Below, in pieces: positions 1-64,000 of a stretch of DNA of 64,000 bases. Position numbers and translations under genes: made by a program. The first letter of the stretch is position 1. Each line of letters begins with the position of its first letter. Where the stretch lies: assembly GCF_900156165.1 (NCBI RefSeq), contig NZ_FTMY01000011.1, forward strand, positions 1 through 64,000, read 5' to 3'. The DNA is from Pseudacidovorax sp. RU35E. GTDB lineage: Bacteria > Pseudomonadota > Gammaproteobacteria > Burkholderiales > Burkholderiaceae_C. The notes under the pieces were generated by a model. It had not been told where the DNA came from, ran no database searches, and saw only the letters and a list, made by a program, of their open reading frames with translations.

Positions 1-140
1 AGGTCGCGCGCCACCTTGTCGGTCGGGCCGCCGGCCGCGAAGGGCACGACGAAGGTGATGGTCTTGCCATCGGGGAAGTCGGCAGCCTGCGCGCCGAAGG
101 TGAGGGCGGCAAGGGCGGCCAGGGCGATGGTCTTCTTCAT
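1..140 (-). CDS. Bug/TctC-family periplasmic substrate-binding protein (N-terminus only)
   Basis: Only the first 46 codons are in the window; the gene runs off the left edge. The start MKKTIALAALAALTFGAQA is a classic Sec signal peptide with cleavage after AQA. The mature start (ADFPDGKTITFVVPFAAGG) carries the 'I.FVVPFAAGGPTD' signature of Bug receptors, which bind carboxylates for tripartite tricarboxylate transporters or act as orphan receptors in Burkholderiales. A GGAG-like ribosome site lies about nine bases before the ATG. The ligand cannot be inferred from this fragment. Confidence 0.85.
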   Translation of the reverse strand, partial: MKKTIALAALAALTFGAQAADFPDGKTITFVVPFAAGGPTDKVARD

Positions 141-283
141 TCGAAACTGCTCCGACAGAGGTGAAAAGGACCTGAATGGTAGGGACGGCCTTTGTGCGGG
201 AAATTCCGGATTTCCCTAGTAGGACGCACGCCGTGGGGTCTTGCTGATCTGGCACAGCCCAAAGTGGTATCGGCCTGCGGGGC

Positions 284-297
284 AATAATGCCGGCCC
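284..297 (+). promoter_or_regulatory. Putative -10 element very close to the coaX start
   Basis: AATAAT at 284-289 is followed by only eight bases before the coaX ATG, and no Shine-Dalgarno sequence is visible. If it is a real -10, transcription would begin at or next to the start codon and the mRNA would be leaderless. No good -35 is visible. The same CAnAAT-N8-ATG spacing recurs before argE and the LysR gene at 52343. Confidence 0.35.
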
Positions 298-1092
298 ATG
301 TCTTCCCTGCTTGCACTCGACATCGGCAACACGCGGCTCAAATGGGCGCTCTACGCCCAGGCCCAGCCAGGCAGCGTGCCGCTGGCGTCGGGGGCCGAGT
401 TCCTGGACCACATCGAACGTCTTGCGGAAGGGCCATGGGCCTCGCTCCCCCTGCGGCCTGCGGCCATGATCGGCTGCGTGGTCGCAGGCGATGCGGTGCG
501 CCGCCGCACCGAGGAGCAGGTGGAGGAGTGCTTCGATTTCGAGCCGCGCTGGGTCGTCTCGAGCCCCGCAGAGTCCGGCATGGTCAACGGCTACGACCAT
601 CCGACGCGTCTGGGCGCCGACCGCTGGGTGGCCATGATCGGCGCCCGCCATCGCATGCTGGCGCAGGTGGCCGACGGCCTGCCGCGGCCGATGGTGGTGG
701 TGATGGTGGGCACCGCGGTCACGGTCGAGGCCATCGATGCCGAAGGCCGGTTCCTCGGCGGCCTGATTCTGCCGGGCCACGGCATCATGCTGCGCGCGCT
801 GGAGTCGGGCACCGCCGGCCTGCATGTGCCCACCGGCGAGGTGCGCGAGTTTCCGACCAACACCAGCGATGCCCTCACCAGTGGCGGCACCTATGCCATC
901 GCTGGCGCCGTCGAGCGCATGGTGCAGCACGTACGCCGCCACTGCGGCGCCGAGCCGGCCTGCTACATGACGGGCGGCGCGGGCTGGAAGATGGCGCCGT
1001 CGATGTCGGTGGAGTTCGAACTGGTGGAGTCGCTCATCATGGATGGCCTGCTGGTGATTGCCGGCGACCGCGCCGCGCGCATCGCCGGCTGA
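298..1092 (+). CDS. coaX: Type III pantothenate kinase
   Basis: A 264-residue protein catalysing the first step of coenzyme A synthesis, ATP-dependent phosphorylation of pantothenate. Visible family motifs are the N-terminal phosphate-binding strand [10 protein letters not shown] (Asp8), LGADRW near residue 105, [11 protein letters not shown] near 138, and [11 protein letters not shown], which form the ASKHA-fold active site. Length matches the usual 250-265. Type III enzymes need a monovalent cation and resist feedback by CoA (family knowledge). The gene stands alone between the divergent Bug gene and the convergent peptidase gene. The ATG at 298 fits the CoaX N-terminus ([13 protein letters not shown]). 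Confidence 0.95.
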
Positions 1093-1162
1093 GCACCGGC
1101 GCCCGGCCGCCGCATCTGCGGCATTGCCGCGTGCAGGGCTGCACGCCCCGCGTTACCAACGC

Positions 1163-2257
1163 TCAGCCTTGCAGCCCTTCGGCTGCCTGAAACAGCGCCT
1201 CGCGCGCCTGCGCCACGATGCGCTGCTTCCACGCCTCGGTGTCGGTGTAGAAGGCCGCGCGCATGCGCTGGTGGATCGACTGGGCCAGCTCCGGCGCGGC
1301 TTCGGGATGCAGGTGCAGCCAGTGGTCGCCGCGCATGGCGGTGAGCACTTCCATCAGCGGCTCGGTGCCGTATTCCATGGCGATGCCGGTGAACTCGGCC
1401 TGGGGGCATTCCTCGTAGATCGAGTTCCACATCAGCCCGGTGAGCAGGGCCGAGGCCGAACTGCCGTCATAGATGGAGGTGACCGGCGTCGCGCCACTGC
1501 CGCCCCACCAGGCGCTTGCGCGGGCATAGGCGGCGGGGTCGTTGCGCCCCGCGAAGATGCGCTCGCCCAGGCCGCTGGGCCCCAGGCCGGTGTGGATGTC
1601 GATCCAGGCCACTCGACGGGCCCGCCCGGCGTGCTGTCGCAGCACCTGCCGAACCGTGCGCTGGCTCCAGGTGGGCGCTTGGCCGCCGAAGAACATGCCA
1701 TCGGCGAAGGCGTACTGGCCTTGGGTGACAGCGGTCTGGAACTCGTCCATGCCGTGCTTGGCGATCCAGTGCTCCAGCGCCTGCTGGTCACGGGGCGCGG
1801 GCGGCCACTGCGGCGGCAGCAGTAGCGCGTGCAGCTTGGCATAGGGCTTGTTGCCGGGCAGCGGCGCCGCGAAGTCCTGGAAGTTGCGGTTGAGGTCGAC
1901 GTTCTCCTGCGTCACCCGCCGGCCATGCGAGAAGCCGTGCGGATTGAGCGCATGGAGGTGGACCACGGCCACGCCGGCATCGCGCGCCGCCTTGCGCCAG
2001 GCGGTGTCGTGCAACGCATGCACCTGCACGCCGCTGCCGCAGTGGCCTTCCACGCCATGGCAGGCGCTGCTCACGATCAGCACCCGCTCGGCATCGGCCG
2101 GTCCGTCGCGCGCCACGTCCATGGCGAGCGCCTCGCCGTCGGCGCCACGCAAGGGCAGGGGATGACTTTCGACCGGAATGCCGGCCGCCACGCAGGCCGC
2201 CAGGAACTTCTGCCTCGCCAGCGCGTAGCTGGGCGAGAAGGCCTGCGCGGCGTCCAT
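1163..2257 (-). CDS. DUF2817 family, M14-like zinc carboxypeptidase
   Basis: A 364-residue protein. Probable metal-ligand motifs of M14-like peptidases are visible: HGVEG (His and Glu spaced as HxxE) after VSSACHG, a later His in WIDIHTGLG, and Glu in IAMEYGTEP, consistent with the DUF2817 family. There is no signal peptide, so it is probably cytoplasmic. The chosen ATG at 2257 overlaps by one base the stop codon of the upstream M20 hydrolase (TGATG), so the two are translationally coupled. Upstream in-frame codons to 2311 would overlap the neighbour further and were not used. The substrate is unknown; a role in peptide or N-acyl amino acid turnover fits the neighbour. Confidence 0.8.
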   Translation of the reverse strand: MDAAQAFSPSYALARQKFLAACVAAGIPVESHPLPLRGADGEALAMDVARDGPADAERVLIVSSACHGVEGHCGSGVQVHALHDTAWRKAARDAGVAVVHLHALNPHGFSHGRRVTQENVDLNRNFQDFAAPLPGNKPYAKLHALLLPPQWPPAPRDQQALEHWIAKHGMDEFQTAVTQGQYAFADGMFFGGQAPTWSQRTVRQVLRQHAGRARRVAWIDIHTGLGPSGLGERIFAGRNDPAAYARASAWWGGSGATPVTSIYDGSSASALLTGLMWNSIYEECPQAEFTGIAMEYGTEPLMEVLTAMRGDHWLHLHPEAAPELAQSIHQRMRAAFYTDTEAWKQRIVAQAREALFQAAEGLQG

Positions 2258-3462
2258 CACTTCTGCGTCGTGATCGGCTGGGCGAGGAACTCCTCCGCCA
2301 GCTTCACCCATACGCTGGCGCCGAGCGGGATCAGCTCGTCGTTGAAGTCGTAGCTGGCGTTGTGCAGCATGCAGGGCCCCTCGCCGTGCAGGTGCGGCCG
2401 GTGGCTGCCGTCACCGTTGCCGATGAAGGCATAGGCGCCGGGCTTGGCCTGCAGCATGAAGGCGAAGTCCTCAGAGGTCATGGCCGGCTCCTGGCGCAGC
2501 ACGTTGGCCTCGCCCACCACGCCGGCCATCACTTGGCGGGCGAAGTCGGCCTCGGGCGCGGTGTTGATGGTGGGCGGGTAGTAGCGCACGAACTCGAAGT
2601 CGCACTCGGCATCGTGCGCGGCGCAGATGTGCTCGGCGATCTTGCGCATGCGCGCCTCGATCATGTCCAGCACCTCCACCGAGAAGGTGCGCACCGTGCC
2701 GGTCAGCTCGCAGTCGTTGGGAATCACGTTGTTGGTGTCGCCCGCATGCACCGTCGTCACCGAGATGACGGCCGAATCCAGCGGCTTCATCTTGCGGGTC
2801 AGGATGGTCTGGAAGGCCTGCACCATCTCGCAGGCGATCGGCACCGGGTCGACGGTGGTGTGGGGCAGGGCGGCATGGCCACCCTTGCCGCGCACCGTGA
2901 TGTAGAACTTGTTGCCCGAGGCCATGACCGGACCGGGGCTGACGGCCAACTGGCCGGCCGCCATGCCGGGCCAGTTGTGCATGCCGAAGACGGCTTCCAT
3001 CGGGAATGTCTCGAACAGGCCGTCGTCGATCATGCGCTTGGCGCCGCCGCCACCTTCCTCAGCCGGCTGGAAGATCAGGTAGACCGTGCCGTCGAAGTGG
3101 CGGTTCTTCGCCAGGTGCTGGGCCGCTGCCAGCAGCATGGCGGTGTGGCCGTCGTGGCCGCAGGCGTGCATCTTGCCGGCGTGCTGGCTGGCATGGTCGA
3201 AGGTGTTGAGTTCGTTGATGGGCAGGGCGTCCATGTCGGCCCGTAGGCCCACGGCGCGCTCGCTGCTGCCGTTCTTGACGATGCCGACCACGCCGGTGGT
3301 GCCCAGGCCGCGGTGGATCGGAATGCCCCACTCGGTGAGGCGGGCCGCCACGACATCGGCGGTGCGCACTTCCTCGTAGGCCAGTTCGGGATGGGCATGC
3401 AGGTCGCGGCGGATGGCGGCGATCCCGGCCGCCTGGGTGACGATCGAGTCGATGAGCTTCAT
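2257..3462 (-). CDS. M20 amidohydrolase (hippurate/N-acyl amino acid hydrolase-like)
   Basis: A 401-residue protein of the M20D/HipO type. It shows the zinc-binding stretch MHACGHDGHTAML, the PAEEGGGGAK motif with catalytic glutamates, and the dimerisation-domain GHAALPHTTVDP segment. Members hydrolyse N-acyl or N-aroyl amino acids to the free amino acid. The start MKLIDSIVTQAAGI is chosen because the preceding open frame, which continues to 5316, is antisense to argE and the DUF445 gene. It is first in a two-gene minus-strand operon with the DUF2817 gene (one-base overlap). Its start region faces argE, another M20 enzyme. Confidence 0.9.
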   Translation of the reverse strand: MKLIDSIVTQAAGIAAIRRDLHAHPELAYEEVRTADVVAARLTEWGIPIHRGLGTTGVVGIVKNGSSERAVGLRADMDALPINELNTFDHASQHAGKMHACGHDGHTAMLLAAAQHLAKNRHFDGTVYLIFQPAEEGGGGAKRMIDDGLFETFPMEAVFGMHNWPGMAAGQLAVSPGPVMASGNKFYITVRGKGGHAALPHTTVDPVPIACEMVQAFQTILTRKMKPLDSAVISVTTVHAGDTNNVIPNDCELTGTVRTFSVEVLDMIEARMRKIAEHICAAHDAECDFEFVRYYPPTINTAPEADFARQVMAGVVGEANVLRQEPAMTSEDFAFMLQAKPGAYAFIGNGDGSHRPHLHGEGPCMLHNASYDFNDELIPLGASVWVKLAEEFLAQPITTQK

Positions 3463-3475
3463 GAAGGGCAGTCTA
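3463..3475 (-). promoter_or_regulatory. Putative -10 box close to the M20 amidohydrolase start
   Basis: Read on the minus strand, TAGACT (3475-3470) is followed by seven bases and the ATG at 3462. No ribosome binding site lies between them, so a leaderless or very short leader is suggested. This matches the neighbouring divergent argE arrangement. No convincing -35 is seen. Confidence 0.3.
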
Positions 3476-3601
3476 GTGGGGGCAGGCCGGCGCAGGCTGA
3501 CACGCCCGGGATGCCGGTGCAAGCAATACGGATGCCCGCGGCAGGGGCAAGCCCGCCGTCCGGTCTTGCCGCAGGGCGGGATGGGGACAAGGCGGCGCGG
3601 C

Positions 3602-3615
3602 CACAATCCGGGCCC
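3602..3615 (+). promoter_or_regulatory. Putative -10 element close to the argE start
   Basis: CACAAT at 3602-3607 is followed by CCGGGCCC and then the ATG at 3616, eight bases in all. There is no purine-rich ribosome site. The layout is the same as before coaX and the LysR gene, suggesting a shared leaderless promoter style. The evidence is spacing and similarity only. Confidence 0.35.
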
Positions 3616-4797
3616 ATGAGCCAACTCCCGCTTTCCGACCGCGCGCTGGCCTTCGCCCAGGCGCTGGTGCGCATGAACACCATCAGCGACCGCAGCAACC
3701 TCGAACTGATCGAGTTCGCGCGCGATCACCTGGCCAGTCTGGGCGTGAAGAGCCGGCTGACCTGGAATGCCGAGCGCACCAAGGCCAACCTGTTCGCCAC
3801 GCTGGGCGAGGGCAAGCCGGCCGGCGTGATCGTCTCGGGCCACACCGATACCGTGCCGTGGGAGGGCCAGGCCTGGACGGTCGATCCGCTGTCTGCCACC
3901 GTGCAGGACGGTCCCGAGGGGCCGTCGCTCTTCGGCCGCGGTTCGGCCGACATGAAGAGCTTCATCGCCATTGCGCTGGCGAATGCCGAGCGCATCCTGG
4001 CCGGCAATGCGCCCTTCGCGGTGCACTTCGCCTTCAGCTACGAGGAGGAGATCGGCTGCTTCGGCGTGCGCGAACTCATCGCCGACATGCGCGACGCCGG
4101 CGTCAGGCCTCTTGCCTGCATCGTGGGCGAGCCGACGTCCATGGTGCCCGCCATCGCGCACAAGGGCGTGTGGCGCTACCGCTGCTGCGTGCGCGGCAAG
4201 GAGGCGCATTCCTCCCTCACGCCGCATTCCGTCAATGCCATCGAGATGGCGGCGCGGGTGGTGGGCAAGGTGCGCGACATGGCCGAGGCCTTCGAACGCG
4301 AGGAGCCGCGCTACGACGGCTTCGACGTGCCCTTCTCCACCGCCAGCGTGGGCCAGTTCCATGGCGGCATCGCCGACAACGTGGTGCCGCGCGACGCCGA
4401 GTTCCGCTACGAATTCCGCGACCTGCCCACGGCCGATGCACGCGCCATGCAGCAGCAGGTGATCGACTACGCCCGCGGCCTGGAGCCCGGCATGCAGCGG
4501 GTGGCGCCCGATGCGGGCTTCCGCTTCGAGACCATCTGCGAGATCCCGTCCTTCCTCGGCGGCCGCGACGACCCGGTCACCCGGCTGGCGCAGCGCCTGG
4601 CCGGCGAAGCGGGCACCACGCTGGTCGCCTTCGGCACCGAGGCGGGTCTGTTCAAGAACGCGGGCATTCCCACCGTCGTGTGCGGCCCTGGCAGCATCCT
4701 GCAGGCCCACCAGCCCGACGAGTACGTGACGCTGGCGCAGCTGGCGCGTTGCGAGGCCTTCATGCACGGCCTGGCCGACAGCGCCGAGATCGGCTGA
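3616..4797 (+). CDS. argE: Acetylornithine deacetylase
   Basis: A 393-residue M20A enzyme that removes acetate from N-acetyl-L-ornithine in arginine synthesis. Zinc ligands and catalytic residues are in VSGHTDTVPW, RGSADMKSF, YEEEIGCFG (catalytic Glu), VGEPTS, and the C-terminal FGTEAGLF and His of LQAHQPDEY. Length and domain order match ArgE. ATG at 3616 fits MSQLPLSDRALAF, although an open frame continues upstream without support. argB lies 27 kb away in the same window, so arginine genes are scattered. Close relatives of this fold (DapE, other M20A deacylases) are the alternative, but the match to proteobacterial ArgE is good. Confidence 0.9.
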   Translation: MSQLPLSDRALAFAQALVRMNTISDRSNLELIEFARDHLASLGVKSRLTWNAERTKANLFATLGEGKPAGVIVSGHTDTVPWEGQAWTVDPLSATVQDGPEGPSLFGRGSADMKSFIAIALANAERILAGNAPFAVHFAFSYEEEIGCFGVRELIADMRDAGVRPLACIVGEPTSMVPAIAHKGVWRYRCCVRGKEAHSSLTPHSVNAIEMAARVVGKVRDMAEAFEREEPRYDGFDVPFSTASVGQFHGGIADNVVPRDAEFRYEFRDLPTADARAMQQQVIDYARGLEPGMQRVAPDAGFRFETICEIPSFLGGRDDPVTRLAQRLAGEAGTTLVAFGTEAGLFKNAGIPTVVCGPGSILQAHQPDEYVTLAQLARCEAFMHGLADSAEIG

Positions 4798-4807
4798 CGC
4801 CTTTTCC

Positions 4808-6061
4808 ATGGCGACGGCGACGGGCCCCGGCCCGATGAAGCGGATGGCGCTGGCGCTGCTGGTCGGCGCCGCGCTGCTGTATGCGCTGGCCACTTGGCAG
4901 GAGGCGCACGGCGGCCACGCCGGCTGGGGCTGGCTGGCGGCCTTCGCCGAGGCGGCCATGGTGGGTGCCATTGCCGACTGGTTCGCGGTGGTGGCGTTGT
5001 TCCGCCATCCGCTGGGCCTGCCGATTCCGCACACGGCCATCCTGCCGCGCAGCAAGGCGCGGCTGGGCGCCAACCTGGCGCGTTTCTTCTGCGACAACTT
5101 CCTGGGCACGACGCAGGTGCTGGCCAAGCTGCGCGCCTTCGACGCGGCCGGTCGGCTGGCCGCGTGGCTGTCGCGCCCTGCGCAGGCCGAACGGCTCGGC
5201 CGCCTGGGCGTGGCGGCGGTCGGGCAGGTGCTGGCGGCCGTCGACGACCAACGGTTGCGCGACTTCCTCGGCCGCGCCGCGGCGGCGGGGCTGCGGCAGC
5301 TGGACTTCTCGCGCACCGCCGGTCAGGTGCTGGAGACGCTTACGGCCGAAGGGCGCCACCAGGCCATGCTCGACGCGGTACTCGGCCATGCCGCGCAGTG
5401 GCTCGACGACGAGGCGCTGCAGGACCAGCTCACCGAATCCATCGCGCAGGAGGTCAAGGCGCTGCGCTACGTGGGCCTCGACCAGGTCGCCGCCCGCCTG
5501 GCCACGCGCAAGCTGGTGACCAGCATCGCGCGGGCGCTGGGCGAGACGGCGGCTGACCCGGCCCATCCGCTGCGCCAGCGCTTCGACGCCTATATGCAGG
5601 GCTTCGTCCAGCGCCTGCAGCAGGACCCGGCCTTCGTCGCCCGCGGCGAGCGGCTGCGCGACGAGCTGCTGGCCCACGACGGCCTGCGCGCGTATCTCGA
5701 TGGCCTGTGGCAGCAGCTGCGCGACTGGCTGCAGGCCGACCTGGCGCGGCCGGATTCAGCCATCGGCCAGCGCATCGCCCGCCTTGCAGCTTCGCTGGGC
5801 GAGCGGCTGGCATCCGACGCCGCCATGCGCGCCTGGCTCAACGAACAACTGGAACAGGCGGCACCCGCCGCCATAGAACGCTGGCGCGAGGACATCCGCC
5901 GCTACATCGAGGAGCGCGTGGCGGCCTGGGACACCGACGAGCTCGTGGCCGAACTGGAGCAGCACGTGGGGCGCGACCTGCAGTTCATCCGCATCAACGG
6001 CACGGTGGTGGGCGGGCTGGTCGGCGTGGCGATCCATGCCATCACGTTGATGCTGAGATGA
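4808..6061 (+). CDS. DUF445 family membrane protein
   Basis: A 417-residue protein. An N-terminal hydrophobic segment (residues 13-30) is followed by the DUF445 hallmark GAIADWFAVVALFRHPLG and a second motif, HTAILPRSKARLGANLARF. A long helical, charged region fills residues 80-390, and a C-terminal membrane segment (VVGGLVGVAIHAITLML) closes the protein. This fits an inner-membrane protein with a large soluble helical loop. The function is unknown; relatives include E. coli YjiN. It follows argE after ten bases and may be co-transcribed. The ATG at 4808 or the one at residue 10 are both possible starts. Confidence 0.85.
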   Translation: MATATGPGPMKRMALALLVGAALLYALATWQEAHGGHAGWGWLAAFAEAAMVGAIADWFAVVALFRHPLGLPIPHTAILPRSKARLGANLARFFCDNFLGTTQVLAKLRAFDAAGRLAAWLSRPAQAERLGRLGVAAVGQVLAAVDDQRLRDFLGRAAAAGLRQLDFSRTAGQVLETLTAEGRHQAMLDAVLGHAAQWLDDEALQDQLTESIAQEVKALRYVGLDQVAARLATRKLVTSIARALGETAADPAHPLRQRFDAYMQGFVQRLQQDPAFVARGERLRDELLAHDGLRAYLDGLWQQLRDWLQADLARPDSAIGQRIARLAASLGERLASDAAMRAWLNEQLEQAAPAAIERWREDIRRYIEERVAAWDTDELVAELEQHVGRDLQFIRINGTVVGGLVGVAIHAITLMLR

Positions 6062-6140
6062 ACAAAACGCGATGGCGCGGCGCGCCACGCACTCCTAGAC
6101 TCGCCCCTCCCACGTGCCCCGTGCCGACGACGACCCCGCG

Positions 6141-8213
6141 ATGACCATGACTGCCGCCATGCCCACCCCCGACACGCACACCGTCCTCGGCGCCTGCCCG
6201 CACGACTGCCCCGACACCTGCGGCCTGGTCACGACGGTGCAGGACGGCGTCGCCATCAAGCTGCAGGGCAACCCGGCGCACCCGCACACGGGCGGCGTGC
6301 TGTGCACCAAGGTGTCACGCTACCTGGAGCGCAATGCGCATCCCGAGCGGCTCACGCAACCGCTGCGCCGCGTCGGTCGCAAGGGCGAGGGCCGCTTCGA
6401 GTCGGTGGGCTGGGACGAGGCGCTGGACGACATTGCCGGCCGCCTGAAGGCCATCGCCGCCGACGAGCCGCATGCCATCCTTCCGTACAGCTACGCCGGC
6501 ACCATGGGCCTGGTGCAGGGCGAATCGATGGACCGGCGCTTCTTCCACAAGCTGGGCGCCTCGCTGTTGGACCGCACCATCTGCTCCACCGCCGGCGGCG
6601 AAGGTCTGGGCTACACGCTGGGCGGCAAGGTGGGCATGCGCATCGAGCATTTCGCGCAGGCGAAGCTGATCCTCATCTGGGGCAGCAACGCCATCGCCAG
6701 CAACCTGCACTTCTGGCGCCATGCGCAGGCGGCCAAACGGGCCGGCGCGCGGCTGGTGTGCATCGACCCGCGGCGCACCGAGACGGCCGACAAGTGCGAC
6801 GAGCACATCGCCGTGCTGCCGGGCACCGACGGCGCCCTGGCCCTGGCGCTGATGCACGAGCTGATCGTGCACGACTGGCTGGACCACGACTACATCGGCC
6901 GCCACACGCTGGGCTGGGAACAGTTGCGCGAGCGCGCCCTGCAATGGCCACCCGCGCGTGCCGCCGCCGTATGCGGCGTGCCGGTGGCGCAGATCGAGGC
7001 GCTGGCGCGGGACTACGGCACGACCCGGCCGGCGGCGATCCGCCTCAACTACGGCATGCAGCGCGTGCGCGGCGGCGGCAATGCGGCGCGGGCCGTGGCC
7101 TGCCTGCCGGCGCTGGTCGGCGCGTGGCGGCACCGGGCGGGCGGGCTGCTGCTCAGTTCTTCCGGCCAGTTTCCGGCGGACCGCGCCACGCTGCACCGGC
7201 CCGACCTGCTGGCCGGCCGCCAGCCCCGCACCCTCAATATGAGCAGCATCGGCGACGTGCTGACCGGCGACACCATGGCCCTGGCCGGCGGCCCACCGGT
7301 GAAGGCGGTGGTGGTCTACAACAGCAACCCGGTGGCGGTGGCGCCCGAGTCCGCCAAGGTGGCCGCGGGCTTCGCGCGCGAGGACCTGTTCACCGTGGTG
7401 CTGGAGCAGTTCCAGACCGACACAGCCGATTACGCCGACTACCTGCTGCCCGCCACCACGCAGCTGGAGCATTGGGACATCCACTTCAGCTACGGGCACA
7501 CCGACGTGATGCTCAACCGCCCCGCCGTCGCGCCGCGCGGCGAGGCGCGCAGCAATGCCTGGGTGTTCCGCGAGCTGGCGCGCCGCATGGGTTTCGACGA
7601 GCCCTGCTTTGCCGACGACGACGAGATGCTCTGCCGCCAGGCCTTCCGCCCCGAGGCCATCGACTGGGCGGCGCTGGAGCGCGACGGCTTCGCCACCCTG
7701 CCGCTGCCCGACGCGCCCTTCGCCGAGGGCGGCTTTCCCACGCCCTCGGGCAAGTGCGAGTTCTTCAGCGCCCGGCTGGCCGCACAGGGCCTTGACGGGC
7801 TGCCGAACCATCTGCCCAACTATGAGCCTGCGGGCAGCTCGGCCGACTATCCGCTGGCCATGATCTCGCCGCCGGCGCGCAACTTCCTCAACTCCACCTT
7901 CGTCAACGTGACCAGCCTGCGGTCCATGGAGGGCGAGCCGCTGGTGGAGATCCATGCCGACGATGCCGCGGCCCGGGGCATCACCGATGGCGCCATGGTG
8001 CGGGTGTTCAATGCCCGCGGCGAGCACCGCTGCCGCGCCGAGGTCTCGCGGCGCGCCCGACCCGGCGTGGTCAACGGCCTGGGCATCTGGTGGCGCAAGC
8101 TGGGCGTGGACGGCACCAACGTCAACGAGCTGACCAGCCAGCGCCTGACCGACCTGGGCCGCGGGCCCACCTTCTACGACTGCCTGGTGCAGGTGGAGGC
8201 CGTGGCGGCGTGA
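6141..8213 (+). CDS. Molybdopterin-dependent oxidoreductase (formate dehydrogenase/Nar superfamily)
   Basis: About 690 residues. An N-terminal [4Fe-4S] site is visible as ACPHDCPDTC (Cys19, Cys23, Cys27) with Cys55 in GVLCTK. Molybdopterin-binding segments follow, e.g. LILIWGSNAIASNLH and CIDPRRTETADKCD, then VVVYNSNPVAVAPE. The C-terminal molybdopterin dinucleotide domain has VNVTSLRSMEGEPLVEIH. No Tat signal is present, so it is cytoplasmic. Substrate and partners are unknown; no electron-transfer subunit lies beside it. ATG 6141 is used, but an in-frame GTG at 6114 is possible, sitting 12 bases after a TAGACT -10-like box. It overlaps the next gene by GTGA. Confidence 0.85.
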   Translation: MTMTAAMPTPDTHTVLGACPHDCPDTCGLVTTVQDGVAIKLQGNPAHPHTGGVLCTKVSRYLERNAHPERLTQPLRRVGRKGEGRFESVGWDEALDDIAGRLKAIAADEPHAILPYSYAGTMGLVQGESMDRRFFHKLGASLLDRTICSTAGGEGLGYTLGGKVGMRIEHFAQAKLILIWGSNAIASNLHFWRHAQAAKRAGARLVCIDPRRTETADKCDEHIAVLPGTDGALALALMHELIVHDWLDHDYIGRHTLGWEQLRERALQWPPARAAAVCGVPVAQIEALARDYGTTRPAAIRLNYGMQRVRGGGNAARAVACLPALVGAWRHRAGGLLLSSSGQFPADRATLHRPDLLAGRQPRTLNMSSIGDVLTGDTMALAGGPPVKAVVVYNSNPVAVAPESAKVAAGFAREDLFTVVLEQFQTDTADYADYLLPATTQLEHWDIHFSYGHTDVMLNRPAVAPRGEARSNAWVFRELARRMGFDEPCFADDDEMLCRQAFRPEAIDWAALERDGFATLPLPDAPFAEGGFPTPSGKCEFFSARLAAQGLDGLPNHLPNYEPAGSSADYPLAMISPPARNFLNSTFVNVTSLRSMEGEPLVEIHADDAAARGITDGAMVRVFNARGEHRCRAEVSRRARPGVVNGLGIWWRKLGVDGTNVNELTSQRLTDLGRGPTFYDCLVQVEAVAA

Positions 8214-9370
8214 GCACGCGCGCTGCCGGCCCGGATGGCGTGCGCACCCCGGGCGATGTTGCAGGAACGCCGGCGCGCCCGGGGCGTCTGCGCCTGGCCC
8301 TGGCCACCGGCGGGGCCGCGGCGTCGCTGCTGCTCGCCGGCTGCGGCCCGCTGGGCTATTACGCGCAATCGGTCGGCGGCCACCTGGCCATCCTGCATGC
8401 GGCGCGCCCCGTGCCCGAGGTGCTGCAGGACGCCACGCTCTCCGAGGGCCTGCGCCGCAAGCTCACGCTGGCGCAGCACATCCGCCGTTACGCCAGCGAC
8501 CGGCTGGCGCTGCCCGACAACCGCAGCTACACCGCCTACGCCGACCTGCACCGCGCCGCCGCGGTCTGGAACGTGGTGGCGGCGCCGGCTTATTCGCTGC
8601 AGCTCAAGACCTGGTGCTACCCGGTGGCCGGCTGCGTGGGCTACCGCGGCTACTACGACGAGGCCGAAGCCCAGGCGGAGGCCGCGCGCCAGCGCGCCGA
8701 GGGCCTGGAGGCGGCCGTCTACCCGGTACCCGCCTATTCGACGCTGGGCTGGCTCGACTGGCTGGGTGGCGATCCGCTGCTGTCCACTTTCATCGGCTAT
8801 CCGGACGGGGAGCTGGCACGCATCGTCTTCCATGAGCTCGCGCACCAGCGCTTCTATGTCTCGGGCGACACGGTGTTCAACGAGTCCTATGCCACGGCGG
8901 TGGAGCGCCTGGGCGGCGCCCAGTGGCTGCGCGACGAGGCGGACGAGCCCGCTCGCGAGGCCTACGCCCGCTTCGACCAGCGCCGCCGCCAGATGCAGGC
9001 GCTGATGCTGGCCACGCGCGAGGCGCTGGCCCAGGTGTACGCCTCGCCCGCGGCGACGGGTGGCGACTGGGCACGAGTGGAAGCCATGAAGCAGGCGGCC
9101 ATGCGCGACTTCCGCGAGCGCTATGCGCGACTGCGTGCCGCCTGGCCGGCAGATGGCCGCCAGGGTGCCTACGACGCCTGGGTGGCGCGGGCCAACAATG
9201 CCACCTTCGGCGCCCAGGCCGCCTATGACCAGCTGGTGCCGCAGTTCGAGCATCTGTTCGCGCGCTGTGGGTCGGACTGGCCGCGCTTCCACGCCGAGGT
9301 CCAGCGCATCGGTCGGCTGCCGACGCATGAGGCACGCGTGACGGCCCTGGAATTGGCAACGGTGCCCTGA
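8210..9370 (+). CDS. Predicted lipoprotein aminopeptidase (PF10023-like)
   Basis: About 386 residues. A hydrophobic segment ends in the lipobox LLLAGC (Cys45 from this start), so the protein is predicted to be lipid-anchored in the cell envelope. The metalloprotease motif HELAHQ lies at residues 208-213 and is followed by NESYATAVE, which may supply the third ligand. These features match the 'predicted aminopeptidase' family. The GTG at 8210 overlaps the stop of the oxidoreductase (GTGA), implying coupling. The N-region before the signal core is long, so the GTG at 8240 is an alternative start. The family function is not established. Confidence 0.8.
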   Translation: MSTRAAGPDGVRTPGDVAGTPARPGRLRLALATGGAAASLLLAGCGPLGYYAQSVGGHLAILHAARPVPEVLQDATLSEGLRRKLTLAQHIRRYASDRLALPDNRSYTAYADLHRAAAVWNVVAAPAYSLQLKTWCYPVAGCVGYRGYYDEAEAQAEAARQRAEGLEAAVYPVPAYSTLGWLDWLGGDPLLSTFIGYPDGELARIVFHELAHQRFYVSGDTVFNESYATAVERLGGAQWLRDEADEPAREAYARFDQRRRQMQALMLATREALAQVYASPAATGGDWARVEAMKQAAMRDFRERYARLRAAWPADGRQGAYDAWVARANNATFGAQAAYDQLVPQFEHLFARCGSDWPRFHAEVQRIGRLPTHEARVTALELATVP

Positions 9371-9387
9371 GCGGCTTCCGACCGGAC

Positions 9388-9414
9388 AACAAAAAGCCGC
9401 TCCGGGGAGCGGCT
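9388..9414 (-). terminator. Rho-independent terminator of the ACBP gene
   Basis: A perfect nine-base stem AGCCGCTCC/GGAGCGGCT (9395-9414) is followed on the minus strand by TTTTTGTT. It lies 16 bases beyond the acyl-CoA-binding protein stop. It may also end transcription from the convergent lipoprotein gene. Confidence 0.85.
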
Positions 9415-9430
9415 GGTCAGGTGGGGTCGT

Positions 9431-9691
9431 TCAGGCTGCGTGCAGTGCGTCGATCAGATCGATGTACTTCTGCTTGGCCTCGTCCGCCGACACGCCCTTG
9501 TGCGTGTTCCAGGCATCCCATTTGGCGCGCGCCACGATGTCGCTGAAGCTGGGCTTCTTCTCGGTGTTGTCGCCCAGGGTGGCCTGCTTGTAGAGACCGT
9601 AGATCTTCAGCAAGGTCGGGTTGTCGGGGCGAGAAGGCAGCAGCTTGGACTGGGCTTCGGCGGCTTCGAAACGGGCTTGCAGGTCGGACAT
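9431..9691 (-). CDS. Acyl-CoA-binding protein
   Basis: An 86-residue member of the ACBP family, a small four-helix protein that binds long-chain acyl-CoA thioesters in the cytosol. Landmark residues are visible: LLKIYGLYKQATLGD (helix 2 with the Tyr-x-x-Tyr-Lys-Gln motif), FSDIVARAKWDAW (Ala-Lys-Trp-Asp-Ala-Trp) and KQKYIDLIDAL at the C-terminus. Length is exactly that of the family. The start MSDLQARFEAAEAQ is chosen because the upstream in-frame extension has no homology. Its own terminator follows. The host also has a fatty acid beta-oxidation block at 36-46 kb. Confidence 0.95.
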   Translation of the reverse strand: MSDLQARFEAAEAQSKLLPSRPDNPTLLKIYGLYKQATLGDNTEKKPSFSDIVARAKWDAWNTHKGVSADEAKQKYIDLIDALHAA

Positions 9692-9755
9692 GGCGGCGAG
9701 GGTTTGGAAAAAAGCACGATTGTGCTCTTTTTGGCGCCCCCAACCACGATTTGCT

Positions 9756-10562
9756 TCAATCCGCCATGCAGGCCAGCGCCACCTCGCGGTCCAGACACTG
9801 CCGTGCATCCATGGGTTCGATGGCCGCGGCGGCCTCGTACAACTGCTGCACCTGAGCAGACGCGGCGTCTCCTCGCAGCGCCATCAGGGCCCGGGCGTAC
9901 TCGACCCGGCCAGTGGCCGAGTCCGGATGCAGCGCAAGCCCGCGCTCGAAGAGTTCGATCGCACGTTCTGCGCGCACGCCGTAGGTCATGCGGGCGACGA
10001 GTTCACCCACCTTGTCGATCACCTCGGCATGAAAAGCGCCGAGCGCGAAGTGGGCGTCGGCATGGCTGGGTTGCTGCTCGATGATCTGCTCCAGCGTGTC
10101 CTTGAGGCGCCCACCCAAGCCCTGGGCCAGCGCCCGGGCCACGCTCACGGCCTGCGCATGGCGACCCAATGCGTAGGCATGCCAGTACAGCGCGTGCACA
10201 TCGCCAGGGTCGGCGGCATGCCTTGCCAGCGCCCGCTCGCCGACTTGCCGCAGCAGCGCCAAGCGCCGCTCGTCGTCGGGCTCGACATAGTTGGCATAGA
10301 TGGCCGTTGCCTGGTCGGCTAGCGCAGCCCCTCCGGCGCCGCCGATCCGATGCCCTGCCTGCGCCGCCGCAGCGAAGTCGCCCGCGTGATAGAGGGCCCA
10401 GGCCGTGGCCAGTTCATCGGTTTCGGGCAGCGGCAGGGGCTGGCCTGCGTGCAGTTGATTCCAGTCGGCGCGCACCCGGGCAGCGTCGAAGGGAAAGCGG
10501 CCGAGGCAGTCCGGGGCGGCCCAATGCTCGGGCGGCGGGGGCGTGCGCAGGACAGGAGGCAT
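9756..10562 (-). CDS. Tetratricopeptide-like protein of unknown function
   Basis: A 268-residue soluble protein rich in alpha-helix. Helical repeat units can be seen, such as ATAWALYHAGDFAAAAQAGH, the ALYWHAYALGRHAQAVSVA stretch and the AIELFERGLALHPDSATG stretch, which resemble TPR and the regulator of microtubule dynamics/RMD-like bacterial proteins. The start MPPVLRTPPPPEHW fits a GAG-rich upstream sequence and avoids overlap with the TetR gene, which ends 14 bases upstream. It probably forms an operon with that regulator. No catalytic motif is visible. Confidence 0.65.
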   Translation of the reverse strand: MPPVLRTPPPPEHWAAPDCLGRFPFDAARVRADWNQLHAGQPLPLPETDELATAWALYHAGDFAAAAQAGHRIGGAGGAALADQATAIYANYVEPDDERRLALLRQVGERALARHAADPGDVHALYWHAYALGRHAQAVSVARALAQGLGGRLKDTLEQIIEQQPSHADAHFALGAFHAEVIDKVGELVARMTYGVRAERAIELFERGLALHPDSATGRVEYARALMALRGDAASAQVQQLYEAAAAIEPMDARQCLDREVALACMAD

Positions 10563-10576
10563 GGCAACAGACTTTC

Positions 10577-11251
10577 TCAGGTGGAAAGAGCGACTTCCTC
10601 TGGCGCGGGGGCGCTCGCAAGGCGGACCAGTTCGGCACGCTGGGCGGCGCTGAGGTAGGGCACCACCAGCTGCAGCGTATGACGGGTGCCACGCACCATG
10701 GCGTCGCAGATGGCCGCCGGCTCCAGCGCCTGGCGAGGATTGCACACGAACTCGTAGTTGAGCCAGTAGGTGGCCAGCACCACCATGCTGCGCGCCAGGG
10801 ATTCGCGCTCCGTCGGGTCCAGGCGCAACAGGCCGGCACCGCTCAGGCCCGAGAGCATGGCCTGCATCGCCGCCTCCTTGCGGGCCAGCGCTTCGCGCAG
10901 CCGCCGCTCGAGGTGGTGGTTGTTGCTCAGCAGGTCGTTCATGTCCCGGTAGAGGAAGCGGTAGCGCCCCATCAACTCGAAGAGCTCATGAACGAAGCGC
11001 CAGGCACCGGCCAGTTCGCGGACGTCGGCCGCCTCGGCGAGCAGGGCGTCCAGGCCGGCCTCGAAATCCTCGTGGAGGCGGTTGATCAGCGCCTCCTTGG
11101 CCGGGAAGTGGTAGTAGAGGTTGCCAGGACTGATGCGCAGCTCCGTGGCGAGCAGCGTGGTCGACACGTTGGGCTCGCCGAAACGGTTGAACAGCGCCAG
11201 GGCCGTTTCCTGGATGCGTTGGGCCGTGCGGCGCGGCGCTTTCCTTGTCAT
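10577..11251 (-). CDS. TetR/AcrR-family transcriptional regulator
   Basis: A 224-residue regulator. The N-terminal helix-turn-helix spans roughly residues 10-60 ([20 protein letters not shown] followed by [20 protein letters not shown]). The C-terminal ligand domain contains [19 protein letters not shown], seen in the TetR subgroup with C-terminal domain type 33. The start [11 protein letters not shown] is supported by the domain boundary. It precedes the TPR gene by 14 bases on the same strand and diverges from the polysaccharide locus. Its ligand and targets are unknown. Confidence 0.85.
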
Positions 11252-11481
11252 GGGCAGCCTCCGTTGTCTCGGGTGTCTTGTACGGATCACTCTACTCCAA
11301 GTGCTTCGCCGCTCTGTGGGGCAAGGCCGCGATGGCTCTAGGTGTTGATACTGTGTCGATCTGCAAACCAAAGCTTGCTTTCCGCCGTCCGGAGGGAAAG
11401 CCGAGCCGGCGCCTGTGGATAATCGCGCACCCCGGTGCCCTGCGGTCGGCGCCCGATTCCAACGATTCCTGCGAGAAATTC
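11252..11481. other. Intergenic region between the TetR gene and rmlB
   Basis: About 230 bases separate the divergent TetR and rmlB genes, so both promoters should be here. GATAAT at 11418-11423 is a possible -10 for rmlB, but no matching -35 is evident. The rmlB ATG is preceded by GCGAGAAATTC with only a weak ribosome site. No gene, repeat or terminator is seen. Confidence 0.4.
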
Positions 11482-12558
11482 ATGATCCTTGTGACAGGCG
11501 GAGCCGGCTTCATCGGCGCCAACTTCGTGCTCGACTGGCTGGCCGGCGCGGACGAGCCGGTGGTCAACCTCGACAAGCTGACCTATGCAGGCAACCTGCA
11601 GACGCTGGCCTCGCTGGATGGCGACAAGCGCCACGTCTTCGTGCAGGGCGACATCGGCGACAGCGCCCTGATCGAGCGCCTGCTGGCCGAGCACCAGCCC
11701 CGCGCCGTCGTCAACTTTGCCGCCGAGTCGCACGTGGACCGCTCCATCCACGGCCCCGAGGACTTCATCCAGACCAACGTGCTGGGCACCTTCCGCCTGC
11801 TGGAAGCCGTGCGCGGCTACTGGAGCCAGCTGCCGGCCGAGCGCAAGAGCGCCTTCCGCTTCCTGCACGTCTCCACCGACGAGGTCTACGGCACGCTCTC
11901 GGCCACCGACCCGGCCTTCACCGAAGAGAACAAGTACGAGCCCAACAGCCCGTACTCGGCCAGCAAGGCCGCCAGCGACCACCTGGTGCGCGCCTGGCAC
12001 CACACCTACGGCCTGCCGGTGCTGACCACCAACTGCTCCAACAACTACGGGCCCTTCCACTTCCCCGAGAAGCTGATCCCGCTCATGATCGTCAACGCCC
12101 TGGCCGGCAAGCCGCTGCCGGTATACGGCGACGGCATGCAGGTGCGCGACTGGCTCTACGTGAAGGACCACTGCAGCGCCATCCGCCGCGTGCTGGAGGC
12201 CGGCCAACTGGGCGAGACCTACAACGTGGGCGGCTGGAACGAGAAGCCCAACATCGAAATCGTCAAGACCGTGTGCGCGCTGCTCGACGAGCTGCAGCCC
12301 CGCGCCGACGGCAAGGCCTACGCCGAGCAGATCACCTACGTCACCGACCGCCCCGGCCATGACCGCCGCTACGCCATCGACGCCCGCAAGCTCGAGCGCG
12401 AACTGGGGTGGAAGCCGGCCGAGACCTTCGACACCGGCATCCGCAAGACGGTCGAGTGGTACCTGGCCAACCAGGAGTGGGTGCGCAACGTGCAAAGCGG
12501 CGGCTACCGCGACTGGGTGGCCAAGCAGTACGGCGACCAGCCCAAGGCTGCAGCATGA
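11482..12558 (+). CDS. rmlB: dTDP-glucose 4,6-dehydratase
   Basis: A 358-residue extended SDR enzyme that converts dTDP-glucose to dTDP-4-keto-6-deoxyglucose, step two of dTDP-L-rhamnose synthesis. It has the NAD-binding motif [13 protein letters not shown] at the N-terminus, the catalytic [11 protein letters not shown] (Thr-Asp-Glu), [12 protein letters not shown] (Tyr-x-x-x-Lys), and [18 protein letters not shown] at 11482 places the Rossmann motif at residue 3, typical for RmlB. It heads the rmlBDAC operon, and its stop overlaps the rmlD start by four bases (ATGA). The upstream open frame has no homology. Confidence 0.97.
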
Positions 12559-13445
12559 AGGTCCTGCTCTTCGGCAAGGGCGGCCAGGTCGGCTGGGAAC
12601 TGCAGCGCGCCCTGGCGCCGCTGGGCGAGCTGGTCGCGCTGGACTTCGACAGCACCGAGCTGCACGGCGACTTCAGCCGGCCCGAGGCGCTGGCCGCGAC
12701 GGTGGAGGCCGTGCGCCCGGACGTCATCGTCAATGCCGCGGCCCACACGGCCGTGGACAAGGCCGAGAGCGAGCCCGACTTCGCCCGCGCCCTCAATGCG
12801 ACCGCCCCGGGCGTCGTGGCCCAGGCGGCGCAGAAGCTGGGCGCGCTGATGGTCCATTACTCCACCGACTATGTCTTCGACGGCAGCGGCGACACGCCCT
12901 GGCGCGAGGACGACGCGACCGGCCCGCTGTCGGTCTACGGCGCTACCAAGCTCGAAGGCGAGCAGCTGGTGGCGGCTCACTGCGAGCGGCACCTGATCTT
13001 CCGCACCAGCTGGGTCTATGCGGCACGCGGCGGCAACTTCGCCAAGACCATGCTGCGCCTGGCCAAGGAGCGCGAGCGCCTGACCGTCATCGACGACCAG
13101 TGGGGCGCCCCGACCGGCGCCGAGCTGCTGGCCGACGTCACGGCCCTGGCCATCCGCGAGACCCCGCGCGATCCGGCCAAGGCCGGGCTGTACCACCTGG
13201 TGGCCGGCGGCACGACCACCTGGAACGGCTATGCCCGCTTCGTCGTCGAGGAGGCGCTGCGCCACGGCGTCGAACTCAAGACCACGCCCGAGGCCGTCGA
13301 AGCCGTGCCTACCAGCGCCTTCCCCACGCCGGCCAAGCGTCCGCACAACTCGCGTCTGGACACCTCGCGCATCCGCAGCACCTTCGGCATCGAGCTGCCC
13401 CATTGGCAGGCGGGTGTGGCCCGCATGCTGGCCGAGACGCTCTGA
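12555..13445 (+). CDS. rmlD: dTDP-4-dehydrorhamnose reductase
   Basis: A 296-residue SDR that performs the final NAD(P)H-dependent reduction to dTDP-L-rhamnose. Visible motifs are [17 protein letters not shown] (nucleotide binding), [22 protein letters not shown] (catalytic Thr/Asp region) and [10 protein letters not shown] (Tyr-x-x-x-Lys). Length equals E. coli RmlD. Its ATG overlaps the rmlB stop, so the two are translationally coupled. Gene order B-D-A-C is the same as in many Burkholderiales. Confidence 0.97.
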
Positions 13446-13510
13446 CAGCGCTGGCATCGCAGCCACCTGACCCACCCAAGACTCATCCCCAGGATTCCAG
13501 GAAGCCAACG

Positions 13511-14401
13511 ATGACCCAGAACAGAAAAGGCATCATCCTTGCCGGCGGTTCCGGCACGCGCCTGCACCCGGCCACGCTGGCCATCAGCAAGCAGCTGCTG
13601 CCGGTCTACGACAAGCCCATGATCTATTACCCGCTGAGCACGCTGATGCTCGGCGGCATGCGCGACATCCTGATCATCAGCACGCCGCAGGACACGCCGC
13701 GCTTCCAGCAGCTGCTGGGCGACGGCAGCCAGTGGGGCATGAACCTGCAATACGCCGTGCAGCCCAGCCCGGATGGGCTGGCCCAGGCCTTCATCATTGG
13801 CGAGCAGTTCCTGGCCGGCGCGCCCAGCGCGCTGGTGCTGGGCGACAACATCTTCTACGGCCACGACCTGCAGCAGCTGCTGGGTGCGGCCGACGCGCAG
13901 CCCGAAGGCGCCACCGTCTTCGCCTACCACGTCCACGACCCCGAGCGCTACGGCGTGGTCGAGTTCGGCAACGACGGCCGCGCGGTCAGCATCGAAGAGA
14001 AGCCTGCCCAGCCCAAGAGCAGCTATGCCGTCACCGGCCTGTACTTCTACGACCGGCAGGTGGTGGACATTGCCAAGGCTGTCAAGCCCAGCGCGCGCGG
14101 CGAGCTGGAGATCACGGCCGTGAACCAGGCCTACCTGGACCAGGGCAGCCTGAACGTGCAGATCATGAAGCGCGGCTATGCGTGGCTGGACACCGGCACG
14201 CACGAAAGCCTGCTGGAGGCCGGCCAGTTCATTGCCACCCTGGAGCAGCGCCAGGGCCTGAAGATCGCCTGCCCCGAAGAGATCGCCTGGCGCGCCGGCT
14301 TCATCGATGCCGCGCAGGTAGAGAAGCTGGCTGCACCGCTCAAGAAGAACGGCTACGGCCAATACCTGATGCGCCTGCTGCGCGAGGAGTACCGCGGATG
14401 A
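13511..14401 (+). CDS. rmlA: Glucose-1-phosphate thymidylyltransferase
   Basis: A 296-residue nucleotidyltransferase that makes dTDP-glucose from dTTP and glucose-1-phosphate, the first and feedback-regulated step of the rhamnose pathway. The signature [20 protein letters not shown] is at residues 9-28, with [28 protein letters not shown] and EEKPAQPKS downstream. It begins 65 bases after rmlD, the largest gap inside the operon, and overlaps rmlC by four bases (ATGA). The start [13 protein letters not shown] fits the family. Confidence 0.97.
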
Positions 14402-14946
14402 AGGTCACCCCAACCAAGCTGGACGGCGTGCTGATCCTGGAGCCGAAGGTGTTCGGCGACGAGCGCGGCTTCTTCATGGAGAGCTTCAACCAGCGCGTCT
14501 TCGACGACGCGGTTGGAACACACATCGAGTTCGTGCAGGACAACCATTCGCGCTCGACCAAGGGCGTGCTGCGCGGGCTGCACTACCAGCTGCAGCAGGC
14601 CCAGGGCAAGCTGGTGCGGGTGACGCGTGGCGCCGTGTTCGACGTGGCCGTGGACATCCGCAAGAGCTCGCCCACCTTCGGTCAGTGGGTGGGCGTGGAG
14701 CTGAGCGAAAGCAACCACCGCCAGTTGTGGATCCCGGCGGGCTTCGCGCACGGATTCGTGGTGACCAGCGACAGCGCAGACTTTCTGTACAAGGCCAGCG
14801 ACTACTACGCGCCGGCGCACGAGCGCAGCATCCTGTGGAACGACCCGGACATCGGGATCGAGTGGCCGGACTTCGGCGGCGAGCCGAAGGTGTCGGCGAA
14901 GGATGCAGCGGCGCTGAGGCTCGCGGCGGCCGATACCTTCGCCTGA
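14398..14946 (+). CDS. rmlC: dTDP-4-dehydrorhamnose 3,5-epimerase
   Basis: A 182-residue cupin enzyme for the third step of dTDP-L-rhamnose synthesis. It has [14 protein letters not shown], the catalytic His region [20 protein letters not shown], and [17 protein letters not shown] with the catalytic Asp, then [12 protein letters not shown] and the catalytic Tyr region [12 protein letters not shown]. Length matches RmlC. It is coupled to rmlA by an ATGA overlap and ends the rhamnose operon. The next gene starts 92 bases downstream, where the base composition falls. Confidence 0.97.
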
Positions 14947-15038
14947 GGTCTCAGGGCGACTCCAGCGAGTCTCGTTGGTGCGCTTTCGCGTTCGGCTCCT
15001 GCCGCGCCGTGCCCGGCGGGCAAACGATCATCCACTTC

Positions 15039-17789
15039 ATGTCCACCGACCTCACGACAATCTTTCGTCAGCATCAGGGCCACCTTTCGGATAAGTGGGA
15101 GCAGTACCTGGCGATATACGAAGCCTATCTTCAGCCACGCGTGCGGGAAGGTCGGCCGCTGAGACTGCTTGAGATTGGTGTGCAGAACGGAGGATCGCTC
15201 CAGATCTGGAAGCGTTACCTGCCCCCCGGTTCGAGCATCACGGGCGTCGATGTCGATCCGGCGTGCGGCCGGCTGGATCTGGGTCCGGACGTGCGGATTC
15301 ATATTGCCGATGCGTCCTCGGCCGATGCCTTGCAGGCCTGCCTGGGTGACGCGCGCTTCGACGTTGTCATCGATGACGGCTCTCACAGGTCGAGCGACAT
15401 CGTTTCCACCTTTGTCGCGTGCTTTGGACGGGTGGTCCCGGGCGGCCTCTATGTGATCGAGGATCTGCACGCGAGTTACATGCCACCGCTCGGTGGAGGC
15501 TTCTGGGCGCCGCAGGCGGCGATCGAATGGCTCAAGCTCCTTGCGGACGCAATCCACGCCGACTATCTGTCTTCCGAGGAAATCGACGCCCTGAACTTGC
15601 GCGCGGGTGCTGATGTTCGGGAGATGGCTCGCGACATCGCGTCACTCTCTTTCTTCGATTCGGTGGCTGTCGTCGAGCGTAGCGTCCAGTCACGCGCTGC
15701 TGCTTTCCGCCGTGTCATGAGCGGCTCTAGGGCGACGGTGACCGATGCCCAGGCCCATCTTGCTCAATTGCCGCGCGATCAACTTCGGTCGTTGCTGCTG
15801 ACGCCGACAGCGATGGAGTCGTTGGGGCAGGGGATCCTTGCCAAACTGGCCAGTACGGCGGATCAACTGCAGGCCGAAATCGCTCAGCGCGCCGCATTGG
15901 ATCAAAGGCTGGCCAATGCGCATGCAGCCGAAGCCGAAGCTGCGAAGCTGCGCGATTCGCTGGCCGGTGTCGAGTCCCAACTCGCCGAGGCCCGTGAGCG
16001 AGTCCACAGCGCCGAGCTTCGCGCGCATGCTGCGAGGAGTGAGGCGGAGGCCGTGGATCATGAACGGCAGCGTGCGGCGGCGGCGGAGGCTGCGTTGACG
16101 CAGGTCCTCAACAGCACGACATGGCGTGCGACCCTTGCTTTCCGACGCGCTGCAGCGCTGCTGCCGCCTTCCGTACGGGCGACGGGGCGGCGGGCGGCCA
16201 AGGTTCTATGGTGGACGGCATCTGGCCAACTGGGCGCTCGCCTGAAGGCACGTCGCGACGCCATGGACGCCGTGCACGGGGGAGAGCCTTCGGTGTCGGT
16301 GCAGGCGTCGGGAGGGGCTGAGCCGGAGCATGGTGACTCCCTTGCTGAAGAACGCGCGTTGGTGGTCGAGTCTGGCTTCTTCGACGCCGACTACTACGTG
16401 GAAGCGAACGCCGATGTAGCAGCCAGCGGTACCGAGCCGCTTGATCATTTCCTCGCCCACGGCTGGCGCGAAGGACGCGATCCGGGAGAGCGCTTCTCGA
16501 TCCGTGCCTACATCGAGCGCTATCCAGATGTCGGTGTTGCGGATGTCAATCCATTGATCCACTTCCTGCGCTTTGGGCGCAATGAAGGGCGTTCCTATCG
16601 CGCAGGCAAGCCGCTGCGTCCAACGTTGCGGCAACTGCAACAGGAGCGCTGGCCTGCGCTGCGGGCACTTCCCATTTACGAGGAGCCCGCCTCAGTGGGC
16701 CGTCGCCTCAACATCGTGACGGACAGTGTGGGTGTGTCGTCCCTGTTTGGTGGCGTGGGAACCTCCCTGATCCTGGCTGCGCTGCTCTGCGAGCGCCTGG
16801 GTGGGACGCTGCGCCTGGTGACCCGTCATGAGCGCCCCGACGCATCGGCAATCGGCGCCGTGCTGTCGACGAACGGCATCGTTCTTGATCGCAAGGTGGA
16901 AACGGCCTTCATTCCTGAAGACGATTCCGAGGCGCTGAGCGTTGGGCCCGAGGACATCTTTCTCACGACGTCGTGGTGGACGACGCGGGCGACGCTCGGA
17001 GCCATCGCACCGGAGCGGATCGTGTACCTGTTGCAGGAAGACGAGCGGATGTTCTATCCCTATGGGGACGAACGACTGCTGTGCGCCGAACTGCTGAGCG
17101 ATTCGCGCCTCTCACTGATCGTGAATACCGGGCTGTTGCTGAACCATTTCCGCACCGGCCCGGATCCACTGCCTGCATTGTCAGAGCGAGCCATTGCGTT
17201 CGAGCCGGCGTTCCCGGGTGCGAGGCCACTTGAGCGGCGCGAACGTGCGGGCAAGCGCAATTTCTTCTTTTATGCGCGTCCCCACCATCCTCGCAACCTG
17301 TTCTGGCGCGGAGCCGACGCGCTGGCGGCTGCGATCGAGGACGGCATCCTCGACCCTCAGGAGTGGGAGTTCCATTGGGTGGGAGCGGGCGTGCCAGCCT
17401 TGTGCTTGCCGTGTGGCGTCGTGCCTCGGCGTGTCGAGGGCCTCGGCTGGCGCGATTACCAGTCGTTGGTGAGGAGCATGGACGCCGCGCTTGTGCTCAT
17501 GCACACCCCGCATCCCTCCTATCCGCCGCTCGATCTTGCGGGCGCCGGAGTGGCCGTGCTGACCAACAGCTTCCCGGGCAAGTCCGACCTCAGCTTCTAT
17601 TCACGCAACATCATCACAACGAGCGTGGCGCTCGGTGACTTGTGCGAGGGCCTGAGCCGTACGGCCGCACTGGCCCGCAATGAAGCGCTGCGCCTTCAGC
17701 AGTGTGCGCAGGATGGCATCGCCAGGGACTGGAAGGCCAGCCTTGGCCCCGTCCTGGAGCATGTCGCAGCGAAATTCAACGAGGTCTGA
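15039..17789 (+). CDS. Methyltransferase-coiled coil-glycosyltransferase fusion (WsaF-like C-terminus)
   Basis: A 916-residue multidomain protein. Residues 1-235 resemble a SAM-dependent methyltransferase of the MycE/cephalosporin hydroxylase-like type (EIGVQNGGSLQIW, VIDDGSHRSSDI, VIEDLHASY with likely metal ligands). Residues 266-354 are heptad-rich and predicted coiled coil, ending in the NSTTWR motif common before membrane-associated glycosyltransferases. Residues 447-520 hold two copies of a 35-residue repeat (HFLAHGWREGRDP and HFLRFGRNEGRSY). The C-terminal 360 residues resemble WsaF-type rhamnosyltransferases (GVGTSLILAALL, MHTPHPSYPPLDLAGAGVAV). Role inferred: sugar transfer with methylation in polysaccharide assembly. 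GC and codon use are lower than in the rml genes. Confidence 0.75.
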   Translation: MSTDLTTIFRQHQGHLSDKWEQYLAIYEAYLQPRVREGRPLRLLEIGVQNGGSLQIWKRYLPPGSSITGVDVDPACGRLDLGPDVRIHIADASSADALQACLGDARFDVVIDDGSHRSSDIVSTFVACFGRVVPGGLYVIEDLHASYMPPLGGGFWAPQAAIEWLKLLADAIHADYLSSEEIDALNLRAGADVREMARDIASLSFFDSVAVVERSVQSRAAAFRRVMSGSRATVTDAQAHLAQLPRDQLRSLLLTPTAMESLGQGILAKLASTADQLQAEIAQRAALDQRLANAHAAEAEAAKLRDSLAGVESQLAEARERVHSAELRAHAARSEAEAVDHERQRAAAAEAALTQVLNSTTWRATLAFRRAAALLPPSVRATGRRAAKVLWWTASGQLGARLKARRDAMDAVHGGEPSVSVQASGGAEPEHGDSLAEERALVVESGFFDADYYVEANADVAASGTEPLDHFLAHGWREGRDPGERFSIRAYIERYPDVGVADVNPLIHFLRFGRNEGRSYRAGKPLRPTLRQLQQERWPALRALPIYEEPASVGRRLNIVTDSVGVSSLFGGVGTSLILAALLCERLGGTLRLVTRHERPDASAIGAVLSTNGIVLDRKVETAFIPEDDSEALSVGPEDIFLTTSWWTTRATLGAIAPERIVYLLQEDERMFYPYGDERLLCAELLSDSRLSLIVNTGLLLNHFRTGPDPLPALSERAIAFEPAFPGARPLERRERAGKRNFFFYARPHHPRNLFWRGADALAAAIEDGILDPQEWEFHWVGAGVPALCLPCGVVPRRVEGLGWRDYQSLVRSMDAALVLMHTPHPSYPPLDLAGAGVAVLTNSFPGKSDLSFYSRNIITTSVALGDLCEGLSRTAALARNEALRLQQCAQDGIARDWKASLGPVLEHVAAKFNEV

Positions 17790-17798
17790 TGCAGGTTC

Positions 17799-18992
17799 AT
17801 GTTCGTTGATCTTCCCGCCGCCCAGACGTCCAACCCTGGCGCCTTGAGCGTTCCTGTCGGGCATAAGGTCCAGCAGTTGCATCGTCACCGCTGCCGTTGT
17901 GCTTGGCTTTACGAAAATCCAGATACGAGCACCTTCCGCTACCGCGTGCTCAACATGATTGAAGCCGTGAGCGCCCAGGCGGATCGCCCACTCGCGGCAA
18001 GTTGGTTCAGTGCGGGAGAACTGGCCGAACTCGAGCATGAAATCGAGAACCTTTCCGTGCTCGTGGTGGCACGCTACAGATACTCGATGCGTCTGCACCG
18101 GCTGGTGATGAAGGCTCGGCATCACGGGGTTCGGATACTGTTTGAGACCGACGACTTGGTTTTCGACCCGGAGTACATCCCCCTTATTGCCGACACGCTC
18201 GCGCAGGATCTGCTCTCGGTGCAGATGTGGGACCAGTGGTTCGCATACATCGGACGACTCGGTGCCGCGGCGCGACTTTGCGAAGGCGGTATCACCACCA
18301 ATGATTTTCTGGCCCAGCGCCTTCAAACGACGCTGGGCGGGGCCCCCGTCGCAGTGGTGCCCAACTTCCTGAATCGTCAGCAACAGGCTTTTTCCGCCGA
18401 ACTGTTGGAAGCCAAGCGGCGCGGGGGTTGGAGACGGGATGGGCACGTGACGATCGGCTACTTCAGTGGCTCGCCCACGCATCGCAAGGACTTTGCCGTG
18501 GCCGCGCCCGCGCTCGCGCGATTGCTCGATCGCGACCCGCGCGTGCGGGTGCGGGTGGCTGGCTACCTCGACAGCACCGGCCCGTTGCAGCGCCATGCCG
18601 ACCGCGTGGAGGTCATGCCGCACATGGACTATGTGGCCCTCCAGCGGGCGATTGCCGAGGTCGAAATCAATATCGCACCCCTGCAGGACAACGTCTTTAC
18701 CAATTGCAAGTCCGAACTCAAATTCTTCGAGGCGGCGGTCGTTGGTACCTGGACGATCGCCACGCCCACTTACACCTTCGAGCGTGCCATCGACGATCCG
18801 CGCATGGGCCGGCTCGCACGGGCGCACGAGTGGGATGATGCACTTGCCGAGGCCGTGGACTTGGTTCATACGCCGCAGGCTTACATGGAGCGGGCGGAGT
18901 TTGCTGCTGCGCAGGTGGTTGGCCGTTACGGGTGGGACCGGTGGGGCAACGAAATCGAGACGGCGCTTTTCCGCCGCAACAACCGAGACTGA
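17799..18992 (+). CDS. Glycosyltransferase, GT-B fold (GT4-like)
   Basis: A 397-residue protein lying nine bases after the previous gene, with similar lower-GC composition. The segment ILFETDDLVFD resembles the 'ETDD' motif of GT4-like transferases found in rhamnan/O-antigen loci. GYFSGSPTHRKDF and INIAPLQDNVFTNCKSELKFFEAA form the C-terminal nucleotide-sugar-binding half with a Glu-rich EX7E-like region. No signal peptide or membrane segment is seen. The ATG at 17799 is used; a later start near 17880 is possible because the first 25 residues are low in homology. Sugar and linkage are unknown. Confidence 0.75.
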   Translation: MFVDLPAAQTSNPGALSVPVGHKVQQLHRHRCRCAWLYENPDTSTFRYRVLNMIEAVSAQADRPLAASWFSAGELAELEHEIENLSVLVVARYRYSMRLHRLVMKARHHGVRILFETDDLVFDPEYIPLIADTLAQDLLSVQMWDQWFAYIGRLGAAARLCEGGITTNDFLAQRLQTTLGGAPVAVVPNFLNRQQQAFSAELLEAKRRGGWRRDGHVTIGYFSGSPTHRKDFAVAAPALARLLDRDPRVRVRVAGYLDSTGPLQRHADRVEVMPHMDYVALQRAIAEVEINIAPLQDNVFTNCKSELKFFEAAVVGTWTIATPTYTFERAIDDPRMGRLARAHEWDDALAEAVDLVHTPQAYMERAEFAAAQVVGRYGWDRWGNEIETALFRRNNRD

Positions 18993-19066
18993 CCCGATCC
19001 GGCTTTGGCATGCATGGGAAGGCGCCTTCGAGGCGGCCGATCAACGCCTAGAACGAAAACAACGCG

Positions 19067-22033
19067 ATGAAAGAACACAAGTTGAGGCGCCTCTATCAGG
19101 AGCACCAGGGAAAGGTTTCCGACAAGTGGTCGGTCTACCTGGATACCTATGAGACCCTTTTCGCCGAGTACGTGCATCAGAGCGCCCGCGTTCTGGAAAT
19201 CGGCATCCAGAACGGCGGGTCACTGGAGATCATGGCGCGCTTCCTGCCGCAGGCAGAGCGGATCGTCGGCTGCGACATCGATCCGTTGTGCGAAGGACTG
19301 CGGTACGAGGATCCGCGCATCGCGGTGATCGTCGGCGACGCGGTGTCGGACGAGGTCCAGGCGCGTGTCCTTGCGCTTTGCCCGAGCTTCGATCTGGTGA
19401 TCGATGATGGCAGTCATACCTCGCGCGACATCGTCCGCGCTTTCGCCCGCTATTTCCCCACGATCCGCGAAGGCGGCGCCTTTGTTGCAGAGGATCTCCA
19501 CTGCAGCTACTGGGCGGCCTTCGAGGGCGGGCTGTTCCATCCCCAGTCCTCGCTGGCCTTCTTCCGTGCCCTGGTGGACGTGATCAACCATGAGCACTGG
19601 GGCGTGCCGGGTGGCCGGCGCCGCCTGATCTCGGCGTTCGAAGCCGCCTACGACGTCGAACTCGACGAAGCCGTCCTGGCCCAGATCCACGCCGTCGAAT
19701 TCGTCAATTCCCTGTGCATTGTTCGCAAGGCGGCCGCGCCGTCCAATGAACTGGGTGCCCGCGTGATTGCCGGCACCGTGGCGCACGTGGATCGGGCAGG
19801 GCTGACACAGCAGCTGGACGGCACTCGCGTCCAGGTGCCGGATCAGCAGGCCAACGAGCATGCCCAGCGCTCAGCCGAAGAGCGGCTGACAGCCGCGCTG
19901 GCCGAACTGGAGGCACAACAACGTCTTCGTATCGAAGCTGAGGCGCGGCTGCGCCAGAGCAACGGCCGGGCCGGGCGGCTGGCCGACGGACTGCGTACCG
20001 AGAGCAGGCGCGCTGCGGAACTGGAGCAGCGGTGTGCCGGACTTTCCGACACCGTTGACGCGTTGCGGCAATCGACAAGCTGGCGTCTGACGGAGCCTGT
20101 CCGGTGGGTCGGGCATCGCTGGTCCCGGATCCGGCTCGCCGCGACTCTCCTTCCCGTGGTGTGGCGGCGCGTCGGCGACCTTCCGCGTGTGGCGCGTCGC
20201 GTGCGGCAGATCCTGCGTACACACGGCCTCCCTGGGGTCTGGCAGGTCATGAGCGAGATCGAGGCGGAAGAGGCCGACCACGCACACCGCCAGGCAGAGG
20301 CAAGGAACGGGGACAGCGCATATGGCCGCTGGGTCCATCAGGTCGATGTGCTCTCCGACGCTGATCGCCTGGTGATGGCTGAGACCATTTCGGGATGGCC
20401 GCGGAACCCGCTGATCTCCATCGTCATGCCCACCTACAACGGCGATCCCGCTTGGTTGGCGCAGGCCGTGGCTTCGGTACAGGCGCAGGTCTACGGGCAT
20501 TGGGAGCTGTGCATCGCCGACGATGCCTCCAGCGACAGTACGGGACTTGAGGCCCTCCAGCGACTTGCGGACCTGGACAGCCGCATCAAGATCGTCCGGC
20601 GACCCGAGAACGGCCATATCTCCGCCGCGTCCAACAGCGCACTCGAACTGGCAACCGGCGAGTGGATCGTTTTGATGGACCACGATGACCTGCTTGCCGA
20701 GCACGCCCTCTTCTGGGTGGCCGAGACGATTCAGCGCCATCCCGAGGCACGGATGATCTACTCGGACGAGGACAAGATCGACGAGCAGGGTCATCGCTTC
20801 GACCCCTATTTCAAGTCCGACTGGAACATCGACTTGTTCAGATCGCACAATATGTTCAGCCACTTGGGTGCGTTCGAGGCAGCGCTGGTGCGGGACGTGG
20901 GTGGCTTCAGGATCGGACTCGAGGGTTCGCAGGACTACGACCTCGTGCTTCGCTGCAGCGAGCGGGTGTCGCCCGATCAGATTCGACACATTCCCCGCGT
21001 GCTGTACCACTGGCGTGTGCACGCGCAGAGCACGGCCAGTTCATCGGATGTGAAACCCTATGCCCAGATTGCTGGCGAGCGCGCGCTGAACGAACACCTG
21101 GCTCGACTGGGTGTAGACGGCGAGACCACATACATCGGCCATGGATACCGCACGCACTATCGCCTGCCGCGGATGCTGCCGCATGTCACGATCATCATTC
21201 CGACGCGCAACGCCGTCCACCTTGTGCGCCAGTGCATCGAGAGCCTGGTGTCCGTGACCGACTATGCCGCCTATGACGTGATCCTCGTCGACAACGGCTC
21301 GGACGCCCCCGAAGCGCTAGCCTATTTCGACCAGTTGGCCCGGGATCCGAAGTTCACGGTGCTGCGGCACGACGCACCCTTCAACTATTCGGAGCTCAAC
21401 AACCTGGCGGTCGATCAGGCCCGGGGCGAATTCGTCTGTCTGCTCAACAACGATGTGGAGATCACCTCAGCGGCCTGGTTGGCGGAGATGGTCTCGATCG
21501 CGCTGCAGCCGGGCGTGGGTGCCGTCGGCGCGCGGCTGTGGTATCCCGATGGCACGCTTCAGCACGCGGGCGTGGTGCTCGGCATCGGTGGTGTGGCCGC
21601 GCATCCGCACAAGTCGCTGGCAAAGGGCGAACTGGGCTACTTCGGACGCGCCGCGCTCATCCAGTCCTTCTCGGCCGTCACGGCCGCCTGCCTGGTGGTG
21701 AGCAAGGCCAACTACCTGCGCGTGGGTGGCCTGGACGCGGCCAACTTGGCGGTGGCCTTCAACGACGTCGACTTCTGCCTGCGCCTGCGCGAGGCGGGCC
21801 TTCGCAACGTATGGACGCCCTATGCCGAGCTGATCCATCATGAGTCGGTCTCACGCGGCCGCGACGATTCGCCCGAGAAGCAGGCTCGCTTCAATGCCGA
21901 AGTGGACTACATGACGCGGCGCTGGGGCGCGCTGCTCCAGAACGACCCCGCCTACAACCCGAACCTCACGCTCCTGAGTGAGGACTTCAGCCTTGCCTGG
22001 CCGCCGAGGCTTCCCACGATCACCCTGCGCTGA
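19067..22033 (+). CDS. Methyltransferase-coiled coil-tandem GT2 glycosyltransferase fusion
   Basis: A 988-residue protein. Residues 1-230 are a methyltransferase homologous to the start of the protein at 15039 (EIGIQNGGSLEIM, VIDDGSHTSRDIV, VAEDLHCSYW). Residues 270-335 are predicted coiled coil, ending in RQSTSWRLTEPVRW. Two GT2 modules follow: one from about residue 450 (ISIVMPTYNGDPAW, MDHDDLLAEHALF) and one from about 705 (HVTIIIPTRNAVHL, LLNNDVEITSAAW, FNDVDFCLRLREAG). The tandem GT2 half closely matches the protein at 25807. Two transferase sites suggest that one polypeptide adds two sugars or forms a disaccharide repeat. It is last of a co-directional run with the genes at 15039 and 17799. 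Confidence 0.8.
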   Translation: MKEHKLRRLYQEHQGKVSDKWSVYLDTYETLFAEYVHQSARVLEIGIQNGGSLEIMARFLPQAERIVGCDIDPLCEGLRYEDPRIAVIVGDAVSDEVQARVLALCPSFDLVIDDGSHTSRDIVRAFARYFPTIREGGAFVAEDLHCSYWAAFEGGLFHPQSSLAFFRALVDVINHEHWGVPGGRRRLISAFEAAYDVELDEAVLAQIHAVEFVNSLCIVRKAAAPSNELGARVIAGTVAHVDRAGLTQQLDGTRVQVPDQQANEHAQRSAEERLTAALAELEAQQRLRIEAEARLRQSNGRAGRLADGLRTESRRAAELEQRCAGLSDTVDALRQSTSWRLTEPVRWVGHRWSRIRLAATLLPVVWRRVGDLPRVARRVRQILRTHGLPGVWQVMSEIEAEEADHAHRQAEARNGDSAYGRWVHQVDVLSDADRLVMAETISGWPRNPLISIVMPTYNGDPAWLAQAVASVQAQVYGHWELCIADDASSDSTGLEALQRLADLDSRIKIVRRPENGHISAASNSALELATGEWIVLMDHDDLLAEHALFWVAETIQRHPEARMIYSDEDKIDEQGHRFDPYFKSDWNIDLFRSHNMFSHLGAFEAALVRDVGGFRIGLEGSQDYDLVLRCSERVSPDQIRHIPRVLYHWRVHAQSTASSSDVKPYAQIAGERALNEHLARLGVDGETTYIGHGYRTHYRLPRMLPHVTIIIPTRNAVHLVRQCIESLVSVTDYAAYDVILVDNGSDAPEALAYFDQLARDPKFTVLRHDAPFNYSELNNLAVDQARGEFVCLLNNDVEITSAAWLAEMVSIALQPGVGAVGARLWYPDGTLQHAGVVLGIGGVAAHPHKSLAKGELGYFGRAALIQSFSAVTAACLVVSKANYLRVGGLDAANLAVAFNDVDFCLRLREAGLRNVWTPYAELIHHESVSRGRDDSPEKQARFNAEVDYMTRRWGALLQNDPAYNPNLTLLSEDFSLAWPPRLPTITLR

Positions 22034-22062
22034 CTGGGACTGGGACGGGCGGGGCGGTGATC

Positions 22063-22782
22063 TCAGCCCACGACGGGCGGTGCGGTATCCACCACCCGCC
22101 CATGCTCCAGCCGGATGAACCGGTTGCACTCCTTCAGGAGCAGCTGAGGCGAATGCGAGGCCAGCACCAGGATGCCCGACTTGGCCACCATCTCCGTCAT
22201 GCGCTGCTCGGCTTTCGCTTGAAAGTCCGCATCGCCGACGGACAGCCATTCGTCCATCAGCAGGATGTCCGCCGTCATGCTGGTACAGATGGCGAAGGCC
22301 AGGCGCATCACCATGCCGGTGGAATAGGTGCGCACGGGCATGTTCACGTATTCGCCCAGTCCGCTGAACTCGCAGATCTCCGGCGTCATGGCCTCGATCT
22401 GGCGGCGCTTGAGGCCCATTGAAAGGCCGCGGAGCATGATGTTCTCGACGCCGCTCGCGTCGCGTTCGATGCCCATCGACGGGTCGATCAGGCTGGCCAC
22501 GCTCCCGATCCGGGCGAACTCGCCTGAGGTCGGCTCGTAGACGCCGGCCAGCAGGCGCAGCAGCGTGGACTTGCCGGCGCCGTTGTGGCCCAGGATGCCC
22601 AGGCGGTCGCCCGCTTTGAGCTCGAGGTCGATGTCTGACAGGGCCTGAACCACGGTCACGCCGGTTTCCTTGCCGACCCGGCCGCCGGTGACAGAGGCGG
22701 CCAATGTCTTCTTGAAGGAAGTCGCGCTGGCGCCGTAGATCGGGAAGCCCAGGCTGACTTTCTTGAGCGAGAGGGAGGTCAT
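22063..22782 (-). CDS. wzt: Polysaccharide ABC exporter ATPase, short form
   Basis: A 239-residue ATPase of the Wzt/KpsT/TagH class. Walker A is GHNGAGKST, the family-specific switch region RGLSMGLKRRQIE follows, the signature appears as TYSTGMVMRLAFA, and Walker B is ADILLMDEWLSVGD. With the adjacent permease it forms an ABC-2 exporter of lipid-linked polysaccharide. The protein ends at VVDTAPPVVG right after the nucleotide-binding domain, so it lacks the C-terminal carbohydrate-binding domain of O9a-type Wzt. Its start is seven bases after the permease stop. The pair is opposite in strand to the transferase genes. Confidence 0.92.
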   Translation of the reverse strand: MTSLSLKKVSLGFPIYGASATSFKKTLAASVTGGRVGKETGVTVVQALSDIDLELKAGDRLGILGHNGAGKSTLLRLLAGVYEPTSGEFARIGSVASLIDPSMGIERDASGVENIMLRGLSMGLKRRQIEAMTPEICEFSGLGEYVNMPVRTYSTGMVMRLAFAICTSMTADILLMDEWLSVGDADFQAKAEQRMTEMVAKSGILVLASHSPQLLLKECNRFIRLEHGRVVDTAPPVVG

Positions 22783-22789
22783 GGGCGAC

Positions 22790-23596
22790 TCAGAGCCAGA
22801 AGACGATGCGGCGGCGATAGCGCGCGAAGAGGACGCAGGCCACGGTGATGTTGATCACCGTCCAGATGCCCATGCCCACCCAGTTGTGCCAGTGCGCCAC
22901 GCCACCCATCAGCGGCGTGCGCAGCAGCTCCAGCATCTGCGCGAGCGGGTTCCACAGCATGTACTTGGCGCGGTCCGGCAGGTTCTCGGGCAGCCAGAAC
23001 ACGGGCGTGAGGAACATCAGCATCTGCATGACGCTGGCGATGATCTGAGCCACGTCGCGGAAGCGCGTGCACAGAATGCCCAGGCCGATGCCGATGCAGT
23101 GGGCGTTGACGATCAGCAGCAGGAAGGCCGGGATGACCATCAACGCCGGCCATGAAAGCGAGATGCCCGTCCACAGCGCCACCGGCACGAACAGGATGAT
23201 GTGGTGGGCAAACTGGATGACGCTGCGCGCCTGGGTGCGCCAGACGAACATGCTCACCGGGAAGTAACCCTGCTTGAGGTAGTTCTGCGCGTTGATGAAG
23301 GCGTCGCCCGAGTCGATCACCGTCACCGAGAAGAAGGTCCAGAAGATGATGCCCAGCGCCAGGTGCGGGAAGAACTTGGACAGCTCGGTGCCAAACAGCG
23401 AGGCATACAGCGGCCCCATGCCGCCGATCATGGCACCCATGCTCAAGGTCAGCCACAACGGGCCAAGGGTGGACCGGCGGTAGCGCAACACGATGTCGAA
23501 CCAGGCCAGGGTCCACCAGATGTCGATGCGGCGGGTGCCTTCCCACCAGTCCTTCCACGCGCTTCTGTGCAGGTTGGAGTGGACGGTGGTGGTCAT
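22790..23596 (-). CDS. wzm: Polysaccharide ABC exporter permease
   Basis: A 268-residue ABC-2 type permease. An N-terminal amphipathic stretch (DIVLRYRRSTLGPLWLTLSM) is typical for Wzm/KpsM/TagG. About six hydrophobic segments follow, including GIIFWTFFSVTVI, HHIILFVPVALWTGI, ALMVIPAFLLLIVNAHCIGI and the segment near LMFLTPVFW. It works with the ATPase that follows to export polysaccharide on undecaprenyl carrier across the inner membrane. The start MTTTVHSNLHRS is used; the upstream in-frame extension is not conserved. A TAGAAT -10-like box at 23630-23625 is well placed to start the operon. Confidence 0.92.
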   Translation of the reverse strand: MTTTVHSNLHRSAWKDWWEGTRRIDIWWTLAWFDIVLRYRRSTLGPLWLTLSMGAMIGGMGPLYASLFGTELSKFFPHLALGIIFWTFFSVTVIDSGDAFINAQNYLKQGYFPVSMFVWRTQARSVIQFAHHIILFVPVALWTGISLSWPALMVIPAFLLLIVNAHCIGIGLGILCTRFRDVAQIIASVMQMLMFLTPVFWLPENLPDRAKYMLWNPLAQMLELLRTPLMGGVAHWHNWVGMGIWTVINITVACVLFARYRRRIVFWL

Positions 23597-23750
23597 GCGT
23601 TGGGGGGCTGAAGGGAAGCGCGGGATTCTATCCGGGGGCTTTTCCGGATGGCCTTTGGGGGCTGGGCACACGGTGGGGCGTCAAGCCGGCCATGGATAAT
23701 CCGCGGTCCTGTCCAGCGCAGCGTGGCCCCGCGCCACCCGGCCGCACCGC

Positions 23751-25769
23751 ATGCCGCCCAGCCCCGCGAAACCACATTCCCTCGCCCATCCGACCTACCG
23801 GCCCGACATCGACGGGCTGCGCGCCATCGCGGTGCTGTCGGTCATCGTCTTCCATGCCTCGCCGCGCTGGCTGCCGGGCGGCTTCGTGGGCGTGGACATC
23901 TTCTTCGTCATCTCGGGCTTCCTGATCTCGACCATCATGTTCGGTAGCCTGGGCGGCGCCGGCTTCAGCTATGCCGAGTTCTATGCCCGCCGCATCCGCC
24001 GCATCTTCCCGGGGCTGGTGCTGGTGCTCGCGGCCACGCTGGCCTTCGGCTGGTGGGTGCTGCTGGCCGACGAGTTCCGGCAGCTGGGCAAGCATGTGCT
24101 GGCCAGCGCGGGCTTCGTCGCGAACCTGGTGCTGTGGGGCGAGGCGGGCTACTTCGACACCGTGGTCGAGACCAAGCCGCTCCTGCACCTGTGGTCGCTG
24201 GCGGTGGAGGAGCAGTTCTACATCTTCTGGCCGCTGCTGCTCACGCTGGCCTGGAAGCGCCAGCACCTGCTGCGCTGGATGGGCGTGGCGGTGGGGCTGT
24301 CCTTCCTGCTGAATGTGGCGCTGGTGCTGCGTCATCCCGACGCGGCCTTCTACATGCCGCTCACGCGTGTGTGGGAGCTGGGGGCGGGCGCCATGCTGGC
24401 CTGGCTCGCATGGCGGCGCGGCGCCGGTGCACCGGCGCTGCCCGGCCACCAGTGGATGGGTGTGGCGGGCCTGGCCTGCATCGCCGCGGGCCTGGCCTTC
24501 ATCGATCGGCACAAGGCCTTCCCGGGTTTCTGGGCGCTGCTGCCGGTGGCGGGGGCCTGCCTGTGCATCGCGGCCGGTCCGCAGTCCTGGGCCAACCGGC
24601 ATCTGCTGGGTTCGCGCCTTTTTGTCTGGTTCGGGCTGATCAGCTACCCGCTGTATCTGTGGCACTGGCCGCTGCTGGCCTATGCGCGCGTGCTTCAGGA
24701 CGGCTTCATCGACCCGCCACGCGCCGTGCGCTGGGGCGCGCTGGCGGTCTCTGTGCTGCTGGCCTGGCTGACCTTCCGCTTCGTCGAGCGGCCGCTGCGT
24801 CACGGCGGCCGCCGCGTGGTCGCCGGCCTGGCGGGCGCCATGGTGGTGCTGGCGCTGGTCGGCGCGGCAGCCCAACTGCGCTGGGTGGGCCCGCGCAACG
24901 ACGACCCGAGCATCCAGGCCATCATGAACGCGAGCGCCGACTGGGTGTATCCCGACGCGCTCAAGCCCTTCACCTTCGAGGGCCAGCGTTTCGAGCGTGT
25001 CGATGGTGGCGCGCGCGAGGTGCTGCTCATCGGCGACAGCCACGTCGAGCAGTTCCGCGCCCGCGCCCTGGCGCTGGCCGAGCGCCGGCCCGACGATGTG
25101 TCGACGCTGCTCTTCGCCACGCGTGGCGCCTGCCCGCCCATCCCCAACCTCATCGAGGACCGCGACCCGATCTGCAGCGAGCGTCTGATGGCCGCCCTGG
25201 ACCTAGCCCGCACGCCGGCCGTCCAGGCCGTGGTCATCGGCGGCTGCTGGAGCTGCTATTTCGATGTCAGCCAGGCGCCGGCCGCTGCGAGCGCGCCCCC
25301 GCCGCCCGACCACTACTACTACCGCGACGCCCAGGGCCAGCGCCACATGCTGCGCGGCGCCGACGGCGTGCCGCAGTCCCTGGCCGCGCTCGGCCGGCTG
25401 CTGGCCGAGCTGCATGCCATGGGCAAAACCACCTACCTGCTGCTGAACATCCCGGTCGGCCCGGATTTCGAGCCCCGCAGCCGTCTCACCGGCAACCGCA
25501 TGCAGGCGATGACTGCGGCGCCGGTCACGCCGATGGCGCCGCTGCCGCCCTCGCAGGCTGAGCTGCATGCGCAGCTGCGGCAGCTGGCCCTGGACAACGG
25601 CGCCATCCCGCTGGACCCGATGGCCGGCCTGTGCCAGCCCGACGGCCAGTGCGTGCGCGCCGATGCGCAGGGCGACCCGGTCTACAAGGACGCGACCCAT
25701 CTGCGCGCCGCCTATGCGCGCGAGGCGGCCACCTTCCTCGATCCCGCCCTGCTCGCGCCGGGGCGCTGA
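23751..25769 (+). CDS. OafA/YrhL-type acyltransferase with C-terminal SGNH domain
   Basis: A 672-residue membrane acyltransferase. The acyltransferase-3 domain starts with YRPDIDGLRAIAVLSVIVFH and has FVGVDIFFVISGFLIS, ARRIRRIFPGL and LLHLWSLAVEEQFYIFWPLLL, spread over about ten membrane segments (residues 15-385). A C-terminal periplasmic SGNH domain starts near residue 420 with LLIGDSHVEQF (nucleophile Ser) and ends with the Asp-x-x-His of KDATHLRAAYA. Such fusions O-acetylate lipopolysaccharide or other surface sugars from acetyl-CoA. It is divergent from wzm and followed by the tandem GT2 gene after 37 bases. Confidence 0.9.
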   Translation: MPPSPAKPHSLAHPTYRPDIDGLRAIAVLSVIVFHASPRWLPGGFVGVDIFFVISGFLISTIMFGSLGGAGFSYAEFYARRIRRIFPGLVLVLAATLAFGWWVLLADEFRQLGKHVLASAGFVANLVLWGEAGYFDTVVETKPLLHLWSLAVEEQFYIFWPLLLTLAWKRQHLLRWMGVAVGLSFLLNVALVLRHPDAAFYMPLTRVWELGAGAMLAWLAWRRGAGAPALPGHQWMGVAGLACIAAGLAFIDRHKAFPGFWALLPVAGACLCIAAGPQSWANRHLLGSRLFVWFGLISYPLYLWHWPLLAYARVLQDGFIDPPRAVRWGALAVSVLLAWLTFRFVERPLRHGGRRVVAGLAGAMVVLALVGAAAQLRWVGPRNDDPSIQAIMNASADWVYPDALKPFTFEGQRFERVDGGAREVLLIGDSHVEQFRARALALAERRPDDVSTLLFATRGACPPIPNLIEDRDPICSERLMAALDLARTPAVQAVVIGGCWSCYFDVSQAPAAASAPPPPDHYYYRDAQGQRHMLRGADGVPQSLAALGRLLAELHAMGKTTYLLLNIPVGPDFEPRSRLTGNRMQAMTAAPVTPMAPLPPSQAELHAQLRQLALDNGAIPLDPMAGLCQPDGQCVRADAQGDPVYKDATHLRAAYAREAATFLDPALLAPGR

Positions 25770-25806
25770 CCGGCCCTTGCTGCATGCCCATCTTCTGGAG
25801 TCCGAA

Positions 25807-27666
25807 TTGACCAACCGATGGTGGCGGCTCGCCCGCCTGGCCGTGACCCATGGCCCCCGCATGGTCACCCGCGTGCCGCAGGCCTGGCGCGTGTGGCGCA
25901 AGGCCGGCTGGCGCGGCGTGAAGTGGGAATTCCGCCGCAAGCTGCGGCCCGGCAACGACTATGCGCGCTGGGCGCTTGCGCACGACACCCTCACGCCCGA
26001 ACAGCGCGAAACCTTGCGCGCCCGCGCCGCCGCGCTGGCCGACGGTCCGCTGATCTCGGTGCTGATGCCCTGCTACAACCCGGACCCGCAGTTCCTGCGC
26101 GCGGCCATCGCCTCGGTGCAGGCGCAGCTCTATCCGCGCTGGCAGCTATGCATCGCCGACGATGCCTCGCCGGCGCCCGAGGTGCGGCAGGTGCTCGAGG
26201 CCTGCCAGGCCGGGGATGCGCGCATCCGGGTCGTCTTTCGGCCCAAGAACGGCCACATCTCCGCTGCCTCCAACAGCGCGCTGGAACTCGTGCAGGGCGA
26301 ATGGATCGCCCTGATGGACCACGACGACCTGCTGCCCGAAGACGCGCTGCTGCGCGTAGCCGAATGCGTGCGCGACCATCCGCAGGCTCAGCTCGTCTAT
26401 TCCGACGAGGACAAGGTCGACGACCAGGGCCACCGCTCCGACCCGTACTTCAAGCCGGACTGGAACCTCGACCTCTTCCGCTCGCACAACATGTTCAGCC
26501 ACCTGGGCGTGCTGCGCACGGCGCTGGTGCGCGAGGTCGGCGGTTTCCGCCAGGGCCTGGAAGGCTCTCAGGACTGGGACCTGGTGCTGCGCTGCGTCGA
26601 GCGCATCGATCCCTCGCAGATCGTGCACATCCCGCGGGTGCTCTACCACTGGCGCATCCATGTGCAGAGCACGGCCAAGTCCATGGACGCCAAGCCCTAT
26701 GCGGCCGTGGCCGGCGAGCGAGCGCTGAATGAACACTTCGCGCGCCTGGGCATCCAGGCCAAGGCCGAGTACCTGGGCTACGGCTACCGCGTGCGCTACG
26801 CGCTGCCCAGCCCGCCGCCACTCGTGTCTCTGATCATCCCGACGCGCAATGCGCTCGCGCTCGTGCGCCAGTGCATCGAGTCGATCCAGAAGCGTACCGA
26901 ATACCCGAACTGGGAAATCATCCTGGTGGACAACGGCTCGGACGATCCGGCCGCGCTGGCGTACTTCGCGCAGATCGCCCAGCAGCCCAACATCCGCGTG
27001 CTGCGCGACGACCGGCCCTTCAACTACTCGGCGCTGAACAACCAGGCGGTGGCCGTCGCGCGGGGCGAACTGGTGGCGCTGGTCAACAACGACATCGAGG
27101 TGATGTCACCTGACTGGCTGTCGGAGATGGTGAGCCTGGCCCTCCAGCCGGGCGTGGGCGCCGTGGGTGCGCGGCTGTGGTACCCCGACATGACGCTGCA
27201 GCACGGCGGCGTGATCCTGGGTCCGGGCGGCTGCGCCGTGCATGCCCACAAGGCGCTGCCGCGCGGGCTCAACGGCTATGCGGGGCGCGCCGCTCTGATC
27301 CAGTCCTTCAGTGCCGTCACGGCCGCCTGCCTGGTGGTGCGCAAGTCGCTCTACGAGCAGGTTGGGGGGCTGGACGAGGTGAACCTGAGCGTGGCCTTCA
27401 ACGACGTGGACTTCTGCCTGCGCCTGCGCGAGGCGGGCTACCGCAACGTGTGGACGCCGTATGCCGAGCTGCTGCACCATGAATCGGCCACGCGGGGCGA
27501 GGACGTGGCACCCGAGAAGCGCGAACGCTTCGAGCGCGAGCTGGCGTTCATGCAGCAGCGCTGGGGTGCGCTGATCGCTGACGATCCGGCCTACAACCCG
27601 AACCTGACCCTGGGCGCGGAAGACTTCAGCCTGGCCTGGCCTCCGCGCAGACGCTCGCCATCATGA
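25807..27666 (+). CDS. Tandem-domain GT2 glycosyltransferase
   Basis: A 619-residue protein with two GT2 domains, one from about residue 80 (ISVLMPCYNPDPQFLRAAI, MDHDDLLPEDALL) and one from about 340 (VSLIIPTRNALALVRQCIES, LVNNDIEVMSPDWLSEM, FNDVDFCLRLREAG). It is a close paralogue of the last 540 residues of the protein at 19067 but has no methyltransferase or coiled coil. The chosen start is TTG at 25807, with GGAG at 25797-25800 spaced six bases upstream; the first in-frame ATG is at 25861. The stop overlaps the next gene by four bases. The expected role is addition of two residues to the glycan. Confidence 0.85.
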   Translation: MTNRWWRLARLAVTHGPRMVTRVPQAWRVWRKAGWRGVKWEFRRKLRPGNDYARWALAHDTLTPEQRETLRARAAALADGPLISVLMPCYNPDPQFLRAAIASVQAQLYPRWQLCIADDASPAPEVRQVLEACQAGDARIRVVFRPKNGHISAASNSALELVQGEWIALMDHDDLLPEDALLRVAECVRDHPQAQLVYSDEDKVDDQGHRSDPYFKPDWNLDLFRSHNMFSHLGVLRTALVREVGGFRQGLEGSQDWDLVLRCVERIDPSQIVHIPRVLYHWRIHVQSTAKSMDAKPYAAVAGERALNEHFARLGIQAKAEYLGYGYRVRYALPSPPPLVSLIIPTRNALALVRQCIESIQKRTEYPNWEIILVDNGSDDPAALAYFAQIAQQPNIRVLRDDRPFNYSALNNQAVAVARGELVALVNNDIEVMSPDWLSEMVSLALQPGVGAVGARLWYPDMTLQHGGVILGPGGCAVHAHKALPRGLNGYAGRAALIQSFSAVTAACLVVRKSLYEQVGGLDEVNLSVAFNDVDFCLRLREAGYRNVWTPYAELLHHESATRGEDVAPEKRERFERELAFMQQRWGALIADDPAYNPNLTLGAEDFSLAWPPRRRSPS

Positions 27667-28697
27667 GCAGCGTCACTGCTTCCTTGACTGCCGGCGCGTC
27701 GGCCACGCCTGCGGACCAGGCCGACATCTCGGTCGCCCTGTGCACCCGCAACGGCGCCCGCTACCTGCCCGCGCAGGTGGCCAGCATCTGCACGCAGGAC
27801 CTGCTGCCGTGCGAGATCGTGCTGTCCGACGACGACTCCTCCGACGACAGCATCGAGGTGGTCCGGCGCACGCTGGCCGATCACGATCTGGCCGAACGCA
27901 TTCCGCTCACGGTGATGCGCAACCGGCCGCCTTTGGGTGTGACCCGGAACTTCGAGCAGGCGATCACGGCCTGCCGCGGCGCCCTGATCGCCTTGTGCGA
28001 CCAGGACGATGTCTGGCATCCCGGCCGCCTGCGCCGCATGGTGGCCGAGTTCGAGCGCCGGCCCGGGCTGCTGTTGCTGCATTCCGATGCGCGGCTGGTC
28101 GACGGCGACCTGAAGCCGCTGGGCCAGACGCTGCTGCAGGCGCTGGAGACGCGTCCGGGCGAGCTGGTCGACATCGCCGCCGGCCGCGCCTTCGCCGCCC
28201 TCATGCACCGCAACCTGGTCACCGGTGCCACCACCGTGCTGCGCCGCGGCCTGCTGGAGACGGCCCTGCCCATCTGCCCGCTGTGGGTGCACGACGAATG
28301 GCTGGCCACCGTGGGCGCCGCCATCGGCGAGGTGGACCTGCTGCCCGAGCCGCTGATGGACTATCGGCAGCACGGCAACAACCAGATCGGCGCCCAGCGG
28401 ATGACGTTGCGCCAGAAGATCGACAAGGCCCTGGGCGAGCGGGGCGACAAGTACGCGCACCGGGTGCGCCGGTCCGAGGCGCTGATGGACTTCCTTCGAG
28501 GGCTGGGCGAGCGTGTGCCGCCCTGGGTGCTCGAGCTCGCGCAGGGCAAGCTGGACCATTTCCGCTTTCGTGCCGGGCTGCCGCGCTGGCGCGTGGCGCG
28601 CGTGCTGCCCATTGCCGTGCAGGCGGCGCGTGGACGCTACGACCGGTTCGACCGCGGCCTGCCGGCCATCCTGCAGGACCTGTTCGAGCGCGCCTGA
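27663..28697 (+). CDS. GT2 glycosyltransferase (rhamnosyltransferase-like)
   Basis: A 344-residue cytoplasmic GT2 enzyme. It has ISVALCTRNGARYLPAQV, the nucleotide-binding LSDDDSSDDS, the metal-binding LCDQDDVWHPGRL and HDEWLATVGAAIGEV with the likely catalytic Asp. These match the WbbB/RfbG-like group that often transfers rhamnose, which agrees with the rml genes in the locus. The ATG overlaps the upstream GT stop (ATGA), implying coupling. It converges with the next gene over six bases. Confidence 0.88.
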   Translation: MSSVTASLTAGASATPADQADISVALCTRNGARYLPAQVASICTQDLLPCEIVLSDDDSSDDSIEVVRRTLADHDLAERIPLTVMRNRPPLGVTRNFEQAITACRGALIALCDQDDVWHPGRLRRMVAEFERRPGLLLLHSDARLVDGDLKPLGQTLLQALETRPGELVDIAAGRAFAALMHRNLVTGATTVLRRGLLETALPICPLWVHDEWLATVGAAIGEVDLLPEPLMDYRQHGNNQIGAQRMTLRQKIDKALGERGDKYAHRVRRSEALMDFLRGLGERVPPWVLELAQGKLDHFRFRAGLPRWRVARVLPIAVQAARGRYDRFDRGLPAILQDLFERA

Positions 28698-28703
28698 GCG
28701 GGA

Positions 28704-29474
28704 TCAACGCCGCGACGCGGTGCCCGCCTCCTGCGCCAGCAGTCGCCGGTAGCGCCAGAAGGCCGGCGAGCCCCAGACGCGCAGCAGGCTGCTCACATGC
28801 CACCACAGGGGGCGCATGCGCCGGTGACTGTCGCGCTGGGCCTCGTGGCGGGCCATCTCGTCTTCCGCGATCTGGATGCGCCAGCCTGCCAGCCGCAGAC
28901 GGGCGCAGATGTCGAAGTCTTCGCCGTACATGAAGAAGCGCTCGTCGAAGCCCCCGATCTGCCGGTAGGCCTGGCTGCGGAAGAGCATGAACAGGCCGGG
29001 AATCCAGTCTGGCGCCGCCGGAATGGCATAGCCCGGCTTGCGGCGGCCGAGGATCTCGCGCGGGGTGAGCAGCGCGCGGTGCTGTTCGGGGCCCGTCTTT
29101 CCCGGCTCCAGGATGCGTGGCGCCAGCAGCCCGGCGTCCGGTGCGGCTCGCGCCAGCAGCGCAGACAGCACGTCGTGGTCCAGCCGGATGTCCGGGTTCA
29201 GCACCAGGAACCACGACGTCTCGCAGTGGCCGAAGGCCTGGTTGTTGTTGGCGCCGAAGCCCATGGGTTCGGGGTTGTCCAGCCGCAGCAGTGGCAGGCC
29301 GGCCGGCGCATCGGCCAGCAGATCGGGTTCGGGAATGTTGACCGTGAGCACCACGCGGTGGACCAGTGGGCCGCACAGACGGGCGAGTTGCTCGAGCAGC
29401 GGCAGGATCAGCGCCTGCTGCCCGTGGCTCACGATGGAGATGGTCAGCGGCGGTCGGTCTGTCAGCTCAGGCAT
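28704..29474 (-). CDS. GT2 glycosyltransferase (WbbL-like)
   Basis: A 256-residue GT2 enzyme. ISIVSHGQQALILPLLEQL is at the N-terminus, then NPEPMGFGANNNQAF, FLVLNPDIRLDHDVL (metal-binding DxD equivalent NPD), and IGGFDERFFMYGEDFDICAR (acceptor/catalytic segment). This is the pattern of WbbL/dTDP-rhamnosyl transferases that add rhamnose to the lipid-linked primer. It is divergent from the WecA-like gene whose product would make that primer. No membrane segment is seen. Confidence 0.88.
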   Translation of the reverse strand: MPELTDRPPLTISIVSHGQQALILPLLEQLARLCGPLVHRVVLTVNIPEPDLLADAPAGLPLLRLDNPEPMGFGANNNQAFGHCETSWFLVLNPDIRLDHDVLSALLARAAPDAGLLAPRILEPGKTGPEQHRALLTPREILGRRKPGYAIPAAPDWIPGLFMLFRSQAYRQIGGFDERFFMYGEDFDICARLRLAGWRIQIAEDEMARHEAQRDSHRRMRPLWWHVSSLLRVWGSPAFWRYRRLLAQEAGTASRR

Positions 29475-29498
29475 GGTCTAATTTCGCTCGGGATTCTA
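29475..29498. promoter_or_regulatory. Overlapping divergent -10 elements between the WbbL-like and WecA-like genes
   Basis: On the plus strand TCTAATTTCG begins at 29477; on the minus strand TAGAAT reads from 29498 to 29493. Both resemble sigma-70 -10 boxes and point outward toward the two genes in this 71-base gap. Neither has a clear -35. The plus-strand core resembles TAGAATTTCG upstream of gltI. Confidence 0.35.
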
Positions 29499-29499
29499 G

Positions 29500-31587
<2,088 letters not shown>

Positions 31588-31667
31588 GGCGCCGGCCGAA
31601 GCCTCGGGGCCGGCGCGCATTGACGACGGCAGAATCGGCGCTTTACAAGAACTGGGGCAGCGCAGCG

Positions 31668-32345
31668 ATGGAGAACGAGGAGCCGCTCGGATCGGAAGCC
31701 ATGTCGGAGCCGGCGGCCAGCCCGGCTGCCCCGCCCGCGCGCAAGCGTCCCCGCCCCGGCGAGCGGCGCGTGCAGATCCTGCAGACGCTGGCCGCCATGC
31801 TCGAGCAGCCCGGCGCCGAGCGCATCACCACGGCGGCGCTGGCGGCCCGCCTGTCGGTCAGCGAGGCGGCGCTCTACCGCCATTTCGCCAGCAAGGCGCA
31901 AATGTTCGAAGGTCTGATCGACTTCATCGAGCAGAGCGTCTTCTCCCTCGTGCAGCAGATTGCAGAGCGCGAGCGCCCACCCGCGGAGCAGGCCGCGCAG
32001 GTCATGCGGATGCTGGTGCAGTTTGCCGAGAAGAACCCGGGCATGGCGCGGGTGATGACGGGCGATGCGCTCGTCTTCGAACACGAGCGCCTGCAGCAGC
32101 GCATGAACCTCTTCTTCGACAAGCTCGAAGCGCAATGGCGGCAACTGCTGCGCGAAGACGCCCTGACCGGCGGCTCGGCCACGCCCACCGTCGACGCCCA
32201 GGTGCGCGCCGCCGCCCTGGCGGCCTTCGCCATGGGCCGGCTTCAGCGCTACAGCCGCTCGGGCTTTCGGCGCTTGCCGTCGGAGCAGCTCGACGGTTGC
32301 ATCGCGCTCCTGCTGCCGGGGCTGTCGCCGTCTACGGCTTACTGA
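31668..32345 (+). CDS. slmA: Nucleoid occlusion factor SlmA (TetR fold)
   Basis: A 225-residue TetR-fold protein. After a proline/alanine-rich tail, KRPRPGERRVQILQTLAAML and ERITTAALAARLSVSEAALY form the helix-turn-helix, with RHFASKAQMFEGLIDFIEQS immediately after. These are diagnostic for SlmA, which binds specific DNA sites and stops FtsZ assembly over the nucleoid. ATG at 31668 was chosen over the TTG at 31620; MSEPAASP at 31701 is another option. The position after argB is conserved in related bacteria. Confidence 0.9.
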   Translation: MENEEPLGSEAMSEPAASPAAPPARKRPRPGERRVQILQTLAAMLEQPGAERITTAALAARLSVSEAALYRHFASKAQMFEGLIDFIEQSVFSLVQQIAERERPPAEQAAQVMRMLVQFAEKNPGMARVMTGDALVFEHERLQQRMNLFFDKLEAQWRQLLREDALTGGSATPTVDAQVRAAALAAFAMGRLQRYSRSGFRRLPSEQLDGCIALLLPGLSPSTAY

Positions 32346-32418
32346 GCCGCCAGCGTCCAGCGCTGCGCAAACCCCCGATGTGCCTGGGGGCTAATCCGAC
32401 TGCGTGCTGCGTTCGTAG

Positions 32419-34800
<2,382 letters not shown>

Positions 34801-34853
34801 CCATCGCCGCCCCTCGTGCCCTCCGGCCTGGCCGGGGAGGCGCGTGGAAGAAT

Positions 34854-34898
34854 GCGCCCGCCCGCCGCCGTCCCCACGGCCGGGCGGGCGCTTTCGTT
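34854..34898 (+). terminator. Rho-independent terminator after katG
   Basis: An 11-base stem GCGCCCGCCCG (34854-34864) pairs perfectly with CGGGCGGGCGC (34881-34891), with an additional inner GCCGT/ACGGC stem around a CCCC loop. TTTCGTTT follows. It lies 54 bases after the katG stop and 34 bases before the next gene. Confidence 0.9.
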
Positions 34899-34931
34899 TC
34901 ACGTCACACGCAAGTAAGAAAAGGATCTCCC

Positions 34932-35780
34932 ATGAAGCTCGTCCGCTACGGCAACCCCGGCAAGGAAAAGCCTGGACTCATCGATGCCGAAGGCCGTCTG
35001 CGCGACCTGAGCACCGTCATTCCCGACCTGGGTGCCGCCCAGCTCGATGACAAGGTCATGGCCAGGCTGCGGCGCCTCAAGACCGACACGCTGCCGCTGG
35101 TGCGCGGCAAGCCGCGCCTGGGTTGCCCGATGTCGCAGGTAGGCAAGCTGGTGGCCATCGGCCTGAACTACGCCGACCATGCGGCCGAGGCCGGCATGCC
35201 GGTGCCCAAGGAACCGATCATCTTCCTCAAGGCCACCACCTGCATCCAGGGCGCCAACGATCCGGTGATGCTGCCCAAGGGCTCGGTCAAGACCGACTGG
35301 GAGGTGGAGCTGGGCGTGGTCATCGGCCGCCAGGCCCGATATGTCTCGCAGAAGGAGGCGCTGGACCATGTGGCCGGCTATTGCGTGGTCAACGACGTCA
35401 GCGAGCGCGAGTACCAGACCGAGCGCGGCGGCACCTGGGACAAGGGCAAGGGCTGCGACACCTTCGGCCCCATCGGCCCCTGGCTGGTCACGCGCGACGA
35501 GGTGCCCAACCCGCAGCGCCTGTCGCTGTGGCTGGACGTGAACGGCGAGCGTATGCAGACCGGCAGCACGCGCACCATGGTCTTCGGCGTGGCCAAGATC
35601 ATCAGCTACGTCAGCCAGTTCATGACGCTGATGCCCGGCGATGTGATCGCCACCGGCACGCCGCCCGGCGTGGGCATGGGCATGAAGCCGCAGCGCTTCC
35701 TGCGCGCGGGCGACACCATGACGCTGGGCATCGAAGGCCTGGGCGAACAGGTGCAGCCCGTGGTCGCCTTCAAGCGCTGA
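34932..35780 (+). CDS. Fumarylacetoacetate hydrolase family protein
   Basis: A 282-residue FAH-fold enzyme. The metal-binding core is recognisable: GLNYADHAAEAG, PIIFLKATTCIQG, TDWEVELGVVIGR (Glu ligands), GYCVVNDVSEREYQTERG, and KGCDTFGPIGPWLV. The C-terminus has GDVIATGTPPGVGMG. Members act on 2,4-diketo acids (for example 2,4-diketo-3-deoxy-L-fuconate/rhamnonate hydrolases) or ureidoglycolate; this subfamily is closest to the former by eye. The start MKLVRYGNPGKEKPG follows AAGGA with good spacing. It stands as a single gene between terminator-like hairpins. Confidence 0.85.
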   Translation: MKLVRYGNPGKEKPGLIDAEGRLRDLSTVIPDLGAAQLDDKVMARLRRLKTDTLPLVRGKPRLGCPMSQVGKLVAIGLNYADHAAEAGMPVPKEPIIFLKATTCIQGANDPVMLPKGSVKTDWEVELGVVIGRQARYVSQKEALDHVAGYCVVNDVSEREYQTERGGTWDKGKGCDTFGPIGPWLVTRDEVPNPQRLSLWLDVNGERMQTGSTRTMVFGVAKIISYVSQFMTLMPGDVIATGTPPGVGMGMKPQRFLRAGDTMTLGIEGLGEQVQPVVAFKR

Positions 35781-35787
35781 AGCACGG

Positions 35788-35810
35788 GGCGCGCCGGCGG
35801 CAGGCGCGCC
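35788..35810. repeat. GC-rich hairpin after the FAH-family gene
   Basis: GGCGCGCC at 35788-35795 and again at 35803-35810, self-complementary copies separated by seven bases, can form an eight-base stem. No T-run follows in either direction, so termination is uncertain. Confidence 0.4.
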
Positions 35811-35845
35811 GCAAGACCCCCGGCCGCGCCGGGAATTTCACAGGC

Positions 35846-35899
35846 TTGACGCCATCGGGCGACAGAATAAAAATGCACGACCGTTCGTTTTATTCTGTC
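35846..35899 (+). promoter_or_regulatory. Promoter and palindromic operator of the TetR/beta-oxidation block
   Basis: A perfect 12-base inverted repeat, GACAGAATAAAA (35861-35872) and TTTTATTCTGTC (35888-35899), flanks a 15-base spacer holding the near-palindrome ACGACCGTTCGT (35877-35888, 10 of 12 symmetric). TTGACG at 35846-35851 and TAAAAA at 35868-35873, 16 bases apart, look like a sigma-70 promoter whose -10 overlaps the left arm. The TetR gene starts at 35911, only 11 bases after the right arm. Binding by that TetR protein, hence autoregulation, is inferred. Confidence 0.7.
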
Positions 35900-35910
35900 C
35901 ATCCCGAGCC

Positions 35911-36591
35911 ATGAGCACTTCCAGCGCCGTCAAGCCTGCCCGCCAGGCCGCCAAAGGCCAGCAGACCAAGGCCGCCATCGTCGATGCCGCCCTGAACCTG
36001 GCCGCCCAGGTGGGGCTGGAGGGCCTGTCGATCGGCGCGGTGGCCGAACTCACGCAGATGAGCAAGTCGGGCGTGTTCGCCCATTTCGGCTCGCGCGAGG
36101 AACTGCAGATCTCGGTGGTGCGCGAATACCACCACCGCTTCGAGCAGGAAGTGTTCTTTCCGGCGCTCACCCAGTCGCGCGGCCTGCCGCGGCTGCGGGC
36201 CATGTTCGCCAACTGGATGAAGCGCACCACCACCGAGATCGACTCGGGCTGCATCTACATCAGCGGCGCTTCCGAATTCGATGACCGCCCCGGCCCGGTG
36301 CGCGACGCACTGGTCGAGTCGGTCAGCATCTGGCAGGCCGCCGTGCTGCGCGCCGTTCGCCAGTCGCAGGAAGAAGGCCATCTGCAGACCGAGGCCGACG
36401 CCCGGCAGATCGCCTTCGAGATCCACGGCCTGATCCTGGCGCTGCACTACGAGGCGCGCTTCCTGCGCGTCGACGGTTCGGTGGACCGGGCCAACACCGG
36501 TTTCGACAACATCCTCGCCCGCAGCGCCACGCCCGATGCGCCGCCGGCGGCGCCACCCGCACCGACGCGCAAGTTGCGCACCGTGCGCTGA
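35911..36591 (+). CDS. TetR-family regulator of the beta-oxidation block
   Basis: A 226-residue TetR regulator. The helix-turn-helix spans about residues 20-65 (AAIVDAALNLAAQVGLEGLS and AVAELTQMSKSGVFAHFGSR). The ligand domain has FPALTQSRGLPRLRAMFANW and DSGCIYISGASEFDD, typical of a Burkholderiales TetR subgroup found next to acyl-CoA dehydrogenases. A perfect inverted repeat lies immediately upstream. The C-terminal tail is Pro/Ala-rich. It is 67 bases before the dehydrogenase on the same strand. Acyl-CoA is the expected ligand by analogy with FadR/PsrA-type TetR proteins, but this is inference. Confidence 0.88.
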   Translation: MSTSSAVKPARQAAKGQQTKAAIVDAALNLAAQVGLEGLSIGAVAELTQMSKSGVFAHFGSREELQISVVREYHHRFEQEVFFPALTQSRGLPRLRAMFANWMKRTTTEIDSGCIYISGASEFDDRPGPVRDALVESVSIWQAAVLRAVRQSQEEGHLQTEADARQIAFEIHGLILALHYEARFLRVDGSVDRANTGFDNILARSATPDAPPAAPPAPTRKLRTVR

Positions 36592-36658
36592 CCGGCACCC
36601 GTTTCTTCTCTTCCCTTCCTTCTTCTTCAACCTTCTTCCCGAGCAGGAGACGCCTCGC

Positions 36659-38455
36659 ATGCCCACCTACACCCCCCCGCTGCGCGACATGCAATTCGTG
36701 CTGCATGAAGTGTTCAACGTCGCCGACGAGTTCAAGGCCATGCCCGCCCATGCCGAGACCGACGCGGACACCATCAATGCCGTGCTCGAAGAGGCCGGCA
36801 AGTTCGCCGCCGAGGTCGCCTTTCCGCTGAACATCGGCGGCGACACCGAGGGCTGCACGCTGGACGTGAAGACCCATGCGGTGACCACGCCCAAGGGCTT
36901 CAAGGACGCCTACGCGCAGTACGTCGAAGGTGGCTGGCCCGCGCTGTCGTGCGACCCGCAATTCGGCGGCCAGGGCCTGCCGCACACGGTCAACCAGTGC
37001 GTGTACGAGATGCTCAACAGTGCCAACCAGGCCTGGACCATGTACCCCGGTCTGTCGCATGGTGCCTACGAGGCGCTGGTGGCCCACGGCACCGACGAGC
37101 AGAAGAAGACCTATCTGCCCAAGCTGGTGAGCGGCGAGTGGACCGGCACCATGTGCCTGACCGAGCCGCACTGCGGCACCGACCTGGGCCTGCTGCGCAC
37201 CAAGGCCGAACCGCAGGCCGATGGCAGCTACCGGCTCACCGGTAACAAGATCTTCATCTCGGCCGGCGAGCACGACATGGCCGAGAACATCGTCCACCTG
37301 GTGCTGGCCCGCCTGCCCGACGCGCCCAAGGGCAGCAAGGGCATCAGCCTGTTTGTGGTGCCCAAGTTCAAGGTGAATGCCGATGGCAGCCTGGGCGAGC
37401 GCAACCCCATCTTCTGCACCGGCCTGGAACACAAGATGGGCATCCATGGCAATGCCACCGCGCAGATTGCGCTGGACGGCGCCGTGGGCAGCCTGGTCGG
37501 TGAGCCCAACAAGGGCCTGGCCGCCATGTTCGTGATGATGAACGCCGCCCGCCTGGGCGTGGGCAACCAGTCGCTGGGCCTGACCGAAGTCGCCTTCCAG
37601 AACGCGCTGGCCTATGCCAAGGACCGCATCCAGATGCGCTCGCTGTCGGGCGTCAAGGCCAAGGACAAGGACGCCGATCCGATCATCGTGCACCCCGACG
37701 TGCGCAAGATGCTGCTGACGGCCAAGGCCTATGCCGAAGGCGGCCGCGCGCTGCAGATCTTCTGCACGCTGCTGCTGGACAAGGCGCACCACCATCCCGA
37801 TGAGAAGGTGCGCAAGAACAGCGACGAGCTGGTCGCGCTGCTCACGCCCATCGTCAAGGCCTTCATCACCGACAACGGCCACATCAGCACCAATGCCTGC
37901 ATGCAGGTCTTCGGCGGCCATGGCTTCATCAAGGAATGGGGCATGGAGCAGTTCGTGCGGGACAACCGCATCAACATGATCTACGAAGGCACGAACACCG
38001 TGCAGTCACTGGACCTGCTGGGTCGCAAGGTGCTGGGCAACAACGGCGCCACGCTCAAGAAGTTCGGCAAGCTGATCGGCCAGCTGGTGGAAGAGGAAGG
38101 CGTCAACGAGAAGATGGCCGAGTTCATCAACCCGCTGGCCTACCTGGGCGACCAGATGACCAAGTTCACCACCGAGGTCGGCTTCAAGGGCTTCCAGAAC
38201 CCCGACGAGGTGGGCGCCGCCGCCGTGGACTACCTGCGCGTGGCCGGCCACCTGGTGTTCGCCTACATGTTCGCGCGTATGGCCCAGGTGGCCCTGCGCC
38301 AGATCGCCGCCGGCAGCACCGACCCGTTCTATACCGCCAAGCTGCAGACCGCGCGCTTCTACTTCGCCAAGCTCTTCCCCGAGACGGCGACGCTGATGCG
38401 TACCGCGCGCTCGGGCAGCAAGGCGCTGATGGACACCGACGCCGCGCTGGCCTGA
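36659..38455 (+). CDS. Acyl-CoA dehydrogenase (600-residue DmdC/AcdB type)
   Basis: A 598-residue flavoprotein for the first step of beta-oxidation. The N-terminal extra domain (YTPPLRDMQFVLHEVF) is followed by the ACAD core: GGWPALSCDPQFGGQGLPHT, MCLTEPHCGTDLG (FAD/substrate), ITDNGHISTNACMQVFGGHG, and MIYEGTNTVQSLDLLGRKVL with the catalytic Glu of YEGTN. The C-terminal 130 residues are the long-form extension. This is the form annotated as AcdB or DmdC (methylmercaptopropionyl-CoA dehydrogenase), but the exact chain length is not predictable. AGGAG precedes the ATG. It is the first enzyme of the block. Confidence 0.92.
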   Translation: MPTYTPPLRDMQFVLHEVFNVADEFKAMPAHAETDADTINAVLEEAGKFAAEVAFPLNIGGDTEGCTLDVKTHAVTTPKGFKDAYAQYVEGGWPALSCDPQFGGQGLPHTVNQCVYEMLNSANQAWTMYPGLSHGAYEALVAHGTDEQKKTYLPKLVSGEWTGTMCLTEPHCGTDLGLLRTKAEPQADGSYRLTGNKIFISAGEHDMAENIVHLVLARLPDAPKGSKGISLFVVPKFKVNADGSLGERNPIFCTGLEHKMGIHGNATAQIALDGAVGSLVGEPNKGLAAMFVMMNAARLGVGNQSLGLTEVAFQNALAYAKDRIQMRSLSGVKAKDKDADPIIVHPDVRKMLLTAKAYAEGGRALQIFCTLLLDKAHHHPDEKVRKNSDELVALLTPIVKAFITDNGHISTNACMQVFGGHGFIKEWGMEQFVRDNRINMIYEGTNTVQSLDLLGRKVLGNNGATLKKFGKLIGQLVEEEGVNEKMAEFINPLAYLGDQMTKFTTEVGFKGFQNPDEVGAAAVDYLRVAGHLVFAYMFARMAQVALRQIAAGSTDPFYTAKLQTARFYFAKLFPETATLMRTARSGSKALMDTDAALA

Positions 38456-38499
38456 TCGCCGCTGCCGTTTCCTCCCATCCACCACGACCGGAGACCTCC

Positions 38500-38931
38500 A
38501 TGCTGCTTCGTGCATCCCTCGCCCTCTCGCTGGTGCTGGCCTCGACGGCCGCGCTGGCGCAGACCAGCCCCGCGGGCCTGTGGCGCAACGTCGACGACAA
38601 GACGGGCGAGACCAAGGCCGAGATCCGCATCACCGACAACGGCGGTCAGCTTTCGGGCCGCATCGAGAAGGTGCTGAAGAAGGACGGTTCCTCCACCTGC
38701 GACCAGTGCACGGACGACCGCAAGGGCCAGCCCATCGTGGGGCTGGAGATCGTGCGCGGCGGCAAGAAGGCCGAGGGCAAGGAGGTGTGGGAGGGCGGCA
38801 AGATCCTCGACCCCGAGAACGGCAAGGAATACCGCGCCAGCTACACGCCGGTCGATGGCGGCAAGAAGCTGGAAGTGCGCGGGTACCTGGGGCCGTTCTG
38901 GCGGACGCAGACCTGGCAGCGGGCGCAGTGA
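38500..38931 (+). CDS. DUF2147 secreted protein
   Basis: A 143-residue protein with signal peptide MLLRASLALSLVLASTAALA and cleavage before QTSPAG. The mature part begins GLWRNVDDKTGETKAEIRI and has CDQCTDDRKGQPIVGLEI and YLGPFWRTQTWQR, the DUF2147 pattern of a small beta-sandwich. It is predicted periplasmic or outer-membrane associated. The CxxC (CDQC) could be a disulfide or metal site. It sits between the acyl-CoA dehydrogenase and the FadB-like gene, 45 and 59 bases from each, although its product should be outside the cytoplasm. The function is unknown. Confidence 0.85.
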   Translation: MLLRASLALSLVLASTAALAQTSPAGLWRNVDDKTGETKAEIRITDNGGQLSGRIEKVLKKDGSSTCDQCTDDRKGQPIVGLEIVRGGKKAEGKEVWEGGKILDPENGKEYRASYTPVDGGKKLEVRGYLGPFWRTQTWQRAQ

Positions 38932-38990
38932 AGGCGCAAGCCGTTTCAACGCCTGGCCAAGACACCCAACGGTCCAAGACACCCAATACC

Positions 38991-41402
38991 ATGTCCAGAT
39001 TCCAAGTCAAGAAAGTCGCCGTCCTCGGCGCAGGCGTGATGGGCGCGCAGATCGCGGCCCATCTCGTCAACGTGCGCGTGCCGGTCATCCTGTTCGACCT
39101 GCCCGCCAAAGAGGGGCCCAAGAGCGGCATCGTGCTCAAGGCCATCGACAACCTCAAGAAGCTCAAGCCCGCCCCCCTGGGAGTGGCCGAGGACGCGGCG
39201 CTGATCCAGGCCGCGAACTACGAGGAGCACCTCGGCCTGCTGGGCGAATGCGACCTGGTGATCGAGGCCATCGCCGAGCGCATGGACTGGAAGCTCGACC
39301 TCTACAAGAAGATCGCACCCCACGTCGCGCCGCATGCCATCCTGGCCTCCAACACCTCGGGCCTGTCGATCACCAAGCTGGCCGAGGCGGTGCCCGAGAG
39401 CATCCGCCCGCGCTTCTGCGGCATCCACTTCTTCAACCCGCCGCGCTACATGACGCTGGTGGAGCTGATCCCCACGCCCACCACCAATGCGCAGGTGCTG
39501 GACGACCTGGAAGCCTTCGCCGTGACCGCGCTGGGCAAGGGTGTGGTGCGCGCCAAGGACACGCCCAACTTCATCGCCAACCGCATCGGCATCGCCGGCA
39601 TGCTTGCGACGATGAAGGAGGTCGAGAAGTTCGGCCTCTCGTTCGACGTGGTCGATGACCTCACGGGCAAGCGCCTGGGCCGCGCCAGCTCGGGCACCTT
39701 CCGCACCGCCGACGTGGTGGGCCTGGATACCATGGCCCACGTCGTCAAGACGCTGCAGGACAACCTGAGCGAGGCCACCGACCCGTTCTACCCCAACTTC
39801 GCCACGCCGCCGGTGCTGGCCAAGCTGATCGAGCTGGGGCGCCTGGGCCAGAAGACCAAGGGCGGCTTCTACAAGAAGGCGGGTCGCGACATCCTGCGCT
39901 TCGACCTCGAATCGGGCGACTACGTGCCCGCCGGGCAGAAGGCCGACGAGGTCTACGGCCGCATGCTCAAGAAGCCCGCCGGCGAGCGGCTCAAGCTGCT
40001 GCGCGAGAGCGAAGGGCCGCAGGGCCAGTTCCTGTGGGCGATCCTGCGCGACGGCTTCCATTACGCGGCGCTGCACCTGGCCGACATCGCCGAGAGCGCG
40101 CGCGATGTGGACCTGGCCATGCGCTGGGGCTTCGGCATGAAGCAGGGCCCCTTCGAGCTGTGGCAGGAGGCGGGCTGGTCGCAGGTGGCGCAGTGGATCC
40201 AGGAGGACATCGACGCCGGCAAGGCGCTGGCCAAGGCGCCGCTGCCCCAGTGGGTGTTCGACGGCCCGGTGGCCGAGGCCGGCGGCGTGCACACGCCCGA
40301 AGGCTCCTGGAGCGCCGCCGAGCAGCGCTTCGTGCCCGAGCGCCGCCTGCCGGTGCATGCGCGCCAGCTCTTTCCCGAGAGCGTGCTGGGCAGCGGCGCC
40401 AAGAGCGCCGAAGAGTCCGGCACCACGATCAGCGACGAGGGCGACGTGCGCGTCTGGACGCTGGACCGTCCGGGCTATGAAGGCGTGCTGATCGCCAGCA
40501 TCCATTCCAAGATGAACGCCATCAGCCCCGACGTGGCCGAGGCGCTGGCCGAGGCCGTGGCGCTGGCCGAGCGCGAGTACCAGGGCCTGGTGATCTGGTC
40601 GCCGTCGGACAAGTTCTCCGTCGGCGCCGACCTGCAGGCCATGCTGCCCGCCTTCGTGGTGGCCGGCGTGGGCGCCATCGAAGGCGCGGAGCAGGCGCTG
40701 CAGGACGTGATGCTGCGCATCCGCTATGCCAACGTGCCGGTGGTCTCCGCCGTGCGCGGCATGGCCCTGGGCGGCGGCTGCGAGCTGGCCGTGCACAGCG
40801 CCCGCCGCGTGGCCGCGATGGAAAGCTACATCGGCCTGGTCGAAGTGGGCGTGGGCCTGGTGCCCGGCGCCGGCGGCCTGACCTACATCGCCCGCCGTGC
40901 GGCCGAGAACGCCGCGGCCTCCACCGGCACCGACCTGCTGCCCTTCCTCACTGAAGGCTTCACCGCCGCGGCCATGGCCAAGGTGGGCACCAGCGCGCTG
41001 GAATCGAGGAAGCTGGGCTACCTGGTCGAGGGCGACGTGATCGTCCCGCACAAGGACGAGCTGCTGCACGTGGCCATCGGCCAGGTCAAGGCCATGAGTG
41101 ACGCCGGCTGGCGCCCGCCGCTGAAGAAGCCCTTCCGCGTGGCCGGGCGCAGCGGCGCCGCCACCATCAAGGGCCAACTGGTCAACATGCGCGACGGCGG
41201 CTTCATCAGCCAGCACGACTTCCACATCGCCAGCCTGATCGCCCACGCGGTGACCGGTGGTGACGTGGACCCCGGCACCCTGGTGACCGAGGAATACCTG
41301 ATGCGCCTGGAGCGCGAAGCCTTCTGCGCGCTGGTGCAGCACCCGAAGACCCAGGAGCGGATCATGGGCATGCTGTCCACTGGCAAACCCGTGCGCGACT
41401 GA
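38991..41402 (+). CDS. 3-hydroxyacyl-CoA dehydrogenase / enoyl-CoA hydratase fusion (FadN-like order)
   Basis: An 803-residue bifunctional beta-oxidation enzyme. The N-terminal dehydrogenase has the NAD motif VAVLGAGVMGAQIAAHL at residues 8-24, catalytic His in CGIHFFNPPRYM, and KDTPNFIANRIG. The hydratase-like part runs from about residue 483: SVGADLQAML is the oxyanion segment, and both usual glutamates are present in GGGCELA and IGLVEVGVG. The order, dehydrogenase first, is that of B. subtilis FadN rather than E. coli FadB. It is followed by the thiolase after 17 bases, as expected for a two-protein complex. The start MSRFQVKKVAVLG fits. Confidence 0.93.
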   Translation: MSRFQVKKVAVLGAGVMGAQIAAHLVNVRVPVILFDLPAKEGPKSGIVLKAIDNLKKLKPAPLGVAEDAALIQAANYEEHLGLLGECDLVIEAIAERMDWKLDLYKKIAPHVAPHAILASNTSGLSITKLAEAVPESIRPRFCGIHFFNPPRYMTLVELIPTPTTNAQVLDDLEAFAVTALGKGVVRAKDTPNFIANRIGIAGMLATMKEVEKFGLSFDVVDDLTGKRLGRASSGTFRTADVVGLDTMAHVVKTLQDNLSEATDPFYPNFATPPVLAKLIELGRLGQKTKGGFYKKAGRDILRFDLESGDYVPAGQKADEVYGRMLKKPAGERLKLLRESEGPQGQFLWAILRDGFHYAALHLADIAESARDVDLAMRWGFGMKQGPFELWQEAGWSQVAQWIQEDIDAGKALAKAPLPQWVFDGPVAEAGGVHTPEGSWSAAEQRFVPERRLPVHARQLFPESVLGSGAKSAEESGTTISDEGDVRVWTLDRPGYEGVLIASIHSKMNAISPDVAEALAEAVALAEREYQGLVIWSPSDKFSVGADLQAMLPAFVVAGVGAIEGAEQALQDVMLRIRYANVPVVSAVRGMALGGGCELAVHSARRVAAMESYIGLVEVGVGLVPGAGGLTYIARRAAENAAASTGTDLLPFLTEGFTAAAMAKVGTSALESRKLGYLVEGDVIVPHKDELLHVAIGQVKAMSDAGWRPPLKKPFRVAGRSGAATIKGQLVNMRDGGFISQHDFHIASLIAHAVTGGDVDPGTLVTEEYLMRLEREAFCALVQHPKTQERIMGMLSTGKPVRD

Positions 41403-41419
41403 ACGACGAGACCACGACC

Positions 41420-42619
41420 ATGAGCAAGCAAGTTCAAGACGCCTACATCGTCGCCGCCACGCGCACCCCCATCGGCAAGTCGCACCGCGGCTTCTTCCGC
41501 AACACCCGGCCGGACGACCTGCTGGCCACCACGCTGAAGGCGGCGCTGGCGCAGGTGCCGCGCCTCGATCCGCAGACTATCGAGGACATCGTCTGCGGCT
41601 GCGCCATTCCGGAGGCCCAGCAGGGCCTGAACGTGGCGCGCATCGGCGCCGTGCTGGCGGGCCTGCCCACCAGTGTGGGCGGCATCACCGTCAACCGCTT
41701 CTGCGCCTCGGGCCTGTCGGCCGTGCAGATGGCGGCCGACCGCATCCGCGTGGGCGAAGCCGAGGTCATGATCGCTGCGGGCGTCGAGAGCATGAGCATG
41801 GTGCCGATGATGGGCAACGCGCCCTCGCTGTCGCCGTCCATCTTCGAGCGCGACGGTGATGTGGGCATCGCCTATGGCATGGGGCTGACGGCCGAGAAGG
41901 TGGCGCAGCAGTGGAAGGTGAGCCGCGAGGCGCAGGACGCCTTCGCCCTCGAATCGCACCGCCGCGCCGTCGCCGCCCAGCAGGCGGGCGAGTTCGCCGA
42001 CGAGATCACGCCCATCGAGGTGACCGACCGCGGCTTCGACGCCGCCACCGGCGAGACCACCGCCAGGACTCGCACCGTCAGTCTGGACGAGGGCCCGCGC
42101 CCCGACACCAGCCTCGAAGGCCTGGCCAAGCTGCGCACCGTGTTCGCCGCCCGCGGGTCGGTCACGGCCGGCAACAGCTCGCAGACCTCCGACGGCGCCG
42201 GCGCGCTGATCCTGGCCAGCGAAGCCGCCTGCCAGAAGTACGACCTGCAGCCGCTGGCGCGCTTCGTCAGCTTCGCCAGCAAGGGCGTGCCGCCGGCCAT
42301 CATGGGCATCGGACCCATCGAGGCCATTCCGGCCGCGCTGCGCTATGCGGGCCTGAAGCAGGACGACATCGACTGGTTCGAGCTGAACGAGGCCTTCGCG
42401 GCCCAGTCGCTGGCCGTGATCAACACGCTGGGCCTGGATGCGGCCAAGGTCAATCCGATGGGAGGCGCCATCGCCCTGGGCCATCCGCTGGGCGCGACTG
42501 GCGCCATCCGCGCGGCCACGGTCGTGCATGCGCTGCGCCGCAAGCAGCTCAAGTACGGCATGGTGACCATGTGCGTGGGCATGGGGCAGGGCGCCGCGGG
42601 CATCTTCGAACGCGTCTGA
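41420..42619 (+). CDS. fadA: Acetyl-CoA acyltransferase (3-ketoacyl-CoA thiolase)
   Basis: A 399-residue thiolase for the last beta-oxidation step. The nucleophile Cys is in NRFCASGLSAVQMA, the catalytic His in GGAIALGHPLGATGAIR, and the second Cys in TMCVGMGQGAAGIFE. NEAFAAQSLAVI and the C-terminal glycine loop are intact. Length is normal. It lies directly behind the FadN-like gene. It could also act in degradation of other acyl-CoAs, but the context supports fatty acids. Confidence 0.95.
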   Translation: MSKQVQDAYIVAATRTPIGKSHRGFFRNTRPDDLLATTLKAALAQVPRLDPQTIEDIVCGCAIPEAQQGLNVARIGAVLAGLPTSVGGITVNRFCASGLSAVQMAADRIRVGEAEVMIAAGVESMSMVPMMGNAPSLSPSIFERDGDVGIAYGMGLTAEKVAQQWKVSREAQDAFALESHRRAVAAQQAGEFADEITPIEVTDRGFDAATGETTARTRTVSLDEGPRPDTSLEGLAKLRTVFAARGSVTAGNSSQTSDGAGALILASEAACQKYDLQPLARFVSFASKGVPPAIMGIGPIEAIPAALRYAGLKQDDIDWFELNEAFAAQSLAVINTLGLDAAKVNPMGGAIALGHPLGATGAIRAATVVHALRRKQLKYGMVTMCVGMGQGAAGIFERV

Positions 42620-42740
42620 ATCGGCACCGCAGCCGGCGGGTGCCCAGGCCGGCTGGGCGCCCCAAGCTGCGGGTTCCTACGGAGGCCCGCGCGTCCCGCA
42701 CACGACTCGCGCGCCAAGTCGCTTTATGCACACTGCCGCC

Positions 42741-43571
42741 ATGAACGACCACCCGCTCGATCGTGCCCTTGCGCTGTCGCACAGCGACATCCAGTCCGGG
42801 CTCTTCACCGGGGCCACGAGCCCCGACTACTGGAACATGGTCGGGCCCTTCGGCGGCACGACGGCGGCGCTGCTGCTGCAGGCCGTGATGCAGCATCCGG
42901 AGCGGCTCGGCGAGCCGATCGCACTCACGGTCAACTATGCGGCGGCCGTGACCGAAGGCGCGTTGCAGGTGCAAGCGCTGCCGGTGCGCACCAACCGCTC
43001 CACGCAGCATTGGACGCTCACGCTCAGCCAGGCCGGCGAGGACGGCAGGCTGCAGCTCAACACCACCGCCACCGTCGTCACCGCGCTGCGGCGCCAGACC
43101 TGGAGCACCACCGACGTCGCCATGCCGAAGGCGCCGGCGCCGGCAGATGTGGCAGGCATGGGCACCGGCCCCAAGGGCGTGGCCTGGATCGGCCAGTACG
43201 ACATGCGGCCCATCAGCGGCGGCATTCCGCGCGAGTGGAACGATGCCGGCGACCACAGCGAGACGCTGATGTGGGTGCGCGACGCAGTGCCGCGCACGCT
43301 GGACTTTCCGGCGCTGGCGGCGATGAGCGATGTGTTCTACCCGCGCGCGTGGCTGCGGCGCGCGCGGCCGGTGCCGGCGGGCACGGTGTCCATCACCACC
43401 TATTTCCACGCCAGTGCGGCCGAGCTGGCGCAGGTGGGCCACGGCCACCTGCTCGGGCGCGCCACGGGCCAGCAGTTCCGCAACGGCTTCTTCGACCAGA
43501 CCGCGCAGCTCTGGAGCGAGGCCGGGCTGCTGCTCGCGACCAGCCATCAGATCGTCTACTACAAGGAATAG
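42741..43571 (+). CDS. Acyl-CoA thioesterase, TesB-like double hot-dog
   Basis: A 276-residue protein with the domain pattern of the 4HBT_3/TesB-like family. FGGTTAALLLQAVMQHP forms the central helix of the first hot-dog, and LTVNYAAAVTEGALQVQALP is a strand pair. The second hot-dog starts near DFPALAAMSDVFYPR and ends QLWSEAGLLLATSHQIVYY. It would hydrolyse acyl-CoA to free acid and CoA. An in-frame ATG 15 bases earlier (42726) is equally usable. The 106-base gap from fadA may hold its own promoter. Confidence 0.82.
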   Translation: MNDHPLDRALALSHSDIQSGLFTGATSPDYWNMVGPFGGTTAALLLQAVMQHPERLGEPIALTVNYAAAVTEGALQVQALPVRTNRSTQHWTLTLSQAGEDGRLQLNTTATVVTALRRQTWSTTDVAMPKAPAPADVAGMGTGPKGVAWIGQYDMRPISGGIPREWNDAGDHSETLMWVRDAVPRTLDFPALAAMSDVFYPRAWLRRARPVPAGTVSITTYFHASAAELAQVGHGHLLGRATGQQFRNGFFDQTAQLWSEAGLLLATSHQIVYYKE

Positions 43572-43605
43572 CGCGCCGCGCGTTCTTTTGTCGCCAGGAG
43601 CCCCC

Positions 43606-44349
43606 ATGCCCCAACCCGCCGCCCTGATCGTCGGTGCCGGTGACGCCACCGGCGGCGCCATCGCCCGTGCCTTCGCACGCGAAGGCTATGCCGCCTGCGT
43701 CACCCGCCGCAGTGCCGACAAGCTGGCGCCGCTGGTGGCGCAGATCCAGGCCGACGGCGGCACGGCCCATGCCTTTGGCAGCGATGCGCGCAAGGAAGAG
43801 GAGGTCGTCGCCCTGGTCGAGCAGATCGAATCGACCGTCGGCCCCATCGAGGTGATGGTGTTCAACATCGGCGCCAACGTGCCCGAGAGCATCCTCACCG
43901 AGACGGCGCGCAAGTACTTCAAGGTCTGGGAGATGGCCTGCTTCTCCGGCTTCCTCAACGCCCGCGAAGTGGCCAGGCGCATGGTGGCCCGGCCGCTGCC
44001 GGCGGGCGGGCAGCGCGGCACCATCCTGTTCACCGGCGCCACGGCTTCGCTGCGCGGCGGCGCCAACTTCGCGGCCTTCTCGGGCGCCAAGATGGCGTTG
44101 CGCGCGCTGGCCCAGAGCATGGCGCGCGAGCTGGGACCGCAGGGCATCCATGTGGCCCACACCATCATCGATGGCGCCATCGACACCGAATTCATCCGCA
44201 GCAACTTTCCCGAACGCTATGCGCGCAAGGCGGAGGACGGCATCCTGAATCCCGATCACATCGCCGCGGCCTACGTCATGCTGCACCGCCAGCCGCGCGA
44301 TGCCTGGACCCACGAGCTGGACCTGCGGCCCTGGATCGAGAATTTCTGA
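43606..44349 (+). CDS. SDR-family oxidoreductase with Phe at the catalytic Tyr position
   Basis: A 247-residue short-chain dehydrogenase fold. The nucleotide loop is VGAGDATGGAIARAFA rather than TGxxxGxG, and NIGANVP replaces the usual NNAG. At the catalytic motif the sequence is FSGAK (Phe158, Lys162), so the canonical Tyr is missing, while Lys remains. CAGGAG precedes the ATG. It lies in the fatty-acid block, 34 bases after the thioesterase. It may bind cofactor without standard catalysis or use another residue. Relatives with Phe at this place are, as far as recalled, not rare, but their activity is unclear. Confidence 0.8.
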   Translation: MPQPAALIVGAGDATGGAIARAFAREGYAACVTRRSADKLAPLVAQIQADGGTAHAFGSDARKEEEVVALVEQIESTVGPIEVMVFNIGANVPESILTETARKYFKVWEMACFSGFLNAREVARRMVARPLPAGGQRGTILFTGATASLRGGANFAAFSGAKMALRALAQSMARELGPQGIHVAHTIIDGAIDTEFIRSNFPERYARKAEDGILNPDHIAAAYVMLHRQPRDAWTHELDLRPWIENF

Positions 44350-44422
44350 ACGCACCGCGCGCAGCATCCGGGCCGGACCGGCATCATTGCGGCCTTCCCA
44401 CGAGAACGACTGGAGACTTCCC

Positions 44423-45025
44423 ATGACCGCTCCCGCCCGCGTCGAATGCTTCTTCGACTTCGGCAGCCCCGCTGCCTACCTCGCCTGGATGCAGCTGCCC
44501 CACGTGTGCGCCGACACCGGTGCCGAGCTGGTGTGGCGGCCCATGCTGCTGGGCGGCGTGTTCCAGGCCACGGGCAACCGCTCGCCGGCCGAGGTCCCGG
44601 CCAAGGGCCGCTACATGCGCGAGGACCTGCAGCGCTTCGCCCGCCGCGCTGGCGTGCCCTTTGAACACAATCCGCACTTCCCCATCAACACGCTGACGCT
44701 GATGCGCGGCGCCACGGCGATGCAGATGCACCGGCCCGAGCGCTTCCAGGGCTATGCGCAGGCCGTGTTCGAGGCCATGTGGGCGCAGCCGCGCAACCTG
44801 GGCGATGCGGCCGAGCTGACGGCGGTGCTCACCGCCGCCGGCTTCAATGCCGCCGAGTTCATGACGCTGCTGGGCCGCCAGGACGTCAAGGACCAGCTCA
44901 AGGCCACCACGCAGGAGGCCGTCGAGCGCGGCGTGTTCGGTGCGCCGACGATGTTCGTCGGCGACCAGATGTTCTGGGGCCAGGACCGGCTGGACTTCGT
45001 GCGCGACGCCCTCATCCCCCGTTGA
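44423..45025 (+). CDS. 2-hydroxychromene-2-carboxylate isomerase / DsbA-like kappa GST
   Basis: A 200-residue thioredoxin-fold protein. The N-terminal FFDFGSPAAYLAW carries Ser15 in place of the DsbA CxxC, as in HCCA isomerase and kappa-class glutathione transferases. The C-terminal VFGAPTMFVGDQMFWGQDRL closes the thioredoxin fold with the cis-Pro loop (GAPT). Family members use glutathione to isomerise naphthalene-derived acids, but many homologues lie in fatty acid or aromatic blocks with unknown substrate. The start MTAPARVECFFDFG follows GGAGA. Confidence 0.88.
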   Translation: MTAPARVECFFDFGSPAAYLAWMQLPHVCADTGAELVWRPMLLGGVFQATGNRSPAEVPAKGRYMREDLQRFARRAGVPFEHNPHFPINTLTLMRGATAMQMHRPERFQGYAQAVFEAMWAQPRNLGDAAELTAVLTAAGFNAAEFMTLLGRQDVKDQLKATTQEAVERGVFGAPTMFVGDQMFWGQDRLDFVRDALIPR

Positions 45026-45050
45026 TTTTTCTCTTCACCTCACCAACACC

Positions 45051-45815
45051 ATGAGCGACATCCTCGTCCACACCGAAGCGGGTGTGACCACCCTGACCTT
45101 CAACCGCGTCGACAAGAAGAACTCCATCACCAGCAGCATGTACGCCGAGCTGGCCGATGCGCTCGACGCCGCGCGCGACGACGCGGCGGTGCGCTGCGTG
45201 CTGATCCAGGGCGACGCCACCATCTTCTCGGCCGGCAACGACATCGGCGACTTTCTCAACAAGCCGCCGTCGAACCAGGAGTCGCCGGTGTTCCGCTTCC
45301 TGCGCGGCATCGCGGCCTTTCCCAAGCCGGTGGTCGCGGCCGTGTGCGGCCCGGCGGTGGGCATCGGCACCACGCTGCTCTTCCACTGCGACCTGGTCTA
45401 TGCCGGCGACAACGCCGCTTTCTCGATGCCCTTCGTCAACCTGGGCCTGTGCCCCGAGGCGGCATCGAGCCTGCTGGTGCCGCAGATGTTCGGCTACCAC
45501 CGCGCGGCCGAGGCACTGCTGCTGGGCGAGCCCTTCATGGCCGAGGCCGCGCTCGAAGTGGGCCTGGTCAACCGCGTGCTGCCGCCCACCGAATGCAATG
45601 CCTATGCGCAGCAACAGGCCCGCAAGCTGGCCGCCAAGCCGCTGTCGGCGCTGATCGAGACCAAGCGCCTGCTCAAGAAGACGCAGTCCGCCGCCGTGGT
45701 CGAGCGCATGGACGAGGAGGGCGCGAGCTTCGGCCGCATGCTGCGCGAGCCCGCAGCGCGCGAGGCCTTCACGGCCTTCATGGAAAAGCGCCGACCGGAC
45801 TTCAGCAAGGTCTGA
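45051..45815 (+). CDS. Enoyl-CoA hydratase/isomerase
   Basis: A 254-residue crotonase-fold protein. The oxyanion segment IFSAGNDIGDFLN and the GPAVGIGTTLLFHCDLVYA loop are intact. The first hydratase Glu position is occupied by Gly/Thr in this loop, while NLGLCPEAASSLLVPQ provides a Glu after the Pro. This resembles enoyl-CoA isomerases or PaaG-type more than classical hydratases. It is the last gene of the fatty-acid block, 25 bases after the HCCA isomerase-like gene, and converges with the YciA-like gene. Confidence 0.88.
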   Translation: MSDILVHTEAGVTTLTFNRVDKKNSITSSMYAELADALDAARDDAAVRCVLIQGDATIFSAGNDIGDFLNKPPSNQESPVFRFLRGIAAFPKPVVAAVCGPAVGIGTTLLFHCDLVYAGDNAAFSMPFVNLGLCPEAASSLLVPQMFGYHRAAEALLLGEPFMAEAALEVGLVNRVLPPTECNAYAQQQARKLAAKPLSALIETKRLLKKTQSAAVVERMDEEGASFGRMLREPAAREAFTAFMEKRRPDFSKV

Positions 45816-45893
45816 GGCCGCGCCTCCCGGCCGGCGGCGCGGGGTGCGCAGAGCGCGCGCGTCCTTGGCCGGGCGGGCCGGGATCGACGGCCC

Positions 45894-46316
45894 TCAGCCC
45901 TTGGGCGTGACCACCGGCCGCGGCCGGCCGTTCTCGTCGATGGCCACGTAGGTGAGGGAGGCCTCGGTCACCTTCACGTACTCGCCCTGCTGGCGGATGC
46001 GCTCGGCGAAGACCTCGACCTTCACCGTGACCGAGGTGCGTCCCACGCGGGTCACGGCGGCATAGAAGGACAGCAGGTCGCCCACACGCACCGGCTGCTT
46101 GAAGATGAATTCGTTGACCGCCACCGTGGCCATGCGCCCCTGCGCATAACGGGCCGGAATCACCGAGCCGGCCAGGTCGACCTGGGCCATGACCCAGCCG
46201 CCGAAGATGTCGCCGTTGCCATTGGTGTCGGCCGGCATCGGGATCACCTTGAGCACGAGCTCCATATCGGCGGGCAGGCTTTTGAGGACGGCAGGGGCGA
46301 CGGTCGGGGCGGTCAT
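45894..46316 (-). CDS. Acyl-CoA thioesterase, YciA-like hot-dog
   Basis: A 140-residue single hot-dog thioesterase. The signature PADTNGNGDIFGGWVMAQVDLAG carries the catalytic Asp-x-x-Gly-Gly-Trp region, followed by TVAVNEFIFKQPVRVGDLL and ASLTYVAIDENGRPRPV. YciA proteins form hexamers and hydrolyse broad-range acyl-CoA in the cytosol. The start MTAPTVAPAVLKSL is used; the open frame continues upstream into the divergent ABC gene. A perfect inverted repeat lies in the promoter region shared with that gene. Confidence 0.92.
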   Translation of the reverse strand: MTAPTVAPAVLKSLPADMELVLKVIPMPADTNGNGDIFGGWVMAQVDLAGSVIPARYAQGRMATVAVNEFIFKQPVRVGDLLSFYAAVTRVGRTSVTVKVEVFAERIRQQGEYVKVTEASLTYVAIDENGRPRPVVTPKG

Positions 46317-46317
46317 T

Positions 46318-46351
46318 GGACAATCCGGGAAAACAACGCCGCGGATTGTCC
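46318..46351. repeat. Perfect inverted repeat between the thioesterase and ABC exporter genes
   Basis: GGACAATCC (46318-46326) and GGATTGTCC (46343-46351) are exact reverse complements separated by 16 bases. Each half contains GACAAT, a -10-like element, in opposite directions. This could be an operator or a pair of divergent promoters in the 77-base gap. No T-run is present, so it is not a terminator. Confidence 0.5.
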
Positions 46352-46393
46352 CGCATGCGACATGGCCGCCGACCTGTCGCGACACAAACCCCC

Positions 46394-48283
46394 ATGAGAC
46401 CTGCCCACTCCCTGCCGCCCGCCGCCGAGCTGGGCGCGCCTGCGCCCGCACGCAGCGATGCCGCCACGCTGAAGCGACTGTTCCCCTACCTGTGGGCCTA
46501 CAAATGGCGCGTGCTCGCGGCGCTGCTGTTCATGGTCGGCGCCAAGCTGGCCAACGTGAGCGTGCCGGTGCTGCTCAAGCACCTGGTCGATGCGATGACC
46601 CTGCAGCCTGGCGACCCGCGTGCGCTGCTGGTGGTGCCGGCGGCGCTGCTGGTGGGCTACGGGCTGCTGCGCTTTTCCACCTCGCTCTTCACCGAGCTGC
46701 GTGAACTGGTGTTCGCCCGCGCCACCGAGGGCGCGGCGCGGCGCATCTCGCTGGAGGTGTTCCGCCATCTGCACGGGCTGTCGCTGCGCTTCCACCTGGA
46801 GCGCCAGACCGGCGGCATGACGCGCGACATCGAGCGCGGCAGCCAGGCGGTGCATTCGCTCATCTCCTATTCGCTCTACAGCATCGTGCCCACGCTGATC
46901 GAGCTGGTGCTGGTGCTCGGCATCCTGGGCGTGCGCTTCGACTGGTGGTTCGTCGCCATCACGGGATCCGCGTTGGTGGTGTACATCGGCTTCACCGTGT
47001 GGGTGACCGAGTGGCGCACGCAGTTCCGCCGCAGCATGAACGAGCTGGGCGCCAAGGCGCAGAGCCGGGCCGTGGATTCGCTGCTGAACTACGAGACGGT
47101 CAAGTACTTCAACAACGAGGGCTTCGAGGCGCGCCGCTATGACGAGCAACTGGAGCGCTACCGCCGCGCCGCCGTGCGCAGCCAGACCACGCTGTCGCTG
47201 CTCAACACCGGCCAGCAGATGCTGATCGCGCTCAGCCTGGTGGCCATGCTTTGGCGTGCCACGCAGGGCGTGGTCGACGGGCGCATGACGCTGGGCGACC
47301 TGGTCATGGTCAATGCCTTCATGATCCAGCTGTACATCCCGCTCAACTTCCTCGGCGTGCTCTACCGCGAGATCAAGCAGAGCCTGGTGGACCTGGAGAA
47401 GATGTTCGCCCTGCTGGAGCGCGAGCGCGAGGTGGCCGATGCCCCAGGCGCCCGGCCGCTGCGCCATCCCGAGGGCGATGTGCAGTTCGACGACGTGCAC
47501 TTCGCCTACGAGCCCGCGCGGCCCATCCTGCGCGGCCTGAGCTTCACCATCCCGGCCGGCAAAACGGTGGCCGTGGTCGGCCCGTCGGGGGCGGGCAAGT
47601 CCACGCTGGCGCGGCTGCTGTACCGCTTCTACGACGTCGATCCGGCCTCGGCCGGCACCGGCGGCGGCGCCATCCGCATCGGCGGGCAGGACATCCGGGA
47701 GGTGACCCAGCACAGCCTGCGCGCGGCCATCGGCATCGTGCCGCAGGACACGGTGCTCTTCAACGACACCATCGGCTACAACATCGCCTACGGCCGGCCC
47801 GACGCCAGCCAGGACGAGGTGGAGGCCGCGGCCCGCGCGGCGCGCATCCACACCTTCATCGCCGCCACGCCCAAGGGATACGAGACCACCGTGGGCGAGC
47901 GCGGCCTCAAGCTCTCGGGCGGAGAGAAGCAGCGCGTGGCCATCGCCCGCACGCTGCTCAAGAACCCGCCCATCCTGATCTTCGACGAGGCCACGTCGGC
48001 GCTCGACTCCGCCAACGAGCGCGCCATCCAGGCCGAGCTGGCCACCGCCGCGCGCGGCAAGACCACGCTGGTGATCGCGCACCGGCTCTCGACGGTGGTG
48101 GACGCGCACGAGATCCTGGTGCTCGACGCCGGCCAGGTGGTCGAGCGTGGCACCCACGGCGAACTGCTGGCGCGCGGTGGCGTGTATGCCCGCATGTGGT
48201 CGCTGCAGCAGAACGAGCGGCCGCCGGAGGCCGCTCCCGTGGCTGTGGCCGCTTTGCCCGACGGCACCGCGCAGCCGGCCTGA
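46394..48283 (+). CDS. ATM1/HMT-type ABC exporter (fused permease-ATPase)
   Basis: A 629-residue half-transporter. Six membrane segments fill residues 25-330 (YKWRVLAALLFMVGAKLANV, LLVVPAALLVGYGLLRFSTS and others). The ATPase has Walker A GPSGAGKST at 396-404, signature LSGGEKQ at 507-513, Walker B ILIFDEATSALDS, and switch His in IAHRLSTV. YFNNEGFEARRYDEQL and the GSQAVHSLI segment are typical of mitochondrial ATM1 and bacterial AtmA, which export glutathione conjugates or metal complexes. The start MRPAHSLPPAAELG is used; upstream in-frame codons overlap the inverted repeat. It is divergent from the thioesterase. Confidence 0.92.
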   Translation: MRPAHSLPPAAELGAPAPARSDAATLKRLFPYLWAYKWRVLAALLFMVGAKLANVSVPVLLKHLVDAMTLQPGDPRALLVVPAALLVGYGLLRFSTSLFTELRELVFARATEGAARRISLEVFRHLHGLSLRFHLERQTGGMTRDIERGSQAVHSLISYSLYSIVPTLIELVLVLGILGVRFDWWFVAITGSALVVYIGFTVWVTEWRTQFRRSMNELGAKAQSRAVDSLLNYETVKYFNNEGFEARRYDEQLERYRRAAVRSQTTLSLLNTGQQMLIALSLVAMLWRATQGVVDGRMTLGDLVMVNAFMIQLYIPLNFLGVLYREIKQSLVDLEKMFALLEREREVADAPGARPLRHPEGDVQFDDVHFAYEPARPILRGLSFTIPAGKTVAVVGPSGAGKSTLARLLYRFYDVDPASAGTGGGAIRIGGQDIREVTQHSLRAAIGIVPQDTVLFNDTIGYNIAYGRPDASQDEVEAAARAARIHTFIAATPKGYETTVGERGLKLSGGEKQRVAIARTLLKNPPILIFDEATSALDSANERAIQAELATAARGKTTLVIAHRLSTVVDAHEILVLDAGQVVERGTHGELLARGGVYARMWSLQQNERPPEAAPVAVAALPDGTAQPA

Positions 48284-48309
48284 TCCGCTTCTTGCTTCCG
48301 ATCGTTTCC

Positions 48310-49248
48310 ATGTCCGCCAAGATTCCCCTTCTCGTCCTCAACCAGCAGACCCCCGAACACCAGCAGCAGATCGGCGCCGTCTATGACCTCGTCTATGCGC
48401 CCACGCCGGCCGAACGTGCGGCGGCCATCGCCAGCCGGGGCCGCGACTTCCGCGCCGTGCTCACCATCGGCACCGTAGGCCTCACGCCCGACGAGATCGC
48501 GGCCATGCCGGCGCTTGAGCTGGTGTGCTGCATGGGCGTGGGCTACGAGGGACTGCCCATGGACGCGCTGCGTGCGCGCGGCATCGTCACGGCCAATGGC
48601 GCGGGCACCAACGACAGCACGGTCGCCGACCATGCCTTCGGCCTGATCCTGGCCATCGTGCGCCGCATTCCCGAGCGCGACCGGCTGTGCCGCGAGGGCG
48701 TGTGGCGTGACGTGCTGACCATGCCCCCGCAGCTCGAAGGCCGGCGCCTGGGCATCTTCGGGATGGGTGCCATCGGTGCCAAGCTGGCGCGCCGCGCGGC
48801 CGGCTTCGACATGCCGGTGGGCTACCACAACCGCAAGCCGGTCGAAGGCTCGCCTCACCGCTACTTCGACGATCTGGTCGAGCTCGCGCGCTGGTGCGAC
48901 GTGCTGGTGTGCGCCGCGCCCGGCGGCGCGGCCACGCGGCACAAGGTGAATGCGCAGGTGCTGCAGGCGCTGGGCCCGCAGGGCTACCTGGTCAACGTGG
49001 GCCGCGGCAGCCTGGTCGATACCGAAGCGCTGGCCGAGGCCCTGCGCAGCGAGACCATCGCCGGTGCCGCGCTCGACGTGTACGAGAGCGAACCCCAGCG
49101 GCCCGAGCCGCTGGTGGGCCTTGCCAACATCGTCCTCTCGCCCCACATGGCGGGCTGGTCGCCCGAGGCCGTGCAATGCAGCGTGGACCGCTTCATGGCC
49201 AATGCCGAAGGCCACTTCGCAGGGCGCGGGGTGGTGTCGCCGATCTGA
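48310..49248 (+). CDS. D-isomer-specific 2-hydroxyacid dehydrogenase
   Basis: A 312-residue NAD(P)-dependent enzyme, probably a glyoxylate/hydroxypyruvate reductase. The nucleotide-binding LGIFGMGAIGAKLARRA lies mid-protein. Catalytic Arg is in VNVGRGSLVDTEAL, Glu in DVYESEPQRPEPL, and His in LSPHMAGWSPEA. The N-terminal VCCMGVGYEGLPMDAL forms the substrate domain. NADPH or NADH preference is uncertain: HNRKPVEG follows the second strand, where Arg favours NADP. It is 27 bases after the ABC gene and 14 bases before the sheath gene. Confidence 0.92.
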   Translation: MSAKIPLLVLNQQTPEHQQQIGAVYDLVYAPTPAERAAAIASRGRDFRAVLTIGTVGLTPDEIAAMPALELVCCMGVGYEGLPMDALRARGIVTANGAGTNDSTVADHAFGLILAIVRRIPERDRLCREGVWRDVLTMPPQLEGRRLGIFGMGAIGAKLARRAAGFDMPVGYHNRKPVEGSPHRYFDDLVELARWCDVLVCAAPGGAATRHKVNAQVLQALGPQGYLVNVGRGSLVDTEALAEALRSETIAGAALDVYESEPQRPEPLVGLANIVLSPHMAGWSPEAVQCSVDRFMANAEGHFAGRGVVSPI

Positions 49249-49262
49249 TTCAGGAGGCGCAG

Positions 49263-50771
49263 ATGGCCGTGATGAAGACGCCCGGCGTGTACATCGTCGA
49301 GAAGAACGCCTTTCCGAATGCGGTCGTGGAGGTCGCCACCGCCGTGCCGGCATTCATCGGCTACACCGCGAAGGCAGACCACGCCGGCCGCGATCTGCAG
49401 GGCAAGCCCTGGCGAATCACGAGCTTGGCCGAATTCGAGGCCTCGTTCGGGGGGCCGCCGCAGCCGCGCTTCCAGCTGCAGGTCGTGGACGATCTGGTCG
49501 CCGACCCGCCACCGACCGAGGACATGCGCAGGCCGCGCACCCAGGTCAGCGAGTTCGAGCACCAGGGCCGGCACTACCGCCTCATGCGGGAGCCGGGCCG
49601 TGCGGGCAACCGCTATCTGCTGCACCAGGCCATGCGCCTCTTTTTCGCCAACGGTGGAGGGCCGTGCTACGTCGTAAGCGTGGGCCTGTACGGCGATGCG
49701 GCGAACGCGCCGGAGATCGAGGCCGGCGACGATGTCCAAGGCCTGCTCGCCGGGCTGACAGCGTTGGAAAAGGAGCAGGAGCCGACCCTGGTCGTGGTGC
49801 CTGACGCGGTCCTGCTGTCCCGGGACGACTGCGCCGCGGTCCAGACAGCGATGCTCAGGCACTGTGGCGATGTGATGCGCAATCGCTTCGCCATCCTGGA
49901 TGTGTGGGCAGGTGACCTGGGCCGGCAGCATCCGGCCGGCGACTGCATCGCGGGCTTTCGCGACGCCATCGGGACCCACCAGTGTCTCCAGTACGGTGCG
50001 GCCTATTACCCGTGGCTGCACACAACGGTGCTGGAGTCCGGCGAGTTCCGTCGCACGATGGTGCAGAGCGACATCGATCTGTCTGCGCTCATTGCCAATG
50101 AGCTGGCGCGGGATACGTGCCCGGTCGACGAGGCGCTGCTGGCCAAGAGCGCGTTCTACGTCCGGCTGCGCGACCAGGCGCTGCGGCTGATGAACCTGAT
50201 GCCGCCCTCGGCGGCAATGGCCGGCCTGTACACCCTGGTCGACAGCACGCGCGGGGTGTGGAAGGCGCCGGCGAACATCGCTGTCAACGAGGTGACCGAA
50301 CCGGCGGTGGCCCTCTCGCAGGACGAGCAGGAGGACCTCAACGTCGGCACCCAGGGCAAGAGCGTCAATGCCATCCGCAGTTTCACGGGCGAGGACGTGC
50401 TGGTCTGGGGCGCACGCACCCTCGACGGCAACAGCGCCGACTGGCGCTACGTCAACGTGCGGCGCACGCTGATCATGATCGAGGAGAGCTTCAGGCTTGC
50501 CTGCAAGGCACTGGTGTTCGAGCCCAACACGGCGGCCACCTGGACGACCGCCCGAGCCATGCTCACCCAGTACCTTGCCAGCGTGTGGAAGCGCGGTGGC
50601 CTGGCCGGCGCCACGGCCGAGGACGCATTCAGCGTGCATGTGGGAGTGGGGCAGACGATGACGCCCGAGGACATCCTCGAAGGGATCATGCGCATCACGG
50701 TTCTTGTTGCGCCCACCCGGCCGGCCGAATTCATCGAGATCACCTTTCACCAGCAGATGCAGAAGTCCTGA
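49263..50771 (+). CDS. Orphan contractile tail sheath protein (eCIS/phage type)
   Basis: A 502-residue sheath protein. The N-terminus MKTPGVYIVEKNAFPN followed by VATAVPAFIGYT is the classic sheath start, and PWRITSLAEFEASFGG completes it. The C-terminal sheath domain starts near residue 380 (WGARTL..., DWRYVNVRRTLIMIEESF) and ends RPAEFIEITFHQQMQKS, the pattern of extracellular contractile injection system and tailocin sheaths. AGGAGG lies five bases before ATG 49263. In known machines, sheath subunits polymerise around a tube and contract. No tube, baseplate, spike, collar, ATPase or toxin gene is in this window. It sits directly behind a dehydrogenase gene and could be co-transcribed with it. 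Confidence 0.92.
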   Translation: MAVMKTPGVYIVEKNAFPNAVVEVATAVPAFIGYTAKADHAGRDLQGKPWRITSLAEFEASFGGPPQPRFQLQVVDDLVADPPPTEDMRRPRTQVSEFEHQGRHYRLMREPGRAGNRYLLHQAMRLFFANGGGPCYVVSVGLYGDAANAPEIEAGDDVQGLLAGLTALEKEQEPTLVVVPDAVLLSRDDCAAVQTAMLRHCGDVMRNRFAILDVWAGDLGRQHPAGDCIAGFRDAIGTHQCLQYGAAYYPWLHTTVLESGEFRRTMVQSDIDLSALIANELARDTCPVDEALLAKSAFYVRLRDQALRLMNLMPPSAAMAGLYTLVDSTRGVWKAPANIAVNEVTEPAVALSQDEQEDLNVGTQGKSVNAIRSFTGEDVLVWGARTLDGNSADWRYVNVRRTLIMIEESFRLACKALVFEPNTAATWTTARAMLTQYLASVWKRGGLAGATAEDAFSVHVGVGQTMTPEDILEGIMRITVLVAPTRPAEFIEITFHQQMQKS

Positions 50772-50825
50772 CCTCGCGGCGGCGGCGTCTCGGTGGCGGC
50801 GGCGGCGGCAGACCCATGCCGGCGA

Positions 50826-52274
50826 TCAGATCGATTCGAGCACTGGGGGGCGCATCGCCGACCACGGGCAGGCCTGGTCGAAGGCATGGCCCAGCTGCAG
50901 GACGGCCAGGTCCGCATTGGCCGGGCCCGCCAGCTGCAGGCCCATCGGCAGGCCGTGCGGACCGAAGCCTGCGCGCACATTGAGCGTGGGCAGCCCGGCC
51001 AGCGTGAAGGGCGTGACGATCTCCATCCAGTGGTGGTAGGTCTGGCTTTTCACACCCGCCACCTCGTCGGGCCAGTGCAGGTCGGCGTCGAAGGGAAAGA
51101 CCTGCGCCGTCGGCGCCACCACGGCATCGAAGCGCTCGAAGAGCCGCACGAAGGCGCGGTAGACGTTCGAGCGCCAGATCGAGGCCTGGTAGAGCGAGGC
51201 GGCATCGAGGTGGCGGGCCTGTTCGATTTCCCACAGCGCCTCGGGCTTGATGCGCGCATGGTTGCGCGGATCGGCCGCCAGCGCGCCCAGCTTGCCGCCC
51301 ACCAGCAGCTGGCGCAGCCGCAGCCAGGCCTGCCAGTTCTGCTCGCGCGGCACGTCGAGCTGGCAGGCTTCGAGCTCGCAGCCCAGCGTGCGGAAGACGT
51401 CCAGCGCCTGCTCGCAGGTGGCCATCACCGTCGGGTCCACCGGCAGGTCGGGCCAGAGGCTGCCCAGCCAGCCGATGCGCCGACCCTTCACTTCGGTGCG
51501 CAGGTCGAGCGCATCGGCATCGGGCAGCGCCTGCGGCAGCGAGAGCGGCACGCGCGCGTCGACGCCGGCCTGCACGCACAGCATGCGCGCAGCGTCCTCC
51601 ACCGTGCGGGCCATGGGGCCCTCGGTTCCCAGCTGCTGGAAGAACAGGTCCTCGTCCGGCGAGCCCGGCACGCGCCCGCGCGAAGGCCGGAAGCCGATGA
51701 CGTTGTTGAAGGCCGCGGGGTTGCGCAGCGAACCCATCATGTCGCTGCCGTCGGCCACCGGCAGCATGCCCAGGGCCAATGCCACCGCTGCGCCGCCGCT
51801 GCTGCCCCCGGCCGACTTGCGGTCGTCCCAGGCATTGCGGGTGGTGCCGAAGACGGTGTTGTAGGTGTGCGAGCCCAGGCCGAACTCGGGCGTGTTGCTC
51901 TTGCCGATGACGATGGCGCCGGCGGCCCGGGCCCGGGCCACGTGCAGGCTGTCATGGCGCGCCGGGCTTTTCGGTGCCAGCGGCGAGCCCATGGAGGTGG
52001 GCAGGCCGGCGGCGTGGCTCAGGTCCTTCACCGCCAGCGGAAAGCCGTGCATCCAGCCCAGGCGCTCGCCGCGCGCGAGCTGGGCATCGCGTGCATCGGC
52101 CTCGGCCAGCAGCGTGTCGGCATCGCGCAGCGAGACCAGGGCATTGAAGCGCGGGTTGAGCGCGTCGATGCGCGCCAGCGTGGCCTGCATCAGTTCGCGG
52201 CACGAGAGGCTGCGCTCGCCGATGCGTCGCGAGAGGGTGGTGGCGTCGAGGGCAAGCAGGTCGGCAGAGGTCAT
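50826..52274 (-). CDS. Amidase (amidase signature family)
   Basis: A 482-residue enzyme. The catalytic triad is complete: Lys83 in LAVKDLSH, cis-Ser158 in SAGGSSGGAAV and nucleophile Ser182 in MMGSLRNPAAF. PSRGRVPGSP follows. Such amidases hydrolyse aliphatic or aryl amides, or act like 6-aminohexanoate-cyclic-dimer hydrolases; the specific substrate is unknown. The start MTSADLLALDATTL is used; further upstream the frame would run into the divergent LysR promoter. It diverges from the HypT-like LysR gene, its possible regulator. It converges with the sheath gene. Confidence 0.9.
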   Translation of the reverse strand: MTSADLLALDATTLSRRIGERSLSCRELMQATLARIDALNPRFNALVSLRDADTLLAEADARDAQLARGERLGWMHGFPLAVKDLSHAAGLPTSMGSPLAPKSPARHDSLHVARARAAGAIVIGKSNTPEFGLGSHTYNTVFGTTRNAWDDRKSAGGSSGGAAVALALGMLPVADGSDMMGSLRNPAAFNNVIGFRPSRGRVPGSPDEDLFFQQLGTEGPMARTVEDAARMLCVQAGVDARVPLSLPQALPDADALDLRTEVKGRRIGWLGSLWPDLPVDPTVMATCEQALDVFRTLGCELEACQLDVPREQNWQAWLRLRQLLVGGKLGALAADPRNHARIKPEALWEIEQARHLDAASLYQASIWRSNVYRAFVRLFERFDAVVAPTAQVFPFDADLHWPDEVAGVKSQTYHHWMEIVTPFTLAGLPTLNVRAGFGPHGLPMGLQLAGPANADLAVLQLGHAFDQACPWSAMRPPVLESI

Positions 52275-52328
52275 GGGCGGTGGACGATGGGCGGGAAAGG
52301 GAGGCCAGGGCCGCAGCGTACCCAGGAC

Positions 52329-52342
52329 CATAATCGCGCGCC
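52329..52342 (+). promoter_or_regulatory. Putative -10 element next to the LysR start
   Basis: CATAAT at 52329-52334 is followed by eight bases and then the ATG at 52343. No ribosome binding site is present between them. This has the same geometry as coaX and argE and suggests a leaderless transcript. No -35 is clear. Confidence 0.35.
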
Positions 52343-53299
52343 ATGGAAACCAAATGGCTGGAGGACTTCGTGAGCCTCGCCGAAACCCGCAGCTTCAGCC
52401 GTTCGGCCCAGTTGCGGCATGTGACCCAGCCGGCCTTCTCGCGCCGCATCCAGGCCCTGGAGAGCTGGGCCGGCACCGACCTGGTGGACCGCAGCAGCTA
52501 TCCCACGCGGCTCACCGCCGCCGGCCAGACCCTCTACACCCAGGCGCTGGAGATCCTGCAGTCGCTGCAGAGCACCCGGGCCATGCTGCGTGGCCATTCG
52601 GCCGTGGCGCAGGACGTGATCGAGTTCGCCGTGCCGCACACGCTGGCCTTCACCTTCTTCCCGAGCTGGGTCACGCGGCTGCGCCAGGAGTTCGGCCCGC
52701 TCAAAAGCCGGCTGATCGCCCAGAACGTGCACGACGCCATGATGCGGCTGGTGGAAGGCAACTGCGACCTCCTGATCGCCTACCAGCATCCCTCGCAGCC
52801 GCTGCAACTGGACACCCACCGCTACGAGATGGTCCGCCTGGGCGAGGAGGTGGTCGCGCCCTGGGTCCGCCCCGACGCCGAGGGCCAGCCGCGCCACCGC
52901 CTGCCCGGCCAGCCCGGCTGGCCGCTGCCCTACCTCGGCTATGCGCCGGGGGCCTACCTGGGCGGTGTGGTCGACCAGTTGCTGAAGACCTCGTCCGTGC
53001 CCATCCACCTGGACCGCGTCTACGAGACCGACATGGCCGAGGGCCTGAAGGTCATGGCCCTCGAAGGCCATGGCATCGCCTTCCTGCCGCAGAGTGCCGT
53101 GCGCAACGAGGTGCGGGGGCGCAAGCTGGTCAGCGCCAATGGGCCCGACATGGCGCCGCTGGAGGCCACGATGGAGATCCGTGCCTACCGCGAGCGCCCG
53201 GCCGCTCCGGCCCGTGGCGGAGATGGCGGCTCCACCCCCAAGCGCGCGGCCGACCTGCTGTGGGCCTACCTCACCAGCGCGCAGCCGGCAGCGGACTGA
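52343..53299 (+). CDS. LysR-family regulator, HypT-like
   Basis: A 318-residue LysR regulator. The N-terminal winged helix spans residues 1-62 (WLEDFVSLAETRSFSRSAQL, TQPAFSRRIQALE). 'METKWLEDF' with 'TQPAFSRRIQALE' resembles E. coli HypT/YjiE, the hypochlorite-responsive regulator, as does the effector domain GLKVMALEGHGIAFLPQSAV. The methionines used by HypT for sensing cannot be confidently aligned here. It is divergent from the amidase by 68 bases, the usual geometry for LysR control, so the amidase is a candidate target. The tail is Ala/Gly-rich. Confidence 0.85.
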   Translation: METKWLEDFVSLAETRSFSRSAQLRHVTQPAFSRRIQALESWAGTDLVDRSSYPTRLTAAGQTLYTQALEILQSLQSTRAMLRGHSAVAQDVIEFAVPHTLAFTFFPSWVTRLRQEFGPLKSRLIAQNVHDAMMRLVEGNCDLLIAYQHPSQPLQLDTHRYEMVRLGEEVVAPWVRPDAEGQPRHRLPGQPGWPLPYLGYAPGAYLGGVVDQLLKTSSVPIHLDRVYETDMAEGLKVMALEGHGIAFLPQSAVRNEVRGRKLVSANGPDMAPLEATMEIRAYRERPAAPARGGDGGSTPKRAADLLWAYLTSAQPAAD

Positions 53300-53596
53300 T
53301 CGGTTCACTGCCTTGCACGCACTTCGTTCGCCCCGCGCCGTGCCCCTCGTGCATCGGCGATGCCGTGTGTGCATGCCCCCATCCCGGATGCACATGGACC
53401 TGCCACAGCTTTGGCATGCAGACTGCTAACCCTTGCAAAGCCCTGACACAGAGGGCGCACGCCTCACTTTGTGGTGCGCAGCGCGCTGTTTTAATGCCCA
53501 ATGTTGGTGGGTTCTGCACCCTCTTGGTTCGGGTTATCCCGAAAAAGGTGTGTGTCTAGAATTTCGCCCGTCCCCGACCCCTCCCAAGGAACATTC
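53300..53596 (+). promoter_or_regulatory. Upstream region of gltI with inverted repeat and -10-like box
   Basis: About 297 bases without a gene. TTCGGG (53528-53533) and CCCGAA (53538-53543) form a perfect inverted repeat with a TTAT loop. TAGAAT at 53557-53562 is a good -10; its -35 would fall inside the repeat (TTATCC, 17-base spacing), so a protein bound there could control transcription. AAGGA precedes the gltI ATG. The earlier part shows no gene or repeat. Confidence 0.45.
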
Positions 53597-54493
53597 ATGA
53601 AGAAGCAACTCACGCTCATCGCCATCGCGGCACTCGCCACCAGCGCAGCGTTCGCGCAGGCCACCGACACCCTGGCAAAGATCAAGGAGCGCGGTGCGGT
53701 CAACCTCGGCGTGCGCGATTCGTCCGGCCTGGCCTTCACGCTCGGCGGCGGCAAGTACGTCGGCTTCCACACCGAAATGGCCGAGAACATCATCAAGGAC
53801 ATCGGCAAGGACCTGGGCAAGCCCCTGACCATCAACTACCAGGTCATCACCTCGCAGAACCGCGTGCCCCTGGTGCAGAACGGCACCATCGACTTCGAGT
53901 GCGGCTCCACCACCAACAACACCGCGCGCCAGAAGGACGTCGACTTCGCCTACACGACCTACGTGGAGGAAGTCCGCATCCTCACCAAGGCCAACTCCGG
54001 CATCAACGGCATCGCCGATCTGAAGGGCAAGACCGTCGCCACGACCACGGGCACCACCTCGGTTCAGACGCTGCGCAAGAACAAGCGCGCCGAGGGCATC
54101 GACTTCAAGGAAGTCATGGGCAAGGACCACGCAGACAGCTTCCTGCTGCTCGAATCGGGCCGCGCCGACGCCTTCGTGATGGACGGCTCCATCCTGGCTG
54201 CCAACGCCGCCAAGTCGAAGAGCCCGAAGGACTTCAAGCTCGTCGGTGAAGTGCTGTCCGTCGAGCCGATCGCCTGCATGCTGCCCAAGGGCGACGCCAA
54301 GCTGAAGAAGGCTGTCGACGACAGCATCGTTCGCCAGATCAAGGATGGCTCGCTGGCCAAGCTGTACGACAAGTGGTTCATGCAGCCGATCCCGCCGAAC
54401 AACGTCAACCTGAACATGCCCGCTTCCGAAAGCACCAAGGACGCCTGGGCCCATCCGAACGACAAGCCGATGGAGGCCTACGCCAACAAGTAA
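53597..54493 (+). CDS. gltI: Glutamate/aspartate ABC transporter, periplasmic binding protein
   Basis: A 298-residue binding protein. The signal peptide MKKQLTLIAIAALATSAAFA is cleaved before QATDTL. SBP_bac_3 motifs follow: LAKIKERGAVNLGVRDSSG, ECGSTTNNTARQKDVDFAYT (the segment that marks GltI/AatJ) and GKTVATTTGTTSVQTLRK. The family binds Glu/Asp, also Gln. It is first in a four-gene operon. A terminator-like hairpin directly after it should make it more abundant than the membrane parts. The start ATG has AAGGA six bases upstream. Confidence 0.95.
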   Translation: MKKQLTLIAIAALATSAAFAQATDTLAKIKERGAVNLGVRDSSGLAFTLGGGKYVGFHTEMAENIIKDIGKDLGKPLTINYQVITSQNRVPLVQNGTIDFECGSTTNNTARQKDVDFAYTTYVEEVRILTKANSGINGIADLKGKTVATTTGTTSVQTLRKNKRAEGIDFKEVMGKDHADSFLLLESGRADAFVMDGSILAANAAKSKSPKDFKLVGEVLSVEPIACMLPKGDAKLKKAVDDSIVRQIKDGSLAKLYDKWFMQPIPPNNVNLNMPASESTKDAWAHPNDKPMEAYANK

Positions 54494-54516
54494 GGTCGCA
54501 GTCGACCTCGATAGCC

Positions 54517-54551
54517 AAGCCCGCGCGGCGCGCCTGCCGACGCGGGCTTTT
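54517..54551 (+). terminator. Partial terminator between gltI and gltJ
   Basis: AAGCCCGCG (54517-54525) pairs with CGCGGGCTT (54541-54549) around a 15-base loop, followed by TT. The weak T-run suggests partial read-through into gltJKL, giving more binding protein than permease, or protection of the gltI mRNA end. Confidence 0.75.
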
Positions 54552-54595
54552 CGATGGAATGAGCGTGGGGCCTGACCCGCGGAAGAGGAGGATGG

Positions 54596-55354
54596 ATGCT
54601 GAGCCTGGATATGTCGGTTTTCTGCCAGGACACGCTGACCAATGAGGCGGTCGCCGGCTGTTTTGCACACGGGCGCGATCAGACCTATCTGCAGTGGATG
54701 CTCAATGCCTGGGGCTGGACCGTGAGCGTGGCGCTCGCGGCCCTGCTGCTGGCGCTGGTGGTCGGTTCGATCATCGGCACCTTGCGTACCCTGCCGGACA
54801 GTCCCTGGCTGGTGCGCTTCGGCAATGCGTGGGTGGAGCTGTTCCGCAACATCCCGCTGCTGGTGCAGGTGTTCATCTGGTACTTCGTGCTGCCCAAGAT
54901 GATTCCGGCGATGCGCGACCTGCCGCCGCTGGTGCTGGTGGTGTGCGCACTCGGTTTCTTCACGTCGGCGCGGATTGCCGAGCAGCTGCGTTCGGGCATC
55001 CAGGCGCTGCCGCGCGGCCAGCGCTATGCGGGCATGGCGGTGGGCTTCACCACCTTCCAGTACTACCGCTTCGTGCTGCTGCCGATGGCCTACCGGATCA
55101 TCATGCCGCCGCTGACCAGCGAGTCGATGAACATCTTCAAGAACTCCTCCGTCGCCTTCGCGGTGTCGATCCCCGAGCTCACGCAGTTCTACCTGCAGGC
55201 GGGCGAGGAGACCTCGGCCCAGATCCCGATCTACGTCGGGGTCGTCATCCTCTATGTCATCAGCGCCATGCTGATCAACCGCATCATGACTTTCATCGAG
55301 CGCAGGATCCGCGTGCCGGGCTTCGTGGCCTCGGGCGGAACGGGAGGCCACTGA
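54596..55354 (+). CDS. gltJ: Glutamate/aspartate ABC transporter permease
   Basis: A 252-residue HisM-type permease with about five membrane segments (WTVSVALAALLLALVVGSII, LPPLVLVVCALGFFTSARIA and others). The EAA-type coupling loop is EQLRSGIQALPRGQRYAGMA. The NIFKNSSVAFAVSIPEL segment is typical of GltJ. It pairs with gltK. The TG of its stop region is immediately followed by the gltK ATG (one base between). An ATG at residue 6 would be an alternative start. Confidence 0.94.
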   Translation: MLSLDMSVFCQDTLTNEAVAGCFAHGRDQTYLQWMLNAWGWTVSVALAALLLALVVGSIIGTLRTLPDSPWLVRFGNAWVELFRNIPLLVQVFIWYFVLPKMIPAMRDLPPLVLVVCALGFFTSARIAEQLRSGIQALPRGQRYAGMAVGFTTFQYYRFVLLPMAYRIIMPPLTSESMNIFKNSSVAFAVSIPELTQFYLQAGEETSAQIPIYVGVVILYVISAMLINRIMTFIERRIRVPGFVASGGTGGH

Positions 55355-55355
55355 C

Positions 55356-56024
55356 ATGCTGGGCCTCGACTTTTCCTTCTACAGCTGGAGCCTCATCAGC
55401 ACCTATGTGCTGAAGGGCCTGTACTTCAGCGTGATGCTCACCGTGGTGGCCACGCTGGGCGGCATCTTCTTCGGCACGCTGCTGGCGCTCATGCGGCTGT
55501 CGGGCAAGAAGTGGCTGGACTTCCCGGCGGCGGTGTACGTCAACGGCATGCGTTCGGTGCCGCTGGTGATGGTGATCCTGGGCTTCTTCCTGCTGGTGCC
55601 GTTCGTCATCGGCCGGCCCATCGGTGCCGAGACCTCGGCCATCGTCACCTTCATCTGCTTCGAGGCCGCCTACTTCTCGGAGATCATGCGCGCCGGCATC
55701 CAGTCGATCCCGCGCGGCCAGGTGTTCGCGGGCATGGCGGTGGGCATGACCTACAAGCAGAACATGACACTGGTGATCCTGCCGCAGGCCTTCCGCAACA
55801 TGCTGCCGGTGCTGCTCACGCAGACCATCATCCTGTTCCAGGACACCTCGCTGGTGTATGCCATCGGTGCCTACGACCTGCTCAAGGGCTTCGAGACGGC
55901 AGGCAAGAACTTCGGCCGCCCCGAAGAGGCCTACCTCCTGGCCGCCGTCGTCTATTTCGTCCTCTGCTATTCGCTGTCCTACATGGTCAAGCGACTGCAC
56001 AAGAAAATCGCCATCATCCGATGA
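55356..56024 (+). CDS. gltK: Glutamate/aspartate ABC transporter permease
   Basis: A 222-residue HisM-type permease with about five membrane segments (GLYFSVMLTVVATLGGIFFG, PLVMVILGFFLLVPFVIG and others). The coupling loop is MRAGIQSIPRGQVFAGMAVG, and QTIILFQDTSLVYAIGAYDL is the GltK-like segment. It forms the channel with GltJ. It starts one base after the gltJ stop and precedes the ATPase by 12 bases, with AAGGGG as ribosome site. Confidence 0.94.
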   Translation: MLGLDFSFYSWSLISTYVLKGLYFSVMLTVVATLGGIFFGTLLALMRLSGKKWLDFPAAVYVNGMRSVPLVMVILGFFLLVPFVIGRPIGAETSAIVTFICFEAAYFSEIMRAGIQSIPRGQVFAGMAVGMTYKQNMTLVILPQAFRNMLPVLLTQTIILFQDTSLVYAIGAYDLLKGFETAGKNFGRPEEAYLLAAVVYFVLCYSLSYMVKRLHKKIAIIR

Positions 56025-56036
56025 AGGGGTCCAGCC

Positions 56037-56786
56037 ATGGCTGAAAAAATGATCGAAATCAAGAACGTCTCGAAGTGGTACGGCCCCGTCCAGGTGCTGC
56101 ACGACTGCTCGGTGAGCATCGACAAGGGTGATGTGGTGGTGGTGTGCGGCCCCTCGGGTTCGGGCAAGTCCACGCTGATCAAGACGGTGAACGCGCTGGA
56201 GCCGATCCAGAAGGGCGAGATCGTCGTCAACGGCGTCAGGGTCAACGACCCCAAGACCAACCTGCCCAAGCTGCGCTCCAAGGTGGGCATGGTGTTCCAG
56301 CACTTCGAGCTGTTCCCGCACCTGTCGGTGACCGAGAACCTCACCATCGCGCAGGTCAAGGTGCTGGGCCGCAGCCTCGACGAGGCCAAGGCCCGTGGCC
56401 TGAAGATGCTGGACCGCGTGGGCCTGATGGCGCACAAGGACAAATTCCCCGGCCAGCTCTCGGGTGGTCAGCAGCAGCGCGTGGCCATCGCGCGCGCGCT
56501 GTCGATGGACCCGATCGTCATGCTCTTCGACGAACCCACCTCGGCGCTCGACCCCGAGATGGTCGGCGAGGTGCTCGACGTGATGGTGAGCCTGGCCAAG
56601 GAAGGCATGACCATGATGTGCGTGACCCATGAGATGGGCTTCGCGCGCAAGGTGGCCAGCCGCGTGATCTTCATCGACGTGGGCGGACGCATCTTGGAAG
56701 ACTGCTCCAAGGAAGAGTTCTTCGGCCATCCGGAGAACCGCCAGCCGCGCACCAAGGACTTCCTCAACAAGATCCTGCAGCACTGA
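56037..56786 (+). CDS. gltL: Glutamate/aspartate ABC transporter ATPase
   Basis: A 249-residue amino-acid uptake ATPase. Walker A is [10 protein letters not shown]-loop [13 protein letters not shown], signature [15 protein letters not shown], Walker [16 protein letters not shown], and switch His in [17 protein letters not shown] is typical for GltL and related polar amino acid ATPases. It powers the GltJK channel on the inner face of the membrane. It is last in the operon; a strong terminator lies about 180 bases downstream. Confidence 0.95.
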
Positions 56787-56963
56787 GCCCAGGCTGCGAT
56801 CACAACGACCGGCCCTGCATGTTCCGCTCCAGTCCGTTCGCTCAGCGCCGTCCCGCCTTGCGGGCGTGCCAGAGCGCGGGCGTCCAGCGGCGCCTGCGTG
56901 GCCAGTGCCTGGCCGCACCCTCCTGAGCCCGGCGAGCACGCATCCGTCCTCCTCGCCAATCGC

Positions 56964-56996
56964 ATCGCCGGGCTCTGACCCGGCGATTGTTTTTTC
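56964..56996 (+). terminator. Rho-independent terminator after gltL
   Basis: ATCGCCGGG (56964-56972) pairs perfectly with CCCGGCGAT (56979-56987) around a CTCTGA loop and is followed by TGTTTTTT. It ends just 12 bases before the next gene, so it may also act as an attenuator for that gene. The preceding 177 bases after gltL show no gene. Confidence 0.9.
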
Positions 56997-57008
56997 AGGA
57001 GTCGTGCG

Positions 57009-57455
57009 ATGTCTTTTCCTTCTTCCTCTTCTTCCCCGACCACGTCCTCGTCCGCCCACGCGGCGCAGGTGCGTGTGTTGACCGAGCTCGACCATGTGCG
57101 TCTCGGCAAGTGGCTGCAGGCCCCATCCGCGGCGGCCGACGCCCTGCAGGATGTACTCGACAGCGCCGAGCTGGTGCCCTCTGCGCAGGTGGCGCCGGAC
57201 GTGGTGACGATGCGCTCACGCCTGCGTGTGGCCGAGTCCGGGGTGAGCGACGCGCGCGAGATCGCGCTGGTCTATCCCGACGAGGCCGATGCGGGCCAGG
57301 GCCGCATCTCCGTGCTGTCGCCGGTGGGCACTGCCCTGCTGGGCCTGCGTGCGGGTCAGCAGGCGCGCTGGTGCGCTCCGGACGGCCGTGCCGCCGTGCT
57401 GCAGGTGGAGGCCATCACCTTCCAGCCCGAGGCCAGCGGAGAGTTGCTGCGTTGA
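57009..57455 (+). CDS. Rnk/GreA-family nucleoside diphosphate kinase regulator-like protein
   Basis: A 148-residue protein with a Ser-rich N-terminus. A helical part of GreA/Rnk type (LTELDHVRLGKWLQ, ADALQDVLDSAELV) is followed by the GreA/GreB C-terminal domain (DAREIALVYPDEADAGQGRI, LSPVGTALLGLRAGQ). It lacks the long Gre coiled coil with acidic tip residues, so it should bind RNA polymerase without transcript cleavage, as Rnk does. The ATG follows TCAGGAG closely. A terminator hairpin immediately precedes it. Confidence 0.85.
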   Translation: MSFPSSSSSPTTSSSAHAAQVRVLTELDHVRLGKWLQAPSAAADALQDVLDSAELVPSAQVAPDVVTMRSRLRVAESGVSDAREIALVYPDEADAGQGRISVLSPVGTALLGLRAGQQARWCAPDGRAAVLQVEAITFQPEASGELLR

Positions 57456-57510
57456 CCCGGCCGGCGCCTGCTTAAGAACCTTCTAAGCGCCCATTCCTAG
57501 GATGAACCCA

Positions 57511-57540
57511 TCGCCCCACCACCTCTGCGGTGCGGGGCGA
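57511..57540. repeat. Inverted repeat before the HdeA-like gene
   Basis: TCGCCCC (57511-57517) and GGGGCGA (57534-57540) are exact reverse complements, with an additional ACC/GGT pair inside. No T-run follows. It may be a 5' untranslated hairpin or an operator in the 153-base gap before the HdeA-like gene, whose ATG is 68 bases further on. Confidence 0.45.
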
Positions 57541-57608
57541 TAGGAAGCGGAAGTGGCCGGTCATCGTGGCCGGCCGCGACCCCATGTTCTTGCCTCAGGA
57601 GTGTCATC

Positions 57609-57992
57609 ATGAAAGTTCTCGCAGCCCTCTCCGTCCTGACCCTGTCGACCCTGGCCGCGTCGGCCGCGATGGCGCAGACGCCGCCGCCTGCCCCGGCTGC
57701 TCCCGCTCCGGTGCAGGCCACGGCCACCGCCAAGCCCATCGTCAAGATGCGCTGCTCCGACTACGTGGCGCTCGACGAGACCGTGAAGCCCAAGTTCATC
57801 TACTACGTCGTGGGCCATGGCACGCACGGCAAGAAGGAGGCCGTCTTCGACGAAGTCGCCGTCGAGAGGATCAAGCCCCAACTCGACGAGTACTGCAAGA
57901 TCAACCTCAGCAAGTCGGCCTACAAGCAGGTGATGGCCAGCAGCATGGCCTCCGACCCCGTGCATGGGGCCGGGATGCACAAGGCCAAGTAG
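57609..57992 (+). CDS. HdeA-like periplasmic protein
   Basis: A 127-residue secreted protein. The signal peptide MKVLAALSVLTLSTLAASAA is cleaved near AMA|QT. A Pro/Ala-rich linker follows. The mature core MRCSDYVALDETVKPKFIYY and LDEYCKINLSKSAYKQVM has two cysteines positioned as in HdeA/HdeB, which form one disulfide, and matches the HdeA family length. HdeA is an acid-activated periplasmic chaperone in enterobacteria; a similar role here is inferred from family. AGGAG precedes the ATG. Confidence 0.85.
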   Translation: MKVLAALSVLTLSTLAASAAMAQTPPPAPAAPAPVQATATAKPIVKMRCSDYVALDETVKPKFIYYVVGHGTHGKKEAVFDEVAVERIKPQLDEYCKINLSKSAYKQVMASSMASDPVHGAGMHKAK

Positions 57993-57998
57993 GCCGCC

Positions 57999-59045
57999 TT
58001 ACTTCTGCCGCGCCGCGATGGCCTTCTCTGCCTTGTCCACCAGGCCGGCGCCGATGGTGCCCTTCCACTTGGCATAGACCGGACGCGTGGCCTTGACGAA
58101 GGCCTCGCGCTCGGCCGGCGTGAGCTGGGTCACCGTCACGCCCATGCCGGCGATCTCCTTGAGCAGCGGCTTGTCGGCCTCGGTCAGGCCCTTGCGGGCC
58201 AGGGCGATCTCCTGCTTGCCGGCATCGATGGCGGCCTGGCGCACGATGGCCTGGTCGGCCGGCGTCCAGCTGGCCCAGATCTCCTTGTTGACCACGAAGA
58301 TCAGCGGATCGGCCACGTAGCCCCAGGTGGTCACGTACTTCTGGCCCACCGTGTGCATCTTCAGCACCGTGAAGAGGAACAGCGGGTTCTCCTGCCCGTC
58401 CACCGCGCCGCTCGCCAGCGCCGGTTGCGCATCGGCCCAGCTCATCTGCGTCGGGTTGGCGCCCAGCGCACTGAAGGTGTCGGAATAGATGGGCGAGCCC
58501 ACCACGCGCAGCTTCATGCCCTTCAAGTCCTCGGGCGTCCTGATCGGGCGCTTGGAGTTGGTCACCTCGCGGAAGCCGTTCTCGCCCCAGGCCAGCGGCA
58601 CCACGCCGGCCTTGTCCAGGCGGGTGAAGATGTCCTTGCCCACCTCGCCCTGCGTGAGCGCGTCAATGGCGGCGTAGTCGGGCATCAGGAAGGGCATCGA
58701 GAAGAGGTTGAGCTCCTTCACCTGCGGCGACCAGTTGATGGTCGAGCCCACGGCCATGTCGATCACGCCCTGGCGCAGCGCGCTGAACTCGCGCGTCTGG
58801 TCGCCCTGGATCAGCGACACGCCGGGATAGAGCTTGATGTTGATGCGGCCCTGCGTGCGCTCCTTGACCATGTCGGCCCACAGCTTGCCGGCCATGCCCC
58901 AGGGCGTGGGCGGGCCCAGCACCAGCGACATCTTGTATTCGGCCTTGTAGGCCGCCTGCGCGGCGGCGCCGGTCGAGAAGGTGGCCAGGGCCACGGCGGC
59001 GGCGGCCAGGCCGATGAGGCTGCGGCGGAAGGTGGATGGGGTCAT
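57999..59045 (-). CDS. dctP: TRAP transporter substrate-binding protein
   Basis: A 348-residue DctP-type binding protein. The signal peptide ends SFS...STGAAAQA. Core motifs are LVLGPPTPWGMAGKLWADMV, GDQTREFSALRQGVIDMAVG, LKGMKLRVVGSPIYSDTFSA (Arg that binds substrate carboxylate) and PALASGAVDGQENPLFLFT. It is the last gene of a dctQ-dctM-dctP operon on the minus strand. The ligand is probably a C4-dicarboxylate or other organic acid but cannot be told apart. Confidence 0.93.
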   Translation of the reverse strand: MTPSTFRRSLIGLAAAAVALATFSTGAAAQAAYKAEYKMSLVLGPPTPWGMAGKLWADMVKERTQGRINIKLYPGVSLIQGDQTREFSALRQGVIDMAVGSTINWSPQVKELNLFSMPFLMPDYAAIDALTQGEVGKDIFTRLDKAGVVPLAWGENGFREVTNSKRPIRTPEDLKGMKLRVVGSPIYSDTFSALGANPTQMSWADAQPALASGAVDGQENPLFLFTVLKMHTVGQKYVTTWGYVADPLIFVVNKEIWASWTPADQAIVRQAAIDAGKQEIALARKGLTEADKPLLKEIAGMGVTVTQLTPAEREAFVKATRPVYAKWKGTIGAGLVDKAEKAIAARQK

Positions 59046-59098
59046 GCTTCGTCTCCTTGGGTTGTCTTGTCGGGGCGGGGTCTCGGGCGATCAGGCGC

Positions 59099-60397
59099 TC
59101 AGTAGCCCAGGTAGCGGGGCAGCCACAGCGCCAGCTGAGGCCAGATGATCACGGCCACCATCACCAGGAACATGGCGAACAGCATCCAGCCCACCCAGCG
59201 CACGGTGGACTCCATGCGCACGCCGGCGATGCGGCAGGACACCATCAGGTTCACGGCCAGCGGCGGCGTGAACTGGCCCAGCGCCACCTTGAGTGTGAGC
59301 AGCACGCCGAACCAAACCGGGTCCCAGTTGTAGTGCTGCACGATGGGCCACAAGAGCGGCACGAAGATCAGGAAGATCGACACGCCGTCCAGGAACATGC
59401 CCACCGTGATCAGCATCAGGATGACCAGCGACAGCACGCCGTATTCGCCCAGGCCCGAATTGACGATGGCCTTGGCTACCGGGTCGATCACGCCCAGCGT
59501 GGAGAGCGAATAGGCAAAGATGCCCGCCAGCGACACCACGATCAGGATCACCGCCGACAGCTCGCCCGATTCGCGCAGGATGGGGAACAGGTCGCGGACC
59601 TTGATGGTGCGGTGGATCGCCATGCCCACGAAGAGACCGTAGAACACCGCCACCACCGCCGCCTCGGTGGGCGTGAACCAGCCGGCCCGCATGCCGCCCA
59701 GGATGAGCACCGGCGCCGCCAGGCCCCACACCGCCTCGCGCAGGCTCTGCCAGAAGGGCGGACGGGGCAGCGTGGCCTCCAGCGCGCCCATCTTGTGACT
59801 GCGGGCCATCCACACGGCGGGGATGATCAGCGCCAGCCCGGCCAGGATGCCCGGCACCATGCCGGCCGCGAACAGCGCCGGCACCGAGGCGCCCGGCACC
59901 AGCACCGAATACACGATGAAGGCCACCGAGGGCGGGATCAGGATGTCGGTGGCGGCCGCGGCGCCCACCACGCTGGCCGAGTAGGCCGCCGGGTAGCCGG
60001 CGCGCGACATGGCCGCGATCATCACCGCGCCCACGGCCGCGGCATTGGCCGGGCCCGAGCCCGAGATGCCGCCCAGGAACATGGCCACCACGATGGCCAC
60101 CAGCGGCAGCATGCCAGGCCCGCGGCCCACGATGGCGATGGCGAAGTTCACCAGCCGCAGCGCCACGCCCGAGCGGTCGAAGATGGAGCCCACCAGCACG
60201 AACATCGGGATGGCCAGCAGCGGGTACTTGCCCAGGCCCGCATAGAAGTTCTGCGGCACGGCCAGCAGGCCGAACCACTGCGCATCGGCATTGGCCAGCG
60301 CGATGCAGGCCGCGCCGGCCAGGCCCAGCGCCGCGCCGATCGGAACGCCGATCAGCATCATGGCCACGAAGCCGACGAAGAGCAGGGTGGCGATCAT
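59099..60397 (-). CDS. dctM: TRAP transporter large permease
   Basis: A 432-residue integral membrane transporter with about 12 segments. Family landmarks are IPMFVLVGSIFDRSG, LVAIVVAMFLGGISGSGPAN, and ATDILIPPSVAFIVYSVL, with GMFLDGVSIFLIFVPLLWP in the C-terminal half. It moves substrate in symport with sodium or protons. Its start overlaps the dctQ stop by four bases (ATGA). Longer upstream reading would cross dctQ and was excluded. The operon order dctQ-M-P is common. Confidence 0.95.
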   Translation of the reverse strand: MIATLLFVGFVAMMLIGVPIGAALGLAGAACIALANADAQWFGLLAVPQNFYAGLGKYPLLAIPMFVLVGSIFDRSGVALRLVNFAIAIVGRGPGMLPLVAIVVAMFLGGISGSGPANAAAVGAVMIAAMSRAGYPAAYSASVVGAAAATDILIPPSVAFIVYSVLVPGASVPALFAAGMVPGILAGLALIIPAVWMARSHKMGALEATLPRPPFWQSLREAVWGLAAPVLILGGMRAGWFTPTEAAVVAVFYGLFVGMAIHRTIKVRDLFPILRESGELSAVILIVVSLAGIFAYSLSTLGVIDPVAKAIVNSGLGEYGVLSLVILMLITVGMFLDGVSIFLIFVPLLWPIVQHYNWDPVWFGVLLTLKVALGQFTPPLAVNLMVSCRIAGVRMESTVRWVGWMLFAMFLVMVAVIIWPQLALWLPRYLGY

Positions 60398-60960
60398 GCG
60401 TCGCTCCCTTCGCCGCCATCGGCGAGGCGCCGGCCGCGGCGGGTGAACAGGCCCACGGCACGCAGGCCGATGCCGGTGCACACGATGGGCAGCCAGATCG
60501 AGTACCACCACTGCGGCACGCCGATGCCGGGCGAGGTCTCCTCGAAACGCCAGTCGTCCCACACGATGCGCACCGAAAGTGCCGCGATCAGGAAGAACAG
60601 CAGCGCCACCATGGCCGCGCCGAACTGCGCGAGACGTCGGCGGCGATTCATGGAGCCCGCTTCGCTGAAGTACTCGATGCGGATGTGCCGGTCGCGCGCC
60701 ACGGCGGCGCAGCCGCCCACCATGGCCAGCAGGATCATCAGGAAGACCGAGAACTCCTCCGTCCAGGCGAAGGAGGAATCGGTGAAGTAGCGCACCAGCA
60801 CATTGGCGAAGGTGATGCAGGCCAGCAGCGCCATGATGATGACGGTGGCCCAGTCCTCGATGGCCAGCGTCACCTTGACGGGCTCGTCGGCGGCGGCGAT
60901 GTCGGGGGGGAGGGGGCTGGCGGCGTCCAGCTGGGCGCCGGGCTCGGGGGCGGAGGACAT
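60394..60960 (-). CDS. dctQ: TRAP transporter small permease
   Basis: A 188-residue membrane protein with four segments (VIIMALLACITFANVLVRYF, FSVFLMILLAMVGGCAAVAR, MVALLFFLIAALSVRIVWDD and the WYSIWLPIVCTGIGLRAVG region). SFAWTEEFSVFL is the DctQ landmark. It joins DctM to form the transporter. The N-terminal 35 residues are acidic and Pro/Ala-rich, longer than usual. The start MSSAPEPGAQLDAA is used, with GGAG upstream on the minus strand. Confidence 0.92.
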   Translation of the reverse strand: MSSAPEPGAQLDAASPLPPDIAAADEPVKVTLAIEDWATVIIMALLACITFANVLVRYFTDSSFAWTEEFSVFLMILLAMVGGCAAVARDRHIRIEYFSEAGSMNRRRRLAQFGAAMVALLFFLIAALSVRIVWDDWRFEETSPGIGVPQWWYSIWLPIVCTGIGLRAVGLFTRRGRRLADGGEGSDA

Positions 60961-61103
60961 GGCAGGCGGGGGCGCTCGGGCCTTGCGCGAGCCGCACCGG
61001 GAGAGAGAAAACGAGGTCGGATCGTAGGGGTCGACGCCCCTGGGGCCCATGGGGGCTTTCCATGAAGATCACGGGCGACACGCACATTGGCGACAGTCGG
61101 GCC

Positions 61104-61568
61104 ATGCCCCGCATCGCCCTCATCTCGGACACCCACAACCTGCTGCGCCCCGAAGCGCTCGAATGGCTGCATGGCAGCGACGCCATCGTGCATGCCGGCG
61201 ACATCTGCGGCGCCGACGTGCTGCAGACGCTGGACGCCATCGCACCCACCCTGGCCGTGCGCGGCAACAACGACATCGGCCCCTGGGCCGAGGCCCTGCC
61301 CACGCGGCTGGACTGCGAACTGCACGGCATGCGGCTGTGCGTGGTGCACGACATCGCCGACCTGGTGGCCGAGCCGCCGGCCCTCGGTGTGCAGGTGGTG
61401 ATCACGGGCCATTCGCACAAGCCGCATGTGGAGATGCGTGGCTCCGTGCTCTACGTGAACCCGGGCAGCGCCGGGCCGCGGCGCTTCAAGCTGCCGGTGT
61501 CGGCGGCCGAGCTTCAGGTGCGCGAGGGGCGGGTGCAGGCACGCATCAAGATGCTGCTGGAGGTGTGA
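61104..61568 (+). CDS. YfcE-like metallophosphoesterase
   Basis: A 154-residue calcineurin-like phosphoesterase of the MJ0936/YfcE type. Metal-binding motifs are ISDTHNLLRPEAL (Asp, His), VHAGDICGADVL, VRGNNDIGPW (Asn), VVHDIAD and VITGHSHKPHVEM (His-x-His), then LYVNPGSAGPRRF. It hydrolyses phosphodiesters in vitro in other bacteria; the natural substrate is unknown. ATG 61104 (MPRIALISDTHN) is preferred over 61062. It is inserted on the opposite strand between the TRAP operon and the hydrolase, and its end overlaps the hydrolase end by 23 bases. Confidence 0.92.
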   Translation: MPRIALISDTHNLLRPEALEWLHGSDAIVHAGDICGADVLQTLDAIAPTLAVRGNNDIGPWAEALPTRLDCELHGMRLCVVHDIADLVAEPPALGVQVVITGHSHKPHVEMRGSVLYVNPGSAGPRRFKLPVSAAELQVREGRVQARIKMLLEV

Positions 61569-62841
61569 CGCCTTCGATGCCCGCCTGCGCCAGCATGGCA
61601 TGCAGCAGCACGTCGCAGCCGGCCGCCAGGTGCTCGGGGCGCGCGTCCTCGATCTCGTTGTGGGAGATGCCGTCCTTGCAGGGCACGAAGATCATCGCGG
61701 CCGGCGCCACCCGCGCGACGTAGACCGCGTCGTGCCCGGCGCCGCTCACGATGTCCTGGTGCGGCAGGCCGGCGCGCTCGGCGCCCTCGCGCACGGCAGC
61801 GACCAGCGTGGGCGTGAACTGCACGGGCGGAAAGTACACCGTCTGCTCCACCGACACGCTCACGCGCCCCTCGGTCTGCAGCGCGGCGCAGGCTGCGCGC
61901 AGGCGCGCGTCCATGCGGGCGAGGCCCTCGTCGTCGCCATGGCGCAGGTCCACCGTGAAGGTGACGCGGCCCGGGATGACGTTGCGCGAGTTGGGATGCA
62001 CCTGCACATAGCCCACGGTGCCGCGGCCGTGCGGCTGCTCGTCCATGGCGATGGCGACCACCGCCTGCATCAGGCCGGTGGCGGCCTGCAGCGCGTCGCG
62101 GCGCAGGCGCATGGGCGTGGGACCGGCATGGGCCTCCTGGCCGGTCACGACCACGTCGTACCAGCGCTGGCCGAGCGCGCCGGTGACCACGCCCAGCGGC
62201 AGGTCCGCATCTTCGAGCACCGGGCCCTGCTCGATGTGGGCCTCGAAGTAGGCACCGAAGCGCGGCGCGCCGGCACTCACGGCCGCGGGCTCGCTGCCGG
62301 CAAAGCCGGTGGCGGCCAGCGCATCGGCCACCGAGATGCCGTCGCGGTCCCGCGCGGCCAGCGCATGGTCCAGCGTGAAGGCATCGGCATACACGCCCGA
62401 GCCCATCATCACGGGCACGAAGCGCGAGCCCTCCTCGTTGGTCCACACGCAGACCTCCAGCGGCGCGACGGTGCGGATACCCGCATCCTGGAGCGTGCGC
62501 AGCACCTCCAGGCCCGCCAGCACGCCGAAGTTGCCGTCGAACTTGCCGCCGGTGGGCTGGGTGTCGATGTGGCTGCCAGTAGCGACGGCGGGGCGCGTGG
62601 GGTCGCTGCCTTCGCGGCGCACGAAGAGGTTGCCGATGGCATCGACGCGCACGCTGCAGCCCAGCTCCTGCGCCCAGCGCAGGAAGAGCTGGCGGCCCTG
62701 GCGGTCTAGGTCGGTCAGGGCCAGGCGGCAGACGCCGCCCTTGTCGGTGGCGCCGATGCGCGCCAGCGTCATCAGCGATTGCCAGAGGCGTTCGCCGTCG
62801 ATGGCGAGCGAGCGGGTGGGGACAGCGGTGGTCATGGTCAT
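61546..62841 (-). CDS. M20 hydrolase: allantoate / N-carbamoyl-amino acid amidohydrolase-like
   Basis: A 431-residue zinc enzyme of the hydantoinase/carbamoylase branch. Metal-binding GSHIDTQPTGGKFDGNFGVL is followed by VWTNEEGSRFVPVMMGSGVY (catalytic Glu), FEAHIEQGPVLED, TGQEAHAGPTPM and SHNEIEDARPEHL. This set marks allantoate amidohydrolase, beta-ureidopropionase and N-carbamoyl-L-amino acid hydrolase; they cannot be separated here. The start MTMTTAVPTRS is used; two Met codons six bases apart are equivalent. It lies 13 bases after the amidase gene on the same strand. Confidence 0.92.
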   Translation of the reverse strand: MTMTTAVPTRSLAIDGERLWQSLMTLARIGATDKGGVCRLALTDLDRQGRQLFLRWAQELGCSVRVDAIGNLFVRREGSDPTRPAVATGSHIDTQPTGGKFDGNFGVLAGLEVLRTLQDAGIRTVAPLEVCVWTNEEGSRFVPVMMGSGVYADAFTLDHALAARDRDGISVADALAATGFAGSEPAAVSAGAPRFGAYFEAHIEQGPVLEDADLPLGVVTGALGQRWYDVVVTGQEAHAGPTPMRLRRDALQAATGLMQAVVAIAMDEQPHGRGTVGYVQVHPNSRNVIPGRVTFTVDLRHGDDEGLARMDARLRAACAALQTEGRVSVSVEQTVYFPPVQFTPTLVAAVREGAERAGLPHQDIVSGAGHDAVYVARVAPAAMIFVPCKDGISHNEIEDARPEHLAAGCDVLLHAMLAQAGIEGVTPPAAS

Positions 62842-62854
62842 GAAGGGTGCAGGT

Positions 62855-64000
62855 TCAGTGGGCCACCAGCCGTTCGGCCAACGCAATCAGGCTGCGGTCG
62901 CTGCCGGCGGGGCCCAACAGCGACAGGCCCAGCGGTGCATCGTCGCGGCGCGCGAACGGCAGCGACAGCTGCGGAAAGCCCGCGAGCCCTGCCAGACACA
63001 GCAGGCGGATGGACCGGTTGCGGTAGTCCTCCAGGGCCGAGTCCGGGTCGCTGCGCAGCGGCGCGATGTCGGGCATGGTGGGCATCACCAGCACGCCGTC
63101 CTGGCCCAGCAGCGCGGCCAGGTGAGCGCGGAAGCGCGTACGGAAGGCCTGCGCCTCGACCACCTGCGCATCGCTCACGCCGCGCGAGAAGGCGAAGCGC
63201 TCCTTCACGCCGGGGCCTAGCGGCGGCGCGAATCGCTCGATCAGCGGCCCGTCGGTCATCCAGGCCTCGCGGCCCTGGATGTGGCGGAAGTGCCAGTACA
63301 GCGCGTCGAAGCTCTCCAGCGCCGCTTCGATGGGCATTGCGGTGCCGAAGGCGGCCTCCACCTGCGCCAGCGCGGGCTGCAGGGCGTCGGCGGCGTCGGG
63401 CGTGGCGAGCGCCCACAGGTCGGTGGGCCGCAGCAGGCGGGCCGCCGCGGGCAGCGGCGCCGGGTCGGCATCGAGCAGCACGTCGGCCACGCGGGCGAAG
63501 GTGCCGATGTCGCGGGCGAACCAGCCGCAGGTGTCCAGGCTCGGGGCGAGGTCCAGCGCGCCTTCCAGGCTCACGCGGCCGTGGGTGGGGCGCAGGCCAT
63601 ACAGCCCGCAGTGGTTGGCCGGCGCGCGCACCGAGCCGCCGGTGTCGGTGCCCAGCGCGAAGTCGCACAGGCGGTTCGACACGGCCGATGCTGAACCGGA
63701 GGACGAACCGCCGCTGATGCGTCCCGGCACCGCGCCGTTGACCGGCGCGCCGAAGTGGGCGTTGTCGCCGTTCATCGAGAAGGCGAGTTCGTCGGTCACC
63801 GTCTTGCCGGCGAACACGGCGCCGGCGTCGAGCAGTTTCTGCACCGTGGGCGCGGTGCGGGTCTTGATTCCCGACATGGCCAGCACGATGGGGCTGCCGC
63901 CGCCGGTGGGATAGCCCGCGACGTCGAACAGGTCCTTCACGCCGAAGGTCAGCCCCGAAAGCGGCCCGGTGGCCGCATGCGCCACCGGCGTGTCGGGATA
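62855..64000 (-). CDS. Amidase (amidase signature), N-terminus outside the window
   Basis: The last 381 residues of an amidase; reading continues past the right edge (YPDTPVAHAATGPLSG just inside it). Catalytic parts are TFGVKDLFDVAGYPTGGG (Lys), GRISGGSSSGSASAV (cis-Ser) and LGTDTGGSVRAPANHCGLYG (nucleophile Ser). The middle and C-terminal parts resemble the group that includes AtzE-like and aryl-amide hydrolases. It is upstream of the M20 hydrolase with a 13-base gap, so both probably act in one pathway of amide or ureide breakdown. The true start is not visible. Confidence 0.9.
   Translation of the reverse strand, partial: YPDTPVAHAATGPLSGLTFGVKDLFDVAGYPTGGGSPIVLAMSGIKTRTAPTVQKLLDAGAVFAGKTVTDELAFSMNGDNAHFGAPVNGAVPGRISGGSSSGSASAVSNRLCDFALGTDTGGSVRAPANHCGLYGLRPTHGRVSLEGALDLAPSLDTCGWFARDIGTFARVADVLLDADPAPLPAAARLLRPTDLWALATPDAADALQPALAQVEAAFGTAMPIEAALESFDALYWHFRHIQGREAWMTDGPLIERFAPPLGPGVKERFAFSRGVSDAQVVEAQAFRTRFRAHLAALLGQDGVLVMPTMPDIAPLRSDPDSALEDYRNRSIRLLCLAGLAGFPQLSLPFARRDDAPLGLSLLGPAGSDRSLIALAERLVAH

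What the first reader, a model, noticed from the sequence alone, without database searches (positions are those of the whole stretch)
49263..50771. Orphan contractile sheath gene with no injection-system partners
A complete 502-residue sheath gene with both conserved ends and a strong AGGAGG site stands between a dehydrogenase and an amidase. No tube, baseplate, spike, terminator, ATPase or toxin gene is within the window (49 kb upstream and 13 kb downstream). Known eCIS, R-type and phage loci keep sheath with tube. It may be a remnant, a part supplied to a locus elsewhere, or a sheath-fold protein with a new job. The intact frame argues against simple decay.
Basis: partly seen in the sequence, partly recalled or inferred. 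Interest (0 to 1): 0.72.

Follow-up and report, generated by a model that had tools for sequence, protein, structure and literature searches.

The report
Lone, tube-free injection-system sheath gene
A bacterium keeps an intact gene for the contracting outer sleeve of a molecular syringe although no needle gene was found in its genome; selection still protects the sleeve while its probable needle-gripping part drifts, which suggests the sleeve protein now works alone.

Summary
In detail: 49263-50771 (+) is an intact 502-codon eCIS sheath gene between a 2-hydroxyacid dehydrogenase and an amidase. Genome-wide there is one sheath, no PF06841 tube and no PF19266 CIS_tube; the single gp25 hit lies in a T6SS cluster.

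It is not an assembly gap or one-off relic. Two congeners (G308, G302; Pseudacidovorax) carry orthologues at the same spot, also without PF06841. In eight others the spot holds an M81/MlrC peptidase ORF; G308 has both. The three sheaths form one clade, are about 70% identical, frame-intact and under purifying selection (omega 0.36-0.39). Complete-eCIS sheath pairs at similar dS gave 0.17, 0.32 and 0.49, so omega alone does not show relaxation.

Against 88 sheaths with a tube gene beside them, the putative tube-attachment helix (416-446) is unusually fast in all three and in an independent tube-less orphan (Arsukibacterium), but not in a Rubrivivax orphan whose genome holds a tube. Handshake arms are mostly kept. 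The helix assignment is inferred and the window partly post hoc.

Best reading: a sheath that outlived its machine and is retained as a stand-alone, probably self-assembling protein; its role is unshown. Slow decay is the main rival.

The parts
49263..50771 (+). stand-alone eCIS-type sheath gene, 502 codons plus stop
49252..49257 (+). AGGAGG ribosome-binding site, 5 nt before the ATG and 4 nt after the dehydrogenase stop codon; congener G302 has no such site in its spacer
49263..49337 (+). codons 1-25, N-terminal (handshake) arm; 20 of 21 eCIS-invariant columns kept
   Evidence: arm role from PMC6088184 and PMC8894135 passages
49740..50423 (+). Phage_sheath_1 (PF04984) match, codons 160-387
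50433..50753 (+). Phage_sheath_1C (PF17482) match, codons 391-497
50508..50600 (+). codons 416-446, putative tube-attachment helix (position inferred), fast in tube-less orphans
   Evidence: helix role from PMC6088184, PMC8894135 and PMC5924787 passages
50703..50768 (+). codons 481-502, C-terminal arm, rate as in controls
   Evidence: z 0.6
48310..49248 (+). D-2-hydroxyacid dehydrogenase, left flank of the insertion site
50826..52274 (-). amidase, right flank of the insertion site

Best explanation
The gene is a sheath of the AlgoCIS/Anabaena-tCIS side of the eCIS family that lost its injection machine and has been kept as a stand-alone protein. Shown: it is intact; no gp19-type tube, CIS_tube or second sheath was found in the genome; it sits at one chromosomal site in three congeneric species; it diverges fast but under purifying selection; the putative tube-contact helix changes faster than in any of 88 tube-linked sheaths, while the arms that join sheath subunits to one another are largely kept. 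Inferred: the protein still folds and self-associates through the handshake arms into a tube-free sheath polymer (a polysheath) or smaller ring in the cytoplasm, made by read-through from the dehydrogenase gene 14 nt upstream, and that polymer or its subunit, not an injection, is what is selected. The biological role of such a polymer is not shown.
For: Same site in G000, G308 and G302, flanking proteins mostly 90-98% identical, sheath about 70%. Monophyletic, SH-aLRT 99, sister to the sheath of a complete Rubrivivax-MAG locus, 96. Omega 0.356, 0.387, 0.358, bootstrap limits 0.27-0.52. Neutral simulation at branch length 0.10 leaves a frame open in 3.3% of runs, at 0.27 in 0 of 300. Helix window relative rate: 1.11, 1.30, 1.17 in the three and 1.23 in Arsukibacterium L143, maximum of 88 controls 0.84; Rubrivivax L148, whose genome has a tube, 0.21. 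The helix window is the top scan window in the Pseudacidovorax trio and, separately, in L143. L143 branch omega 0.10-0.15 against 0.04 on the sister branches. Sheath proteins of T4 and phiKZ assemble into polysheaths without tube or baseplate (PMC6088184, passage).
Against: The helix position is inferred, and the window was partly picked from earlier results. Clustering of invariant-site losses along the protein is not significant (p 0.35) and the overlap of losses between the trio and L143 is weak (p 0.09). Single controls reach scan peaks up to z 5.1 elsewhere, so peak height alone proves nothing. Arms are not perfectly kept: G302 N-arm z 3.8, L143 C-arm z 2.5. Three of six near species lack the gene, so it is dispensable. 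Diffocin sheath did not self-assemble when purified. Arsukibacterium has a second, distant sheath-like gene that I did not examine, and its completeness is not given.
Confidence: 0.48

Rival explanations
1. Slowly decaying relic: the last piece of a lost eCIS, no longer useful, not yet broken.
For: All other eCIS genes searched for are gone; the gene is absent from three near relatives; it keeps only 177 of 194 eCIS-invariant columns (91%), the two orthologues 179 and 173, while 24 of 25 listed controls keep 96-99.5%; the loosened helix would fit loss of function.
Against: Omega well under 1, three open frames, in-frame indels, neutral expectation of several stops per branch. If the alleles diverged before the gene became lone, this weakens; the shared site and the shared changes N436 and F437 argue that they diverged after.
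Confidence: 0.3
2. Split system: the sheath serves a tube and baseplate encoded elsewhere or on a mobile element in trans.
For: Such splits exist: in the same genus a second kind of sheath lies apart from a tube gene in 6 genomes, and the Rubrivivax MAG L148 has its tube on another contig. Full-length relatives occur on plasmids, best 49.6% identical.
Against: No PF06841 tube in G000, G302 or G308, assemblies rated 99-100% complete; the helix that should hold a tube is the part that drifts. P2-type tubes, Pvc16, Afp11 and ATPase were not searched genome-wide.
Confidence: 0.08
3. Decoy or poison subunit that co-assembles with sheaths of invading contractile phages or other particles and jams them.
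For: Fast evolution with kept subunit-subunit arms and an altered tube face would fit a dominant-negative subunit.
Against: Phage sheaths are remote: 245 phage records match, none over 80% of the length, all under 60% identity; no match in the viral contigs with the patterns used; no hit in the PADLOC models; no defence gene was noticed beside it.
Confidence: 0.08
4. Repeated allele import: unrelated lone sheaths entered the same site separately, so the high divergence is not evolution in place.
For: Sheath dS 0.53-0.56 exceeds most flanks (0.09-0.33) with sharp steps at the gene ends.
Against: The three form one clade with shared derived changes and all three distances are alike. Exchange of alleles within the genus stays possible and would not change the main reading.
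Confidence: 0.06

Closest known systems
9r9h chain T, 'Phage tail sheath family protein' (PDB)
   Same: aligned end to end, E 2.2e-166 by phmmer; same length class (519 residues) and both terminal arms
   Different: solved as part of a multi-chain entry (39 chains over 4 entries carry this sequence); source organism and paper not found in the searches made; no lone-gene context known to me
AlgoCIS sheath Alg2 (7adz) and Anabaena tCIS sheath All3325 (7b5h)
   Same: same sheath domains and ends, E 3e-101 and 1.5e-90
   Different: belong to full loci with tube, cap, baseplate (PMC8894135, PMC8894136, passages)
sheath of the Rubrivivax MAG-217 eCIS locus (L144)
   Same: nearest tube-linked relative in the tree (96), 65% identical to the window protein over aligned columns
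   Different: lies in a locus where all nine role profiles ring
polysheaths of phages T4 and phiKZ
   Same: what the best explanation would look like: sheath polymer without tube (PMC6088184, passage)
   Different: an assembly of phage sheath proteins reported without tube or baseplate present, not a retained lone gene

Membership tests
eCIS (complete system) | sheath of the eCIS kind | tested here: met
eCIS (complete system) | inner tube (Phage_T4_gp19) in the locus or genome | tested here: not met
eCIS (complete system) | tube initiator of the CIS_tube family | tested here: not met
eCIS (complete system) | Pvc16-type cap, Afp11, spike hub beside the sheath | tested here: not met
   absent from the whole contig; not searched in the rest of the genome
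eCIS (complete system) | gp25 baseplate protein of its own | tested here: not met
   one gp25 in the genome, in a cluster with ClpV- and TssF-like genes
eCIS (complete system) | AAA ATPase (Afp15-like) | not tested
   no search made
contractile phage or R-type particle | sheath nearer to phage sheaths, phage genes around | tested here: not met
   neighbours are metabolic genes
T6SS sheath (TssB/TssC) | two-part sheath inside a T6SS locus | tested here: not met
   one-piece sheath of Pfam Phage_sheath_1/1C; the T6SS-like cluster is on another contig (L223)
tube-free polysheath former | self-assembly without tube | not testable with these tools
   only arm conservation was tested

The most novel reading that the evidence does not exclude
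Tube-free sheaths are a recurrent class: several bacterial lineages have independently freed an eCIS sheath from its needle, let the tube-gripping helix go, and kept the subunit-to-subunit arms, making a solitary sheath polymer with a job inside the cell that is not injection.
Probability: 0.25. Interest if true: 0.78.

Novelty: new variant of a known kind. Interest (0 to 1): 0.5.

Why it matters
Sheaths are thought of only as springs for a tube. A sheath kept by selection in genomes with no tube found, with the tube face drifting and the joints largely held, would show that the polymer itself can be useful and gives a natural separation of the two functions that can be tested by cryo-EM. It also warns surveys that define eCIS by clusters of core genes (Geller 2021, PMC8213781, asks for at least ten; passages): lone sheaths fall outside them by design.

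Tried and rejected
Assembly gap: rejected; the gene lies mid-contig (202,231 bases) and the same arrangement recurs in G302 and in G308 (there with mlrC kept). Phage remnant: no phage gene noticed around, no viral-contig match with the patterns used. Mobile insertion scars: no tRNA in the window; repeats near the gene are short and imperfect. Foreign composition: GC3 0.88 against a window mean of 0.91, sd 0.045. Defence: no PADLOC hit. NCBIfam gave no family for the sheath. Papers that did not help place the helix: PMC10457771 and PMC10996793 (passages). Literature searches for lone sheaths gave nothing on the subject among the rows listed, in the held open-licence library only.

Rows dropped: of 100 sheath rows in the tree, six (G007 orphan, fam_L045-L048, L118) were left out of the conservation alignment for being too distant; L147 (441 aa, 79.9% of invariants kept, the one low control) was left out. 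Two control pairs are duplicates of one record (L096 and fam_L036, L106 and fam_L039), and controls are related, so 88 is not a count of independent cases. Sheath-with-tube tallies at family level were made by hand from the lists.

Full report
What is there. Window 49263-50771 (+) encodes 502 residues without interruption. AGGAGG stands 5 nt before the ATG and the dehydrogenase gene ends 14 nt upstream. Pfam gives Phage_sheath_1 and Phage_sheath_1C above their cut-offs. PHROGs gives tail-sheath families. The nearest solved chain is 9r9h_T over the whole length, then the AlgoCIS and Anabaena sheaths. Composition is that of the host (GC3 0.88, window mean 0.91). The surroundings are metabolic genes.

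Partners. Only one PF04984 match lies in the 5.69-Mb genome, rated 100% complete. PF06841 tube: no match. PF19266 CIS_tube: no match. gp25: one match in each of several congeners and up to three in others, 15 of 15 genomes; the window genome's copy is in a cluster with ClpV- and TssF-like genes (named by eye), and the three G302 copies also lie beside T6SS-type genes by eye. Nine role profiles built from relatives find nothing but the sheath in the window and, on the rest of the contig, one gp25-like scrap at E 0.015; two complete loci ring for all nine. Pvc16, Afp11, the ATPase and P2-type tubes were not searched genome-wide.

The site in relatives. Of 15 genomes of the genus, 10 match the protein: three closely (G000, G308, G302) and seven only in the C-terminal part at 37-42%. 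One of the close ones is recorded as an uncultured Pseudacidovorax (L069). In G308 and G302 the gene sits between the same neighbours as here. In eight others (G307, G304, G177, G306, G255, G071, G299, G305) an M81/MlrC peptidase ORF follows the dehydrogenase (Pfam checked for G307 only); in G299 the amidase was not found. G308 has peptidase and sheath side by side; G000 and G302 have the sheath alone. In G301 dehydrogenase and amidase abut, G309 and G300 have neither peptidase-sized gap nor amidase, and G303 was not examined there. The simplest history is a sheath set down between peptidase and amidase, with the peptidase gene later lost in two lineages; G307, the nearest by the dehydrogenase DNA (95%), has no sheath, so loss, gain or exchange has happened more than once.

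Selection. Pairwise the three sheaths are 70-71% identical with dS 0.53-0.56, dN 0.195-0.205 and omega 0.356, 0.387, 0.358 (bootstrap limits 0.27-0.52). Seventeen flanking genes have dS 0.09-0.33 except two transporter genes (0.38, 0.60), and omega 0.03-0.30 except one (0.42). So the sheath evolves faster than its neighbours at both kinds of site: faster change, older alleles, or exchange between species. Sheaths of complete loci within genera: six pairs 95-99% identical with omega 0.03-0.22; one pair 87%, omega 0.17 at dS 0.55; one pair 63%, omega 0.49 at dS 0.62 (these two lie far apart in the tree); and a between-genus pair 76%, omega 0.32 at dS 0.61. Omega alone therefore does not prove relaxation, but it is far from 1. 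Neutral simulation gave 2.8, 4.1 and 6.6 stops per branch at lengths 0.10, 0.15 and 0.27, with open frames in 3.3%, 1.7% and 0 of 300 runs. Insertions and deletions between the three are in frame.

Lone sheaths elsewhere. Of the 80 best loci from named genomes, 77 hold a tube and 3 do not: L069 (= G308), L143 (Arsukibacterium tuosuense) and L148 (a Rubrivivax MAG). In the tree the Pseudacidovorax three form one clade (99), sister to the sheath of a complete locus, L144 (96); L143 lies inside the Rheinheimera sheaths and L148 among other Burkholderiales, so lone sheaths arose at least three times there (quick method). G310, the genome of L143, has no PF06841 match; G311, that of L148, has one, on another contig, and no second close sheath: it reads as a split locus. 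In the family sample, 69 of 299 genomes match the sheath; 53 of these have a PF06841 tube and 16 do not; among the 19 with a close sheath (E below 1e-40) two lack it, G000 and G007, the latter a single-contig genome with a 377-residue lone sheath. Several of the 16 have only weak hits and may be phage sheaths.

Which part changed. In an alignment of 89 sheaths with a tube gene in the fetched locus and 5 lone ones, 194 columns are at least 95% constant. The lone ones keep 177 (G000), 179 (G308), 173 (G302), 183 (L143) and 189 (L148); of the 25 controls listed, 24 keep 96-99.5% and one truncated row (L147) 80%. With L147 left out (88 controls), residues 416-446 have a relative rate of 1.11, 1.30, 1.17 and 1.23 in G000, G308, G302 and L143, against a control mean of 0.50, sd 0.17, maximum 0.84; L148 has 0.21. 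The top scan window is 417-447 for the three and 413-443 for L143. Against its nearest kin L120, L143 differs at 8 of 31 sites there and 67 of 516 overall. Arms: near control rate except G302 (N-arm z 3.8) and L143 (C-arm z 2.5). N40 is constant in the 88 and H in four of five lone sheaths as aligned, L148 among them, so this change does not follow tube loss. In passing, tube-less G047 lacks the near-constant Trp of this helix, an observation on one sequence.

What weakens this. The window was suspected, so the trio is not an independent test; L143 is the nearest to one. Clustering of invariant-site losses is not significant (p 0.35), overlap of losses between trio and L143 is p 0.09, and some controls have scan peaks as high elsewhere. 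That 416-446 is the attachment helix is inferred: the papers say that an attachment helix of domain I, near the C-terminus, the last of the long helices (alpha10 in CD1363), holds the tube (passages of PMC8894135, PMC6088184, PMC5924787); residue numbers for this clade were not found.

How it most likely works. Shown: intact frame, no cognate tube found, shared site, purifying selection, drift of the putative tube face, arms mostly kept. Inferred: translation in an operon with the dehydrogenase; folding; self-association by arm exchange into a tube-free polymer, as T4 and phiKZ sheaths do (PMC6088184 passage; the same passage says diffocin sheath does not). Unknown: what the polymer is for.

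Verdict. A real, ordinary-looking eCIS sheath gene in an extraordinary state. New variant of a known kind; interest 0.5.

Noticed in passing
L050 8098-9843, L051, L152-L156; tubes at L194 14711-15292, L196 9412-9993, L197 9276-9800: Seven congeners carry a different, about 580-residue sheath beside an MMR_HSR1-type GTPase gene (7 of 7; AstE/AspA-like gene called on the other side in 5 of 7). Six of these genomes have a gp19-type tube on another contig or distant site; in the three tube loci read (L194, L196, L197) a weak CIS_tube-like gene and a GNAT gene follow the tube: a sheath and tube kept at two separate loci. The seventh (G301) has no PF06841 match.
   Followed up: partly
L158, L160, L161, L162: Comamonadaceae-family loci with two sheath-like and two tube-like genes in alternation, one sheath much longer (up to 977 aa).
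   Followed up: no
L049 9693-10826 (G007): A 377-residue lone sheath between DUF2242 and TonB-receptor genes in a single-contig genome without PF06841.
   Followed up: partly
L159 9778-11421 (G047): A 547-residue lone sheath in a genome without PF06841; the near-constant Trp of the putative attachment helix is replaced.
   Followed up: partly
window 53597-56024: The binding protein and two permeases of an amino-acid-type ABC transporter are only 77-88% identical to G308 while the ATPase gene next to them is 98%: a likely recombined block close to the sheath.
   Followed up: no
window 49249-50825 as compared with G307, G304, G177, G308, G302: The M81/MlrC peptidase gene of the site is missing in G000 and G302, where the sheath starts 14 and 12 nt after the dehydrogenase stop.
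   Followed up: yes
L122: A Nitrosomonadales MAG locus whose eCIS genes look broken up (few role profiles ring over 17 kb).
   Followed up: no
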